A stretch of 64,000 nucleotides of DNA from the NCBI GenBank assembly GCA_019828545.1, contig JACVRA010000139.1:1-64000 (forward strand), read 5' to 3'. This DNA is from Paracamarosporium sp. OC-R06-R3 (taxonomy: Eukaryota; Ascomycota; Dothideomycetes; Pleosporales; Didymosphaeriaceae). The first letter of the stretch is position 1. The number at the start of each line of letters is the position of its first letter. Below, in pieces: positions 1 through 64,000 of the stretch. The position numbers and the translations under genes are program-made. The notes below the pieces were generated by a model, which was not told the DNA's origin, ran no database searches, and saw nothing but the letters and a program-made list of their open reading frames with translations.

Positions 1-1056
1 TGCCGAGGCGCGTTGACTGCCAAGATACGGTAGCTTGGCGCTTACGTGGGGCTCATAGCTTTGTACGAGAAGTAGCGAGAGTGCGACCACATCTATTCAC
101 CCAATTATGTCAGGTATTAAGAACTACCCGGACCTGAAATCACGGCACCCAACAGTCATCGCCAATCACTCAACATTATCTTTGCTTCCACCGTGCCACA
201 TGGGCTGTCAATGCTGCGTAAGCCTGTCGAAGATAAGTCCGATCCCTTGAAACAGATCTACAGACCGCGCCTCAGTTTTGGTTTGAGCCACAGGTGCCTG
301 CACATTGCCTTGAACCAGGTAAATTTATCCAAGCGCTTATCCAGGTTTGCCATCGGAGCACGCTGCCGCTAGTGAATTGTTCCAATGCCAATCAATTTTT
401 TTTTTTTTTGCCTCCTGTTATAGAAGATTCAGTTTTCAGACAGCTTACTTGGTACGTGGGATTGAGGCGTGCACCGATTACCGCACATAGGCCTCACAAT
501 GACTCGAATTGGAGTAGCCGAATGCGTTATGATATATGACAAACATAGGTCAGGTAACAAGTACATTTTGCGTTTTCTGGCCTGCCTGGTCCGAATAGTC
601 TGTTCAGGCCCTAGTGGTGTGCTTAAACATGGTAAAGTGGTCAGCGCGACCCAGCGTGTATAATCCCTACCAGGACAAACAATGAGTACTGCAGTAGAAC
701 ATCCACCACTGACAGCCAACTGTTAAAAATACTTCAATTTTCTAAAATTGACAGCTTGTAGCAATTGTGTAAGTACTGCGATGTGCTGCGGGGCGGGGAT
801 GCTCACCTAGAAATTCCGGCATAAATCCACGAATGAACGTTGAGGTGTGCGGCGCTGTCAGGTCAACATTGTTATTAAAACTCCAACAACACTTTTATGT
901 TACGAGGTAGGATCATCTATAGGTATTAAGCTCTTGGCTTGGTTTCCTCCAATCAAACCCACCCGAAATGGACATATAAGCTTGATAGTTAGCTACCAGC
1001 GCCAATGCACGTCAACCTTTAAGATTTGATATCAGAAACGCGTGTTTATTTCAACA
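1..1056. other. intergenic, no gene seen
   Basis: I see no supported gene here. The short ORFs are scattered over several frames, lack splice-linked partners and show no recognisable motif. The last 200 bases or so are presumably the promoter and 5' leader of the AA9 gene that starts at 1057. Confidence 0.6.
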
Positions 1057-2090
1057 ATGAAGACAATTCTGTTCGTTCTCGTTCCCCTCGTTGCTGCTCA
1101 TGGCTTTGTGCAGCAGATCTGGTTCGGCGATAGCTTGGTAGACACATGGAACCCGTACAAAGACCCTAGCAAAAAACCCGCCGTGAACAAGATTACGCGT
1201 ATCTTCAAGGACAATGGGCCGGTTACCGACGGCTTGTTCACTGTCAGTCTATTCCCTCTGCAATTGTTTTGCCGGGACTATAGTACTAACTAGCCTGCAA
1301 AGACTGATGCGATCACTTGCAACATTGGCCGGGACGGGGTCAATAATATTCCAGCCAACACATCCGCCTCGGTGCCTGCTGGAAGTACCGTCAAATTCAT
1401 GTGGACCGACTGGCAGAGCGATCATCCTGGTCCTAGTAAGTTCACATATGAATGTCCTTGGTTTCTGGTTTCAGTCTTTGCTAAGCCCTTACCTTCATCG
1501 AACAGTCATGACATATCTTGCCTCTTGCAACGGAAAATGTTCTCAGTTCTCCGGCAGTACCGGAAATGTCTGGGTCAAGATTGATCAAGCAGGCTACGAC
1601 GCGAGCCAAGCCGTGCCATGGGCATCGAAGAGGTTGCCCACGCAGAACAGCACCTGGACTGTCAAATTGCCATCCAAGATTGCGCCGGGCGAGTATCTCT
1701 TACGGTAAGCGCACCCCGAAAACAACTCCTCTCCCAAGTCAGACTTCTCCGGATAATTGATACATGTGATCTATTGCAGTCATGAGATTCTCGGCCTTCA
1801 GCGCACAAACACAAATGGGTCGCTCGCACAATTCTATCCGAGCTGCAACCAGATCACCGTCACCGGCTCTGGAACCACGAAACTTCCTACGGGCATTGCG
1901 CTGCCAGGTGCTTACCAGCCAGACGATAAGAAGAGCGTGAGTATTTTATCGGCATGAGCTACGGCTAGCATACAAAAGCTGATGGTAACCTTTCCGACAG
2001 ATCTTTCTGGAATATCGTGATATATCGGCAACGAACCCATACACGCCTCCCGGTGGGCCTGTCTGGGGTGATAACGGCTGGAGCACGTGA
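1057..2090 (+). CDS. AA9 lytic polysaccharide monooxygenase (former GH61), secreted
   Basis: This is a copper-dependent oxidase that cleaves cellulose or related beta-glucans outside the cell. Five exons fit one frame: 1057-1242, 1294-1435, 1506-1704, 1780-1936 and 2001-2090, giving 257 aa. The ATG at 1057 opens a 14-residue signal peptide that ends exactly before His15. The mature N-terminal His-Gly-Phe is the first half of the family's histidine brace. The second copper histidine is expected at His106, in the SDHPGP segment just before MTYLASC, where AA9 proteins carry their conserved H-x-GP motif. The QFYPSCNQ segment supplies the usual late tyrosine. The protein is catalytic-domain only: it stops soon after the domain, with no linker, CBM1 or GPI signal. 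Intron 1 has a slightly unusual GTCAGT donor but a clear TACTAAC branch site. Family assignment is firm; the substrate cannot be told from the sequence. Confidence 0.93.
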
Positions 2091-3607
2091 AATGCGGCAG
2101 GTACTGTGTTGATAGAAAGTTTGTGCCAGAATCCGTGCAAATACTACAAATTGCGGGTAGATCTAGTACCTACCATGTATGTACGGCCATTAAGAGCAGC
2201 AAACCTTGGAAGCTTCTTACGTAGAACGGTGGCTGGTGCAATGACCCAAAGCGGATAACAAAACATAACGCTACATTCAAATAAAACGCGACATGGAACA
2301 ATATCGTCTGCTCTTAACGATGCAATGGATTTATCGGTGCTTTAATTCTGGGTGAACACACATTTTGTAGTGCCAGGATATACTAAATGTTCTACTTGAC
2401 TAATCTTACGATTCTCACGAAAACAACTACCCAGAGCTATGAGCTTCGCGTATGTTTTTGGTAGACATGGCTTTAATAGTTCTATCTGTAAATTATAATT
2501 TCTGAGATTTCTTGTGTTCTCTGAAGGGTGCATTGAGTGTACAACACGGTTCGCTTCGAGACAGGCGCGGCCTAGGGGAAGAAAAAATGGTGTTAAAAGG
2601 TACGTGTATGGGGCATATCGAACCCACTTGACGTTTCAATGTGGGGGACGGATGGGTCCTTATGCCTCAGTGGGAACTGTTGTCTTGGTACCCACTTGGC
2701 AGTGACACAGCTAGCAGCGAACCCTCCACAGAACAGCCGCCGCTGCCTAGCATGTGCTGGACGATAGTAACATCACATTTTGGCCTCTTTTCAGAATGAC
2801 AAGTATGATTTTCATTCAACCTTTTCGTTTAAGAGTAGCTATGAGCCTGCAATGTCCCTTGACTGAAGTGTTCTGGGTGTGGCGCTCTAATCGAAGTCGA
2901 AAACCCCGGTTCATCAACACGGTTGTCTCTCAATTCGCATTCAACAGTGCCTAGAAGGCTGCTGGGGTGGTTTCGCCCCCATGTATTAACTGGCTGCTCG
3001 CTGTTGCGCTTGTCGCCGTCTATCTGTAACTGTGGCTGCGCGCCGGATCCAACCGCCCGGCTTGGCGCCCACTTTTCGCCAAAGAAATCACGCGAACCTG
3101 CCGCGCTGCCTCGTTACCACCTGGCGAACAACCGAGAACAATGCGTGGAGATTAGAAAGACGTAGTAGAATACTGAATTTTACTGACTAGATGACGGGAT
3201 CGATCATAAGCGTAGAGACAAAAGTGTGAAGTTCGCCACTACCTAGGTATGCGCGCTCGCGCGACGCCAGCGAAATCCAAAACTAGGCTGCATCTTTCGC
3301 TGTAGCAAAGACAGCCTTGCACGGCTCCGGTGAGTATATCTGCTCGAATATCTGTGTCAATACGAGAAATCTGCGCATCCTAAGGCCACTTGCGGTCATG
3401 TTCCCAAAATCCAGTAATGTTCCGGCTCCGCCACACTCGCGCTTCCTCCAGTGGCGCAGCATCTGGATGAGCAGGCCCATGAACGTTGCCTGAAGTACAA
3501 CCTGTGTATAAGACCAGACGTTTCGGTACTACCAAAATGCAGCATTGAACTCGTTAATTCTGGGTTTCTCTTTTGCCCGCAACGCAATCCCTACCAATTG
3601 TCTCACC
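2091..3607. other. intergenic, no gene seen
   Basis: No coding region could be supported on either strand. Short ORFs do not connect through plausible splice sites. The last part is upstream of the F-box gene. Confidence 0.55.
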
Positions 3608-5393
3608 ATGGAATGTCAACCCCTGGGAGTGGTAACGCCGGACACGAGCTTCGAGACCGATACGAATCACAAGCTCACTTTGAGTACTATTCCAGAAGAT
3701 ATCCAGCATCTTATCTTGTCAGAGCTTGCGGAGTCATCATCAAATGCTGTGCTTAGCGCAGCGCAATCTTCGAAAGCACTCCATGATGCTGCATTACCAT
3801 TGGTGTATCGAAATTTGGTCTTATACAAGGGACCGGAAGGTAGTAGGGAGCTATCAGCATATCAAACCCTCATAAGCCAGTTCCATAATGCCTCGACCTG
3901 CGAAATTGCAAGACACGTCCGCAGTATCACTGTTCGGAATGAAGTCCCTTCAGAGGATATTATGATGATTCTGGACAAGATCTCGGAATCTGGAATCCTT
4001 CGAAAGCTCCAGTAAGTCATCTGAGAGAGTCTGGGTACTGACAGACATTGACGTTCATAGCTGGAATACGTCAGCTCACATTCCTCCGGCTGTTTTGGAA
4101 AAGGTCCACTCCACATGGCCTAACCTTGAGTTATCGGTTTCTGTCGTCGACCGTCAAAATGCCAAAGCTGCGTCTCATCGTCAAATAGATTCGGAGCTCC
4201 TTTCCTCACCGCTTTTAGATCGATTGACATATGTTATATATCACCAAAGCTATAGACCGGGACGGCTTTCACGCTCCGAATGGCCAAAGCTTACACAGAT
4301 TTTATTTTCAAGAGGCAACGTTCGAGCTTTACGAATTCAGAGCCAGCCAGATGACATTGGCAATCGTGGTATTCCAATAGTGAAAAACACAGAGCCGGAA
4401 GCACCGCCACGCTTGGATCCACCAATAGGAGCACGCCTGGATAGACTTGAAGAACTCAGCATTCGGGTGCAGGGTTACTGGGGCCAATCCAGCTATGACT
4501 GGACCTGGGATGCGGCATATTGCCGGACCCTGAGTAACGCTATTGACATATCCAATCTGAGGACGCTCGACTTTGGTAGTGACAATCCGGAATGCTTCTT
4601 TACTGCTTTCACGGGCAGGTTACCACGCCTACGAAGTTTGAGATTTGGAGAAAGTTCAGGCAACATAGAACCTGCAAAAATATTCATTGAATCTCTGCCT
4701 GCTCTGGAAAGTCTCTATGTTGAAAAGGCACAAGGAGGGAATGATGAACTTTGGCCTGCCATCGAAAAACACAAGGAGACTCTGAAGGCTTTGGTGTTGG
4801 GACCGAGTTGGGGCAGATACTGCATCCCACAGTACCTTGGCCTCGGCCTCCTGCAAACAATCGCGAAGACTTTCCCAAGGCTGGTGCGCTTTGGTTGGTT
4901 TGCACCATGTGGAACCAGTGTGAGTACACTATTCGATATTAGCATCGGCTTGAAAACTTACTCTGACATTTAGATTGATCAAGAGCACCTTGCTATTCTG
5001 TCGACCATGAACCTTCGTAGTCTCGACCTTTCCCTCCACATTCCTGATGAAGCTTCGGATTATAGCAAAAAGCTTGTTCAGGATGTCATGGGATCGATTG
5101 AGCCTCCAGCGTTAGACAAAAAGCGATCTATAGACGCCGCGATGAAGATTGCCGATTCAGTCTCGCAAACGCAGAAAGACCCGCTAGAACAGCTCACACT
5201 TCATGTATCTCGCACGGGGTACATGGACAGATGTCAACCATACTTGATGCAAACGGCATTTCAGTTAAGGAAAAATCTACGTCCGAGTGCAGTGGATGAA
5301 AGGTACCACGTTCGTGGAAATATGGATTGGTACACTGTACAATCTTTTGAGGAAGAAGTGCTTTTTGAAGAGGGCATCTCAGATTTGTTTTAA
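3608..5393 (+). CDS. F-box domain protein, 560 aa
   Basis: Exons are 3608-4011, 4061-4919 and 4974-5393, with introns of 49 and 54 nt and clean GTAAGT/GTGAGT donors. An F-box-like segment lies near residues 23-70: it begins with the LSTIPEDIQHLILSEL pattern and runs to the LPLVYRNLVL end typical of Pezizomycotina F-box proteins. The rest is leucine-rich, with degenerate repeats such as LRTLDFGS, LRSLRFGES, LESLYVEK and LRSLDLSL, as in F-box/LRR substrate receptors. Such proteins normally link a substrate to Skp1 in an SCF ubiquitin ligase. The substrate is unknown. An in-frame codon chain continues upstream of 3608, but the ATG at 3608 is preceded by CACC and is the natural start. It is convergent with the giant gene at 5588. 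Confidence 0.85.
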
Positions 5394-5587
5394 AGAGACC
5401 ATCATAGAAGGTCCTACCATGACCGTATAATCCGCCGAGTGAAAGCCACGTTCACGTTTCTGCCTATCCCTGTTTGGAAAGCTGAAAATCATCTTCCTAG
5501 TACTTTGCAAGACTTATCGCAGAAGTATCCCATGGTAGTCTCACTTAGCGGAAGCACTGTCCTCACATCCGTACCATTTGGCTTTCT

Positions 5588-8500
5588 TCACTCAATAAAG
5601 TCCTTCTCTTCCAGCCTTACACCGTTCAGAACCTTCCCTAGATGCGTCTTTTCGACACCTTCGCCCTCACGTCTGATCTTCATAAGAAGGCTACGAAGAA
5701 ATGGAACCGGCGAACTTTGCAAGCCCCATTTACTCATAGGTGGATCGATAAAGCCATCAGCATATACTTGTTGACCAGCGGTAGGTTTGTTTCGCAAAAG
5801 CCCCAAGAAGTCGCACATCTCGTAGTATTCCTCCAAGGAGCGCAAATAGAGACTTCCCGCAAAGAGGTTCAGTTGTGCAGTTACACTACGGGACACCTGG
5901 TCTGCATAGAACTCATGGCCAATGCTATACAGCTCGAGTCTATCCAAAGACATATAGCTAGCATTTATACGCGGCGAGAAGAGATGCAGAGTCACTCTAG
6001 CCTTATCTTGAATGACGTCAAGAAGTTGATTGGCTTCAAAAGAGCTAATGACCACAAGCTTTCGACCTACTAGTGACTCGGTGGTAGTAGGCGCCGATAA
6101 AACGTATTGTGTGGGCCTTTGGTAGGAGTCGGAGACGAAAGATACTATTGATGAGCTGATGGGCTCCTTTACTGTCCGCATGAAGTCCATGGATACGAGT
6201 AGATCTGTCGGGAAATCTTCGACCTTGAAGAGCTTGGCTGCACTTGTCGAGGAAAGAGCCTGGAATGCGGGTTTGAAAGCTGATGAATCCATCACAAGCT
6301 TCCCTGTACGTACTAACGTCTGAATGGCGGGATGAACTCGGTGCGCTTCCGGAGTCATGGGTGGTGGTCGCTCTATCTGTCTTTCTTTCTCTATTTCTGG
6401 AGCTAGTTCCCGCTCTTGCTCCTCGCTCAGTGCGGCAGCTCCGAATTCCAATGCGTCAAAGTTTTGACAACGTTCCACGATCTGGGAAAGATTCTCGTTG
6501 CTCATATCCCATGTCTTTAGCAATTCTTTACCGCTTTCTGGCCGGATCTGCGGCTTGTAGCGGGTTCTGAGGGTCAAAGCTTCATCTTCTAGGAACTCTT
6601 TCATCTGATCCAAAGGAGTCGTAGTACCGCGAAGCAGATTCTTGGTTCGTTCGAATCTCTCGCCTTGGATTGCCCATAGTGGCATACTTTTCTTGAGATC
6701 CTGCCATGTCTCTCTGATCGACCAGCATAGAACATCTTCAACTTCAATCTGGGCATCAGGGGCCTTGGAAGTCTGCTCGCAGATTTTTTTGAGGATTTCC
6801 TCGGGGATCATGAATACAACTGATTGACCAAAACCCAACTTTCTCATCCGCATGCACCCTGTACTCAGTTAGCTTGGTTAGGTCCATTGGAAGTTCAACT
6901 TTGTTCCTCCATACCTTGTGTGAGTTTGTCCTTTACCAACCCTTGTCCTAACGTGACTGCTGCCCTGTAGTTGCGTGGCAATTTCAAATCTGTCCCGCGC
7001 GTATGCGCCTCGTCGAGGTACACCAGGCACAAGTCGAGTTGTTTGGCATAAGATGAAGTTTGCAAGGACTCCGCACGCCCCGTTCGGTCTAAAACTGAAA
7101 GCTCCTCATCCTCAAAATATACCACAGCTTGAACATTTTCATCGCGCATCTTCAACCAGGTTTCGGCAACTTGTCGGTTGTTCTGTTCGAGAATTGATGC
7201 ACCACAGTCAAGAAGGACTCTCACCTCACGGTCCATTCCAACAATCACTGAGAGGATATGCTCTGCATCAGTGCACTTTGAACGTCGAGGTAAGATTTCC
7301 ACTGAATTCTCATCCTGCAGCAAGTAATGCAACACTGAGGCATTAGTGTGGTTTTGACTAGAAAGGTGTAGATGCTGCACCGTTAAGGGCAAAAGGTGCA
7401 AAGTATCATTGGTCCCACTGAATCCCGTCAGAAGGTTGGATTTGATAGCGCCAACATCCCATCCTGAGGCACTGAGCTTTTGCGGGAACTCCTTCATAGC
7501 CTTAGGAAAGACCAGATACGACAAGTAATAGTCTATCGCCTTCTTAGAATACCTTAGATTTGGGAAGATTTCCGTGAGGCATTGGTGTCGATCTTTGATA
7601 GATACTCCAGATAACTGCCGAAATGCCTTTGGTAGGTTCGATGAAGCAGTACCGACCCACTCGTCGTAATGCATGGTAGGTTGGTCTGACTTCTGCAGAT
7701 GCCCGAAGCTGTCAAACAATTGCTCGTCGGTCAAGCCACCATAGTAGTGAGAAAGCAGTGTTAGCAAGATGACCACGTCTGGGTGCGAGAATTCCGAACG
7801 CGGAGCAGGACTATCCTTACTCCTAAAGGGAAGTGCAAGGTGAGTTTTGGGCAATCGGGTTGGATCCAAGCCAAAGTTTACGCGCCATCGCTTTGAACTC
7901 AAAGCAAAACGTAATACACCTCCAGCGATGAGACCTCTTACGAGTAATAGAGGAGAGTCTGTGGTTGGAGCCCAAAGCCTGCTTCGTTCCACTACTTGTA
8001 TATCCTCGGGGTCAGGGTCACTTTGAGTGATATACCGCAGTAATGCAACCTGTACTTCGGGTGGTTGAGAGCTCGTCGGTAATCCGATGATTCCAAACTC
8101 CACAATATGTTCCGCGATGAGCTTTAAAAGTTGGTCAGCTCCATCGCCACGGAGGAGCCTGATCCGTGGAAACTTTCCATCGGAAATGCCGTGTATTTCG
8201 ATAGAATCCGGGAGGTTTTCCTTAACAAGAGCAGCAAACCGTGAAATCAAACCAACAATCGCCTGAATTATTAGCCATCGCTCTGGAGCTATCTCGATAG
8301 GTTGTTGTGTTCCCATTGTGTACACTAGCTCAAGCTTGACAGAGAAGTTTTCGTCCGATTCGTCAACAATGTCCCGAGATACATCATCGAGGAATTTTTG
8401 TGTATCCAGGAGCGATTTAGCACATGAATGGCCTGCCAATGCAGATTCCACGACCCTGAGCTTGAAAGACAGGATGTGTTCTGGCTGAATGAGCAACACG

Positions 8501-11500
8501 CCTCGGTTAGCTATGCATTCCTCGTAAGTTTCGCGGATGAGGTTTGCTTCAGATTCGCTAGGCCGAATTGCTCGAGAAAAAGGCATCTGATATACACGCC
8601 TATTCAGGAGATAGCCGAGCTTCGCCACTAGCATTTGTAGCATTTGTTTGCTCTGCGGTTTTGCGACTATTATCCTCACCAACCTAGTTATAATCAGTCA
8701 GTACGTATATTAACTACCTGGGACACCAACGTGCTGAACTTACATTTTCTTATCACTCAACAAAGCTGCCAAGACTGGTATGATGGTGCTGCTCTTACCG
8801 CCTCCCATGAGAAGCTGGAGCACGATGTTGTTTGGACCGTCAGGGTCTCGCATACGCGAGATAATCAGTTCCTGGTCTTCTCGCAGAAGGATACCGCTCT
8901 CTGCTTCCAGCAAGAGGGTTTCAGGAAAGTCCCTTGGCTGCCAGTTGCTGTGACCCGTGTGACCGAGTTCTTCGATCAGATCAGCAGGATTGTTAGAGAG
9001 TGCGACCAGTCTCTGGGCACGGCGAAGGCTTGTCACAGCTACCCCATATTCAATAATGGTTGTTTTCCAAGCCTCTGGCAATGTATCGAAGTGGTCGCAA
9101 TGCAGCCGTCCCAACCAGAACGTTGGAGGTAATCGCGGGGAATGCTCCACAGTCAATTGTAATACGTCAGTGGGTGAGCCATTCTTAACCACAGCTTGGA
9201 CCAATGCTGCATTGAGCGCCTCAAAATGTTTTTCGCAAGCGCTGAGATAGGTCTTGAGCAAGTCCTGCGCACCTAGGTCTGACCAAGAGTCTGATTTTTC
9301 GAAGGACTTGCGCTTCTTCGCCTCTAAAGATGCGCAGCTCTTGCGCAAGCCGGTAATGTAGTCTTGGTGGCATTTTGCCTCTGCTTGGCTATGTAATTTC
9401 GCGCAAAGTTGTTCAAGGCGAACCATTATTTGCGCATTTCCGGCTTGACTATACCGCTGCTGGAGTGGTAGCACTGGCTCAGTCGGCGGTGTGAGTGTGT
9501 CATTCCATGCAATAGCCGGTACATCCACAGTGAGGACGTTTGTAACGTCGAAACATCTCAATGCATCATCCATAGTGAGTCGATCCAGAATCTTCTCACT
9601 GGAATAGCGTATTGGTTCTACTATAATGGTTTGCTGTCGTGCCATTACTCCAGTCACTTGGTCAAGATATGCCACGAAATTTTGGTTGTGATACCAATTC
9701 TGGAACTTAGCAACCACTTTCGGCATTGCAGCTGAAATGTTGAGGTACGACTGGACTTCCATAGACGTAGGTTGAATGGGCTCCGATGTAGGCCATTGAT
9801 TCTGAAGATGAGCAACAAATGCTTGCTTCGCTGCATCTGTACGACGCTGAAATAATGCTTCCACCCGAATGCTATGTTGCCTAGTAGTTTCAGAACCTCC
9901 TTTCGGGATTTAAGCCTCCTCGGAGCCATTGAAGGGTTTGCAGTGACCCTGTACAATGCTATGAATTCGAGTAGCATTCCAGGTATACCCTTCGGACAAA
10001 TCGAAGTGAGATGCGTCGGGTGGTGAGATTTGAGCCAACGCTCGAACCCTATAGAAAACTACGATAGTCTGAATGACGTCCATATCCGCCGATTTAGCAA
10101 AAGCCATAACTGATAGCCATGCCGTCAAATCAAATTTGTTATGACTGGCCGTTACAGAAGATAGTACCCGATGTAGGGTGCACCAGCGTTCTCTCAGTGT
10201 AACAGATTGGCTGTCTAACCACTTAGAGTCATATCGAAGCATCTTCGGATCGAAAGAATCTCTACATCCAAGAACGTTGAGCTCTTTGAAGTGTGTTTGA
10301 AGTAACTTGCCACTAATATTAGGTACTGCGGAGTGAAGGGCCACTTCATCTCGTAAGATCAACATGGCAGCAATATAAGCTCGTTTGCCGCGATTAGAGG
10401 TTAATTGTTTGTCCCTGGAATCATATGGAGTGTCCTTGTGTGATGTGAACAACTCTCCTCCGAAGTTACAGACCCGATAGGTAGATGACCGAATTGCATC
10501 TCGTCTTTCGAGATGATCATTCGAAGCCTTCCAGCCATAGATCTTAGGCTGACTGTTTGGATAGAACAATTGCATCCTCTCAGCTTGGTAGATCAACGCC
10601 CTGGCGTATGTACGGAGCTGCGAATGTTGAGAAAGAACAGGTAGATTCGGATCCCATTCAATTTTCTGCATTTCCGTCAAGTGCTTGGGATAGAACTCCC
10701 TTGTTGGCGATATCTGTGCTATGCGTTGTAGCAACGTGACATTATCCGCAGTCAAAAACTCAAATGATCGTACGGCAGCTGATTGTAGTATCTTCAGAGC
10801 TGATTCAGTCCCGGTATACCCAGTCAGTGGGTCAGGCAGACAATGTGACGTGATGGCATGTAAGAACGCGAGGAATAATTTTCCTTGCACATCCCCATCC
10901 TCCAAAACACGCCCCAACGTAGTGTCAAACGAATACGCGTATACCCTGTGGGCCCGATTTTTGTCAATAGTGACAGATACATGGTGCTCTTTTGATACTC
11001 GTGAATAAGTGATACCCTGTGAACCATAGGTGCTTGGAACCGGTATAAGAGCCATTCGATCTTGTGCAGGATGAATGGATCTCAGGATCAACTTGCTGAC
11101 CAGACCTATTAAAACACCAGAGGATTGGTCTGCATCCACAATCATTCCACGATATTGGCGAGACTGTATCTGGCCATCCGATTTGTGCAAATAGAAATCC
11201 AGCTGTAACCTAGGAAGGTTGATTGACACTGACTGGGTTACAGTGTCCACCGTTACGTGTATGTGTTGCTCGTATTCCAAGGGACTGAATATCTTTGACA
11301 AAACTCGTGCAGAATAGCCATTGTTGTTCACTAGTACCTTTGTACCGTTCACTAAGCGCCAGAGGGAACCTTTTCGTGCGAGTTTCCACTCCACGCCTGT
11401 GGACGACCACGGGTGGTTACGAGGTTGAAAAGTCACCAAATCATGTCCACGATCGTACCAGTGAATGTAGTTCTCAACAAACGCTACCGGCAGCTGATCT

Positions 11501-14500
11501 TTTAATAATCGTGATGGTAGAAGATCGAACCTACTACTGTCAACATGATGGGAGTTTTCTGATATGTTCAAAAGGGGAAACCTACACGTTCTGATTCTCG
11601 ATCGAGACAAGTAGCATATCCATACCTTCCATCCCAAAATGAAGCTCATGGTCATGATAGGTCGCCTTCGAGGAGAATTTCATGCCTGGCATGTCTGTCG
11701 GAGCGACTTGCAACGTCGCATTCTGAAAAAGGGATATGTACATGGAGTGCTTCGAATATTCTGATGGAAGCCTTGCCAGTGGAAGTCCATTAACGAGAAG
11801 TTCCCCAGTAAGAAGATTGAAGTGAACTGAAAGGGATCCCGACATAGTAAAGAGCCAGTGCTCAAACTCAACGCTCAACTTCTTCCATCCACCCTCGGTC
11901 GTCGGCCGAAAAGCTGCCCAATTCGCAAGCACTGCGTCGTTGAGCCCAGCACTATCTCGAAGTAGGGTTCGGCAAAGTTTCAAGAATACTCGATACATGA
12001 ACACCTTCCAAGATTGCAGCATCGCATTGTATATATCTTTCGAGTCTGTTTGCATGGAGCCACAATTCTCCTGTACACTGATAGAACACTGCAGGAGTGT
12101 CGAAATGGCGCATTGTTGCTGCAGAACCTGGTCTAAATACTTTTCGTCTACGTCGAACGTATTTATGCACAGAAGAGCGACCTCGGTACTTCGGGAAAAG
12201 AGGTCGTGTCTCTGCTTGTCTTCTGTGGAAGCACTCGCTCTGCTTTTTAGACGATGAAACCATTTCATACTGACTTGACGACATCTATCGAGCAATTTCA
12301 GGCTGCGGATCTGGACCTCTGGGGATAATGTCAAGCTGAGTATGCGGCGAGTGAGGGTAACGAATGTCGCGCAGGCTCGCCAAGATTCCCAATTTTCGGA
12401 TATACGCTCCAAAGCAATCTCAAGCCTCTCCAGCATTGCATCGCCGAAGGATCTCTTTGCAAGTATCTGGTGGCTAGCACGTCTCAGATCGCCATTGTCA
12501 TGCTGTACCCCAGCTTGACTTATCATCTGAAGCAAGAGCGTCTGCGTCTCGACTTTCGAGAAGTCGACCACAGGTATCGCTAGTTGTGTCAAGATGTTCA
12601 GGTAGAGTATGTTACGGCCCGAAGAAAGCATCCCAAATGCTTTATATTCATCCAGCGAGAAATTTTCCGGACAATCCGATAAGCTAGCGATCACTTCATT
12701 TGGTGGCAGTCCATCTGGAGCGGATGGTGGTCTGTAGATATACCGCTCGAGTGATTTTGTATGGGTGTTCGGCATTCGATACATACACTTCCGGGCAACT
12801 CCTTCTGTAGGATTATATACGCCAGTGTAAATCCGCGCTGTTCTGTCGAAGTAGGCGTAGTGTAATGCATTAGGTAGGCAGACATCATTCTCCTGCACAG
12901 ATGGGATAACCTTCTTTCGTTTGCGGTGAGTGACCGTATGCGGTTTTATATTTGAAAGCGGTATGATACGCCGATCATGATACTGGGGGGGTAACAAGTG
13001 TGAAAGTCCACGATGCCTATCGAGGGTGTATTCGTTCTGAGGTTTCTCAGGCCAGGGAACATGACATTCAAGGACGTCGGCGATCAGGTACATAGTAGTA
13101 TCTCGCCATTCGCTAAAAACTTCAGGTATGTGAAGCTCAAATACGGTAGCTTTCGCGATTGAGGCGTCGGCCGAGAGCGGCCACTCATAGATGTCAATCT
13201 GTAAGGCGTTTGCTGTGCGTTCCAAAGAACATCGGCTGCAGTTGGGCTTGTGCTGCTCTTCTGTATATCTGTGGTAGTAGTTGATCACTACTTGATGATA
13301 TTCGCAATCCCTTGTGTTGTATTGATCCATGAGCTCCTTGTATTGCAGCTTTAGATTCTTTAACTCCTCACACTTCTTGCGCTGATTCTCTTCGGCGTCG
13401 CGCTCGATCTTTGCCAACAGGTTTTGGAGCTCAAGATCCTGCTTATAATGTCTGACAGCAAAATACGAAGGATTTCCGAAGTTCTTAAATACTGACGGAT
13501 TGGTTGTCACCACTGATCCTCGTCGTGATTGTAGATAACGTTCTACGTCAGATAAACGCTCCATCTGATGCTTCAGCGGAAGGTTGAGGCATTGAGCCTC
13601 ATCCAAGCATATTTCTGGACTGTATTCCTTGAGCATTGGATGGAAGTAACATGCCGACTTGTCGCAGGTAATCCAAAGCTCGAGGAGCGTCAGGTACATG
13701 ATAGACAGTCTGGCGGGCAATCCTTCATAGGCAACACTAGCAACCGAATGGTAAATTCGAATCAATCCTCGGAGGTCCCTGCAGGTATCTTTGTTCGAAG
13801 AATTCGCCAAAATCCAGGTAACAAGGTTTTGGTCAACCCATGTCTCGAACGCTGCCAAGCAGATCATCTGATATTCTCCATCGATACGGTCGATCTTTGG
13901 AAGTTCTGCTGCAGGGAAATGAGGATATTTGTTGACTGGTTGAAATTCAGTCAAACTGGTCCTTGTCGATCTTGCCTTGATACTAGATAGAAAGCCATCA
14001 AGCGCTGGCAAGGCTAGGTCCAGATCGCGAGAGACCCGCAGGCCGCGGAGAGGAACAGTATCGAACGACTTAGAAGAACCCTCCGAAAGGGACTTCCAAT
14101 GTTTATGAATCTGGTCATGAGCTTTCAGCATACTAGACCTGATTCGCCCGTCCCATTGAGACTGGAGCACCGCCAATTGACCTAGATGTTCCATTTTACG
14201 CAAACGGCGCGCCAATTTCGCGTTCACAATGTACAGTGTTTCGCTACCTATGCGCTCCCAATGTTGTTGAACCTAGTGAAAATAGACGTCAGCGTCGCCT
14301 CAGATTAAAGAATTGATCCCGTTATTGTTAAAATATCTGACGACAAGATGCAATCCACTACATCCATATAATGGGTTTGTGACGTACCAGTTCAAGGACA
14401 TGCGACAGTAAGTGAGCTACAAATGTCTTGTAGAGACTATCGCGAGGGTGTGGTAACTCTTCTTGTCGGCCAAATGGAGATGCAACGTGACACGAACAAG

Positions 14501-15262
14501 GAGCCACAGCGGCGAGCGTCGCCACGGGGACAAACAATTACTCCACAGGATCTCCTCGCGAGTGTTCTTGCTTATGCGCGTCGGACTTGACGTTCCACCA
14601 AACGATGCGATGTAGTTCATGAACCAGTCTGTTACCATCATAGGGTGGGTGGTGTCGCGGTCTTCCTCCAATAATTGTCCGCCTTTTCTCACACGGGGTT
14701 GAGTACCTTCCGCAGCTTGGGTCGACATCATCGCAACGGTGTATGCAAGTGATTCTCTAAAGGCTTCGTCTTGCATGGTCTTGAGAGATACTTTTGATGC
14801 CGCCCCGGGGAAAACTCGAACCAATCTTCCTTTGGAACTCATGGCGGCTTCATTGGTTGGTGAGAGCTCGAACGACTCGAATATAACATCTTCGCCACAG
14901 CGGGTGATGAGAAGCGCTGCGTTCTGCGCTTTGATTTCCAGCGGTATCGAAGTGTCTTTAGAGGCAAACGCGAGTTTTTGTAGGATGTCTTTCAGCTGGT
15001 GCTCGCTGACATTGCCGTGGTGGTCCCGGCTGTCACGAAGGTTTCGAATCAAATTGATCCCAGAAGCGATAACAGACTTTGCATCGCAGTCCCATACACT
15101 GTCAAACGTAGCTTCTAGAGCGCATGTAGCGGCATCCAGAAGACAACGCTCGTCGGTGGCGTCGTTGTCGTCCTGCTGGGGCAGTTTTGGTGGAAGGACA
15201 ACATGATGAACGAGATACAATATCGTATTGACCGATAGCCCTTGTTCAGAAGAAGGCGCCAT
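5588..15262 (-). CDS. Giant DUF6606-DUF3638-DUF3645 ATPase-like protein, apparently disrupted
   Basis: Exons in transcript order are 15262-14388, 14272-11586, 11536-8744, 8683-6915 and 6858-5588, about 3,130 codons. The N-terminus (LSVNTILYLVHHVVLPPKLPQ, then PWRRSPLWLLVRV) matches DUF6606. Near 8770-8820 is a Walker A loop (LLMGGGKSSTIIP), followed across a clean intron by VRIIVAKPQSKQM, the DUF3638 signature. The end holds a Walker-B-like LDEAHTRGTDL and RAAVTLGQGLVKDKLTQG-CMRMRKLG, the DUF3645 signature. The family is large and fungal, looks SF2-ATPase-like, and its function is not established. Two defects are visible: the exon 1 frame moves by one base near 14450-14470 between DKK and DSLYKTF, and an in-frame TAA lies at 9910-9912 between NGSEEA and IPKGG. 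Short introns could explain either one, but each would delete residues I believe are conserved. It may be a pseudogene or carry assembly errors. The four splice junctions themselves are well supported. Confidence 0.8.
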
Positions 15263-16885
15263 CTTCGGAAAGTATTAAGGTCAGATAGTTGAAGAATCGG
15301 CGGCAACTGAGAGCAGTTGATCACAAGTAAGGTGAGAGTGTGCAGGCACAAACTTAGGCAGAGACGTGTCGCACAGATGAGTCAGAAGAGGCCAACGCGA
15401 CTGCCTAAAATGGCGAACTAAAAGTGTAAACGGCGGATAGTGAGTGGTGAGTAGTGAGTAGCGAGTGACAAGTGGTGAATGGTGAATGGTGAATGGTAGT
15501 TACTAGCACAGGGACAACGGCGAGACTACTCTTACTACCTTTGAAAAAAACCGGATCCCATTCACAAAGGATCACAATCCGCTGAATACATAAAATACAA
15601 AACATAACAGCTGATTTTCCCTTGTCGCTTGGAGTCAATAGCGAGTGCACTCCATCCTTCGCTTTTCCGGCCGCACCAGATCCGCTTGCCTATCCTTTAT
15701 CCACCGTTCTCGTTTATATCAAAACTCCTGTGTTAATCAGTAGATAGTAGATATATTCGAGGTTTATATTGTTCCGTTCTAGGAGTTGTTGCTGGCTTCG
15801 GTGAAATGACTGGTCGTACCAAGATCACGATACGTAGTAGCGCACTCCAGCAAATATATTACATACTTAAACGCAACGTACAGAAAAGAGAACAGGTTAC
15901 AGATCTATAACCACTCAAACTCACCGCCTCTTCCATGCACAGTGTCCAAGTAATAATGAATACTTATTCCACCACCACAGTCAAGCGTTGACCTTTCAAA
16001 ACTCGATTTTTTTCCTCTATGTCTGATAGATAACACTCTATCAAGCTCAACTGCTCGCTTTATATCGAATAATAAATCGGCGTATTATATACATTCCACA
16101 AGATTAAAATATTTGAGGTGCAAGACAAAGAACAGCAGCTCCAGTGTGATACAAGCTACCTATAACGATGGATAGGTTTTGGCGAGACTAATTGCAGTCG
16201 CACCTATGCATTAACAACAGATTTGACAAATCGCACCTGTTTTGAGGTGTAGAGCATGAGCTGGGGTGCCAAATGATGCTTAGCGGACAAGGTATCTTCT
16301 TTCTTGTTAAGCTGCGATTGGAAGGCGTTTTTCACAAGTCATGGTCGGTTGCAAAGCACAACCAATTGGCTGCTTGCCTGATACAAGGCCCACAAAATCC
16401 TTCGAAGCTGCGGCGGAATCAAATGAACCATAAGAGTGATGTTGAAAGGAAAAAAGAAGGTAGGCACAGAATAATTGAAGCACGATGACTTTTCGTTCGT
16501 GATCTGTCGGTCTACAAGAAGCCATTCCGAGGTAGAATTCCTGGGTTTACAATTCGCCAAGCACGATGGTTTACGGTGAGGCTGTAGCGACGGGTGACGA
16601 TCACCGGGCCAAGATTTGCCAATGAACCAATGATGATTGCTCAAACGAACGCCATCTCGCAAGGGCCGGCGCACATGTTATTTATATTGAATACTTGATC
16701 CGATGGTATTCTAAGCGCTGTGTTTTTCTTGACACGCCTTCCCAGTCTAAGAATCGGGAGAGAGACCCAGGCGCCGCTACTACCCTTCAACCCATCTACT
16801 TGCGTCTTATCGGTTATCATGATAGAGTCATAGCGAAATCACGTTGCTAGAATACTGCCATCCAACCAAATAACAAGTAAGCGCA
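15263..16885. other. intergenic, no gene seen, holds a short tandem repeat
   Basis: This region separates the divergent giant gene and membrane-protein gene. It is AT-rich between about 15700 and 16150. The only structure noted is the degenerate repeat at 15438-15500. Confidence 0.55.
15438..15500. repeat. degenerate GTGAGTAG / GTGAATG tandem repeat
   Basis: Seven to eight imperfect copies of a 7-8 nt unit run head to tail: GTGAGTG and GTGAGTAG variants first, then three GTGAATG units. It looks like ordinary replication-slippage sequence upstream of the giant gene. Confidence 0.75.
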
Positions 16886-18440
16886 ATGTCAAACATACCA
16901 GGGATTCAATGCGCTGGGAATACGTTCATTAGCTTTAAGGGAACTTTCCCTATGCCAGACGCGGATATCAATGGAATAGGCGTGAGTTTTCTAGGCCGCA
17001 CAGCTATATCCTTGATTAGCTAAGTTCTTGCAGGTTGTTGTATCCTTCTCGGTAGCTGCGTATGCATCATTTATCCTAGGCGTCGTTTTCTACTTGTTAG
17101 GTTGCGTACCTTGCCAACATCTAAGCACTTTCGAGAGGGGATTTATCAAGCCCAGAGTCACTTCTCAGTTGGTCCGAGATTTCCAAAAAGGTGTATCAGT
17201 CATCAGCGAGCAACAGATGATGACCGCGATAGGCGTTCTCGCAGCTGCACTCGCACGTATGAAAGATTACACCGTTTTCGATTTCCAAACTATCATTTAC
17301 CTTGCTTGGATGGCAATCAATATGCACCTTTCCACGTTGAGTATCCTGAGGACCACCTTCTGGCATCGGCCGCGACTTCGAGCTTTCAAGTTACTCGGCA
17401 TGTGCGTTATGTTGGCGATGATGTGCATTGCTATATACCCCACTACAGAGTATACCTGGGCAGGCAGCACTGTTCGAACCAAAGGCTTCTGTTCCAGCGC
17501 CGACAGCTGTTTTGGTCTTGAAGAGACGGTTGAACTCCATTTGCGGCCTGAGCGCCACAGACGAGGTTTTATCGTCCCACAAGGGCCGATCGCCTATGTC
17601 ATTCTCATCATTAGTCACATGTGGCAATCCGTTATGCTGTTTCCGAAAGCACACACTTTCATCAGCGGCTTTTTCCAACGTCCGCTGCATTTCCTCGAAC
17701 AACGCATGCTACATACGAATCCCAACAACCCTTCACGCAAATCGAAACGCAAGATTACACATCGAATCATCATCGGCATTTACATGTTTGTGCTTGCATT
17801 ATTAGAAGTCACAGGGTCATGGGCCTTCTCGCAGTTCCTCGTCGGCCTACATCTCGCATGGAGTTCTTTTCAGCTTTTCCTCCCACGCTTCATCAATCTC
17901 CCTTCTTGCGTCGCAGAGTACTTGAACCGGTGGAACTTTGGACAAATTCTGCCTATGGTACTTATGTTCGCCCCTGGTTACAGCATCGCGACCTACTACC
18001 TCCAACAACGTGGCTCCGACACCCCAGTCACAGCCACCACCACCACTAGAACTACCACTGCTCAAGGCGCACAGGATGATCCACCAATAACTCCAAGCCC
18101 CAGTCCCCCCGAAGACCCATCTTTTTCACAACTCCTCGAACAGCTCCAGACATCGGACCCAGAGGCCCGAGAGTCCCTACGCGCATATTTCTTCGCCACG
18201 CCACAATTCCGACTAATCGTCTTCGCCCAATGCTTCATCGCCGTTATGGGCGTCTTCGGCTACTTCTTCTCCACCGCAGTAGCGCTTCGTATCTACGACG
18301 ACTCCGCAACGTTGTCCCAGAAATGGTACGAAATAAGCTATAAACTGTGGCCGACTGTGATAGCAAGTGCATGCGCATTTATCCTGGTGTTTTTCGCTTC
18401 CGTCGCGTTTCCGTTTTTCTGTCCAAGGTTGCATGCGTAG
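16886..18440 (+). CDS. multipass membrane protein of unknown function, 500 aa
   Basis: Exons are 16886-16981 and 17034-18440, joined over a 52-nt intron with a GTGAGT donor. The short first exon encodes an N-terminal Cys/Asn/Asp segment that ends DINGIG. This is the usual start of a fungal-specific family of uncharacterised integral membrane proteins. I see about seven to eight hydrophobic stretches: near residues 34-55, 110-130, 150-165, 205-222, 262-285, 290-305, 330-350 and two near the C-terminus. A polar loop with Thr/Pro-rich sequence lies near 365-400. No catalytic motif is visible, and function and membrane location are unknown. Confidence 0.8.
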
Positions 18441-19020
18441 AAGGGGCGGTATGTTAAGGGTAATAGTTAAATCGCGTATATATGTGGGTGAACTATTTGT
18501 CGGTGTTAGAAGTATTAAACTTGGAGAAATTTCTATAGGTTACACATGCAAATACAATGCACAGAAAAGGCATGTTTCTTCAGTCTGCAATTACATATTG
18601 CACCACTCCTAGCACGTACACTGCCCAAGTAATAACGACCATCTTACTCTAGCTCCCCTTTTCCAAAGGAGCCCGAACGCTATCGTCTCCAATAGAACCT
18701 GCAGTAACGTGTGAAAGGGCAAACAGCGTCCACGAGAAAGATATCAGATAGACAACAACAAGCGCACACACGACCCAGTATTCGCATGCGTCAAGTATAG
18801 CCACGTGAACGAGACCAAGTCGCGCATCAAGGGTATCCATATAACAACTATCTTTCGACTTGCTTGCGGGAAGGAAGCCTACGGGAACGTAGCACTATCT
18901 CAATGGAAACAAAGCTTTGAATTAAGGCCATACTGGCCTAGCCACATTGACGCAGAACGGCCTCACGCGGGTATTCCAAACGCCTATACACCATGACTAA
19001 TCACGCACATCGCTTCCATA
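18441..19020. other. convergent intergenic region
   Basis: This lies between the 3' ends of the membrane-protein gene and GCP3, so it should hold both terminators and 3' UTRs. No further coding signal was found. Confidence 0.6.
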
Positions 19021-21886
19021 CTAAGAGCCAGCCTTCTCACTAGCAGGTCTTGCTGCAGCCGCAGCAGGTGTCTCCTTTTCTTTTTCCCGTTTCTTCTCCC
19101 GTCTGTGGCTATGCCGTCTCTTTGGCTGATACACGTCGTTGAAATTCATGACCATGGCTAGCCAACGCATGTCGTGGTCGGGCTGGTGTACTAGGTCTCC
19201 GAGCAAGATCGTGATCCTTGCGCGGAAGTCTTTGATCAGGTGGGCCAATCGCTTGCGCAGCGCGGGGAGGACGTCATCTTCGCCGGCACCTGTGTCGCCG
19301 ACAGAAAGTAAAGGCGCTGTGAAAGGCGAGTCGGCATCTGAGCGAGATGCGCGTTGGTTTGAGAAAGGATCGGGCGAGGAGGTGTCCCTTTCGGTGAGAC
19401 CCCAGCGACCGGCTGCTGTGCGCGTTTCGATTCTCGCAGCGTGTTCCTGGAGGCGAGTGAATTCGGCAACAGAGAAGGAGTAGAGACCGTCAACGGCATC
19501 CTTGTACGCCAGCATCGTCTTCAGTAGCTCGTGAAGCTGGCCCGTAAAGTCAGTGCTTTGGCTGCCTAGTAGACCTTTCCTCGTGATGCTGTTCAAATAC
19601 TTGGCGTGCGCTTCAATCATGTCGTCAAGCGTGCTTTCTGGTTTGTGCAACGCTTCTTGAAGCTCGTTCCAGGATGACTCAATGACTTCGAATAGAATAT
19701 AATATTGCAGCTGGTCGATGAAGTGCACCATTTCTGCAATACCACAGCGGACCTTCTTCCAGTCTGAGCCTACCTTATCAGATACGGTACCCAGCACGCC
19801 GCGAGCGCCAGTCATACAGCGTCGCCATGTGGAGCCAAGGGCGAACTCAACGCGTTTGACGCGCCAAAGAAAGTTGAAAACTTTCAGATATTGTTTTGAG
19901 CCGAAGGGCGTGACGATTACATCCACAGGCGCGTCTATCTTATATTCGAGCGTGAAGACATCCCAACCGATTTCGCCGTGAGACAGTTCAAGCATTCGAG
20001 AGTCGAGCCGCCGAAGCACATCGGGTGAATCGAATTGCGCGTTAGAATTTCGCACAGCGTGCTCGAGCTGCGCGGTAAGCGTATGTCTGTACTGCGTGTT
20101 TGCGGGACGATCCAAATTTGCTGATAACGACTCCATTAGGACCGCGATAAAGTCTCCAGCGCCAAGGAGTAGGTATTTCTTCAACGCTTGCAAGTGTTCA
20201 AACAGTTTGAATTTGTTCGCCATGAGATCGATCAACCGTGCCATAGTGGTCTTGTATGCATCGCCGATAGACTGTTCGAGGTTGGCTGTGTCACCATAGT
20301 GCAGCTCTTTCGATGCTTCTTTAGAGTATGTGTCCACCCAAGCAGCATCTCCGCAACCATAGCGGATGAAGTTGAGGGTCTTTCCGATTAAGAAGACTTT
20401 GTTCGCAAATTCTTTAGTGATGATGGTTGGTATCATCTTCTCTTTCAGCTTGTACTTGTCTTCCCATACACTTGTCGCGCCTCCCTTGCCTTCGTTACTG
20501 TTCGACAAAGCTGCTTCGTTGATCTCCTCCTCACTCGGTTCATAGACAAAGAATTCACCAAACGGATCCGCAAGCTCGCCGTCGTATATCCACTGTCGCA
20601 GCATATCGTAGAATGGTCGTGTGACATGTGAAAGCAAACGCTCGGCAAATGCTCCAACATAAGGGTCACCGTGAGATAGCGAAAACGAATGGATCAGTGA
20701 TATCAGCTCTCCGCCTTTCTTTCCCTTGGATTCTTCAACCATCAGGCTCATCAGACGAAGGCCTTGTGTAGCTTCACGAGTCCAGATGACGCAGCGCTTG
20801 AGCGTGACACCAGCTTTGCCAATTCCATGATGCGGCTGCACATCGTCTAATTGAGCCAAAGCTCTCCGGATCTGCCCTTCCAAAGTCGCGACCAGACCCA
20901 GATATGACCTCAGCTCTTTGCCCAGCGCGGAACGAAAACTCTGTCCCACCAAGCCTCCCTCGGTCGAGTCCACGAATTCGGAAAGCCCGCGATATAGCAG
21001 AGAGGGCTCGGCGAGGGTGTGCAGCAAGCTCACGAGAGGCACAGGCAGTGATGGCGGCAGTTTGATAGCGGTGGATGAAGAGAAGGCGAGGTTGCTCGAC
21101 GATAGCCCCTGCAAGGTAAAAGGTAAATCTCGTAGGAGTGCGGGTTCAGTAGGGCCTTCTGTCCCATCTATTTGCTGTCGGTCGACAACGGGTTCCTTTG
21201 CTATGTCTTGTGTCCGCCTGTCCCGGCGCCGGTCTGGTCGTTCTGCCCGTTCTGCAGGTGCTGCCAGACGAGCAGCTTCCGCCTTTGGGGATTCATCGTG
21301 ACTTTCGTCGTTGAGTGGTATTTGTGACAGACCGGGCCGCGCAAAAGCGTCTCTAAATGCTGGACTGCGCGAAGTTCGTCCATTGGTAGCCTGATGCCGT
21401 GGGGGTGTGGAAGGCTCGCGAATACGTCCGCGACGTTCTGAGGGTTCGGGAGCTTGCGGTATGTCGGAGAGCTCGTGAAGGAAGTAGAGCATGCGCCATT
21501 TCTGGTCGAGCACGGGCTGCGAGACCAGACGCGAGAGAAGGTTGTTGAAACGGGCGCTCTTCTGCGTGCCGCCCACATCTGACAGTACTTGACGCTGTCA
21601 GCAAAAGCCCAAAGCAGCAACGTGGATGCTCACATCTTCGGTCAATCAGGCTAGCGACATGGTGAATGTCCGCAACAACAGGGAGCTCGCCGGCGATGCT
21701 GAGCTCTCTGTAGGCGTGGTCGTAGGCGACATCGTAGCGCTCGTTGGCCACATCCTCGTCCTCGTCGGGGTCTTCGGGCACGATGCGCACCAGCAGTTCG
21801 TTCAACGCGTGCTCGACGCGTTCCCGGTTGAAGGCGGCCATCAGGACGCGTCCATGTCGAGTGTTTTCTGCAGGCGCCTCGGCCAT
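19021..21886 (-). CDS. gamma-tubulin complex component 3 (GCP3 / Spc98 / Alp6 family), 936 aa
   Basis: Exons in transcript order are 21886-21634 and 21578-19021, with a 55-nt intron. The start at 21886 was chosen because MAEAPAEN begins the family's N-terminal helix; an in-frame Met further upstream has no family support. Residues about 1-85 are the GCP3-type N-terminal region, continuing across the splice into TQKSARFNNLLSRLVSQ. A charged linker follows, then the GCP N-terminal domain (from LLRDLPFTLQGL) and the C-terminal grip domain (from about FKLFEHLQALKKYLLLGAGDFI), which binds gamma-tubulin. The tail is Lys/Glu/Arg-rich low complexity. It acts at the spindle pole body and other microtubule-organising centres in the gamma-tubulin small complex with GCP2. 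Length and architecture are normal. Confidence 0.92.
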
Positions 21887-22622
21887 GTTTGGGCTTCCCC
21901 AAATCCGGCGGTCGCGGGGTACGGCCCGTGCGCCCCATCGCGGCTGCTGCCCTACGATACCAACGCCATTCACCCTTCATCGTCTCCACAAGCATTAAGC
22001 AGAACGATGCGATATTCTTTACCCTGCAATGCATGCTGTTGGACCGGACTCATACTACAATAGTCCGTGCTATCGTCGAGCTCCTCGGGTTTCACCTACC
22101 CTTTGTTAACCCCCAGTATACTGACCAACAGCTGAAGACCTTCAGTGTTGATATAGTAATTCGACAGCTCTTGAATATGAATGTGGTTCGAATGGAGTAC
22201 ATTCCAATACATATTCGGCCGGAAATGAATAAGTGTGCTTCCACTGATATTCACTGGCTCGCAGCTGCAGTCCTCGCTCACCACCATGAACACAATGCAA
22301 GGCCCAAAGTCCAGATTAGGCCATATTATGTATTGTCGATCTTACGGTAAAACAAGTCGCAACTCATTTACTGCCTGTTTGTTTATTTCCTTCATCTGAA
22401 TTTGGATGCCATCCTATCGCTCATCAGCCAGCGTTCTCTTACCAACCGCGACCGCTCGAAGCTATCTCACTCGTAACCTCCAAAGGCCACTAGAGGGCCC
22501 ATAAGATATCTCACTATATATTCCAGCTTCTCTACTCGCTTGTTTTCTTCTTCCTCACCTACCTCACGACCCATCTGCAACTCTTCAGCTCTCTCCTACT
22601 GCTTCCCGTCTACAGCTCCACC
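21887..22622. other. divergent intergenic region between GCP3 and BTB-like gene
   Basis: This holds the promoters of two divergent genes. A CT-rich stretch at about 22530-22620 just ahead of the ATG at 22623 is typical of filamentous fungal core promoters. Confidence 0.55.
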
Positions 22623-24345
22623 ATGACCTCGATCAAGCGCAACGAGACGCCACAGTCTACTACCAGCGAGGTAGGTTGTCCACCTAGGACCGAAAAAATC
22701 TAGCAGACACTCTTCTAACATGAGTTTCGTAGGATTCCGTACCACGAGCTAAACGCCAGCGCATCGAGACGCCTCCCAGCTCTGGAACTAGTGAGTCGCA
22801 TTGTGGCTTACAAACAGAAGCGGAGCATTCATCCTATACGCCATCCACAGATAGTGCTATGCATTCGGTCATTGCCTCGCAGGGTTCCAACGACATCGAA
22901 ATTCTCGACCCGGAGGGTGCCAAAATTCAGGCTCAGCAGGGAGCCATATCATCTGGTGCCACTCCTCCTGTGGTAGCTAGCGAGCCAACACAGCGTCAGA
23001 CGCTTGAGTCTGTAACTCTGTCTCTTCGCCGCCGAAATCATGACTGACCAAGCACAGTGAGCTTTCCAAGACTATCGTTACCCTCGAGTGTGGCAACGAC
23101 CTGAAAAATCAATACCACATTCCTCTCGGCCTCCTTTGTGCGCAAAGCGAAATGCAGCTGAAGTTGTTTTTGCGAGCCAAAGACCTCCACGACCGTTACG
23201 CTAGAGCGAAGGCTCTCAAGAAGGAGGTGAACGCTATATTCCCACTACTAGAACTCCACAAGATTACCTACACGGAACAAGGCCGCGAAAAGGTATTTGA
23301 GCTCGATGGTGTTCTTTTGTATGGACTTTGATTGACTCGAGCGATACAGGCGATGGAGCTCATCCTACAATGTTTGGACCACTTTCCCATCGAAGGGTAT
23401 CGGGCTGGACTAGTCCGAAATCTTACAGACGCCACAGACACGCTATTCGAGATCAATAGTCTACACATATCACCGCCCAGCAGAAAATTTGACAAATCGA
23501 AATACCCCAAGAATGACCCACACAATCGTCTCCAACTCCTCCGCAATGAGGCCGTGTATACGGTGCTCGAGCGCATTAACTGGTATCTATGTATGCTTAA
23601 GGATGCGGAAAAGAGGAATGCATTGAAAAACGCAGTGAAAGCGGCCGCGCAACGACGAATTCTACTTCCTAACGAAGATCCTGCGACAGTTGAAGCTCTT
23701 GTCAAGTGGCTATTCAAGGACGGCCTCTCTTTCAAAGACGTCGAACAGTTGTGCAAGATTTCCACGCTTGCCGAGAAACTTGGAGTTAGGAGACTCGCCA
23801 CCGAGTGCATGGATCTCCTCACGAAGTCTACATCGCGCACGATAAACCAAGCGAAGTGCGAGGGTGTTACGCTGAATGACCTTCTATTGGAGAACGCCCG
23901 AACACAAAATTTAGGACCAGAACAGGCCAAAAACGGTGACCCTCTTTCTTCTTCCCACGTGATTGGAGAAGTATTCCGGTATACTTTGAAATCAAAGGAC
24001 TCTCCTCGCATACTACAGGATATAGTCGCAGACACGATAGCGGAAAGTCAGGACGATGAGCTGTTCTCTCGACTCTTTCCGGCTATGAGTCGTGAGATGT
24101 GTGGCAAGATTACAACGGCCATGATGCGCAACGCGAAAACTCAAACAGCGACGATAGCGAAGGAAGAGCGCAGTCAAACACAAGTTTACCCTGCGGTTTC
24201 TCGCAGCGCATCCATCAAATCGGACGTGTCCCAAAATCAGAACCAGGACATGAAGCAGGAGTCGAAAACTGCGCACAACACAGTCGACAGCAGTGGACGC
24301 GTCATCCGTGGCAACGAGCAAGCCGACAACGCTAACATCAAATGA
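22623..24345 (+). CDS. BTB/POZ-like domain protein, 517 aa
   Basis: Exons are 22623-22670, 22733-23007, 23058-23292 and 23350-24345. The intron at 23008-23057 has a weak GTCTGT donor. An alternative GTAACT donor with a nearer acceptor would also keep the frame, so that junction is uncertain by a few codons. The first 130 residues are basic or low-complexity (SVPRAKRQRIETPPSS suggests a nuclear signal). The middle carries a fungal BTB-like core. Its recognisable part is DPATVEALVKWLFKDG followed by LCKISTLAEKLGVRRLATECMDLL, the pattern of the final strand-helix segment of BTB domains. The C-terminal 60 residues are polar and disordered. Such proteins are numerous in Dothideomycetes; many are thought to be adaptors, but no partner can be named. 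Confidence 0.78.
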
Positions 24346-26433
24346 GGAGACAAGCCTTAGGCACTCTCTCAATCACCATGGGTTATCTAGTTTTCTCTGC
24401 GCTTTACACAGTCTCGGAGAGAGGAACAGGAAAGATTGAGGGGTAGTATGAAATTCGGGAACTGTACATTTTATCCGAGGGAATCATAGCACCCTCAGCA
24501 TCTCACTACACGAGGACATGACGAGATGGTCCGATTTCTTCTAGCGATCTTTTCACTTTTCATTTGCGTTCACTATAGCTGGTTGCTGAGTTGGCCTGAA
24601 CCACTATTGGATACCTTCCACAAAACTCAGGCTGAGTTCTCAAGAGTAGTGGATGAGTCTTCATCTTTTCACTTTGTTCCATACATATAGATCCAGCTAA
24701 AGCCTCCATCAAACATGTCTATTCATTCACATTGCTATGCAAGAAACCCCAGAACAATCGACTGACTGCAATAGTGTCAAATCTCTCAGACACCAACAAA
24801 TTCCATGGATAGACGCACCAATAGCCCGGTAATCCTCATAGCCTCAGAATATTAAATAATCTTCAACTTTGCATTCTTACTCTGACTGATAACTTGAAAC
24901 ATAAGGTACGTCATCCAGTATTAGGTAAATGTATCTCTCAACACCTACTCCACGTTGGCATACACTCGAGTCAAGGAATGAGTTTCCCTATATATCATCG
25001 CAATTCTCAATGTTTGTCCATATCTACAAGCTTGCGGAAAAACGGTATAACTATGATTGTCTTCTATGATACTATGTGTTAGTAGTGACACAAACTGTTA
25101 CCCGCGGTACCATAGAATACCTGTGGTGCAGGAACAGCCTGGACGACCTGGCGTCAGAAGGCCTCACGCATACCTGTTATAGGCCGCCACGATTCTTCTT
25201 AGCTGCGGCTAACCGAAACGTCAGAACCACATTGAGCATGGAGAAACAATGTCCAGTAACTTGTGCAACCGAGGAAGGATACTATTGACATTTCCTGGCG
25301 TGTAACGTATGGAGGCGAGCCTCAGACTTTCCGAAAACCGGGTCCCGCGCTTGTCTAAGCGTGGTTTCTTGCACCAAACGAGCGATCGGCATGAACATGC
25401 GTTGGTGGCGTGCCTGGATGCTCAGAGAAGACCTGCACTCAACTCTTTTCCGTGTTCGCGTGTACGCATGTGTGGACAGCGTTACTGAGTTGTAGATAGG
25501 TTTGCCAGCATGCCTCGCTTGGGACAAGAATACCATTCTTATTGATACTCAACTCATGAACTTCAACTCGGTAGAGTCTGCGCCAGTCAAACCCACCGGC
25601 TGGTTACTCTTTCGGAAAATTGAGGCATTGAAGATCCAAAACGGTTCCCCTTGCAGAACACACCAAAAGCACAAGAGCTTTGACTCCCGCATGATCCCAT
25701 ACCGTTGCGCCCTACCCCTAGCCACGCTTTCAGTACCACAAACATATTTACTCCTAATCGTGATCAACATCGTAACGAAAATGCTGCATCGCTTCCACCT
25801 CGCCTGCCAGACAGTTTCACTCGATTTGAAGAAAGGACGCCGCCCATTCTCTTTCAAAGTCAACGACTCAAGCGAGTTCCCTGGAATGCTGCTTCGCAAC
25901 AGCATCTGAAACGTCAACAAGCGCTTATTTCCGAACGCATCAGAAGTCCTTGTCCGACCACCATGCAGAAGAGCTCTCTCGAACGCTCTCGGAGATTTTA
26001 CACACGCGCACCAGGGGGCGTACATGTCGCCAAGCGTGGGTCCTGCACGTCATATCGATGCTGTAAGGACCCGATGTGGATATATCATGCCTGGTCTGGG
26101 GAACGTGGTGGCTCGGCAGGCGAGACCCATGTTGTGTCTTCCCGGTTTGCATTCCACGTGGAGTGAGTGCGGCACTTGTTGCGGCATTTGGGCTACTTGA
26201 TACAGTGGCTGTTTATATCATCGTGTCGGATCCGAGCAGTTGTCTATTCACTTTTCTCTTCAGTCTTCTCTAGAGTGCGCTCGAAGTATCAAGTTTGACA
26301 TATGCAACAGTGAGAAGCTCAGCGTCGACATCTGACTTGTCTGAGACCAGACCGTATTCGCTTTCTTACAGCCATCCTTCCCGACGAGCTACAAACCCCT
26401 TCACAACTTTCACAGACATCTCTAACTTACAAG
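24346..26433. other. long intergenic region, no gene seen
   Basis: ORFs of up to about 158 codons occur on both strands near 25500-26170, but they overlap one another and lack family motifs. I could not build a splice-consistent gene. The last 150 bases lead into the membrane-protein gene. Confidence 0.5.
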
Positions 26434-28122
26434 ATGTCATCTCCAGCATATATTACGGTTCCAACGCACAGCCTCCCCAGACAGCAACAACGGTGGAAAC
26501 GACAGGGAATGTATTTTTCGAACTTCACGATGCGCGCTGCAGAGCCGTTGCTGCCTTCAGTCTACTTCCTGCCGCCGTTGGAATTCGACCCGGACACTTT
26601 CAGTATCTCCTACCAAAGCTTCGACATTTCTGAAAAGGCGCTCATACAGCCCCGACAATCCACTGTCAGCACACGCAATGACATGCTCAGCATCGACCAT
26701 AGCAACAGCATCTCTAAACAATGTGATACACGACAACGGAGAGAAACCATCACAGTGCTACCGTCGAAGCGGTATCCCCGCACCGTTCGACATATACGAT
26801 ATACTTTTCTCACGGTCTATCGTCGACTGTTCACACTTATTGTCTTTCTCAATCTTGTCCCACTTTTCATCGTCCTCTTTCATGACCCTGTTTCTCTCGA
26901 CATACTAGCAACAGCCGCATCGACCAACTTCCTAATTGCTATTTTGATCCGGCAAGATTTCATGGTGAACGTCATATTCCGCACAGCATGGCTCATTCCT
27001 TGGCGTGTACCACTAAGAGTGAGGAGGTGGATCGCGAAGTGTTACTGTTACGGAGGTATTCATAGTGGAGCCGCTGTGGCAGGAACAGCATGGTGGACAG
27101 CATTCAGTATTCTGTCGACCATACAAATGGCCAAGGAATGTCTAAATTCTATACCACCCCTGGTAATTACCTGGATAACCCTATCTATCCTAACAACAAT
27201 CATTCTACTCGCCCTCCCAGGCTTCCGCAAGAGGTACCACAATATCTTCGAAATGACGCACCGCTTCCTAGGCTGGACATCCGTCCTCCTCTTCTGGACA
27301 CAGCTCCTGCTCATCACAGACCACACTACGCCTTCCGCCCAGTTCCTCCAGAGACTCCTCCACACACCATCATTCTGGAACCTAAGCTGCATGACTGCGC
27401 TCATCCTGCACCCCTGGCTCCGACTCCGAACTTGGACCTTCCGTCTCACCGTCCTCTCCCCCCACGCCATCCGTCTGCAGTTCACCGCCCATGTGCACAA
27501 ATTCTCCTGCCTATCGATATCGACGTCTCCACTGCGAGAATGGCATCCCTTCGCCACATTCCCCTCGACCACCGGCGCAAAAGAAGAACTTCATGACGCG
27601 CATACAGAAACGTCGATCATCATATCCGACGCGGGCGACTGGACACGCAGAATCATCCAGCAAGCGCAAGATCTCGAGAAACGACAATCGCTGGGCAGCG
27701 CCCGAGCCCCAGAACTACACTTCTGGGTGAAGCCTACGCCCGTCCCCGGCGTCCTCTCCCTGACGACACTCTTCCCCCGCGTGCTCCTCATAACTACGGG
27801 CTCCGGCATTGGCCCGTGTCTCTCCTCGCTTCTCGACCGGAACAAGGCACAGTTCGTCCGGCTGGTGTGGAGCACGCGCTCGCCGCTGAAGACGTACGGC
27901 TTTGAGCTGCTTGCGTCGGTGTACGCTGCAGATCCTGATGCGATGATTGTCGATACAGATGCGGTGGGTAGACCGGATCTTGTGAGCGTGGCGTACAGAG
28001 TGTGGAGGGAGGTGAGGGCGGAAGCGGTGTTCGTGCTGAGTAATGAGGTGGTGACGAGGAGAGTAGTGTATGGGCTGGAGAGTAGGGGTGTTCCGGCGTT
28101 TGGGCCGATTTTTGATTCTTAG
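26434..28122 (+). CDS. TmpA-like / ferric-reductase-like transmembrane protein, 562 aa
   Basis: This is a single uninterrupted exon with a favourable CAAG-ATG context at 26434. After about 115 polar residues come four to six hydrophobic segments, roughly residues 130-150, 155-172, 210-228, 240-262, 275-295 and 310-325. They are arranged like the TmpA/TmpL class of fungal membrane flavoproteins, which are distant from ferric reductases and NADPH oxidases. The C-terminal third has a nucleotide-binding look: FPRVLLITTGSGIGPCLSSLL resembles the NAD(P)-binding glycine loop, followed by VRLVWSTRSP. Aspergillus TmpA is linked to conidiation signalling. Assignment to this class is from memory of overall layout and is moderate; heme-ligand histidines are not clearly conserved, so real electron transfer is doubtful. 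Confidence 0.7.
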   Translation: MSSPAYITVPTHSLPRQQQRWKRQGMYFSNFTMRAAEPLLPSVYFLPPLEFDPDTFSISYQSFDISEKALIQPRQSTVSTRNDMLSIDHSNSISKQCDTRQRRETITVLPSKRYPRTVRHIRYTFLTVYRRLFTLIVFLNLVPLFIVLFHDPVSLDILATAASTNFLIAILIRQDFMVNVIFRTAWLIPWRVPLRVRRWIAKCYCYGGIHSGAAVAGTAWWTAFSILSTIQMAKECLNSIPPLVITWITLSILTTIILLALPGFRKRYHNIFEMTHRFLGWTSVLLFWTQLLLITDHTTPSAQFLQRLLHTPSFWNLSCMTALILHPWLRLRTWTFRLTVLSPHAIRLQFTAHVHKFSCLSISTSPLREWHPFATFPSTTGAKEELHDAHTETSIIISDAGDWTRRIIQQAQDLEKRQSLGSARAPELHFWVKPTPVPGVLSLTTLFPRVLLITTGSGIGPCLSSLLDRNKAQFVRLVWSTRSPLKTYGFELLASVYAADPDAMIVDTDAVGRPDLVSVAYRVWREVRAEAVFVLSNEVVTRRVVYGLESRGVPAFGPIFDS

Positions 28123-28614
28123 GGTTTGGAGTTTCGGTGTGCTGTGCTGTGAAATGGGGGAATGGAAGCTCGGGTTTTGGAGGATACTAGTCGAATATAC
28201 GGATGGATGTGGGTTCTTTAGGTTTCTCTTCATGTGCTATACAGTAATATTGTGCATGGAGAGTAATACAAAATTATACGTACAATATGATCAAGCACTG
28301 TCAGATGAAGTACGACCAGATTTAGGGAGGAGAAGAAGCCGATGATGGTGCGGTGGTAGTAGCAGCCGGTATTACAGTTTTAGTTCTCTGGAAACTTAGC
28401 TTCGGCAGAACCTGTGAGCTCTGAGAACACAAGCAACTGTTCTGAGCAAGCGTCGTGTAGAGAGGCTACTGCTCTTATTAATGAAACTTTTGATTGGTAT
28501 CATATGCGTGCTGAAATAAACCGGCTGCACTACACTCCTTTTCAATGCACGGCATGAATGCTTGGAAATAGACCAGAAACATATTCTTGGCATCCAGCAT
28601 GTTACGCAAGAGTT
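28123..28614. other. convergent intergenic region
   Basis: The 3' ends of the TmpA-like gene and the tryptophanyl-tRNA synthetase gene meet here. No gene was found. An AT-rich stretch near 28240-28300 may contain a polyadenylation region. Confidence 0.55.
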
Positions 28615-30096
28615 CTACGCTTGCGCTGCCGCCTTCGCAGCTTCCTTCTCTTTCTTCTTCCGCTCTACTTCCTGTTGCTTCAACAGCTTCTTCAGCTGAT
28701 TCTTGGTCATGGGCTTGCCGTCCTCACCCACCGCTGCACTGCCGTCCGCTGCCTCCTCCTTGGCCTCCTTCTTCTCTACCTTCGGGTTCCCGACCCACTC
28801 CAGTTTCCTTGGTCGCAAGTACTCCTCCAGCACCTCGTCCGTAACCTTGGATCTCGACTCTTTGAATTTCTTGACGTAAGCCTGCATCAGAGTTATGCAC
28901 TCCTTCTTCATCTCACCCGTCAGTATCTCGCCCTTGCGATAGCCCTCAGCCAACCGAACCAGCTTCTCGTCATCGTCTTCAAAATATGCCAAGTACTGGT
29001 AGGGGACATCGATATCCGGGTTTCCACCCTTCTCCCTGTGCAATGCCTCTGTCTCCTGTCCACCGCTGAACGCGTGACTGTTGATCTTCTTCTTGATCTG
29101 GTTTTCCGTGTCTGACATGAAGATGGCCGAGTTGCTGTTCGAAGCACTCATCTTGCCGCCAGCGCCCTGTAGCGCGGTTAAGAATTTGGAGTGGATCAGT
29201 GCAGGCTTAGGCGAAGGCTGTGCCATGCGGGAGCAATTATCGCGCACAAGGCGGAAGTATGGATCCTGGTCTATGGCACAGGGAATGAGACAGGGCATGG
29301 CGGCCAGCTTAGCGGATCGGTGGTACGTCTTGATATCATGGCCCCAGATGAACGGATATGAACTTGCGAAAGCAGCGACGCACTGTTTCGCGGCGAAGGC
29401 ATTGCTGCCAATATTTGTAGAGCCGTGGAATCCGAAGGCGCCTCGAACCTGGTTGTTGGTGATGAGCTTCTCGAACTCTGTCGTGTTGAGAGAGAAGTGG
29501 CGGTTGAATCCTGAGGTAAGGAACTCGGAATCGATGTACATAAAAGTCTTCTTAGGGTCGAAGCCGATGGCAATGATGTCTTTTGCGTTTCCGCGCGCAA
29601 ACTCATAGACCTCGGCCTGTGTGAGTTTCTCTTTGAAGAGGAATTTCTCGTCGTCCGTCAACATAATGACTAGCGGTACGTCAAACACATCCTGTAACCA
29701 CTTTGTGAACTCGAAGGGGATCGTGTGGCCGATGTGCATAGAATCGCTGGAAGGCCCCCGTCCGGTATACAGCAGGAACTCGCCTTCCTTCTCATAGGTG
29801 TCTAGGATGAGTTCGAGGTCGCGATGCGAGAAGAAGAGGCGGCGTCGCAGCCAGCGGTGCGGTTTGTGGCCCGTAACGCGCTCGAAGCGGGCGAGGAGCT
29901 CGTCGTCTATCAGCTTGGTGGCCCATTTTTGCGAGATGGCCGCGTAGTCGAATTCGAGGACGTTTCCATCCTCGTCCGTTGCGGCTTGGACATCCCAGGG
30001 ATTGATTTCTTGCTCCGTCTTCTTGCTCTGTACAGGCTCAGTCGCAGTCTCGGCGAGACTGAGGGCAGCGACGGACGGCGGCTCGGGTTCTGTCAT
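28615..30096 (-). CDS. WRS1: tryptophanyl-tRNA synthetase, cytoplasmic, 493 aa
   Basis: It charges tRNA-Trp with tryptophan, using ATP. It is a class I synthetase of the eukaryotic type. The first signature is HIGH at residues 121-124 (TGRGPSSDSMHIGH) and the KMSKS loop is KMSAS at 315-319, the usual eukaryotic variant. Other conserved blocks are MLTDDEKFLFKE, STNIGSNAFAAKQC, PCAIDQDPYFRLVRD and FSGGQET. The C-terminal 40 residues are Lys/Glu-rich, as in many fungal orthologues. The ATG at 30096 is the conventional start, but the frame stays open upstream through a Met at 30297 (see finding on a possible targeting extension). It is divergent from the PRELI gene, sharing the 551-bp spacer. Confidence 0.95.
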   Translation of the reverse strand: MTEPEPPSVAALSLAETATEPVQSKKTEQEINPWDVQAATDEDGNVLEFDYAAISQKWATKLIDDELLARFERVTGHKPHRWLRRRLFFSHRDLELILDTYEKEGEFLLYTGRGPSSDSMHIGHTIPFEFTKWLQDVFDVPLVIMLTDDEKFLFKEKLTQAEVYEFARGNAKDIIAIGFDPKKTFMYIDSEFLTSGFNRHFSLNTTEFEKLITNNQVRGAFGFHGSTNIGSNAFAAKQCVAAFASSYPFIWGHDIKTYHRSAKLAAMPCLIPCAIDQDPYFRLVRDNCSRMAQPSPKPALIHSKFLTALQGAGGKMSASNSNSAIFMSDTENQIKKKINSHAFSGGQETEALHREKGGNPDIDVPYQYLAYFEDDDEKLVRLAEGYRKGEILTGEMKKECITLMQAYVKKFKESRSKVTDEVLEEYLRPRKLEWVGNPKVEKKEAKEEAADGSAAVGEDGKPMTKNQLKKLLKQQEVERKKKEKEAAKAAAQA

Positions 30097-30647
30097 AGTG
30101 GATAGAGCGCAGTTGTGCGATGTCAATTGTAGTGATGTTCTGGGCTCAACCCTCTGGAGTGTCGTATTTTGGAAAAAGGAAAGACGAGAAGAAAAGAGCG
30201 AAGCCGCGGCGCTGCTGGGGTTGAGCAATATGGAATTAAGCACTGAGTCAAACGCACAACCGTGGAAGGAACGAATGTCCCGCACCTGCCCCGCCATGCG
30301 CCACACCCACCAGCCACATACATCAGCCACACCGTCGGCGAATCGAGGGGCCGCGACCGACGCTCCCGGTCGTGGCAAAATCTCGTGAGGAGAGCTCTGA
30401 GCTCATTGAAACGGCGGTTTCCTCACACCACCCTAACCTTATCCCCACCCTTCATTCTAGCCCCGCCGTTTTCATTCAATTGCTCCCTGCAATTGGATGC
30501 ACACGACCATGCGAGTTCATCGAATATACAACATCACGCGCTTCTAGGTTGCCCAAGAGCTCCTTGCTACTACGACGACCACACTCTTGCCTATCAACAA
30601 CCCGCTCACCGTGTATTGAACAACAACGCCGCAAGAGAAGAATCAAA
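30097..30647. promoter_or_regulatory. shared bidirectional promoter region of WRS1 and PRELI-family gene
   Basis: The two housekeeping-type genes start back to back 551 bp apart, so this spacer must hold both promoters. A pyrimidine-rich stretch precedes the plus-strand ATG at 30648. No specific regulator site is claimed. Confidence 0.6.
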
Positions 30648-31508
30648 ATGGTCAAATTCTACTCCTCCACCGACACGTACTCGTACCCATTCCCCGCCGT
30701 CACCCTCGCCTACTTCCTCCGCTACCCGAACCCCTACTCCACGCACGTGCTCTCCACCGACACTATCTCGCGGCACTTCGACCCCGAAACGCAGCGCCTC
30801 ACCACCATTCGCTTGCACCTAAAGCGATCTAAATTACCTTCCGCCGTCACCAAGCTGCTTCCGCGCTCCCTTCTCGGCGCTTCAGCATCCGGCGACACGC
30901 AGACTTACATCCTCGAGAAATCGATCGTAGACGTCAAGGAAGGATGGATGGACACAGAGTCTCGGAATCTGGAATGGACGGGCGTGCTTTCCGTTGTTGA
31001 GAGGCAGGTGTTCCGACGCCCTGTGCCGACGGTTCCCGATGAGATCAGAATATTCCAGGGCATGGAGGGTGCCGCGCGACGACATGGCTTCCTCAACTTC
31101 AACGGGAACGGCTCGGGCACGAAGGTCGATATCGATCTCAATGGCGAGACGACTGAGGTGGAAAGCTCGGTGACGCTACACTCGCACGTGGGCGAAACGT
31201 GGAGGAAGAAGCGGCTCGCTGCTCAGGAAGATGCTTCTTCTTCGTCCGAGGAAGAACAGCCGCAGAAGATGGGCTTCTTGAGGAGCTGGGGCACGGCGGC
31301 GCTGCAGCGGAATATCGAGAAGATTGGGCTGACGAGGACATTGAGGAGCCAACCAAATGCGAGAGAGGGCATGAAGGTTGTGCTAGAGCGGATGCGCGAG
31401 GGCGGGCTTGTTGGTGTGCTGGAGGGCATGCGGAAGGATCGAGAGGCCATCTTGCAGGGACGCGATCTCCTAAAGAAAGACGGTACGACGCGTGCAGACG
31501 AGGAGTAG
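30648..31508 (+). CDS. PRELI/MSF1 (Ups) family mitochondrial lipid-transfer protein, 286 aa
   Basis: Members carry phosphatidic acid or phosphatidylserine between mitochondrial membranes with Mdm35. The N-terminus MVKFYSSTDTYSYPFPAVTLAYFLRYPNPYSTHVLSTD is the diagnostic PRELI/MSF1 opening, followed by LTTIRLHLKRSKLP. A later YILEKSIVDVKEGWMDTESRNLEWTGVLSVVE segment matches the central sheet and the conserved N-x-x-W. The domain covers about residues 1-190. The remaining 95 residues are charged, with a SSSSEEEQ patch and an amphipathic helical tail. The upstream in-frame codons before 30648 do not resemble the family, so the ATG preceding VKFYSS was used. Which Ups paralogue it is (Ups1, 2 or 3) cannot be fixed here. 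Confidence 0.9.
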   Translation: MVKFYSSTDTYSYPFPAVTLAYFLRYPNPYSTHVLSTDTISRHFDPETQRLTTIRLHLKRSKLPSAVTKLLPRSLLGASASGDTQTYILEKSIVDVKEGWMDTESRNLEWTGVLSVVERQVFRRPVPTVPDEIRIFQGMEGAARRHGFLNFNGNGSGTKVDIDLNGETTEVESSVTLHSHVGETWRKKRLAAQEDASSSSEEEQPQKMGFLRSWGTAALQRNIEKIGLTRTLRSQPNAREGMKVVLERMREGGLVGVLEGMRKDREAILQGRDLLKKDGTTRADEE

Positions 31509-32316
31509 CGGCGCGCACTTCACATCTCTCTCCTACCCAACCGATCCTAATAAAATCGAGGCTTCTTCTACCCTCGACAATACGGGATGGCAATCCTAGG
31601 ATCGATCTGGTGTTCATTAGCGACGGCGTTTTGGGTCTCTCCCTATCTTATCTCAGCAACATCTTATGTCTGTATGGTACATTCCCTTCTTGCCCCTCGC
31701 TCTTGTCTCGAACGGTCGGGTTCACTGTTTTATTACTCCTTCGCTCCCTCGGCTACGTCTTTTTTATATGTGAGGGTGGCTGTTTTGTATCATAGCGTAC
31801 GTGCCATGAGGTTAACATAGGACGAAAATGGGAATTTGTAACAAAGGAGTGGCAATGTGTACAGGTCAGTAGGTTGAGCTTTGTCCATGATATCAATCTT
31901 CCATTGGAACATACGTGCGTTTGTGTCACTTGGGCGTTACCGGTGCATCATTACACTGGAAGCTCAATCATGTTACGGCTTGTGTTGCTTTCAGAGGAAC
32001 AAAGTCGTAGATATGTTGATCCAGTAGTGTACTCCCAAGGCTTAGGCCCTCGCACATGACATCTCGTCACGTCCAAAAATTTCTTGTGATAATGTGGCTG
32101 TGTAGATGAAGCATGGAGGAGCTTATACCTCGTGTCACTACACCAACACGGATGCGAATCAACATAGCTCTGAGCTGAAAGTTACTCTTCTAGAAATGCA
32201 ATTTATGCGTCCAGATCATGCTTCCTAAGCCTTTATGTTATACTCGTGGCAGATACTATCTATCTAACAACGAAGCAAATGCAGCATAAAAGGCATTATT
32301 TGAATTTAATTTAGTA
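31509..32316. other. convergent intergenic region
   Basis: No gene was seen between the PRELI gene and the P450. The region 32270-32340 is AT-rich. ORFs here are short and unconnected. Confidence 0.55.
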
Positions 32317-33997
32317 CTACAAACATCGTCGCAGAGTTACATTGAGTGGACGTTTATCCTGTTTGCAGGTTAGTGTCAATGACTGCAATCCTTTAGGCCA
32401 CTCACCCAGAAGATGTATGTATTCTGTTCACCCCAATCCCACCTATCCTTCTCGTCCGCCAAGCAGATATCAAACGCGAACAACAGTCTCGCCAAAGTTA
32501 GACGCAATTCCGCATAAGCAACCTTCATACCGATGCAGACATGTCTCCCCATTTGAAACGGTTGCAATGATGCTAAATCGTCGAGCTTCGTGTCTGGATC
32601 CAGGAAACGTTCAGGAATGAAGGAATTCGGGGAGTGGAAGTTGTGTTTCTGGCGATTTGCTGAGAATTGGTTGTACGCTACGTACGTCTGCAGGTTCCGT
32701 TAGATTTGTTCCGAACTCAAATTATTTGTACTTACTCCTTCTGGTACCCACTGGCCACAAACTGTATCACCTCCCTTCGGCACCACTCTTGGAATACCGA
32801 TAACGGAGGGTGGGGCTAGTCGTAAACCTTCTTCGATCACGGCATTCAGGTAGGGAAGATTGCCCGTGGAAGCAATCTTGATTTCACTCTCGTTCGCAAA
32901 CGTGGACCGTACCTCTTCTGTTAACCGATGCAATACTCCACGATTCTGCAGTAAATATCGGGTGATTCCGGCCAAAGCACTTGCAGTCGTCTCAGCGCCC
33001 GCGAAGATAATGATCGTCATATTTATCCCCCACTCTGGTTCTGAGAGAGCATCCTTTTGGTCGTTGTACTTCTTCGCTGGGCTGACCCAATCCGGCCGAT
33101 CCACATTCAGAGATAGTCTCTTCTTTGCCATAGCCGCGCTCATCTCGCGGTGGGCCGTTTGCCGCTGTCTGATGTGCTTGGGGATGATGTATTTCAAAAG
33201 CTTGTCCACTGGCGGGTACAGGTTGACCGATGCTATGAGGGACAGCCCTTTACCGAAGTCCTGCGCGATCTCTACCCAGGGATGTGCTTTCCCGCTCTTG
33301 AGGCAATCGAAAGATTCTCCGAACGAGAGATCTCCTGATATGTCGAACATGAGGAAGACGAACCATTGGGACAACTCGACAGTCTTTTTGGTCCACTGAC
33401 GTCCTGAAGTAGGAGCCTTGAGCTGGTTCATAAATGTATCGATATAGCTCTCCATTACGGGAGACTGGTCCCGTAAGCTTTTGTCGGAGAACGAATGGGC
33501 AAATGCTCGTTTGTGTCTAGCGTGTGCCTCTTCATTGGAGCCCATAAGAGAGTGCGGCTCATTAGGTGACATCTTTTTGAACCAAGTGCGGTTGCGCTCA
33601 AATAGCCGATGGCCAGGACGGTTTCCGTAGATGTCTTTCCACGCAGCGGCATCGGCATAAGACAGCTCATTAGGTGCAATCCGAACAATCGGTCCATATT
33701 TGTCGTGAAACAGCTTCAGGCGGCGGTGTATATCGCCACTATGTATGGCAATAACATACGGAAAGCGGAAAGCTGTCCAAAGTAACGGCCCCGGATAACG
33801 TCGGAGAGGATGAATGAAAGCATTGTAGACACCGTACAGGAGCCCGGCCTTTTGTTGTCAGGGAATGGTACAACGTTGATCACAGTACTTACTGCAAGCA
33901 GTAGTGAAAAAAATGCGCCTCCGAGGACGATTTCTCTCGACACAAAACCCCACGTCCCAGACCCAGTCAGAAAACTATCCGTGACAGGCGCACCCAT
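32317..33997 (-). CDS. cytochrome P450 monooxygenase, 513 aa
   Basis: Exons in transcript order are 33997-33893, 33848-32736, 32687-32406 and 32358-32317; introns are 44, 48 and 47 nt. The last 14-codon exon was found because reading through the GTGAGT donor after YIFW ends abruptly, whereas splicing gives DKRPLNVTL, the normal P450 C-terminus. An N-terminal membrane anchor (about residues 25-45) is followed by FIHPLRRYPGP, KYGPIVRIAPNELS and the I-helix AGAETTAS. Next come the ExxR motif (EEGLR) and the heme loop F450-QMGRHVC457-IG, with Cys457 as thiolate ligand. The residue that is normally Arg two before the Cys is His455. It is probably an ER-bound secondary-metabolism or detoxification enzyme; substrate unknown. 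No biosynthetic core gene lies directly beside it. Confidence 0.92.
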
Positions 33998-36299
33998 GAT
34001 TGTCGAAGCGAAGAGTTCGAGCCACCGCCATTAACAGAAGTATGATTCAATTCATTGGCATAGCTAGCAGCTGGGTAGAAGCTGGTGATAAAGCTGGTGA
34101 TGACATTGAGGTTGGTCGCCCCGCGATGATTTGCTGACGATGAGCTTAGCGCGTATTCACTGAACTTCGACCGTGCCCCATCACTTCTCCTACGCTTCAG
34201 CCAGCTGGGATACAGATCACGCCCCTTGGACGGCTCGCCACATCTGAGAGCCGTTGACGGTCGATGCTTTTGGGTTCTGGCCCCTTCAACAACACAAAAT
34301 GCAGCACAGGCCAGCGTTGAACCCGTGATTCGGTTGCAGACAAGCGAAGCTCACGAAACATCTGCCCGTTGTTTGGGCTGCATGTTCTGTCCCACCAACG
34401 TGAAAGCCTTCATGGTCACTGACACAAGAGGATATTCGATTTGCGACAGCTTCACCATTTTTCAAAGTGTCGCAAGTGCACATTCTGCGGACTGCGGCTC
34501 GGCACAATGTTCGTCACTGTTTCGAAGCAGTGACGATGCAGGATCCGGCCGAAGTATTAGCTGCAGCCACCATTGCTCGATGCCTAAAATGGGGTTGAAA
34601 GGAGGTCCGCGATGCTTTCTTGAATCCGGTTCCTGTATCAGATGTTGTGATGCCCGCTCTGAAACCACTCGCTAAAGTTTTGACACAAGCTTGAGCCCTC
34701 CTCCACCAGTTCGAGTTTCGAAACACCCTGCCTACCGTCCGTCACGATGTCAAAACGAAACTTCAATTGAACTTTGAAAACCTTCGTTCTGCTGACAGGC
34801 GCAAGGCACACCATGTCCGTGCAACACTGAGGAGCGTTGGTCGAGGCGTTTTCGATATCCACTTAAACTCTCAAAACGGCAGGTAATAGCGCTTCGGCTC
34901 ACTCCCTCAGGCAATATGTGCAGACCGCTAAAAAAGCTAATACTTCCTTCTTCGACAGCGCTTTGAGAGGAAATAGCTCCGGGAGAAGCAATTCCGAGCT
35001 TCTGCAAGGGGTATTTACTACGATAAAAACCACATCGGATCTTGCGCCCTCCGCAATTTTAATATCGACGCAGCAATAAAGGAATCCTGACAGTACCTAT
35101 GCAGTCTGCCAGAACCCAGGATTTTGTTTAGACGGCCAGAGCTCACAGGCTCCCTCGCTCATCAGGTGCCGCAACCGAGGGCCTCCTCACTGGCCGAAAA
35201 CGCGAAGAATGCGCCGAAGGATGCAAGCCATCATGTGTGTTAATATCGATTATGCAAGGCTAATTAACCAACATTTCCGCTCAAAGCGGGTCATTAGCGG
35301 TAGCACTGGATCCACAATCAGGCCATTTGCTGGCTATTTCGGACCCTCGCCAGCGGCAAATTTGCCAGCGTTGTATGTGTATGCAGTGCACGGCCCTCCC
35401 TCCATTCACGAGCGGGTGAATGGGCCCGGGCCACTTTCGTGCAGTTCTTTGACAGCTTTCCCGTACCTTTCACTAAACGGACACTGTTTTAAGTTTCGAC
35501 ACCATCGAAAGACGGATGATGAAACCCTTCAAGGAAACAGACATCTGGTATGCAGGGTGTGAAGCAATCCTCCCTGCTTTGAGCTGTCCGAAGAGATCTC
35601 GTGCTGTCGATTAGGCTGTTGTTGGCATTTCGCGCGAATGAAGCCTCACCACGAAAACGCTGCAGGTATGCGGCTCAGATCGCCTTCTGGTAGAGTGCTG
35701 GCGCTTTCATCGTATGTCCAGCCCATCCATGCCTCCGATCGCGTGGGCTGGGCCTATTAGACGTATCTTCAGGCACAAGCATTTCCCGCCATGACCGTTT
35801 TTGGGGCATAGCGCCACACCATCGGTTGGCCCCGGTACTTCTAATTCCATCCCATGTCTCACCAATCTGGCCATGCAGGTCGCTTCAAGGATCATGGTCG
35901 CGGCCTGCATGTGCGGCGCGTGGACTAGGATGTCTAGTCTAGTCCGTGGCCGCCTACCGACACAACGGGAAACGCTGCAGAACTACTAGGAAAGGTTATA
36001 AGGAAGGTCAATCTCGACAGCCAGAAGCACTTGAACAGGGACATCAGTTTTCCACCCTCTCACAGCTTGAAGAGCCAACCGCCACAGACATTGATCTATC
36101 GCCCCCACCCTTCCGCCTTGTGTTGGACTCATCTTATTGCCCACGCCAAAAATCTTCCTGCGGCATCATAGCCTGGTGAGAAGATCCAAGCAGCCTCGTC
36201 ACCAACACCGGATAGAGAACTACTGAGTAGCTCTCCGGATTACAAACTTCCACCGTCCATCTTCATCTCCTCAGCACCGCCGTACTTGTACCCGTCATT
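33998..36299. other. long intergenic region, no gene supported
   Basis: Neither strand gives a splice-consistent gene. ORFs of 70-150 codons at 34226-34675 and on the minus strand at 34460-35010 have broken frames, and I do not recognise them. Decayed coding sequence is possible but not shown. Confidence 0.45.
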
Positions 36300-37061
36300 A
36301 TGTTGCTCCCAAGCTTCTCCACCGCCGTCATGGCTGTCGCTGCTCTTACCTCCACTGTCGACGCATGGCCTCAATGGCCACGAGCGGACGATCTTAGCAG
36401 TCTTGCTAAGAAGGCACCTGTGAATACTCTTCCAGCACCTACTGGTCTTGAACTCAAATATGTGCTGCTTGGTGTCGGTACACAAAACTACACTTGCTTG
36501 ACTGGAAACGCTACAGATGCACCCGACACCACTGGAGCAACTGGTGAGCTTCTACATGACAGTGTCATCTAGATATATACTAACAAATCTACAGCCAAGC
36601 TCTACGACCTCGGCACGAAACTGAACGTCGACCCTCTTGCACAATGGAAGATCCCCGCCATCTCCGGCCTCGCGCTCTCTCTCTCGACCTTCGGCACCTG
36701 GCAGCTTGACATGTACCTCAAGGCTGAAGGCTACAACGAGTGGTTGGGAAACCACTTCTTCACGGTGAAGGTTCCCACGTTCTCCCTTTACAAGACCAAG
36801 TCGACACCCCATCCGTTGGCCATGGTATCAAAGGTAGCAGACCAGGACGCACCCAAGACTGCTTGCCAGGGCACAAAAGGGGAGGGCGCTGTAAAGTGGC
36901 TCTACCTCGTCGATCAGGCAAACCTGTCGCAGGGAGGCGTCAACACGGTCTACAGGCTTGAGACCGCGGGCGGCAACAAGCCGGCCACATGCCAGGGCCA
37001 GAAGAAGTACTTCGAGGTTCCCTACGCGGCCCAATACTGGGTATACGGACCGAAGGCATAA
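36300..37061 (+). CDS. secreted DUF3455 protein, 236 aa
   Basis: Exons are 36300-36543 and 36595-37061, with a 51-nt intron whose acceptor follows a good ACTAAC branch site. The first 22 residues form a signal peptide (cleavage expected after VDA, before WPQWP). Conserved family segments are LPAPTGLELKYVLLGVGTQNYTC, AKLYDLGTKL, GNHFFTV near the middle, and the late WLYLVDQ, VNTVYRLETAGG and YEVPYAAQYWVYG-like end, seen here as YFEVPYAAQYWVYG. DUF3455 proteins are common secreted fungal proteins of unknown role and also occur in bacteria. One N-glycosylation site (NYT) is visible. It is unrelated in sequence to its neighbours. Confidence 0.88.
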
Positions 37062-39707
37062 GCGCTGAGCTCTTGCCATCCAGGTTTCGAACATATTATT
37101 TTCGCGCCCTCGTTCGCTCACGACCGTTTCCGAATCTTTCGCTACATGACTGGTCTAAGCGCCGTTTTCACATTACGATACCCTGTATATATTCTCTTCT
37201 TACTCTCGCTCGATAATCACTTCTTTTTATTCTCTTCTCGAGCATGGTCGACCCCGCATCTGGCGCGGCGTTCGGAGCCTCATTGGGTGGCTGTTTCACT
37301 TGCAACTTGGGGATCCAAAATAGACTTACATACCCTAATAATCAGTGCGAAAATGAACAATCATTAACAACATCTCAATCAAAATTTGTCCTCCTGATTG
37401 ATATCGTCTAGTCATCCATGAAGTCTTGCCCCTTGCACTGAGCGCAGCCAAGGGCAAGCACACACCAGCTTGCCTGTTGCTCCTCTGCTGCAGCCGTCAG
37501 CCACCGCAAGTCTCTCAGCAGGAACAAGGGCTGCGTGTGTGAGATTCGGGTCGTACCGCATAGCAGTACTACGTTTGCTGTTCGAGCAAACGCCTTTCAT
37601 CCAGCCACTCCAGCCACTCTTCCCCGTCACTCACCCTCCATTACGCACGCGACACGCCCTCCGCACACCAGTTCGCAGATCACGGGTAGACTTTCCATTC
37701 AACCGCCACGGCCACCAGAAATCAGCGAATCGCGTGCACAAACCAGTATGATTGCGCAAGCGCTCAATGGAACCAAGGCTTCTGGCTCCGTGCTGGGTAC
37801 CGAGAGCGGGCATGCCCGGTGCTACCGCTTTCTGGAAACTAGATAATTTCACATTTGGGCGATGCTATTGGGCTGGCGCCAGCATGGACAGGGTCAAATG
37901 AGGTGGCTTGAAGAGGCGATATTGATGGTTGGTTGGTGGGCGGGTATTTAGCTTGGCGGGGCGTCGAGGTGGCCGGGTGTGGCGGACAGGATACTAGGGT
38001 GGAGGAACTGGGATGGCGATATTGAATCTTATTGCGAATCTGGGGGACACGAAGAAGGCAGCTCCGGGCGCGTAGGTCATTTGCTTGCGCGTACGCCGAG
38101 AACGAGGACGTGTGTCCTTGGAGGGTACAGCAGGACTCTCCGAGGTGGAAAAGTTGCAATACGAAAGTGTGCATGTGAGGAGCTCTCACCGGACATTGTG
38201 CTAAGCTTCCATATTTGGAGCTATTATGGAGGTGTGGAGACGCGTCGTGCTGCTGGTGTCAGCGGCTACGATGTTTGGCTGCAGGATCCGCTATGTGCGA
38301 TGCAGGTCATTTCCGCGGCCTCGGTCAGTGGTCGTGGTCTAGTGACCTTCCTAGAATATTTTCGGTGTATGGTGAAAGATATGAACGATGGAATATTCGC
38401 TAATGAGTGTTGTGCATGCAACCGTTATTGTGAGTGAGAAGAATGGAGCGAAGAATGGGCAAGTTCACCCTCCCTAGGCTGGAGACGGTTTTCCTACGTA
38501 ACGCACTACGATGTCGCAAAGCACACTAGTCTATACACTGGAACGATAATCTGCGGCATTTCACGAAACTAGTGCGGAGAAAATAGCACGTTGCTCGTTC
38601 AATACGACTTGGTCGCGAATGCCCCGCTGAATTGAACAGAACAAAGCAAACTATATTCTTCCTCCTCAACATCGCGTATGGCTCTCACTACGACAATCCT
38701 AAAGGCTCATTTTACTCGAACAGCATCCAAAAACCCCAAATGTATTAAAAACCGACTTTCCAAAGCACAAGCACAGAAGACGACCGACAACGACTCTACC
38801 GCATCCAAGTCCCGTCTAGGAAAGTATCACCATCTCGCAGTATCCTCAGCTTTAATTAATCTCATCATGAGCGAAAGTCCAAGAAGCGACGACGAACCTT
38901 ACAAACCCTCGGATCTGCGCTTCCCGCTGACCACCCGCAGTCCCCGGCCCCTTCGCGCCCAAAGCAGCTGTATGCAGCGTCGGATTTCCCTGTATGCAGC
39001 CGTGTTCGCTTATATTTTATTGACTCGTGGCAATGCAGTGTTTTCCAAAAATCGTTGCTGGGTGCATTATGTAGTAGCAAGTGCATGATACAGCACACCT
39101 TCGAAATCGATATGATTTGAATTTAGGACTGTGTCACAATATCGCTTGTGTTTGTTCGGCTGGAATATTAGTTCACTGCTGCTGACTGTCACGTGCGCCG
39201 CGTTGCTGTCTTGACAGTACTGTAGACGCTCCTCTCGGTAGGTCTACTGATGCGCGACATCTGCACCTACTTGTGCCAGGGATTACGATACACATAGACA
39301 CAGTGACAACAACATAAAACGCCTAGGCATTAATCTGTGTAAAACTTGCCTTCATAGAAGGAATCATGGCGTGAAACAAGATATGCAAAACACTCGACGA
39401 GGAACTCTAAAAGCTGAGATGCCTTTCATTCAAGCATTACCATACGTCTGCCATCTCACCCTGTTTTGTACACAAATCCAATAGAACACCTTTCGACCTG
39501 GTTGCACACCTCTAATCATACAAGACAGGAGAACCGCAACAAACATAACGCAGTAAGTCCATCCCGGCCATCTTACATGTACCAGCTGACAGACGGAATC
39601 CTTGTCGCACTGAAGTTTTGTACATAGAACCACAAATATCCTCTCGATTGGCTCGGTCAGCTAAAGCACAACACAGAGAAAAGGACAGGGGCGCGGTCAA
39701 GCGGGCT
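37062..39707. other. long intergenic region, no gene supported
   Basis: Several ORFs of 90-152 codons (for example 37470-37850, 37979-38437 and 38678-39088) have arbitrary composition and no introns linking them to anything. I found no motif in them. The region should include the 3' UTRs of the DUF3455 gene and Tom70. Confidence 0.5.
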
Positions 39708-41916
39708 TTACCGCATGCCTGCACCTAATCCAGCGCCCATCTGGCCTAGCCGTGAAGCGAGCTTGGGGTATTTCTCTTGCACCTGCTCATCGTTAGCATA
39801 CGCTCCACTAGGGCTGAACCTTGAACGTACCTCCAACTGTGTCCGTGTCGCCTCTGCGTAACTAAGCGCATTTACTATCTCGCCCTCTGTCCGGGAGAGT
39901 TCTGCTGCCCGCTCAAAGTACTTGAGCGCCTCTGTGACCTTTCCTTGCTGCAGAAGAAGTTGGGCCATGGTTGCGACCGCGATGTCGCACTCCGGATCGA
40001 TAATCAGTGCTTTTTGGCAGAGCTGCTCCGCCTCAGAGAAGTCGTTCTTCCATTGGAAAAGCGCGAGCGCCTTGTTGATGAGCGGAAGGACGTTGATGAA
40101 TAGAGGCTTGTTTTGTTGCTCCATCTCAACCGCTGTATCGAATTTCTCAATGGCTTCCTGGTACTTTTGCTGGTCAAGGAGAAGCTCGCCGTAGTAGTTG
40201 TAGACATCGGGCACCTGTGGGAAGTTCTTCATGCAGCGACGGAATGTTGCCATGGAAGATGCGATACTACCCATCTTATATTGTGTAACACCCAATTGTA
40301 TGTGCGAGAAGATGAAGTCCTTGTCAAGGTCGATCGATTTCTGGTAGTCTCTGGCGGCCTCGCCGAATTCAGCCTTGATGAAGTGTAGTTGCGCGCGGTG
40401 GTAGTAAATATCAGGGTCGTCCTTGTTCTGTGCGAGGGCGGCCTCGAAGTCGGCTTCGGCAGCGGCGGGGTTTGCTGCGAATTCTAATGGTTAGCCTGTT
40501 ATGTGCAATTTGACATAGAAGGAACATACCAAGCTCTAGGTGCATGCTGGCGCGCTTGATGAAACTTTGAGTGAGATCCTCCTGAAGCTCGACACTCTTG
40601 TCCATATCCTTCAGCGCATCCTCGTTATCTCCACTAAGGTATCTGAAAGTGCCGCGCATATTGTACGCGAAAGCTTCGTGCTGTTCAAGGTCTCCCAGCT
40701 CGAGCGCTTTCTCAAATGCCGCTGCAGCTTCGGCGTATCCTTCGGCGGTTTTGGTCCCCATGGCACGAAGACCTTTCCTGAGTTGACCTTTGCCGCTTTC
40801 CTCGTCCAACTCTGTATCGTCGTCGAGACCGTATGGCGGGGGCTTCGGTCGGAAGCTCTGGAGGTAGTTTGTAACGAACGTTGGACTGGGGAGTTTCTTG
40901 GCCTTCTGCGTAAGGATGGCCTTGCCCTTTGCCTGTATACTCATTAGCCTCTACATCATACCTTCTGGAGCAATGCGGCGTAGCATACCTCAGCAACCTT
41001 CTTCAGGAGACGCTCAACACTCTGAGCACTACTCTCGTTCCTAAAGCCATCGATGATACAACTGGCGGTATAATCCAGGAGCGCCTCGCTGTTGCGATCG
41101 ACTTGTTCGTATGCGTTCGCGCGTCGGTTAAGCGCTTTGACATATTCATTGTCAAGATTGATGGCCGCGGTAGTGTCCTCAATAACCTTATCCCAGTTGC
41201 TCATGGCATTCCAGCAAGCGGCGCGGTTTGAGTAAAAGACGGGATCCTGCTTGCATAGTAGTGCCTGTCCGTATAGGTCTATGGCGCGGTTGTAGTCTTT
41301 GGAACCGTACGCCTTGTTGCCTGCAGCCTTGAGCTTGGCGGCGTATTCTTTCCGCTCCTGCAAGTTGTTAGCAATGATTTAAAACCCATGTGTTGTTCCA
41401 GGACGTGCAATACAGAGATCGCTTGAGCAGAATCTTATGCTTGGACCGGCGCAGATTTTTGTACAGGCGGCCTCTGTATAGTATCCTGGGAAACACCCAC
41501 CAATGGTGTTTCTTTGCACGTACCTCTTCCGACAACGACCCAACAGTGCTCTCGTCTACATGTGGGAGCTCGTCCTCAACGGCAGGCGCAACCGTTGCCG
41601 TCTTCGGTTCAGCTGTAGCTTCTTGCTCCTTTGCCGCCTCCTTCTCAGCGCGTTCCTTAGCCCGCCTCTTTTCCCGCTTAGTCTTTTTCTTGTTCGAAGA
41701 CGGCGAAGGCGCGCCTCCGTCCTTCTTGTCGTCCGATAGATAATAGATCACGCCTCCTGCGCTGACAACGAGCGTGAGACCCGCGACTGTGTAGACGACG
41801 CCTTTGTGTTCGGATGCCCATGACGATATGCGGTCCCACAAAGAGCTTGAACCTGCCGGTGGGAGTGTGACGGGGAAAGGGCCGGGGCCGACCGGAGCTG
41901 CTGGGTTGACCGACAT
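39708..41916 (-). CDS. TOM70: mitochondrial import receptor subunit Tom70, 643 aa
   Basis: Exons in transcript order are 41916-41524, 41357-40989, 40932-40530 and 40474-39708. Residues about 38-60 form the single N-terminal outer-membrane anchor ([22 protein letters not shown]). A Lys/Arg/Glu-rich linker follows. The clamp-type TPR block starts at [28 protein letters not shown], with later TPR units such as [52 protein letters not shown] and [26 protein letters not shown]. Tom70 receives carrier-type preproteins and Hsp70/Hsp90 clients at the mitochondrial surface. Intron 1 is long for this window (166 nt) and stays open in frame for about 50 codons after the exon, so a retained intron would give a short tail-less form. 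Length matches the family. Confidence 0.94.
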
Positions 41917-42753
41917 GTTGCGAATCGAATGATAACACGGAAATGCGCGGAGGTTGACGGTGGGGGTGGCTGCAATTACAAAAGCTGGGCCCTAAAAAAT
42001 TAAATGAGAAAAGATGAAGCTAGGAAAACCAGGACGCAGCCAATGTTGGGCGTTGGTGGGGATGAAGAGTGATGATCTCGAGGTGAAGCTCAGGGTCAGA
42101 AGTTTTGGAGAGTTGCAGCTCGGACCAGCTTCCACACGTCATCCAATCCACGCGCCAGCAGCTTCACATTTCGCAGCGCTTTGGACAGCACCTATTATAG
42201 CATATCACTATTAAAATGTAGTGTCTGGTAAGATTTATCTACATGTAGTTTCTCCGCAGCATTTGCTAGATTCTATTCGTTTCACGCAATGAAGCACAGT
42301 TGCGCCTGTTTGAGGGCAATGCCATCCACAGCGCGCGTCGCTTTTCGACATGTTCCCGAGTAGAACAGCTGTCTCAATACTGAGATGTACTGATTCCCTG
42401 CATAAATAGTTAGTTTCATTGCTGTCTCGAACGTGAGCGCGGCGCAATGTGCAATACACAGCGCGACCAGAGTCACGTGATGCATCTCTCACGCGACCAA
42501 TTTCGAGTAACGAACATGCAACACGCCCCACACTGGTATCGAGGCTCCTGAGATGACATCTCTTGGGGCACGGGAGGCTATGCACGACGTGTCAAGCTCT
42601 CGCATCATTTTGACACGCTCGCTCTGCAGCTCGGCGTCGGCTTCTCAGCGAATCATTTTTCGCTCACCATAGCAATCCACGTTCCATTGCACAGTTCGTC
42701 ACCATCACCAGTACCAGACCTCACTCTACAAACCCTACCACAACTGACTCAAT
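41917..42753. other. divergent intergenic region Tom70 / lyase-like gene
   Basis: This region lies upstream of two divergent genes. No additional gene was found. A CT/CA-rich leader directly precedes the ATG at 42754. Confidence 0.55.
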
Positions 42754-43843
42754 ATGTCCTCAGAACCCTCATTCCACCTCTTCACTTCCCTCCGCTATGA
42801 TCCCCTCCTCCTCACCTCGGCCGAAAACTCCCTACCAATCCTAAACTTTCACTCACCCTCTCCATTCTACATGCTCGTCTATCATCGTGACCGTATGCTT
42901 GAGGCAGCGCAGCATTTTGATTTCCATGATGTGGCAAAGAGGCTAGAACATGGATTATCACTACATCAGGAGCTTTTACAACATGTGGGAGAATATTTGC
43001 ACCGAGGAGGGAAGGATGAACCACTGAAAGTAAGCTTTTGAAGTTTGTATCAATGAAGGATGTAATATTTATGATAAAATACAGATGCGCATTCTCTTCG
43101 ACAAAGCAGCAAACATGACAGTTGACTTCGCTCCAGTCCCTGCTGTCCCTCTGTCAACGCTCTACCCGGCATCATTCGATGCGCCAAAGACTACATCTAC
43201 ACCACATCCCGCAAACACTGGTCCTTCAAACTTCCAACCCTCGCCTCTAACAGGCGGTGCCCTTGCCCTTGGCCCCACGGACTCCCTTCCCTCCAACGCA
43301 CCTTCGGACCCTTCACCACCACCAGAGTATCTCCTTCGCCTCGACACAGAACCCACCCCGACCTCCGCATTCACACTGTTGAAGACGACTGTAAGAGAAC
43401 ACTACGATGCCTCCCGCTCCCGCGCTCTGCCCACCAATCCTGCCGGAGCCGCCTACGCAGAAGTGCTCCTTTATAACTCCACGAACGAACTCACTGAAGG
43501 CACTGTCACTACCATCTACGTCTTCCGCGGTGGCCGCTGGGTAACGCCACCAGTCGGCGTGCCCGCTGGCGAATTCACCGCTCAGACACTTAAAGATGCA
43601 GAGGGCAAGAGTGCAAATCTAGATGAAGGCGAGTTGAGAAGGCCGTTTGCAGGGCGATGGGGCCACAGTGTGCGGAGTGCGAAGGTGGGGGCAGGAGGAC
43701 AGAGGGGCACGTCGAGAAGATGGGCTTTGAAGAAGGGGTTTTGTATGGAGGAGCCGGTTAGTGTGAGCACGGTTGAAGTTGGAGAGGGCGTGTGGGTCAG
43801 CAATGGGGTGAGGGGATTTTCCTTTGGAAGAGTTGTTAAATAG
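42754..43843 (+). CDS. aminodeoxychorismate-lyase-like (class IV PLP aminotransferase fold), 344 aa
   Basis: Exons are 42754-43029 and 43085-43843 around a 55-nt intron. The N-terminus (FHLFTSLRYDPLL) and the second exon (MRILFDKAANMTVDFAPVP) resemble yeast Abz2-type 4-amino-4-deoxychorismate lyases of folate/PABA synthesis. The best block is in the C-terminal half: YAEVLLYNSTNELTEGTVTTIYVFRGGRWVTPP, then GTSRRWALKKGF and a final VSNGVRGF. This matches the fold-type IV pattern that binds PLP phosphate and closes the active site. A Pro/Ser-rich insert (about residues 125-170) is not part of the catalytic fold. It is convergent with the peptide precursor gene downstream (65 bp apart), but this looks like housekeeping rather than part of the peptide pathway. 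Confidence 0.8.
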
Positions 43844-43908
43844 TAGGGGAACATGTATAGCATAACAGATCTTTAGAATTTGACTTTGGGGAGATGTGAG
43901 CATGCTAT

Positions 43909-44498
43909 CTAGTCTTCCTCTTCGACGGCATAAGTGCCAACAGATTTGATGCTAGGCTTGACGTGAATTGGGGGAAGATCACGCTTCTCCTCAGCATCGA
44001 CAGCATAGGTACCGACAGATTTGATGCTAGGCTTGACGTGAATTGGTGGGAGATCACGCTTCTCCTCAACATCGACGGCATAGGTGCCCACAGACTTGAT
44101 GCTGGGCCTGACATGAATAGGAGGGAGGTCGCGCTTCTCCTCGGAGTCAACGGCATAGGTGCCGACGGACTTAATGCTAGGCCTGACGTGAATCGGGGGG
44201 AGGTCGCGTTTCTCGGCTTCCTCGCTGTCGATAGCATAGGTTCCCACAGACTTAATGCTAGGCCTGACGTGGATCGGGGGAAGGTCGCGCTTCTGCTCGG
44301 CTTCAACGGCATAGGTGCCGACAGACTTAATGCTAGGCCTGACATGAATAGGAGGGAGGTCGCGTTTCTCCTCAGCGGCTGTACAAACTCAATCACCCGG
44401 TAATGGAAGAGACGGGAAGCTAACTTACCACCAATAGGGGCGGCAACAGCGGTGCTCAAAACTACAGCTCCGGCCAGGATCTGTACAAAGGCCTTCAT
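43909..44498 (-). CDS. Secreted Kex2-processed repeat precursor, candidate dikaritin-type RiPP precursor, 179 aa
   Basis: Exons in transcript order are 44498-44429 and 44378-43909, with a 50-nt GTAAGT intron. Residues 1-20 form a signal peptide, followed by a short leader that ends Lys28-Arg29. Then come six tandem units starting at residues 30, 55, 82, 107, 132 and 157. Each opens with the same 18-residue block, DLPPIHV(R/K)PSIKSVGTYA, closes with a variable acidic spacer, and all but the last end in Lys-Arg, the Kex2 protease site. The first four units have Arg at block position 8 and the last two have Lys. Each block has a single Tyr, followed by Ala-Val or Ala-Ile. This layout (signal peptide, acidic spacers, KR-bounded identical cores with a Tyr) is that of ustiloxin/phomopsin-class precursors and of KEP proteins. 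A UstYa-family gene starts 1.3 kb away, divergently. An unmodified secreted peptide or pheromone-like signal is the alternative. Confidence 0.88.
43919..44370. repeat. six-copy coding tandem repeat, 75-81 bp units
   Basis: The repeat array forms exon 2 of the precursor gene. Units are 75 bp, except the second, which is 81 bp because of two extra spacer codons, and the incomplete last unit. Copies differ mainly at third codon positions within the core and at amino-acid level only in spacers and one R/K position. Because unit lengths are multiples of three, all six frames repeat, giving spurious long ORFs on both strands. Confidence 0.9.
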
Positions 44499-45794
44499 AG
44501 TGACTGTCGAGGTGGAGAATGAAGCAACGAGAATTCTGATGAGTGTGCTGATTGTGATGGAGAGAAGGTTGACGGTGCAGATACGAGGTCCCTTTTATCT
44601 TCCTTGCGTCCAGAAGAGTGGAATCTCGACCACGTTTGCCGATCTGATTACTGCCCTAAAGGATTCAGGGTCGTACGCTGGTGGATACGGATAGTTATCT
44701 CGCATAGTTCTCTGGTCTAGCATCCTACCTAGAATCCTTTGGCATGCATTACTGCACGAATTAGGACGATAGCCTCAAGACCGTCTTGTAGCCAGTGAAT
44801 AAGACTTAACCAGGAGAAGCAGGTCAAGAGTCCATTCATATCTTTCTAGGCTGTTGCCCTGCGTCGCACATCAATCAGTTGACCAAACTTTGGTAATGAG
44901 TCTATCAAATTACTGGCCCCGCTACAAGACCCGATGATATGCGAGCAAATCTTATCCATGATTGTTCCTCTAGTAGATGGATTTGTAGCACTATTTGATC
45001 TGTTCTAGGAAAATGGTAAAGCTGGCTGTTGACCGTATAGAAGAAGTGCAGCGGTAGTTTTGCTACAAGATGTACCGCTCGAGTATTTGTGTCGGGATAT
45101 CCCTAGAGGAATGTCCAGCTTCGATCTGTTGCAATTTGTGTTTGCAGTTCAACACCCAGGCCGTATATCCACGTGTAGAGGTAGGCCGTGGCACGAAGCT
45201 TGTCGAAGCTTTAGTTAAGCATACGCTAGTCCACAAAGAGATTAGTCTACCATCGAGGCGTACCCATTCGCACCCTTTGGAAGCCACCTAGAATCTCGTT
45301 CACCCAACTAATGACGTATGGATCTTCCCGACGTTAACCATGCCAAGAAAACAGTAACATTAATCTCACGTCCAATTGCTCAATTCTGAATACGCGTGTT
45401 GTTATCGTGCTCTAGGGCGTCATAACTACCTGCTGTTTACGGCGTAGATGTATAGTCTGGACATACTACGGTAGCTATCAGGGATCTGAATGTAGAGAAT
45501 GGTGTCAGCATATGCCCCACACTTGTGACCCGCCAGCGCACCCGAGTTATCGTCTCAGGCGATACATCAAAATGAGTTGTGAAGGATTCCGAACTTGCGA
45601 ATAGGCTCGGTGACATCAAGAAATTCGACCGAAATCAAACTTTTTGGAATAGTTTGTGCTTGCACTGCCCCTTGTAAGAAAAAACTAGTTAGCTAAAAAC
45701 ATTGTGCGAGAGCTGTCTGTTGGCAACATCCCGTCATTGACCAGTTTCTCTCGTCTTTTCCTTTCTTTTGGCTACCTTTGGAGAACTGCATGAG
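44499..45794. promoter_or_regulatory. divergent spacer between peptide precursor and UstYa-like oxidase
   Basis: This 1.3-kb spacer separates the start codons of the two divergent genes and must contain both promoters. I found no third coding region in it. No specific transcription-factor site is claimed. Confidence 0.6.
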
Positions 45795-46823
45795 ATGGAC
45801 ATCAAAACATGGATCCGAGGCTTCATAGACTCGTCCGTGAGAAGAACAGTCTACTCCAAAGTCGACGATGACGAGAAGTCTCCGGAATCAACAGAGACAC
45901 TGTTAGGTTCAACGCAACCACCGGCCCTAGCCCGCTCTTCCTACATCCTCCCCATCGCAAACGTCACCTTGTTTTTATTCTCCATCGTCCTCGTCATCAT
46001 CACGTATACACGCCCAGTGACAGACGCGCAATGTGTCAAGCAACTCTACACATGGTGTAAGTCTCCCCACACAAAACTGCTCAGCCGAACCATCGCTCAA
46101 CAACAATAAGCACCGGCTTTCGAAGCCATCGAGTACCATGAAGAAGACTATGGAGGGGCCTTCCGACAGCAGACTGAGTTCCGCGGGATACCCACACCGG
46201 AGCTTGACGAACGATGGTTAAAGCTCTGGGACTGTAAGCCTACCGAATTCCAAACGTCTCAATTACCCAAAGCTAAAGTCGGTCAAGACCACGAGTTCGA
46301 CGTGCCAGAGTCCAAATGGGCCCTCCTGAACCACACCAACGATCCAGACATCGTGCGAACGTCCAAAGGCGGCGGTGCCGCGCTGATGTGGGGAATGCAC
46401 CAGCTCCATTGCCTTGTACGTATCCTCGGCATGGCCCTCCGCAATTCGAAGCGACAGTTAAACTGACCAACATGATTAGGACTGGCTGCGCATGTGGTCA
46501 TACAAAGACCACTACATGACGACCTACGGCGCATTGCCCGGGCACTTCCAAGGTCTATCGGACAAAATGGTTCGCACGCATTTGGACCACTGCATCGATG
46601 TGCTGAGGCAGGATATGATGTGCCACATGGATGTTACGCCGTATTTTATCGTGTAAGTCCATCTGACGTTCCATCATGCCAAGTGTCTTATACTAATCCT
46701 GCGGTTTGTAGGTATGATGAGTCGGGGCCCGAAGGCGAGACGTTTGACTTCTCGCCGCATCAGAAATGCCGTAACTTTGACAAGATCCGGCAGTGGAACA
46801 TTGACAACCTTGCTTTGGATTGA
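45795..46823 (+). CDS. UstYa-family (DUF3328) oxidase, 268 aa
   Basis: Exons are 45795-46056, 46111-46233, 46279-46415, 46480-46652 and 46712-46823. The third acceptor could lie 6 nt upstream, adding two codons. The ATG at 45795 is the first in frame. A single transmembrane segment spans about residues 51-71, with an acidic cytosolic head, so the catalytic part is lumenal. SPAFEAIEYHEEDYGG and GIPTPELDERWLKLWD are the family's opening blocks. Both signature motifs are present: H169-QL-H172-C173 and H208-LD-H211-C212, the second followed by IDVLRQDMMCHMDVTP. In ustiloxin, phomopsin and related pathways UstYa-type proteins carry out oxidative cyclisation or other oxidation of a Kex2-type precursor peptide. 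The divergent repeat precursor 1.3 kb away is the obvious candidate substrate; that link is inference. Confidence 0.92.
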
Positions 46824-47925
46824 TGGAAAATGATTATGTAGTGAGACGATAGATCTACAATGTTGAGTTGTGGGCATGCCTAGTATTTGACATGCATGGG
46901 CATACGGTACAGTGTCTGCAAGTGAAAGCGCGTCATCATAGCTGGCAAAAAAGTCCAGGACGCGAAAGTAGAGCGCAAGCTGAAACCTAAAAACTGCGAA
47001 AGCGAAGCAAATTAATAGCAACAACAAACAATATCAAGTCCAACACGGCAGTACACTGCTCAGCAATAATTAAAATAAGCAAGAAGCCAGTCATGCGCAA
47101 AGATATTCGTCGTCTCTACATCAATTATCTTACAGACGGTTGATGACCTAAAGCCATACCAGCCAACCTACCTCTATCTCATTTAGCCCTCAAGTTACAA
47201 TCCCGTATCTATTCTCCAACCGCAAATATATCTGATACACCGCACCTATCTTATTTACATACCTCCATCTACGCAGTCTCAGAAAACGCTTTCTCCCACC
47301 ACAACAAACCAAACCATCTAACATATCACCCGCCTATTTTAGCCGCAAAACACCTTAGAACACTCTCCAACGTCCACACAACTCCGACACGATATCCCAC
47401 CACCCCGATATCCAGCGTAGCACACACGCAGACACGAGCACCACCCACCAGGATGCTACACTACGCGATGCCCTTCAATCCCAAGCAGAAAGAAACCAGC
47501 GTAACATTCCGCAAAGAAAACAAGCCGAACCTTTCCAGTAGGGAAGAAAACCCACGCACCACGCCACCAGCCACACCTTTCTTCCATTTTCCCCCTTTCG
47601 AACCCACACCTGCCACCTCAGCAAAGCATCTGTTCGCTTCCTTCCTCCCAGCTAGCCACCTCACACCACCCATCCCTTCCCATATTCAAAAGCTAAAACA
47701 AAAAAAAAAAACAAGACACGACACACCCGCATTAAAATCCCCATACAAATCCTCCCTCCCATCCAACCCGCCCTATACACAGCACCCCCCACCACACCCC
47801 CCCCAAACCCCAATTCATCCAATCCAGCAGCAAAAACAAAGAAAGAAAAGAGGAGAAGAGAAAAGAAAGATACCTCCCCTCACAGTCGCCGCATGAACCA
47901 ACAGATGTCATCCTGTTCGTTGCTC

Positions 47926-47927
<2 letters not shown>

Positions 47928-47981
<54 letters not shown>
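47928..47981. repeat. (AC)n microsatellite, about 27 units
   Basis: This is an uninterrupted dinucleotide run of about 54 bp, flanked by unique sequence. It is likely length-polymorphic. Confidence 0.97.
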
Positions 47982-47983
<2 letters not shown>

Positions 47984-48208
47984 TGATTAATGACGCATGC
48001 ACGGTATATCCCGCAGTAGAGAAGGGTACGGTACACCTAGAAAGATGAAACGAAGTAGTATGTTTCGTTTCGTTTCATTGCGTTTCATTCCATTCCGCTT
48101 GCTCGCTCACTCAGCACAGCACAGCGCTACATACATACATACACACAACCAGACAAGCAGCAGCCTAAGACAGGCCATCACCTCACATCCATCTCCCATC
48201 CATCCCAT

Positions 48209-48252
48209 TTACTCACTCACTCACTCACAGCACAGCACAGCACAGCACAACA
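48209..48252. repeat. ACTC tetranucleotide run followed by CACAG/CAGCA units
   Basis: Four to five ACTC units pass directly into several CACAG units. A short CATA run lies about 70 bp upstream. It is simple-sequence DNA with no coding signal. Confidence 0.85.
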
Positions 48253-48510
48253 CACCGCAGGACAACACAGTATACGAATGCAACTCAATTCAATCCAGTT
48301 CCATTCAACCAAGCTACATCCCATCCAACCATCCAACCATGGACCATACATTCATCAAGAAAACAGATAAATCGCTAACCACATCAGTCAAACCGCTTCC
48401 CTCCCCTCTCTCACAAAAAAAACTCCCAGCGAACCACGCGGTTCCAAGCCAGGGTATCATTCATATCCAATCAAGAAGCGAAATAGAAGTTACAAGAAAG
48501 GTAGGAAAGA

Positions 48511-48545
48511 GGTAGCTAGGTAGCTAGGTAGGTAAATAGGTAGCC
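48511..48545. repeat. GGTAGCTA / GGTA short tandem repeat
   Basis: Three to four imperfect GGTAGCTA and GGTA(A) units lie in tandem, just beyond the 3' end of the Opy2-like gene. Confidence 0.8.
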
Positions 48546-48745
48546 TACGTCCATGTAGCAGATAGATAAGATAGAGGGAGGAATGACAAGAGGTGCGTGC
48601 CGCCACGGCTGATATCTGAGACCGGGACCAAGAAAAGAAACGTGCGCGCCCGTCGATTGAACGGTGCGGCTGCTTTCCGCCGTAAACGCCTTGTGATAGA
48701 TAAAAGTGATATTAAGGAAAGTAAGTCGTGTAAAGGAAGAGCGGT

Positions 48746-50260
48746 TTAGAGGTCGCTCCGGTGGTCGTCGGAGAAGGGACTCTGTGTCCGCTTGGATGCG
48801 GTGCTGTGTCGCTTGCCCGACTCCTCGACAATGGGCGTCATGGGCGCCGCTTGCAGCCTGCTTGACCGCGATGTCTGTCGTTGCGGCAAGGCAGGGCGGT
48901 CTGTCGCAGCGTGGTCGGAGAAGGGCGACCGCAGATCGGCAATCGAACTGTCTGAGAACTCGCTAACGAGGGCGCTGCTGCGCAGTAAGCTTTGACGCGC
49001 GCGTGCGTGATCGTCATCATCGGAGTCCGAGTCCGAATCTACATCTCCGGCTTTTAGCGCACGGGCGTGCGTCAATCCATCATCAGAGGATGTGATTGAG
49101 TATTCTGTGAGAGGGCGCATAGGTTGTGCCGCGCTCTCAGAAATGGCTGTCGAACCTGTGAGGTCGCTCTGGTTGGAAGAAGAGCTCTTGGGAGGTGTGA
49201 CGTCGGATCCCTTCTTCTTGGTGATGTTGAGTGCGCGCACTGGACCAAGCGTAGCGGTGCTGCGGATAGAACTTTGAGGGCTCGCTGTCGAACCACTGCC
49301 CATTCGCGGCATCTGGATACGGATCGGTTTGACTGTGTGCTTGGGGTCGATCTGAGGAACGGGAGGAGTCTCCACCATAGGCGTGTCTGCCGGGCTGTTG
49401 GAACCGCTCGATTTGACGCTGACGACTGCCGCCTTTCCTCGCACAATGGTCTGCGCTGGAAGAGGAGAAACAATGGCGTTCTGGCGGTAGACGGTCGAAG
49501 CAACACTGGCACGAGCAAGGCTTGGTGCGATGCTAGTACGGGCGTAGCTGCTGCGCACGTCGGTGGATCCGGACGCCATCGAGTCGCGGAAGTCTGGGAC
49601 GAAGAAGTGCTGTTCGGAAGCTGCGTACGGGCTGCTGAGACCTGAGGAAGGAGACATTGCTGGAATCGGAGGAACCGGCGGAACCAGCAGATCTGGAGAT
49701 CCGGGGCCAGAGCGGTTCGTAACACCGGGGATGTAGGCGATCTGGATGATGTTGGAAGCGCGGGTGAGGACGGAAGACGCCATGGAGGCAACGGTGTGAG
49801 TTGATGCCCTGGTGCTCCTCCGTGACGCGAAATCGTTGTCCTGCTTCTCTTGCGAGCTCGACATGTCCATTCCGTCGTTCCATTCCTGCTCCTCGGCCCA
49901 TGACCGTCTCTTGCCCTTCAAGCAGAACTTCCAGATAACAAAGACCAATATGGCGATGAAGACAACACCACCAACGACACCTCCTGCAATCGCGCCAACG
50001 TTTGGTTTTCCGGAGTTAGATTCCGAGGCATCGACACCGATACGTTGGCATATAGCCTGAGCGCAGGCGTCGCAAGTCGGGGACGTTTGGACGCACTGGG
50101 TTCCGTCCTGGCAGTCGGGGCACGACGGGGCCTCTGTGGTGGGGCAGACGACGCAGCGCTTGAAGATTGTGCGCATGACGTTTTCGACGTCTGAGCTGTC
50201 AGCTTGACGAGCGTGGAAAGCGTTGGGAGGGTGTGTACCTCTTTGGCGAGCGGCCGCCAT
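48746..50260 (-). CDS. Opy2-like membrane anchor of the HOG/Ste50 pathway, 504 aa
   Basis: This is a single exon. The N-terminal extracellular part (about residues 35-72) is the compact Cys-rich Opy2 motif, CVVCPTTEAPSCPDCQ through CDACAQAICQ, with paired CxxC units. It is followed by one membrane span (VGAIAGGVVGGVVFIAILVFVIWKFCL) and a basic KGKRR stop-transfer. The cytosolic tail of about 380 residues is Ser/Pro-rich and presumably disordered, with several NITKKKGS- and SPFSD-type short motifs suited to phosphorylation. In yeast Opy2 recruits Ste50 to the plasma membrane for osmotic and filamentation MAPK signalling. The Met at 50260 is followed by a polar stretch rather than a signal peptide, so topology is set by the anchor. 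Family assignment rests on the cysteine pattern plus architecture. Confidence 0.85.
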   Translation of the reverse strand: MAAARQRGTHPPNAFHARQADSSDVENVMRTIFKRCVVCPTTEAPSCPDCQDGTQCVQTSPTCDACAQAICQRIGVDASESNSGKPNVGAIAGGVVGGVVFIAILVFVIWKFCLKGKRRSWAEEQEWNDGMDMSSSQEKQDNDFASRRSTRASTHTVASMASSVLTRASNIIQIAYIPGVTNRSGPGSPDLLVPPVPPIPAMSPSSGLSSPYAASEQHFFVPDFRDSMASGSTDVRSSYARTSIAPSLARASVASTVYRQNAIVSPLPAQTIVRGKAAVVSVKSSGSNSPADTPMVETPPVPQIDPKHTVKPIRIQMPRMGSGSTASPQSSIRSTATLGPVRALNITKKKGSDVTPPKSSSSNQSDLTGSTAISESAAQPMRPLTEYSITSSDDGLTHARALKAGDVDSDSDSDDDDHARARQSLLRSSALVSEFSDSSIADLRSPFSDHAATDRPALPQRQTSRSSRLQAAPMTPIVEESGKRHSTASKRTQSPFSDDHRSDL

Positions 50261-52926
50261 GGTTACGGCAGTTACGACAGGCTGTCACGGCGGGTCAAGG
50301 GAGAACGGCAGGCCAGCACGAAGAATGGGCGCGCGAAGTGCGACTCTGTCAGATAGGGAGGCCTGGTGCAGCGGGCGGGTGACGACGGGACGCTGCGCAA
50401 CGGATCGCGGACACGGCCAGACAAAGGAGCGGCGGGCTGGCAGGGGCGGCGAACACGTGAGACGGGCGGGCGACGTGTGCTGGGGGCGTCGCGTCGCGGA
50501 GCGGTGCGAGTCGGGGACGAAAGAGAAAAATAACGAGTGACTTTGAGCAGTTTTGGACGGCCTAGGAGAGGACGGAGGCAGGCGTGGAGAGGGAGAGAGG
50601 CGATGGACGGGATGGGGCGCCGGGGCTGGACTTGGCTGGGCAGATTGGCCCCGTCGCAGTTCGTAAGCGGGCTGCTGTTTCGAGGGCCCTGTCGCAGTGG
50701 AGCGGACGGGCCAGGCGCTGCGGTGTGCGTGCGAACTCAGGCGACAGAGAGGGAGGCCTGGTCGAGTGTTGCTGCTGGCGGGATGTCTTGGATGCTCTCT
50801 GGAGTCGTGGTCGTGGTCGTGGCCGAGGGCGCGATAAGTAGGCAATCAATAACGGCTGCAGCTGACCATCCATCGGCCCCAATGTGCGAATCCAAAGTCC
50901 CCAGCCTGGGCTTGCCTGTTGCAGCGAAGCCGCAGCCATAGTTGGGTCTATTTTTGCATGGGTTCGCCGCCCACGGCTGCCACCGCGAGCTGCCTCCTTC
51001 ATTCATCTCGGCCTTGGGGGACGCTGCAACCGCAACCGCAGAGAGGCCTCCCAGCGCCCAATCTCCATCATCGACACGCTGCCAAAACCCGGCCGCACAA
51101 AGGGCCTTGGTGACAGCCCAGGAACCGCCCAGCACTGCGGATCCCAGTGTTGCTGCGCCCGCTCGTGGGATTGGCTGCGCGTCGGGTCATCGCCGCGACA
51201 AGCTAGCCTCGTCAGTATAGCGACACTGTGTACGGTGGCCTTCGTTGCGTCTCCAGCGCGCGGGGTTGTAAATCGCTGTGCTTGCGTTGTCTCTCGCCAG
51301 CAGCAGCAGTCTGCGACCTGCGCCAGTCCCGCTGCTGTTTGGACAAGTGCCTCCGCAAGGACGAAGCGGCCGTCTGCGCGACAGTCCGAAACAGCACCAT
51401 GCCCATCTCGCAATCCCCACTCTCCTCAAACAATTGACAGCTCGTCCGACGCCCCAAAATACACACAAACAGATCCACAAACACTCGCTGTTGCTGAGGA
51501 GCGCCCGCCCAGCCAGCCACACCTCGCACGCAGACTTACTCGCTGTCCCAGCCCTTCCCCTCGTGCCACTGCTCGCCCGTTCCCGCGTCTCCTCTCCCTA
51601 GCGGATGCAACCGCAACAGGTACGCGCAATTTCGCCGCGCGAGCCACTCAGCGCTCGCCGTGCCGCAAATCCTGCTTGTCCGTGGCACGACCCTCGATGC
51701 ATCTTCCCTGCCCTCGGAGAATTGCCGCTGAGCCAGACCGACTGATCGTCTGCTTATCGACAAGGTGCCTTGGCGGTGAGACAACAAGACACTCTTCGAA
51801 TACCCGAAATGAGCAATTGCCTTGCCACGTTGGACACGTCTTCGCCAGTAGACTTGACGTATTTCTGTGGACTTGGAAGAGTTGCGTAATCTCGGCTTGG
51901 ATTACTCCCGTGATGAATGGTAGAAGGGACGCAATGAATGCAAAACGAACACTCACGCCGGGGAATATTCTATCGACTTATTGTCCAGCTTCCCCGCACG
52001 TTCGATCGTCTTGATGTTCTTTCAACCTTGAGTCTTAAAAGATGGTTTATGCCGGGCTGAGCACAGCAGATCGATCAACATGCCCCTCTGTCGATCCGTC
52101 AACGATTGACGTCGCTGATCCGGCTCATCGCGGCGAGGGGGCATGGGCATTCTGCAGGTCCTGTCAGCGTCCCATTGAGCATTGATCGGCCGTCAGAACT
52201 TTCTACCATCGAACTTTGATCGACCTGGCAGGGTTCGTGAAGGGTACTGCTTGCAGGCCAAAGTTCAAACCTTCGAGAAATTTCGGTTGCATCGGCTGTG
52301 ACAACCTATCCCTGGCGTTCATCCATGGCAGTGCCCAAGGCTGTGACGACTGGTACCGGTTATACGACAGTGAATTGAATGCCTTGGCCATCTATTTGTT
52401 TTTTCGGTGTGACATGATGTGGGCACCGAAGGACAAGGAGGAATCTCCCAAGATTGAGGTCAGGAAGGGAGGAAGGTGCGCGTGTCGGAAGTCTCCGCTC
52501 CGGGTTGCGCCTGCCTCCACTACATTCTGCCATGTTGACGTGAAATACCTTGGATATTAGATAGGAAACTATGTCAGCATTCCAATTAGCGTCTTCCTCT
52601 GATTGTGTGGAAGGCTCTTTCTCAAACATACTCATACACTTAGATTTGAAAAACGCGTTGCGTCTGCCAAATACGTACATCCGCGTCGACAGAATCGAGT
52701 CCGCCCAACAGCTAGCGCTCGTGCAATTTTCCGATACAGATAGTATTCTCCACAGCTGTTTGCATCGCTGTGTTACCCCTTCATACAGTCAGATTTCATC
52801 TTAACCTGTCCATGCCTTAGGATTCTCCTCGGCTCCTTGTCCAATTCTCTCCAATCCTGTTCATCCTCTTCCCTCCATCTTTGAGCTCTTCTACACAAAC
52901 CTACAGCCTTCACTTTCTTTCTTCTC
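50261..52926. other. long GC-rich noncoding region upstream of the Opy2-like gene
   Basis: Many overlapping ORFs on both strands (one of 376 codons at 50884-52014) reflect high GC and lack of stops rather than coding sequence. Their translations are Arg/Ser/Cys/Pro-rich, with no domain. A long 5' leader or regulatory region of the Opy2-like gene is plausible. From 52015 on, composition returns to normal, and no gene is seen. Confidence 0.5.
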
Positions 52927-53788
52927 CTAATCCCCATCCTTCACCACCTTCCAAACTTCCCCTTCATGCCCAACTTCCACAACCACCGGCTTCACTCCCC
53001 AATTGCCCTTCCCTCTCGCATACGCATACCCTTTCGGCCTATTAACAACCAACATGCCCTTCCCATCCACGAACGCACACCCAAAATGTGTATGCCCAAA
53101 CTCCCACATCCTCACATTCTTCCCCTCCCAGCAAGCCTCGCCCCTCAAATCCGTCGCAAATCCCTCTCCCACACCGTTCCTCCCATGCCTCTGACCCACA
53201 GCCCTCTCATCCACCGTAGGACAATGATGCGTAAGAACCACAACCTGCCTTCTAGAATCTTCCTTCTCTAACATCCCAACCTCCCCATTCAACCACGCAA
53301 GATCCAACACATAGTCAGCATTATGCTGCACCACACTACGCCCCAAGATCCCATGACTCCTATGAAAATACATGAGTTTCCTCGCACATGCCGCACTCTG
53401 CTCGCCCGAAATCCGGCTCCATAGCGTGCATCCTAGAATCGTCACTCTCGGACTCACATCCACCCTCCGCCTGCTCGTGAAGAAGAATCTGCCTTCGCTG
53501 AAGACGCTCGTACATTAGTCTTCGAACGCGTCGAAGGCGCTTTCAGCTTGTTGGCATGTGGTGCTGTAGCACCCGTGGTTGCCTAGCACGTAGAAGATGG
53601 CGAGGTTTTGGTGGTGGGATAGGAGGGTGCGGAGGAAGGTGAAGAGTTGTGGGTAAGTTGCTTAGCCGGTGTCGCCTAGGAGACATAGGTTTGGGGCGTA
53701 GATGGGGAAATTTTTGGGCGAGGAGAAGTGTGTGTAAGAGGGTGAGTTGAGGGGCGTTTCGAGGTGGGGGTCGGATATTATTTGGAAG
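52927..53788 (-). pseudogene. calcineurin-like metallophosphoesterase pseudogene
   Basis: One continuous minus-strand frame from about 53788 to 52927 reads as a fungal metallophosphoesterase but contains two in-frame TAA stops, at 53662-53664 and 53515-53517. Recognisable blocks in order are QIISDPHLETP (normally SDLHLE, metal-binding Asp and His kept) and APNLCLLGDTG (normally GDIG). Next come FYVLGNHGCYSTT (GNHE in the family, so Glu is lost), VTILGCTLWSRI, VVLTHHCPT and WEFGHTHFGC with the late metal-binding His pair. No start codon sits at the expected place ahead of QIISD. The 178-codon open stretch downstream of the second stop could be mistaken for a gene. Intact family members act on phosphoesters, with the precise substrate unknown. 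The case for decay is strong because both stops and several motif substitutions lie in one frame. Confidence 0.85.
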
Positions 53789-54166
53789 CGTGGATGGAAG
53801 AGCGTTCAGTGGTGGTGCGTGTGGTGAAGTTGTGGGATTTACGGGGACGGGGCCTCGGAAGGAGGGCAGAGAACGACGGTAGGATGCGCGCCTATCGTGT
53901 TATCATTTCGAGATAGACTGTGGAGACGGTTTGTTTGATGAGATGATTGCGCTGCAAGGTGTTGGCGATGGGATGAGACAGCACAAATGCAAATGTCTCG
54001 CTGTAGGTGGAAGGAACACGAAGAGAACGACATCGCTTTCCCCCTCTTATTTCCCAAACCCATACCTTTTCATCATATCCTATCGTACATAATCAATAAA
54101 AAGCCTGATCCACAAAAACGCCATCCATCCGTCATAAATCATGAACATCACAAGACCGTATTGCGC
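53789..54166. other. intergenic between pseudogene and small LURP-like gene
   Basis: No gene was seen. It holds the lost 5' end of the phosphoesterase pseudogene and the 3' region of the neighbouring minus-strand gene. Confidence 0.5.
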
Positions 54167-54942
54167 TCACGGCCCAACAGGAACACCCATCGTCAACAGC
54201 CCGCCCCAATTCGATATCGCACCCACAACCCCATTCGCCTTCTTTTTCATCTCTCTTGCCCGCTCCTCCCTCGCAAATACACAAACCGCACTCAATATGC
54301 ACAAGCCACACCAATCCATATCCGCTGCAACCCGCGCATCATATACCTCCAGCATCCCAAACTCATTCATATTCTGCCCGCCGCCGAAACGCGCGAGCAC
54401 AGCGTCGGAAGCAGCATCAACGAGCTTTAGTCGCCGCGCAGAATCGGTGAAGGAACCGTGGTCGTGCTCCCATGTGGACGTTGTGTTTAGTGGGGGGATG
54501 GCGAGCGTGTAGCTTGTTTTCTCGATGCCTGCGGGTATGGTCAGCATGCATGCAAGCACATGTATATATACGACAAGGATAATACAGGTGCATGCGTGTA
54601 TGGTCACTTACTCTTCAACGTGCGGGTGGTCTTCCCTAGCTGAATGTCCTGCCCGTACGCGTCGAATCTGACCTTCGTGAATCGTCCGGACCTCGTTTGT
54701 ATCAGACAGCTTCCTACGACGTCGGCGTGGTGTTGGTAGTTCGAGTTGAGCGAGCGGTGAATAGCGACTTCTATAGTGTCCCGCCACGCTTTTCGAGTCG
54801 AGATTGTGATGGAGTAGGCGTATGCGTTTGGGTAGGACGACGTCACTGTGAGTTTTCCCGCAAGGTTCTGGTTGATGGTGTATGTGACGAGGGGGTCGTG
54901 CGATGCGGTGACGGCTTCTTTGGATCGCTTGAAGAGGCCCAT
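54167..54942 (-). CDS. small tubby/LURP-one-like (possibly DUF6593) protein, 230 aa
   Basis: Exons in transcript order are 54942-54612 and 54528-54167, over an 83-nt GTAAGT intron. The protein has alternating hydrophobic beta-strand segments: PLVTYTINQNL, KLTVTSSY, TIEVAIHRSL, DVVGSCLIQTRSGRFTKVRFDAYG and SYTLAIPPL. Then come TSTWEHDHGSF, ARRLKLVDAASDAVLARFGG and a final hydrophobic region. This pattern recalls the tubby-like beta barrel of fungal DUF6593/LURP-one-related proteins, where bound lipids or membranes are suspected. There is no signal peptide and no catalytic motif. Family assignment is tentative; the gene structure itself is convincing because both exons join cleanly in phase. 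Confidence 0.65.
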
Positions 54943-55500
54943 GGTGTGTGAACTGGTTAGGGGAGCGTATGGATGGAAATATGAATATTATTAAACTAGG
55001 GAATGTTTCTTGGTATTTTGGTAGTGGAAAGCTTGGTTGCAGTCAAGACATGGCTAACAGCGAAGGACAGCATTGTTATTTATTTGCATGGGGCGCTATG
55101 ACGCGGTATCTTTGATTGAGCGCCGTTCAGCGCTGGGGTCTAAGCTGGCTTCAGACAACGAATTCGCAGTTCGTTACTGTTATGGGAGGTGCTGATGGGG
55201 AATCGGGAGTTTGCGTTCGGAAAATGATGCGCAGAAATGAGGTCATCGCGAGTGATGAGACGTGAACCCTGTTCAAGGCGGCCAGTGCGCGCACGTATCC
55301 GGCAATGTCAGCTGGCTAAACGAGTATGCATTGTGCGAGGATTAGAAGAGAATACTATAAAGGATGTACTTACTGCGAGAGTATACCGGTGAATGTAAAA
55401 TTATTTTCTTATTTTAGATTGGATAGGTTTGCATCAGTCTTAAGAGTGTGTGCCTTGCAAGTACCGTGAAAATTCGCTAAACCTTATAAAATAGATAACG
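54943..55500. other. AT-rich intergenic region beside a transposon remnant
   Basis: No gene was seen. The segment 55370-55500 is strongly AT-rich and leads into the remnant. Confidence 0.55.
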
Positions 55501-55848
55501 TGCTGTACAAGCGAGTCGGCCATACAAGCGAGTCGGCCACCCCACCAAACTTGCCCACCTTCACAGCTACCTATTGCAATGGCTCCACCACAACGTGCTC
55601 TGTTATCGTACAATCAAGCTGATATTATTCTTGCCTCTACCTCTCTTGATAGCCAGCAACTAAGTAGCTCTAGACAGGCTGCTTCAGTCTACAATGTTCC
55701 AAAATCTACACTAAACGACCGACGCGCTGGCAAGCCTGCACGACGCGATTGCCAGCCCAACTCAAAGAAGCTGACTGAGCACGCCACTCATCACAATATT
55801 CTAGTGGCTACTTTGTCTGCTAATGCTGGCAGTGTTTTCAGATAGCTT
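55501..55848 (+). mobile_element. truncated Fot1/pogo-type DNA transposon fragment
   Basis: An 88-codon ORF at 55579-55845 encodes only the N-terminal DNA-binding part of a pogo/Fot1-class (Tc1-mariner superfamily) transposase. It has a Psq-like helix-turn-helix with SSRQAASVYNVPKSTLNDRRAGKPARRDCQPNSKKLT, then loses family similarity and stops. The DDE catalytic core is missing. Directly upstream are two 16-bp direct repeats, ACAAGCGAGTCGGCCA at 55507-55522 and 55524-55539, the sort of subterminal repeat a transposase binds. I saw no inverted copy downstream, so the right end appears lost. The fragment cannot move by itself. Confidence 0.82.
55507..55539. repeat. two 16-bp direct repeats at transposon left end
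   Basis: Perfect copies of ACAAGCGAGTCGGCCA are separated by one base. They lie 40 bp ahead of the transposase ATG and are likely transposase-binding subterminal repeats. Confidence 0.9.
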
Positions 55849-56358
55849 TGATCGATATGCGCGTAGGAGAAGACATGGCCACAGTATATCGACAGGAAGG
55901 AATTGGGTTCACATTTGGGCTCCTTTGGGTGTTGTGGATTTTAGGATTCAAGATGCATATAACGACAAAACATGGGGCAGTTAAGGAACGAGGAAAGAAC
56001 AGCTGATGAGGTCTCTAGGGTGTAATTCCGGCGTTTAGAGCGCAAGTGACTCCGAACGTAGCGACGGTAAACCTCCCAAAAAGGGGTCATAAAGCTCGGA
56101 AATTGACTCACTATGATATTGTAGGGGACGACTACCTTCATGTACGAACCCTCAAGTATCTGAGAGGTTTATGAAAGACAATGCAGATTGTAAGAAACTC
56201 AAAGAAGAATCATATTGATTGCAGGGTCCTGTTTAAAGCAAGTCGATACTATTCTAGGCTATTGGGTTGGATTCAACCCAAATACATGGCAGACATGATA
56301 CAAAACCAGAACAGAGTGCGTGGTCAGGAAAGGAAACAGTAAGTACCGAAAATGGCCG
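55846..56358. other. intergenic region downstream of the Hsp70-like gene
   Basis: No gene was seen. It contains the 3' flank of the minus-strand Hsp70-like gene. Confidence 0.5.
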
Positions 56359-58951
56359 TTAAGCAGTTCCCGGTTGAAATGCAGCAGCTATGCAGACCTG
56401 AGCTTGTGCTTGAATAACTGGCTGTTGTCCAGCATGAAGATCTTTCTTCATTGGCCATCGTGCCTGGTATCGAAGATTTCGACCTTCGACAATCATAACA
56501 AGCTCAAAATGGACTGCCCAGTGAAGCTTCCCAGGTTCTTCGCTAAACTCGCTAAATTCGGACGGGCCCTCTGGCTGGATGCGGCCTTCATCTCGCAAAA
56601 ATGTCATGTCCGCGATAATAGAACCGGCTAGCTCGGCTCCTGAAAGAGGTTAGACGATGATAAGTTAGGTCGTGTAAATCAAGTAGAACAAGGACTCTAT
56701 ACCTTTGTTGTTTGCGTTACCCTTCTTGTAATGGGATTGATGTTTCTTCTCTGACACATATAGCTCCTCTATACAGATAAGCTTTTCGCTGTCTAAAGCA
56801 AATGTATGTTTGACAGGAATTGAGAATTCTCTCCGATTAGGCAGTCGATCTCCCTATGTATCTCCTGGGTTAGCTTTGGAATATTACGCTATGTCTTCGA
56901 AATACTCACCGCACTGATGAGCCAGTCAATTGTATCGATGACGTAGAGCTCTCCGTCAGCTTTATCGACCTTCGCTCTGACGTTTTTGTGTTCAGGATGT
57001 TTGCCTGGTTCGTATAGTTCGTCTCGCAAAAACCCATAACTGCATTGAATGTCTCTCACGGGGCCATGGCTCTTTTTCAATGCACGCAATATGGCGCCTT
57101 TCGCCACTGCTGTAGAACTGATGAAAAATTTAGCATGCTGTTCTGTACTGGGACTCTGCCGAACTTACGGTGATCTTGGAATGAGAAGGTCTATTTCCGT
57201 TTTGTTTTTTCTATTATATCCTATCAAGTGATTCTCTAGATAGTGTTGCAGCGCAGGGGATTGGCCAAATCCGCCAGTCAGTATTACCTTCTATGGTGAT
57301 GTTAGTGAAAGACCAGTGAGATTGGATCAGGGCTTATGTGATTATCGCGCTTCTACTTACCTGGACCTTCCTATCTTTTTCTTCTGCATCCTTTAATTGC
57401 TTTTCCAACACTTTTTTTGTTCCGCGCAAAGAATCTTGAAAGATCAATTTCGTATCCTCACTATGTTAACCACGTTAAAAATCGACCACACTAAGAAAAA
57501 GGTTCAATCAAAGATACGTACCGGGTCAGAACGAGGCAATTCTGCCTTAAGCCTCTCTGACGGTTCTCCTTCAGGTCATCAATGTAGATTGGGTCCAATC
57601 CTGAGTGCGCGTCTTCGGTGTCGATGGAACGCTTTTCGCCGTTTTCGAAGGTTACGCTCAGCGCTTCGATAATACTTTTCAGAGTCTTCCCATTCTTGAT
57701 GAGGTATGTCTCATTTTGCAATCTCTCCATTAGCCGCCTCTCGAATCTTTGATTAATATAGCTCGCTCCGCATAATTCACCTAGGGACGTTATGAGTGAA
57801 TACGTGGAAAAAAAAAAAAAGGGAAAATTTACTATCAGGCGGAACCACTTCAGCGTCCATTCTGAGAGGCTCTTCGTTAGTCACTCCATATGTGACAGCG
57901 TCGACCGTCCCACCACCAGCGTCAAGGATGAGAACCACTTCGTTGAACTAGATAGTTTCCGTAAGCTGAGGTTCTCACTAGGCAATATGGTGCAGCTTAC
58001 GTATATTTCATTACGGTTTTCAGCTAGGACGCACGCTGCAGCTGCTTCAGGTTCGGTAACAAGAAAGAGGTTAGAGACGCTATCCTGGGCTTGTTTTCCG
58101 AATCCAGCGTCTCTTACAGCGTTTTCCATTGCATGTTGCAAAACTCGGGATCCCTTAATTGGCCATTTCGCAGGAACGCATAGTATGAACTCCACAGCTG
58201 GGTCATCTTCTAGCTCTCCCTTCTCTTCAAGTTGTTCCCTGGCGTTTTCGAGTAGATGTGTGAGGTAATGTGTGTAAAGGTCATTCATGTCTTGAATGAG
58301 ATCATTCTTCTTCAAGGAGCTTAAAATAGGCTGGAGTCCACGACGAACTACCTTAGTGGACTTACTGTTGTCGAGCAGAAGCTTAAATCTCGAGATGCGG
58401 CCTTTTTCCTGCCTTGGAATATCTATTCTCCTGAGCTGATTCTGAACGCCGAAACCCCAGCATCTTGGACGGGAGGATTTTGATTGTTCGTCCTGGATTC
58501 TTTGTTGTGAACGAACCTCTCGTGGCTGATCCGGCTCATCTTCGTCAGATGAGGAGTATGCGCTCTTCCATTGAGCTGCCTTCGTAGTCGAATAGTCTTC
58601 AACAAAAGTTGGATCACTCTCAAGGTCCTTTTCGTTATCCAGGTTGAGGTTATACCACAATTCGGTCGGAACATCTTCCCGTATTGGTGCCATATCGCCT
58701 CTTGGCTTATAATCTTTGAATTTGTTGATACACTTGACCTGTGAGATATTCACCCCGCCAGGCCGGACCCCTTTCCGCACGCGAGTATACGCGACACATG
58801 AGAAGGTTGTTCCAAAATCCACTGATATCAGCAATCTATCGAACTTGCTTGGTCTTTGGTCCTCATCTAAATAGTCTAATTCCATGTCGATATCACCGTC
58901 TACATCGGTTGGCGTATCTTCCAAGATCGGGCCGGGATCGAACTCGTCCAT
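56359..58951 (-). CDS. HSPA12-like / fungal Hsp70-family ATPase, 728 aa
   Basis: Eight exons in transcript order: 58951-58001, 57947-57833, 57780-57522, 57460-57361, 57290-57169, 57117-56910, 56853-56703 and 56639-56359. All junctions are GT-AG and in phase. The actin-like ATPase domain begins with the phosphate-1 loop LLISVDFGTTFSCVAYT. It continues with CVPAKWP, VTEPEAAAACVLAE (connect-1) and VVLILDAGGGTVDAVTYG (phosphate-2), then KVILTGGFGQSPALQHYL (adenosine loop). The C-terminal 180 residues are not a canonical peptide-binding domain and lack an EEVD end, as in fungal HSPA12-like proteins. An acidic insert (about residues 125-165) splits the N-terminal lobe. These proteins are highly variable in Pezizomycotina and often lie in accessory regions; the role is unknown. 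It is divergent from the Myb-like gene at 59561. Confidence 0.9.
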
Positions 58952-59560
58952 GGCGAGCCTGCTGAATGTTGGTACTTGAAGTTCGGATTATACTTTGTGA
59001 GGGTGTGGAGAATGCGCTCGGTGTTTCGCAGCCGGCGACGTGCGGTCACACTATGAAAGAGCCCTCTGGTTGAAGAGCTCTTTTTAGAACACACAAAAGC
59101 CCCGCGGCATAGCCTGGGCGGTCATGAGATGTCAAGGTTGTGGGCGGTTCGTTGTAGCGCCAATGCATCATTGCGGCACAGCACAACTGTCGTGGCTTAC
59201 CCCTGCATCATGTCACATCGTGACTGGCTACGATAAGACGCCGAGACAACTTCTGCTTAGCATCTTGCCCGTGCTCCGAAGCCTTCATTTGGGCGCTCCA
59301 TAGCCAGCCCCATGTCCCATCATGCAGCCTCAGCCAGTCAACTCAGGCGCTGTGTGGCAGAAGCGTTTCATATTTGTGCAATACCGGCCGATCAGGCCTT
59401 AGCCCCCGACTGTGCCACCCTCATAATCTACCAAAAGGTGAAATGTTCATAGCTAATCCCTACATATGCTAAACGTCAGTCGACAGCAATTATTGCACCT
59501 TCTTCAATTTTCCTCTCTGGAGTTTTCCCTCGCTCCCATCATCCACATTGTCGCTCCAAA
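58952..59560. promoter_or_regulatory. divergent spacer between Hsp70-like and Myb-like genes
   Basis: This 609-bp spacer carries both promoters. No gene was seen in it. The two genes may be co-regulated, but nothing in the spacer proves this. Confidence 0.5.
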
Positions 59561-61545
59561 ATGCCGGGGACACGCGATAGAAAGAACCTCGGTTGGTCAG
59601 AAGACGATGTGGTTGAGTTATTGGCACAGCTTGACTTTCTCGTCTACTGGCGAGACGAGTCCTGGTGCGGTCATACAGAAGCACAGCGTCAAGAAGCGGA
59701 GGAAACAATTTTATTGAAGTTAAGCGAGAAAATGGATGGGAAATACGCTCAACACCAGATCAGGAGCAAGTTGCTGAGTTTATACCGACAAGGTGACAAG
59801 GGCAAATATTATGACATCAACTTCTCGATGATCTTTCTCCAAGGAAGCTCACGAATGCGGACTCTCGATGATTCAACTCGAGAAAACGTTAGAAAAAGAT
59901 GCGAGGAGCTCCGATTTTGGACGAAGAGGACAAGGAGATCTTCTCCTATGCGTGCCACTCCATCAAAGCTCACTGCATCACCAACGCCACCCGCCCAACG
60001 TGTACACAAACGACGCGGGAAACCCTCCAGGATGTCAAGATACCAGATGATATCTAGGACTGGTACTCCTTGCAATGTATGGTACTAGTCTTGTCGGCTT
60101 ATAGAATATTTAGAGCTAGCATGCCTGACACTGCACTAGACTTCACCCAAGCGAAGGGAAAAGGCCCATCAAATTCCTAGAATATCGCCTGACGTTGTTA
60201 TACCTCCTACAGAACAGAAATTCTCATCATTCACTCGACCTAACGCTGACTCACTTCCAGAGCGGACTGAGATCTGCGATTCTATGGAGGAAGATTCGCA
60301 CCGGTTCTCCAGCAGCGAGCCCCTAGCCAGCGCCCTATTGACCCCCGATTACCCTCGAACAACCTTCCGAGATGCTCCAAAGCCCCCACAGCCGATAAGT
60401 GGAGTTATGTTGGATATCCAGGAACACGCGGATCTTGTGCATGAGTTATCGTACTTCAGACAGAAGTGTGAACAGGCTGAAGCACACATTGAGCAGTTGA
60501 AGCGTGAGAGTCGTGAGAGAGAAGCGCTTATTGCTAAGACTTATAGTACCTCTTTTAGCTTCGAGGCTGAAATCAAAAGAAAGAATGCTAGAATCGCGGA
60601 TTTAGAAAGCCAGGTTAGCAGGCAAGCACTTTTGCAGCCTTGCCTTGATTGGGAATCTGGAGAGCTTAACCTCGAGACACTAGGAGAGATACAGTCAAAG
60701 GTATCGGAACTGGCAAAACGAATTGCGGCAATTGATCTATTGTTAGGCTTGGAATATCCCAAAGAAAAAACAACGACTGAATGGAATTCTAATATGAAAG
60801 AACTAGACCGGGCCCTCAACTACAATGTACACGGCTTCAGTCACCAAACGAACGATTCCAATACCCCTCCTCAGCGGTATGCTCAGGCTTTGATAGGCAC
60901 TGCGGTGTGCGAAAAAGTCTTTCGTCAGAAGTTCAAGTGTATCGACATGATGAGTACTTCACTGCTTGACGAGTACCGAAAGCATGTTGCTGCAGCCTGT
61001 ACGCGTATCCCTGCGAATTTGTCATATATGGTGCTAAGGTATCTATAGGCGACAAAAACATTCTGCGTAGCCTTGATTTTGCTTCTCATCGATCAATTAT
61101 GAAGCATGACCATTTCAAGAATATCGTGCTTCCTCGGAAAGCTAAAAGCCTCGCTGAGCAACATTTGGAAATATTGGCTCCTTTTATCGCGGAAGAAGAG
61201 AAGGTTGAATGCACAGAAGAGCTCAGGCGGAAATTGGAGGGTATATTTATGATTGCGCTCAATCTCAAAGTCCTCCTTATGACTACCAAGGACATGTACG
61301 AATGGATTTGGCCAGGTCCGGGTTCAGATTTTGACGTTGACACAATGAAAATAGCAGAACCTGGGAGGCAGGACATCGACCAATACGATCAGACTGAGAG
61401 CCCCAGAGTAGTACTTCCAGTAGCACCAGGCCTTCGTGTGTATTCGTACGATCGTCAAATGGTCGATTATAATGGTTTTAGGAAAGTAGGCGATCATGTT
61501 GATGGGGAGCCGAAGGTTGTTGCGAAGTCCGTGGTTTATGTATAA
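59561..61545 (+). CDS. Myb/SANT-like coiled-coil protein, unknown function, about 625 aa
   Basis: Exons are 59561-60076, 60140-61004 and 61049-61545. Intron 1 (63 nt) has an excellent CTGAC branch and CTAG acceptor. Intron 2 is ambiguous: either 61005-61048 or 61021-61070 restores the frame. Residues about 8-110 (LGWSEDDVVELLAQLDFLVYW, then QHQIRSKLLSLYRQ) look like a trihelix or Myb-like DNA-binding segment. The middle is Pro/Ser-rich. Near residues 230-320 a coiled coil is clear (ELSYFRQKCEQAEAHIEQLKRESRERE, then KNARIADLESQ). The C-terminal third has no motif I recognise. It sits head-to-tail with the PD-(D/E)XK-like gene at 61904, 358 bp apart, and divergent from the Hsp70-like gene. Confidence 0.75.
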
Positions 61546-61903
61546 AGTCAATAATAATGGTACCCATATTCTGTGGATAATTGAGCCGAAACATATCTGG
61601 GAGATGCCGTACTATGTACGTACTTAATTTCCATGTATGCGTTCAAGTGGATGGCATGCATGGTGCAAGCCGGCAAGTGCATAGCCACTTGTTAGGCGCT
61701 CGCGTAGTGCATGGTGTATGGACCCTGGCATACGAAACATTGCAGCCTACGGTGGGGGCTAGCCATCGCTTTAGTGAAACAGAGCACGAGCCCCTTCTCC
61801 TGATTATCCGCACGTCCAGTGTCGACATTACGCGCATAAATATTTGAGATTTTGTGTCACCTCCAGGCAGCATATCATCACTTGTATCTCGATCAAACAA
61901 AAC
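61546..61903. other. short spacer between two plus-strand genes
   Basis: No gene was seen. It holds the terminator of the Myb-like gene and the promoter of the next gene. Confidence 0.5.
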
Positions 61904-64000
61904 ATGGCGCCTCGAAAAGAGAAGTTATCCGGAGACGGTGCAGATGTGAAGCAGCTCATGGAAAGCTTCTCTATTAAGTTCGAGGGACCTGTTCCCCCCA
62001 AACACTGGCCTCCACTCTACAGCCATCATTTCAAAGTTATTCGCGATATCTGGAGTGTTCGATACGATGACTATATGAAGCGAACGGATATGGATGCTCA
62101 GCAGAAATCTAAGCAGCAGAGGCGCGTTTCAAAATTACGTGGGAACGCGTACAGCTTGCGCCGAGACCTAAGCATTAACGAGTCAACATGGAGGGACCTG
62201 GTAGAACCGAACGTGATGAGAATCTTCGATGAGCAGGTAATCTGGTTCGTCAAAACGAGTATGCTCCTGGCATGCATGCATCGAGTAACAGCACACCAGT
62301 CCCATTTGTGGAGATGAACAGCATGTACCGGACCATGTGGCCGTCCCGTATGACTCTGGTACAAAGGAAGTTTTGGAATTGGAAAGGAAATCCAGGAAGC
62401 AATGTGAATGCCGAGGACTTGGGGAAAGTGCTGTCGACCAGTGAGGACCCATGTCACCCTCATATTCTTTTTACCCCTTTACTGACTCCTAAGTGATGAC
62501 AATATCCAAAAGATGTTCAAGAGTGTGAAGGGGAAAACAATTGAGCATTCTAACACTAATGAACACGACGACTATCTCAAGCGGTTCGATGTTTCTATGA
62601 CGCCAGACCGTGTAATAGGACTGAGCATCACTCGGGAAATGCGCGATTGCCTGAAAAGAACTCAGTGGAACTTAGAGCACACACCACTGAAGGGGATTGA
62701 GATGTTATATCCATTCCTTATAGTTGAGGCAAAGAAGGACCGGCATGCTCCGGGATACAGGTCGATAGAACGACAAACAGCATTTCCAATCCGTCGACTT
62801 CTTCATATCCAAGATGAGCTGAGAAACAAATCTTTGGAATCATCTTACGAACCCCCGTTGGTATGGTTCTTTGCATATCAAGGAGAAGATTGGCGATTGT
62901 ATGCTGGAGTGCTTCCAAGCAGAACAATGTCCGTCTCTCCCAGCATATACGAAAAAGAGAAACTGGTAAGTCGCGCAAGAAACCAACCAATTAGTCTCAG
63001 TTCTGATGATTCATCATAGAGTGTCTATGATCTATGGCATGGTACAGTGGAGTGTGAGGATGGCGCATTGCAGCTACTGCAGATAGTTGATTATATCTGG
63101 AGCTGGGCCCGGGACATCCTCCATCCTCAGATCAAAGCATGCCTGATCGGTGAAGTGCGGCGAAGGCAGTCAAGATCGTTGCCTAGGAGTAGACTAGGCT
63201 CCTCCATCACCAACCAATTCGATATACCATATCGCACAGAGACTCCGGATACGATCATGTCAGATGTTATCGAAACAACAGAGTGGATGAAGTCAATAAC
63301 CTCGAGCAACGCTTCTCCAGAACGGTCTTCAACCCATAATCCAATATTAGGTAGCAGTCCGCCTGTCTCACCAAGCCACCAGATCACCACAGGCCACCCT
63401 TTCTTCAGATGGGCCACTGCGCACAGTTCCTCAGAGCAACTTTCCAACTTCTCCACCATCCGACACGCCAACATCATCCTTTATTCCTTCAGAATCCGAG
63501 ACGTTCATGACATGGAGCGGTTCTTCCATCGACGAGCTTCAACACACGATCTAGGATCTAAACTAAAACTGCTCGACCTGCTGAAATGCGCTATATTAGT
63601 TCAGTCTAGGGATCTCTATGAGCTGGCACGCTACTGGACGTCGAAGACCCCGGTCATCAATAGCACCAATAGAACCATTACTGTATCCCTGTTCTACCAC
63701 ACGTACTGCCGACCGAACGATTGGCAAATTGTTCGACAGATTCAGTGTATCATCTGGCCCCAAGATTACCATCAGCAGGAAATGTTTGGCCTGGACAGAG
63801 GACTAGTGGACAGACTTCGAAAGCAACAACCGGCTCGGCTTAATCGGCTGCTATCTTCTTTTGTACAATTGCGTTCTCTCTCAGGCAGGCATTCTTTATA
63901 CTCTGCATTGAATGACTACTGCCTGTTTCCTTTCGTATCTGACCATACAATTCGTTGGTTACCTGGGGCAATATTCGACATAAAACCGACCACAATGAAG
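61904..64000 (+). CDS. PD-(D/E)XK-nuclease-like fungal protein, 3' end outside window
   Basis: Exons are 61904-62236, 62292-62440, 62494-62965 and 63020 to the window edge, at least 645 codons with no stop. The second exon was set by its natural continuation: it reads HTSPICGDEQHVPDH, then LELERKSRKQCECRG, with Cys pairs suggesting a small metal-binding knuckle. The third exon has LYPFLIVEAKKDRHAPGY, in which E-A-K fits the catalytic E-x-K of the PD-(D/E)XK superfamily, then ERQTAFPIRRLLHIQDEL and PLVWFFAYQGEDWRLYAGV. The fourth opens VYDLWHGTVECEDGALQLLQIVDYIWSWARDIL. This set of blocks is common in uncharacterised large fungal proteins. Nuclease activity is inference; the acidic residue of the PD motif is not certain. 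The downstream part has no recognised domain. Confidence 0.78.

What the first reader, a model, noticed from the sequence alone, without database searches (positions are those of the whole stretch)
43909..46823. Minimal dikaritin-type cluster: precursor divergent from a UstYa-family oxidase
A UstYa (DUF3328) protein with both HxxHC motifs starts 1.3 kb from the precursor in divergent orientation, with no other gene between. UstYa proteins are the defining tailoring enzymes of ustiloxin/phomopsin-type pathways. I see no tyrosinase, methyltransferase, transporter or regulator adjacent, so this could be a two-gene pathway or one whose other enzymes are unlinked.
Basis: partly seen in the sequence, partly recalled or inferred. 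Interest (0 to 1): 0.92.

Follow-up and report, generated by a model that had tools for sequence, protein, structure and literature searches.

The report
Repeat peptide gene beside crosslinking oxidase
A fungal gene for a secreted protein made of six near-identical peptide units sits head-to-head with a gene for an oxidase of the kind that ties such peptides into rings; this is probably a two-gene peptide pathway of a known sort, and the same genome appears to hold eight more pairs of this design with different peptides.

Summary
The minus-strand gene 43909-44498 (one intron) encodes 179 aa: a signal peptide and six Kex2-bounded repeats of DLPPIHV[R/K]PSIKSVGTYA[V/I]. The plus-strand gene 45795-46823 (four exons) encodes a 283-aa UstYa/DUF3328 protein (PF11807, E 1.9e-44) with HQLHC and HLDHC. 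They are divergent, 1,296 bp apart, no credible gene between. Between repeats, 120 synonymous but 13 nonsynonymous pairwise differences (pS 0.55, pN 0.02) show that the peptide is selected. Nearest neighbours look like housekeeping genes; no tyrosinase or S41 peptidase match lies on the 149.6-kb contig. The layout is not unique: in this 43-Mb genome I found nine repeat-precursor loci near UstYa genes, all nine with a UstYa gene head-to-head (one weak), with unrelated repeats. Kex2-repeat precursors near DUF3328 genes are known (1,758 of 7,878 in one survey), and asperipin-2a uses a single such enzyme. Best reading: a compact RiPP pathway in which the membrane copper oxidase modifies, probably crosslinks through Tyr17, each repeat before Kex2 releases it. 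Chemistry, product and co-expression are untested; no other fungal genome was searchable. New member of a known kind.

The parts
43909..44498 (-). Precursor gene (KEP type): 179 aa, hydrophobic leader MKAFVQILAGAVVLSTAVAA, six repeats of DLPPIHV[R/K]PSIKSVGTYA[V/I] bounded by KR
   Evidence: Exon joining; tandem repeat; single copy in the genome
44379..44428 (-). 50-nt phase-1 intron directly after the signal-peptide exon
   Evidence: GTAAGT...GTACAG. An alternative 41-nt intron ending GAG would add VCT; judged less likely
43922..44376 (-). Array of six units of about 75 bp (the second unit has a spacer two codons longer)
   Evidence: unit-by-unit comparison
44499..45794 (.). 1,296-bp divergent intergenic region, presumed shared promoter region
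   Evidence: No ATG-initiated frame over 73 codons inside; the promoter role is inference
45795..46823 (+). UstYa/DUF3328 gene: exons 45795-46056, 46111-46415, 46480-46652, 46712-46823; 283 aa; one N-terminal membrane stretch; HQLHC and HLDHC
   Evidence: (PF11807 E 1.9e-44). A 39-nt intron at 46234-46272 is possible (270 aa, E 2.7e-44) but not needed

Best explanation
A compact RiPP (ribosomally made, post-translationally modified peptide) pathway of the asperipin kind. The precursor enters the secretory pathway through its signal peptide (inferred from sequence). The UstYa protein, anchored by its N-terminal helix with the HxxHC...HxxHC domain in the lumen, oxidises each repeat as a copper- and oxygen-dependent dimer; this is shown in print for the family members CctR, ApnU and AprY, and inferred here. 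The likely site is the invariant Tyr17, perhaps an ether or C-C link to the beta-branched residue two positions on (Tyr-Ala-[Val/Ile]); this step is speculative. A Kex2-type protease (one P_proprotein match in the genome) then cuts after each KR, and the acidic tail may be trimmed. Six copies of one secreted, probably cyclic peptide of about 19-23 residues, or a smaller ring after trimming, result. The head-to-head layout would let one promoter region drive substrate and enzyme together (inference).
For: Hydrophobic leader and six KR-bounded repeats; strong purifying selection on the 19-residue unit: pS 0.552 and pN 0.020 over 15 copy pairs, 17 of 19 residues invariant; the two variable sites are R/K and V/I, the latter keeping a beta-branched residue at Tyr+2. 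UstYa with both motifs and a membrane stretch. Nine of nine repeat-precursor loci found in this genome have a UstYa gene in head-to-head orientation; the window and seven others with 0.9-1.8 kb between genes or matched parts, the ninth weak at 3.7 kb. Published survey: the count of DUF3328 genes is highest at the position next to KEP genes; 65.6% of DUF3328-linked repeats contain Tyr against 38.2% of unlinked ones (PMC7329392, section 7 read). DUF3328 proteins are copper enzymes and AprY is a cyclase with copper and oxygen dependence (PMC12435403, passages). One P_proprotein match.
Against: No product, expression or enzyme assay. Ustiloxin and phomopsin cyclisation also needs a tyrosinase, and none is on this contig. 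The conserved unit (19 aa) is longer than the short cores of ustiloxin and asperipin (core lengths recalled). UstYa-family proteins also hydroxylate or halogenate, so crosslinking is not a given. The window's UstYa does not group with the other precursor-linked ones, which are scattered over the tree; its nearest paralogue (48 of 121 columns identical, C148) has no repeat precursor in the 16.5 kb fetched around it. Distances near 1.3 kb are partly set by the 1.5-kb flanks of most loci.
Confidence: 0.68

Rival explanations
1. The precursor is processed to unmodified linear peptides (signal, antimicrobial or effector type), and the UstYa gene next door serves another pathway or is a relic.
For: 6,120 of 7,878 KEP genes in the survey have no DUF3328 gene within 15 genes (PMC7329392). 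The conserved 19-residue unit is long for a dikaritin core. The window's UstYa has no close precursor-linked paralogue.
Against: About 0.003 UstYa genes expected this close by chance; nine of nine precursor loci found share the head-to-head layout, though precursors far from UstYa genes could not be looked for; invariant Tyr; the UstYa frame and motifs are intact.
Confidence: 0.17
2. The pair is one part of a larger pathway whose further enzymes (tyrosinase, methyltransferase, peptidase, transporter, second UstYa) are unlinked elsewhere in the genome, as the first reader suggested as an alternative.
For: The genome has 39 exon-level tyrosinase matches and about 50 UstYa genes; other loci here are richer: C200 and C23 carry UstYa genes on both sides of the precursor, and C23 has tyrosinase-like matches 1-2 kb beyond the nearer UstYa gene.
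Against: 0 of 39 tyrosinase and 0 of 6 S41 matches are on C33; asperipin-2a has a single UstYa-type gene. These speak against linked enzymes, not directly against unlinked ones.
Confidence: 0.12
3. The precursor is a mating pheromone (alpha-factor type).
For: Signal peptide plus Kex2-bounded repeats is also the pheromone design.
Against: No pheromone profile among the four Pfam matches of the precursor, all of which look spurious; almost all pheromone KEPs (three exceptions) lack a DUF3328 neighbour (PMC7329392 abstract).
Confidence: 0.03

Closest known systems
Asperipin-2a pathway (single UstYa-family enzyme AprY)
   Same: Kex2-repeat precursor and one UstYa-type gene, no tyrosinase
   Different: The asperipin cluster also has a reductase (passage) and, recalled, a transporter; none is adjacent here. 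The repeat is unrelated and longer here
Ustiloxin / phomopsin dikaritin clusters
   Same: Signal peptide, repeats with a conserved Tyr; here Tyr-Ala-[Val/Ile], reminiscent of the conserved EDYXI core (PMC6339444 section 10)
   Different: Those have two and five DUF3328 genes and a tyrosinase, plus other tailoring genes (partly recalled); only one UstYa gene and no tyrosinase on this contig
KEPs with nearby DUF3328 genes (1,758 of 7,878 KEPs, PMC7329392)
   Same: This gene pairing; the count of DUF3328 genes is highest at the next gene position
   Different: Nothing structural. Five short stretches of this repeat gave 0 papers in the main texts of the library; supplements were not searched, so the sequence may be listed there
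Venturia inaequalis dikaritin clusters (nine)
   Same: Several precursor-DUF3328 loci in one genome (PMC9632046, passages)
   Different: Not known to be the same species; orientation is not described in the passages seen

Membership tests
Kex2-processed repeat protein (KEP) | Signal peptide followed by near-identical repeats bounded by dibasic Kex2 sites | tested here: met
   Six repeats, each preceded by KR, and a hydrophobic leader
UstYa / DUF3328 family | PF11807 domain above cut-off and two HxxHC motifs | tested here: met
   152.6 bits against 25; motifs at 184 and 223
Dikaritin (DUF3328 enzyme as class-defining; Montalban-Lopez 2021 as quoted in PMC12048977) | Repeat precursor with a DUF3328 gene in proximity | tested here: met
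   Divergent neighbours, 1,296 bp
Dikaritin (five-gene definition; Ding 2015 as quoted in PMC12048977) | Tyrosinase, methyltransferase, several DUF3328 genes, transporter or peptidase in the cluster | tested here: not met
   0 of 39 tyrosinase and 0 of 6 S41 matches on C33; one UstYa gene on the contig; none of these families among the 25 neighbouring frames scanned. Methyltransferases and transporters were checked only in those frames
Dikaritin | Tyr in the repeated core | tested here: met
   Tyr17 in six of six copies
Dikaritin | Oxidatively crosslinked peptide product | not testable with these tools
   Needs mass spectrometry or NMR
Fungal mating pheromone | Pheromone profile in the precursor | tested here: not met
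   No pheromone family among the Pfam matches at E up to 0.01

The most novel reading that the evidence does not exclude
A two-gene RiPP system in which one UstYa enzyme, without tyrosinase, makes an ustiloxin-like Tyr-Ala-[Val/Ile] ring inside a much longer (19-residue) conserved peptide; and, across this genome, a standard head-to-head 'substrate plus oxidase' cassette has been multiplied about nine times with the leader design kept (signal peptide and, in four, a predicted phase-1 intron right after it) and the repeat unit replaced.
Probability: 0.25. Interest if true: 0.62.

Novelty: new member of a known kind. Interest (0 to 1): 0.42.

Why it matters
The pair is a clean case for asking whether a single UstYa-family enzyme is enough to finish a fungal peptide: one substrate gene, one enzyme gene, no other tailoring gene found adjacent. 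The nine head-to-head loci in one genome give a ready comparison set: unrelated repeat units, each with its own UstYa gene, in one cellular background, for learning what the enzymes recognise and whether shared promoters keep substrate and enzyme together.

Tried and rejected
Mating pheromone and chance neighbourhood were considered and rejected. Pfam matches of the precursor to Ribosomal_L9_C, DUF2849, Rax2_3 and PRE_C2HC (the first two above their cut-offs) have no single stretch passing the threshold and appear to sum over the repeats; treated as artefacts. A precursor-specific UstYa clade was looked for and not found: 44 of 55 fragments had enough columns and 11 were dropped, among them the C284 enzyme, the divergent C23 enzyme and the farther C111 enzyme; exon ends were joined roughly and many nodes are weak, so only the scatter of precursor-linked members is used. 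The P450 gene at about 32.4-33.9 kb was considered as a partner and set aside: it lies about 10 kb away behind DUF3455, a TPR gene and the aminotransferase-IV gene.

A solved structure of a relative was sought by sequence: none at E up to 1. Viral contigs: no match for the UstYa protein. Literature: five stretches of the window repeat and six stretches of other precursors in this genome gave 0 papers. A search combining UstYa/DUF3328/KEP with terms for divergent layout was badly aimed (7,641 papers, 10 listed, none on point among the titles) and shows little. Structure prediction was not run, because the spliced protein is not a letter-for-letter frame of the window. The MFS search scored only 9 of 788 candidates and is not used.

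So enrichment of precursors near UstYa genes in this genome was not measured: the only background is the window's own 64 kb. Precursors far from any UstYa gene could not be looked for.

Detector rows dropped before counting nine loci: shadow frames of the same DNA (L001, L020, window; L031 and L032 are copies of the window) and L040 (irregular EQSR words, no repeat unit). The C284 case is counted but weak: its UstYa match is below Pfam's cut-off and 3.7 kb away. All 75 UstYa matches were inside fetched DNA, but flanks differ: for most loci cut about 1.0-1.5 kb on the shorter side (C88 only 188 bases), for the others about 1.6-5 kb. Nine is therefore a lower bound, and distances above about 1.5 kb are under-counted.

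Full report
WHAT IS THERE. The window lies in a fungal assembly of 43.09 Mb in 337 contigs (contig C33, 149,553 bases). On the minus strand, 44498-43909, one gene with a 50-nt intron encodes 179 residues: a hydrophobic leader ending AVAA, then six copies of DLPPIHV[R/K]PSIKSVGTYA[V/I], each preceded by KR and followed by an acidic spacer; the last copy ends EEED. It is single-copy in the genome. On the plus strand, 45795-46823, a four-exon gene encodes 283 residues with the UstYa domain (PF11807, E 1.9e-44), a single hydrophobic stretch near the N-terminus, and the motifs HQLHC and HLDHC. The two start codons face away from each other with 1,296 bp between. The longest ATG-initiated frame wholly in the gap is 73 codons.

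THE REPEAT IS UNDER SELECTION AS A PEPTIDE. Across the six copies, third codon positions differ freely while residues hardly change: over all 15 copy pairs, 120 synonymous differences on 217.5 synonymous sites (pS 0.552) and 13 nonsynonymous on 637.5 sites (pN 0.020); 17 of 19 residues are invariant, the exceptions being R/K at position 8 and V/I at position 19. The pairs are not independent, but the contrast is large. The copies have drifted in DNA while the peptide has been held constant. The spacers between copies vary in residues and, once, in length.

SURROUNDINGS. To the left, tail to tail with the precursor and 65 bp from its stop, lies an aminotransferase class IV gene (PF01063; reads like 4-amino-4-deoxychorismate lyase, recalled), then a TPR protein gene (reads like Tom70, recalled), DUF3455, a P450, a PRELI-family gene and a class-I tRNA synthetase; to the right, beyond the UstYa gene, lies an OPY2-like gene. 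Pfam was run on 25 window frames besides the pair itself (5, 10 each), not on every frame listed. No tyrosinase (0 of 39 exon-level matches) and no S41 peptidase (0 of 6) is on C33. The only UstYa matches on C33 are the two that belong to this gene. So 'minimal' stands for the neighbourhood, with methyltransferases, transporters and regulators checked only in the frames scanned.

THE SAME LAYOUT RECURS. One search gives 75 exon-level UstYa matches, about 50 genes (54 groups when matches within 600 bp are merged; 55 groups with my own profile). All 75 lie in DNA that I fetched, with flanks from about 1 to 5 kb, one shorter. I looked there for repeated frames with dibasic sites. Besides the window, eight loci carry one: C200 (QWYDLTYID), C260 at 145 kb (TNFEIDTILDVNRNPDKSSYA), C260 at 246 kb (NWYSDSASGV), C302 (QYHGKNVVK), C42 (DSDDIWLW), C111 (DVAYNNLAENPSQIES...), C23 (DDVDFDQIGDEY) and C284 (DVDSSWDGKAE). 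In all nine, a UstYa gene stands head-to-head with the precursor. In the window and seven others the distance is 0.9-1.8 kb (matched parts; ATG to ATG in the window); in C284 it is 3.7 kb, to a UstYa match below the Pfam cut-off. C200 and C23 have a second UstYa gene on the other side, and C111 a second, more distant one on the same side; C23 also has tyrosinase-like matches at 96.0-96.7 kb. Flanks were roughly symmetrical for most loci, so the search itself does not favour divergence; it does limit the distances that could be seen. If a neighbouring pair is divergent one time in four, nine of nine has probability 4 in a million, or 6 in 100,000 for the seven loci without UstYa on both sides; independence of the loci is assumed. 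Four precursors (C33, C302, C111, C260 at 246 kb) give their longest product with a phase-1 intron directly after the signal-peptide exon; for C260 at 145 kb, C23 and C284 the script found no such model within its limits, C200 reads through without an intron, and C42 was only translated. C302 and C111 share the exon-1 ending AAPV and C33 has AAPIG. That hints at a common leader design with exchanged repeats; it is an inference from predicted introns.

HOW IT PROBABLY WORKS. Shown elsewhere: the DUF3328 protein CctR is a membrane-associated, dimeric, binuclear copper enzyme that uses the HxxHC...HxxHC motif, oxygen and electrons; AprY is a copper- and oxygen-dependent cyclase (PMC12435403, abstract and passages). 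Shown elsewhere: 1,758 of 7,878 KEPs have a DUF3328 gene within 15 genes, most often at the next position, and Tyr is commoner in those repeats (PMC7329392, passages and section 7). Inferred here: entry of the precursor into the secretory pathway, oxidation of each repeat by the neighbouring UstYa protein in the lumen, release by a Kex2-type protease (one P_proprotein match), secretion. Speculative: the site. The unit contains one Tyr, in Tyr-Ala-[Val/Ile]; ustiloxins and phomopsins carry a conserved EDYXI core, and from memory the ustiloxin ether joins the Tyr ring to the beta-carbon of the Ile two residues on. That the only variation at this position is Val/Ile, both beta-branched, fits such a link but does not show it; ustiloxin and phomopsin need a tyrosinase for cyclisation and none is here.

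WHAT SPEAKS AGAINST. No expression, product or relative's genome could be examined. The UstYa tree shows no clade of precursor-linked enzymes; the window's nearest paralogue, on C148 (48 of 121 columns identical), has no repeat precursor in the pieces fetched, 23.5-40.0 kb of that contig. The 19-residue conserved unit is long, so a linear, unmodified peptide remains possible. Enrichment of precursors near UstYa genes was not measured in this genome, because the control loci could not be cut out.

VERDICT. The recurrent head-to-head layout is the more interesting point. I saw no description of it in the passages I read, but the one text search aimed at it was too broad to show absence, and most subscription papers and all supplements were out of reach.

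Noticed in passing
G000:C23:92413-96666 (L046): A precursor repeat frame between two UstYa genes, with tyrosinase-like matches 1-2 kb beyond the nearer one: a fuller dikaritin-like locus than the window's.
   Followed up: partly
G000:C200:18523-22100 (L001, L020): A six-repeat precursor (QWYDLTYID) between two UstYa genes, one divergent and one tandem; a P450 match lies at 26.7-28.1 kb of the same contig.
   Followed up: partly
G000:C148:23500-40000 (L054, L008, L056, L041): Several UstYa-type frames on one small contig, including the nearest paralogue of the window's enzyme, and no repeat precursor in the pieces fetched; a frame that reads like kinesin lies at about 31.6-32.4 kb.
   Followed up: partly
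window 45790-45828: A 12-codon ATG frame (ATGAGATGG...TAG) overlaps the UstYa start codon out of frame; a possible upstream ORF that could damp translation.
   Followed up: no
window about 47928-47981: Long CA dinucleotide run in a low-complexity stretch between the UstYa gene and the OPY2-like gene.
   Followed up: no
L057 (G000:C260:142700-144750), minus strand: A 453-aa open stretch that reads like a thiamine-diphosphate enzyme (recalled) lies about 0.7 kb from the TNFEIDTILDV precursor frame; possibly an ordinary neighbour.
   Followed up: no
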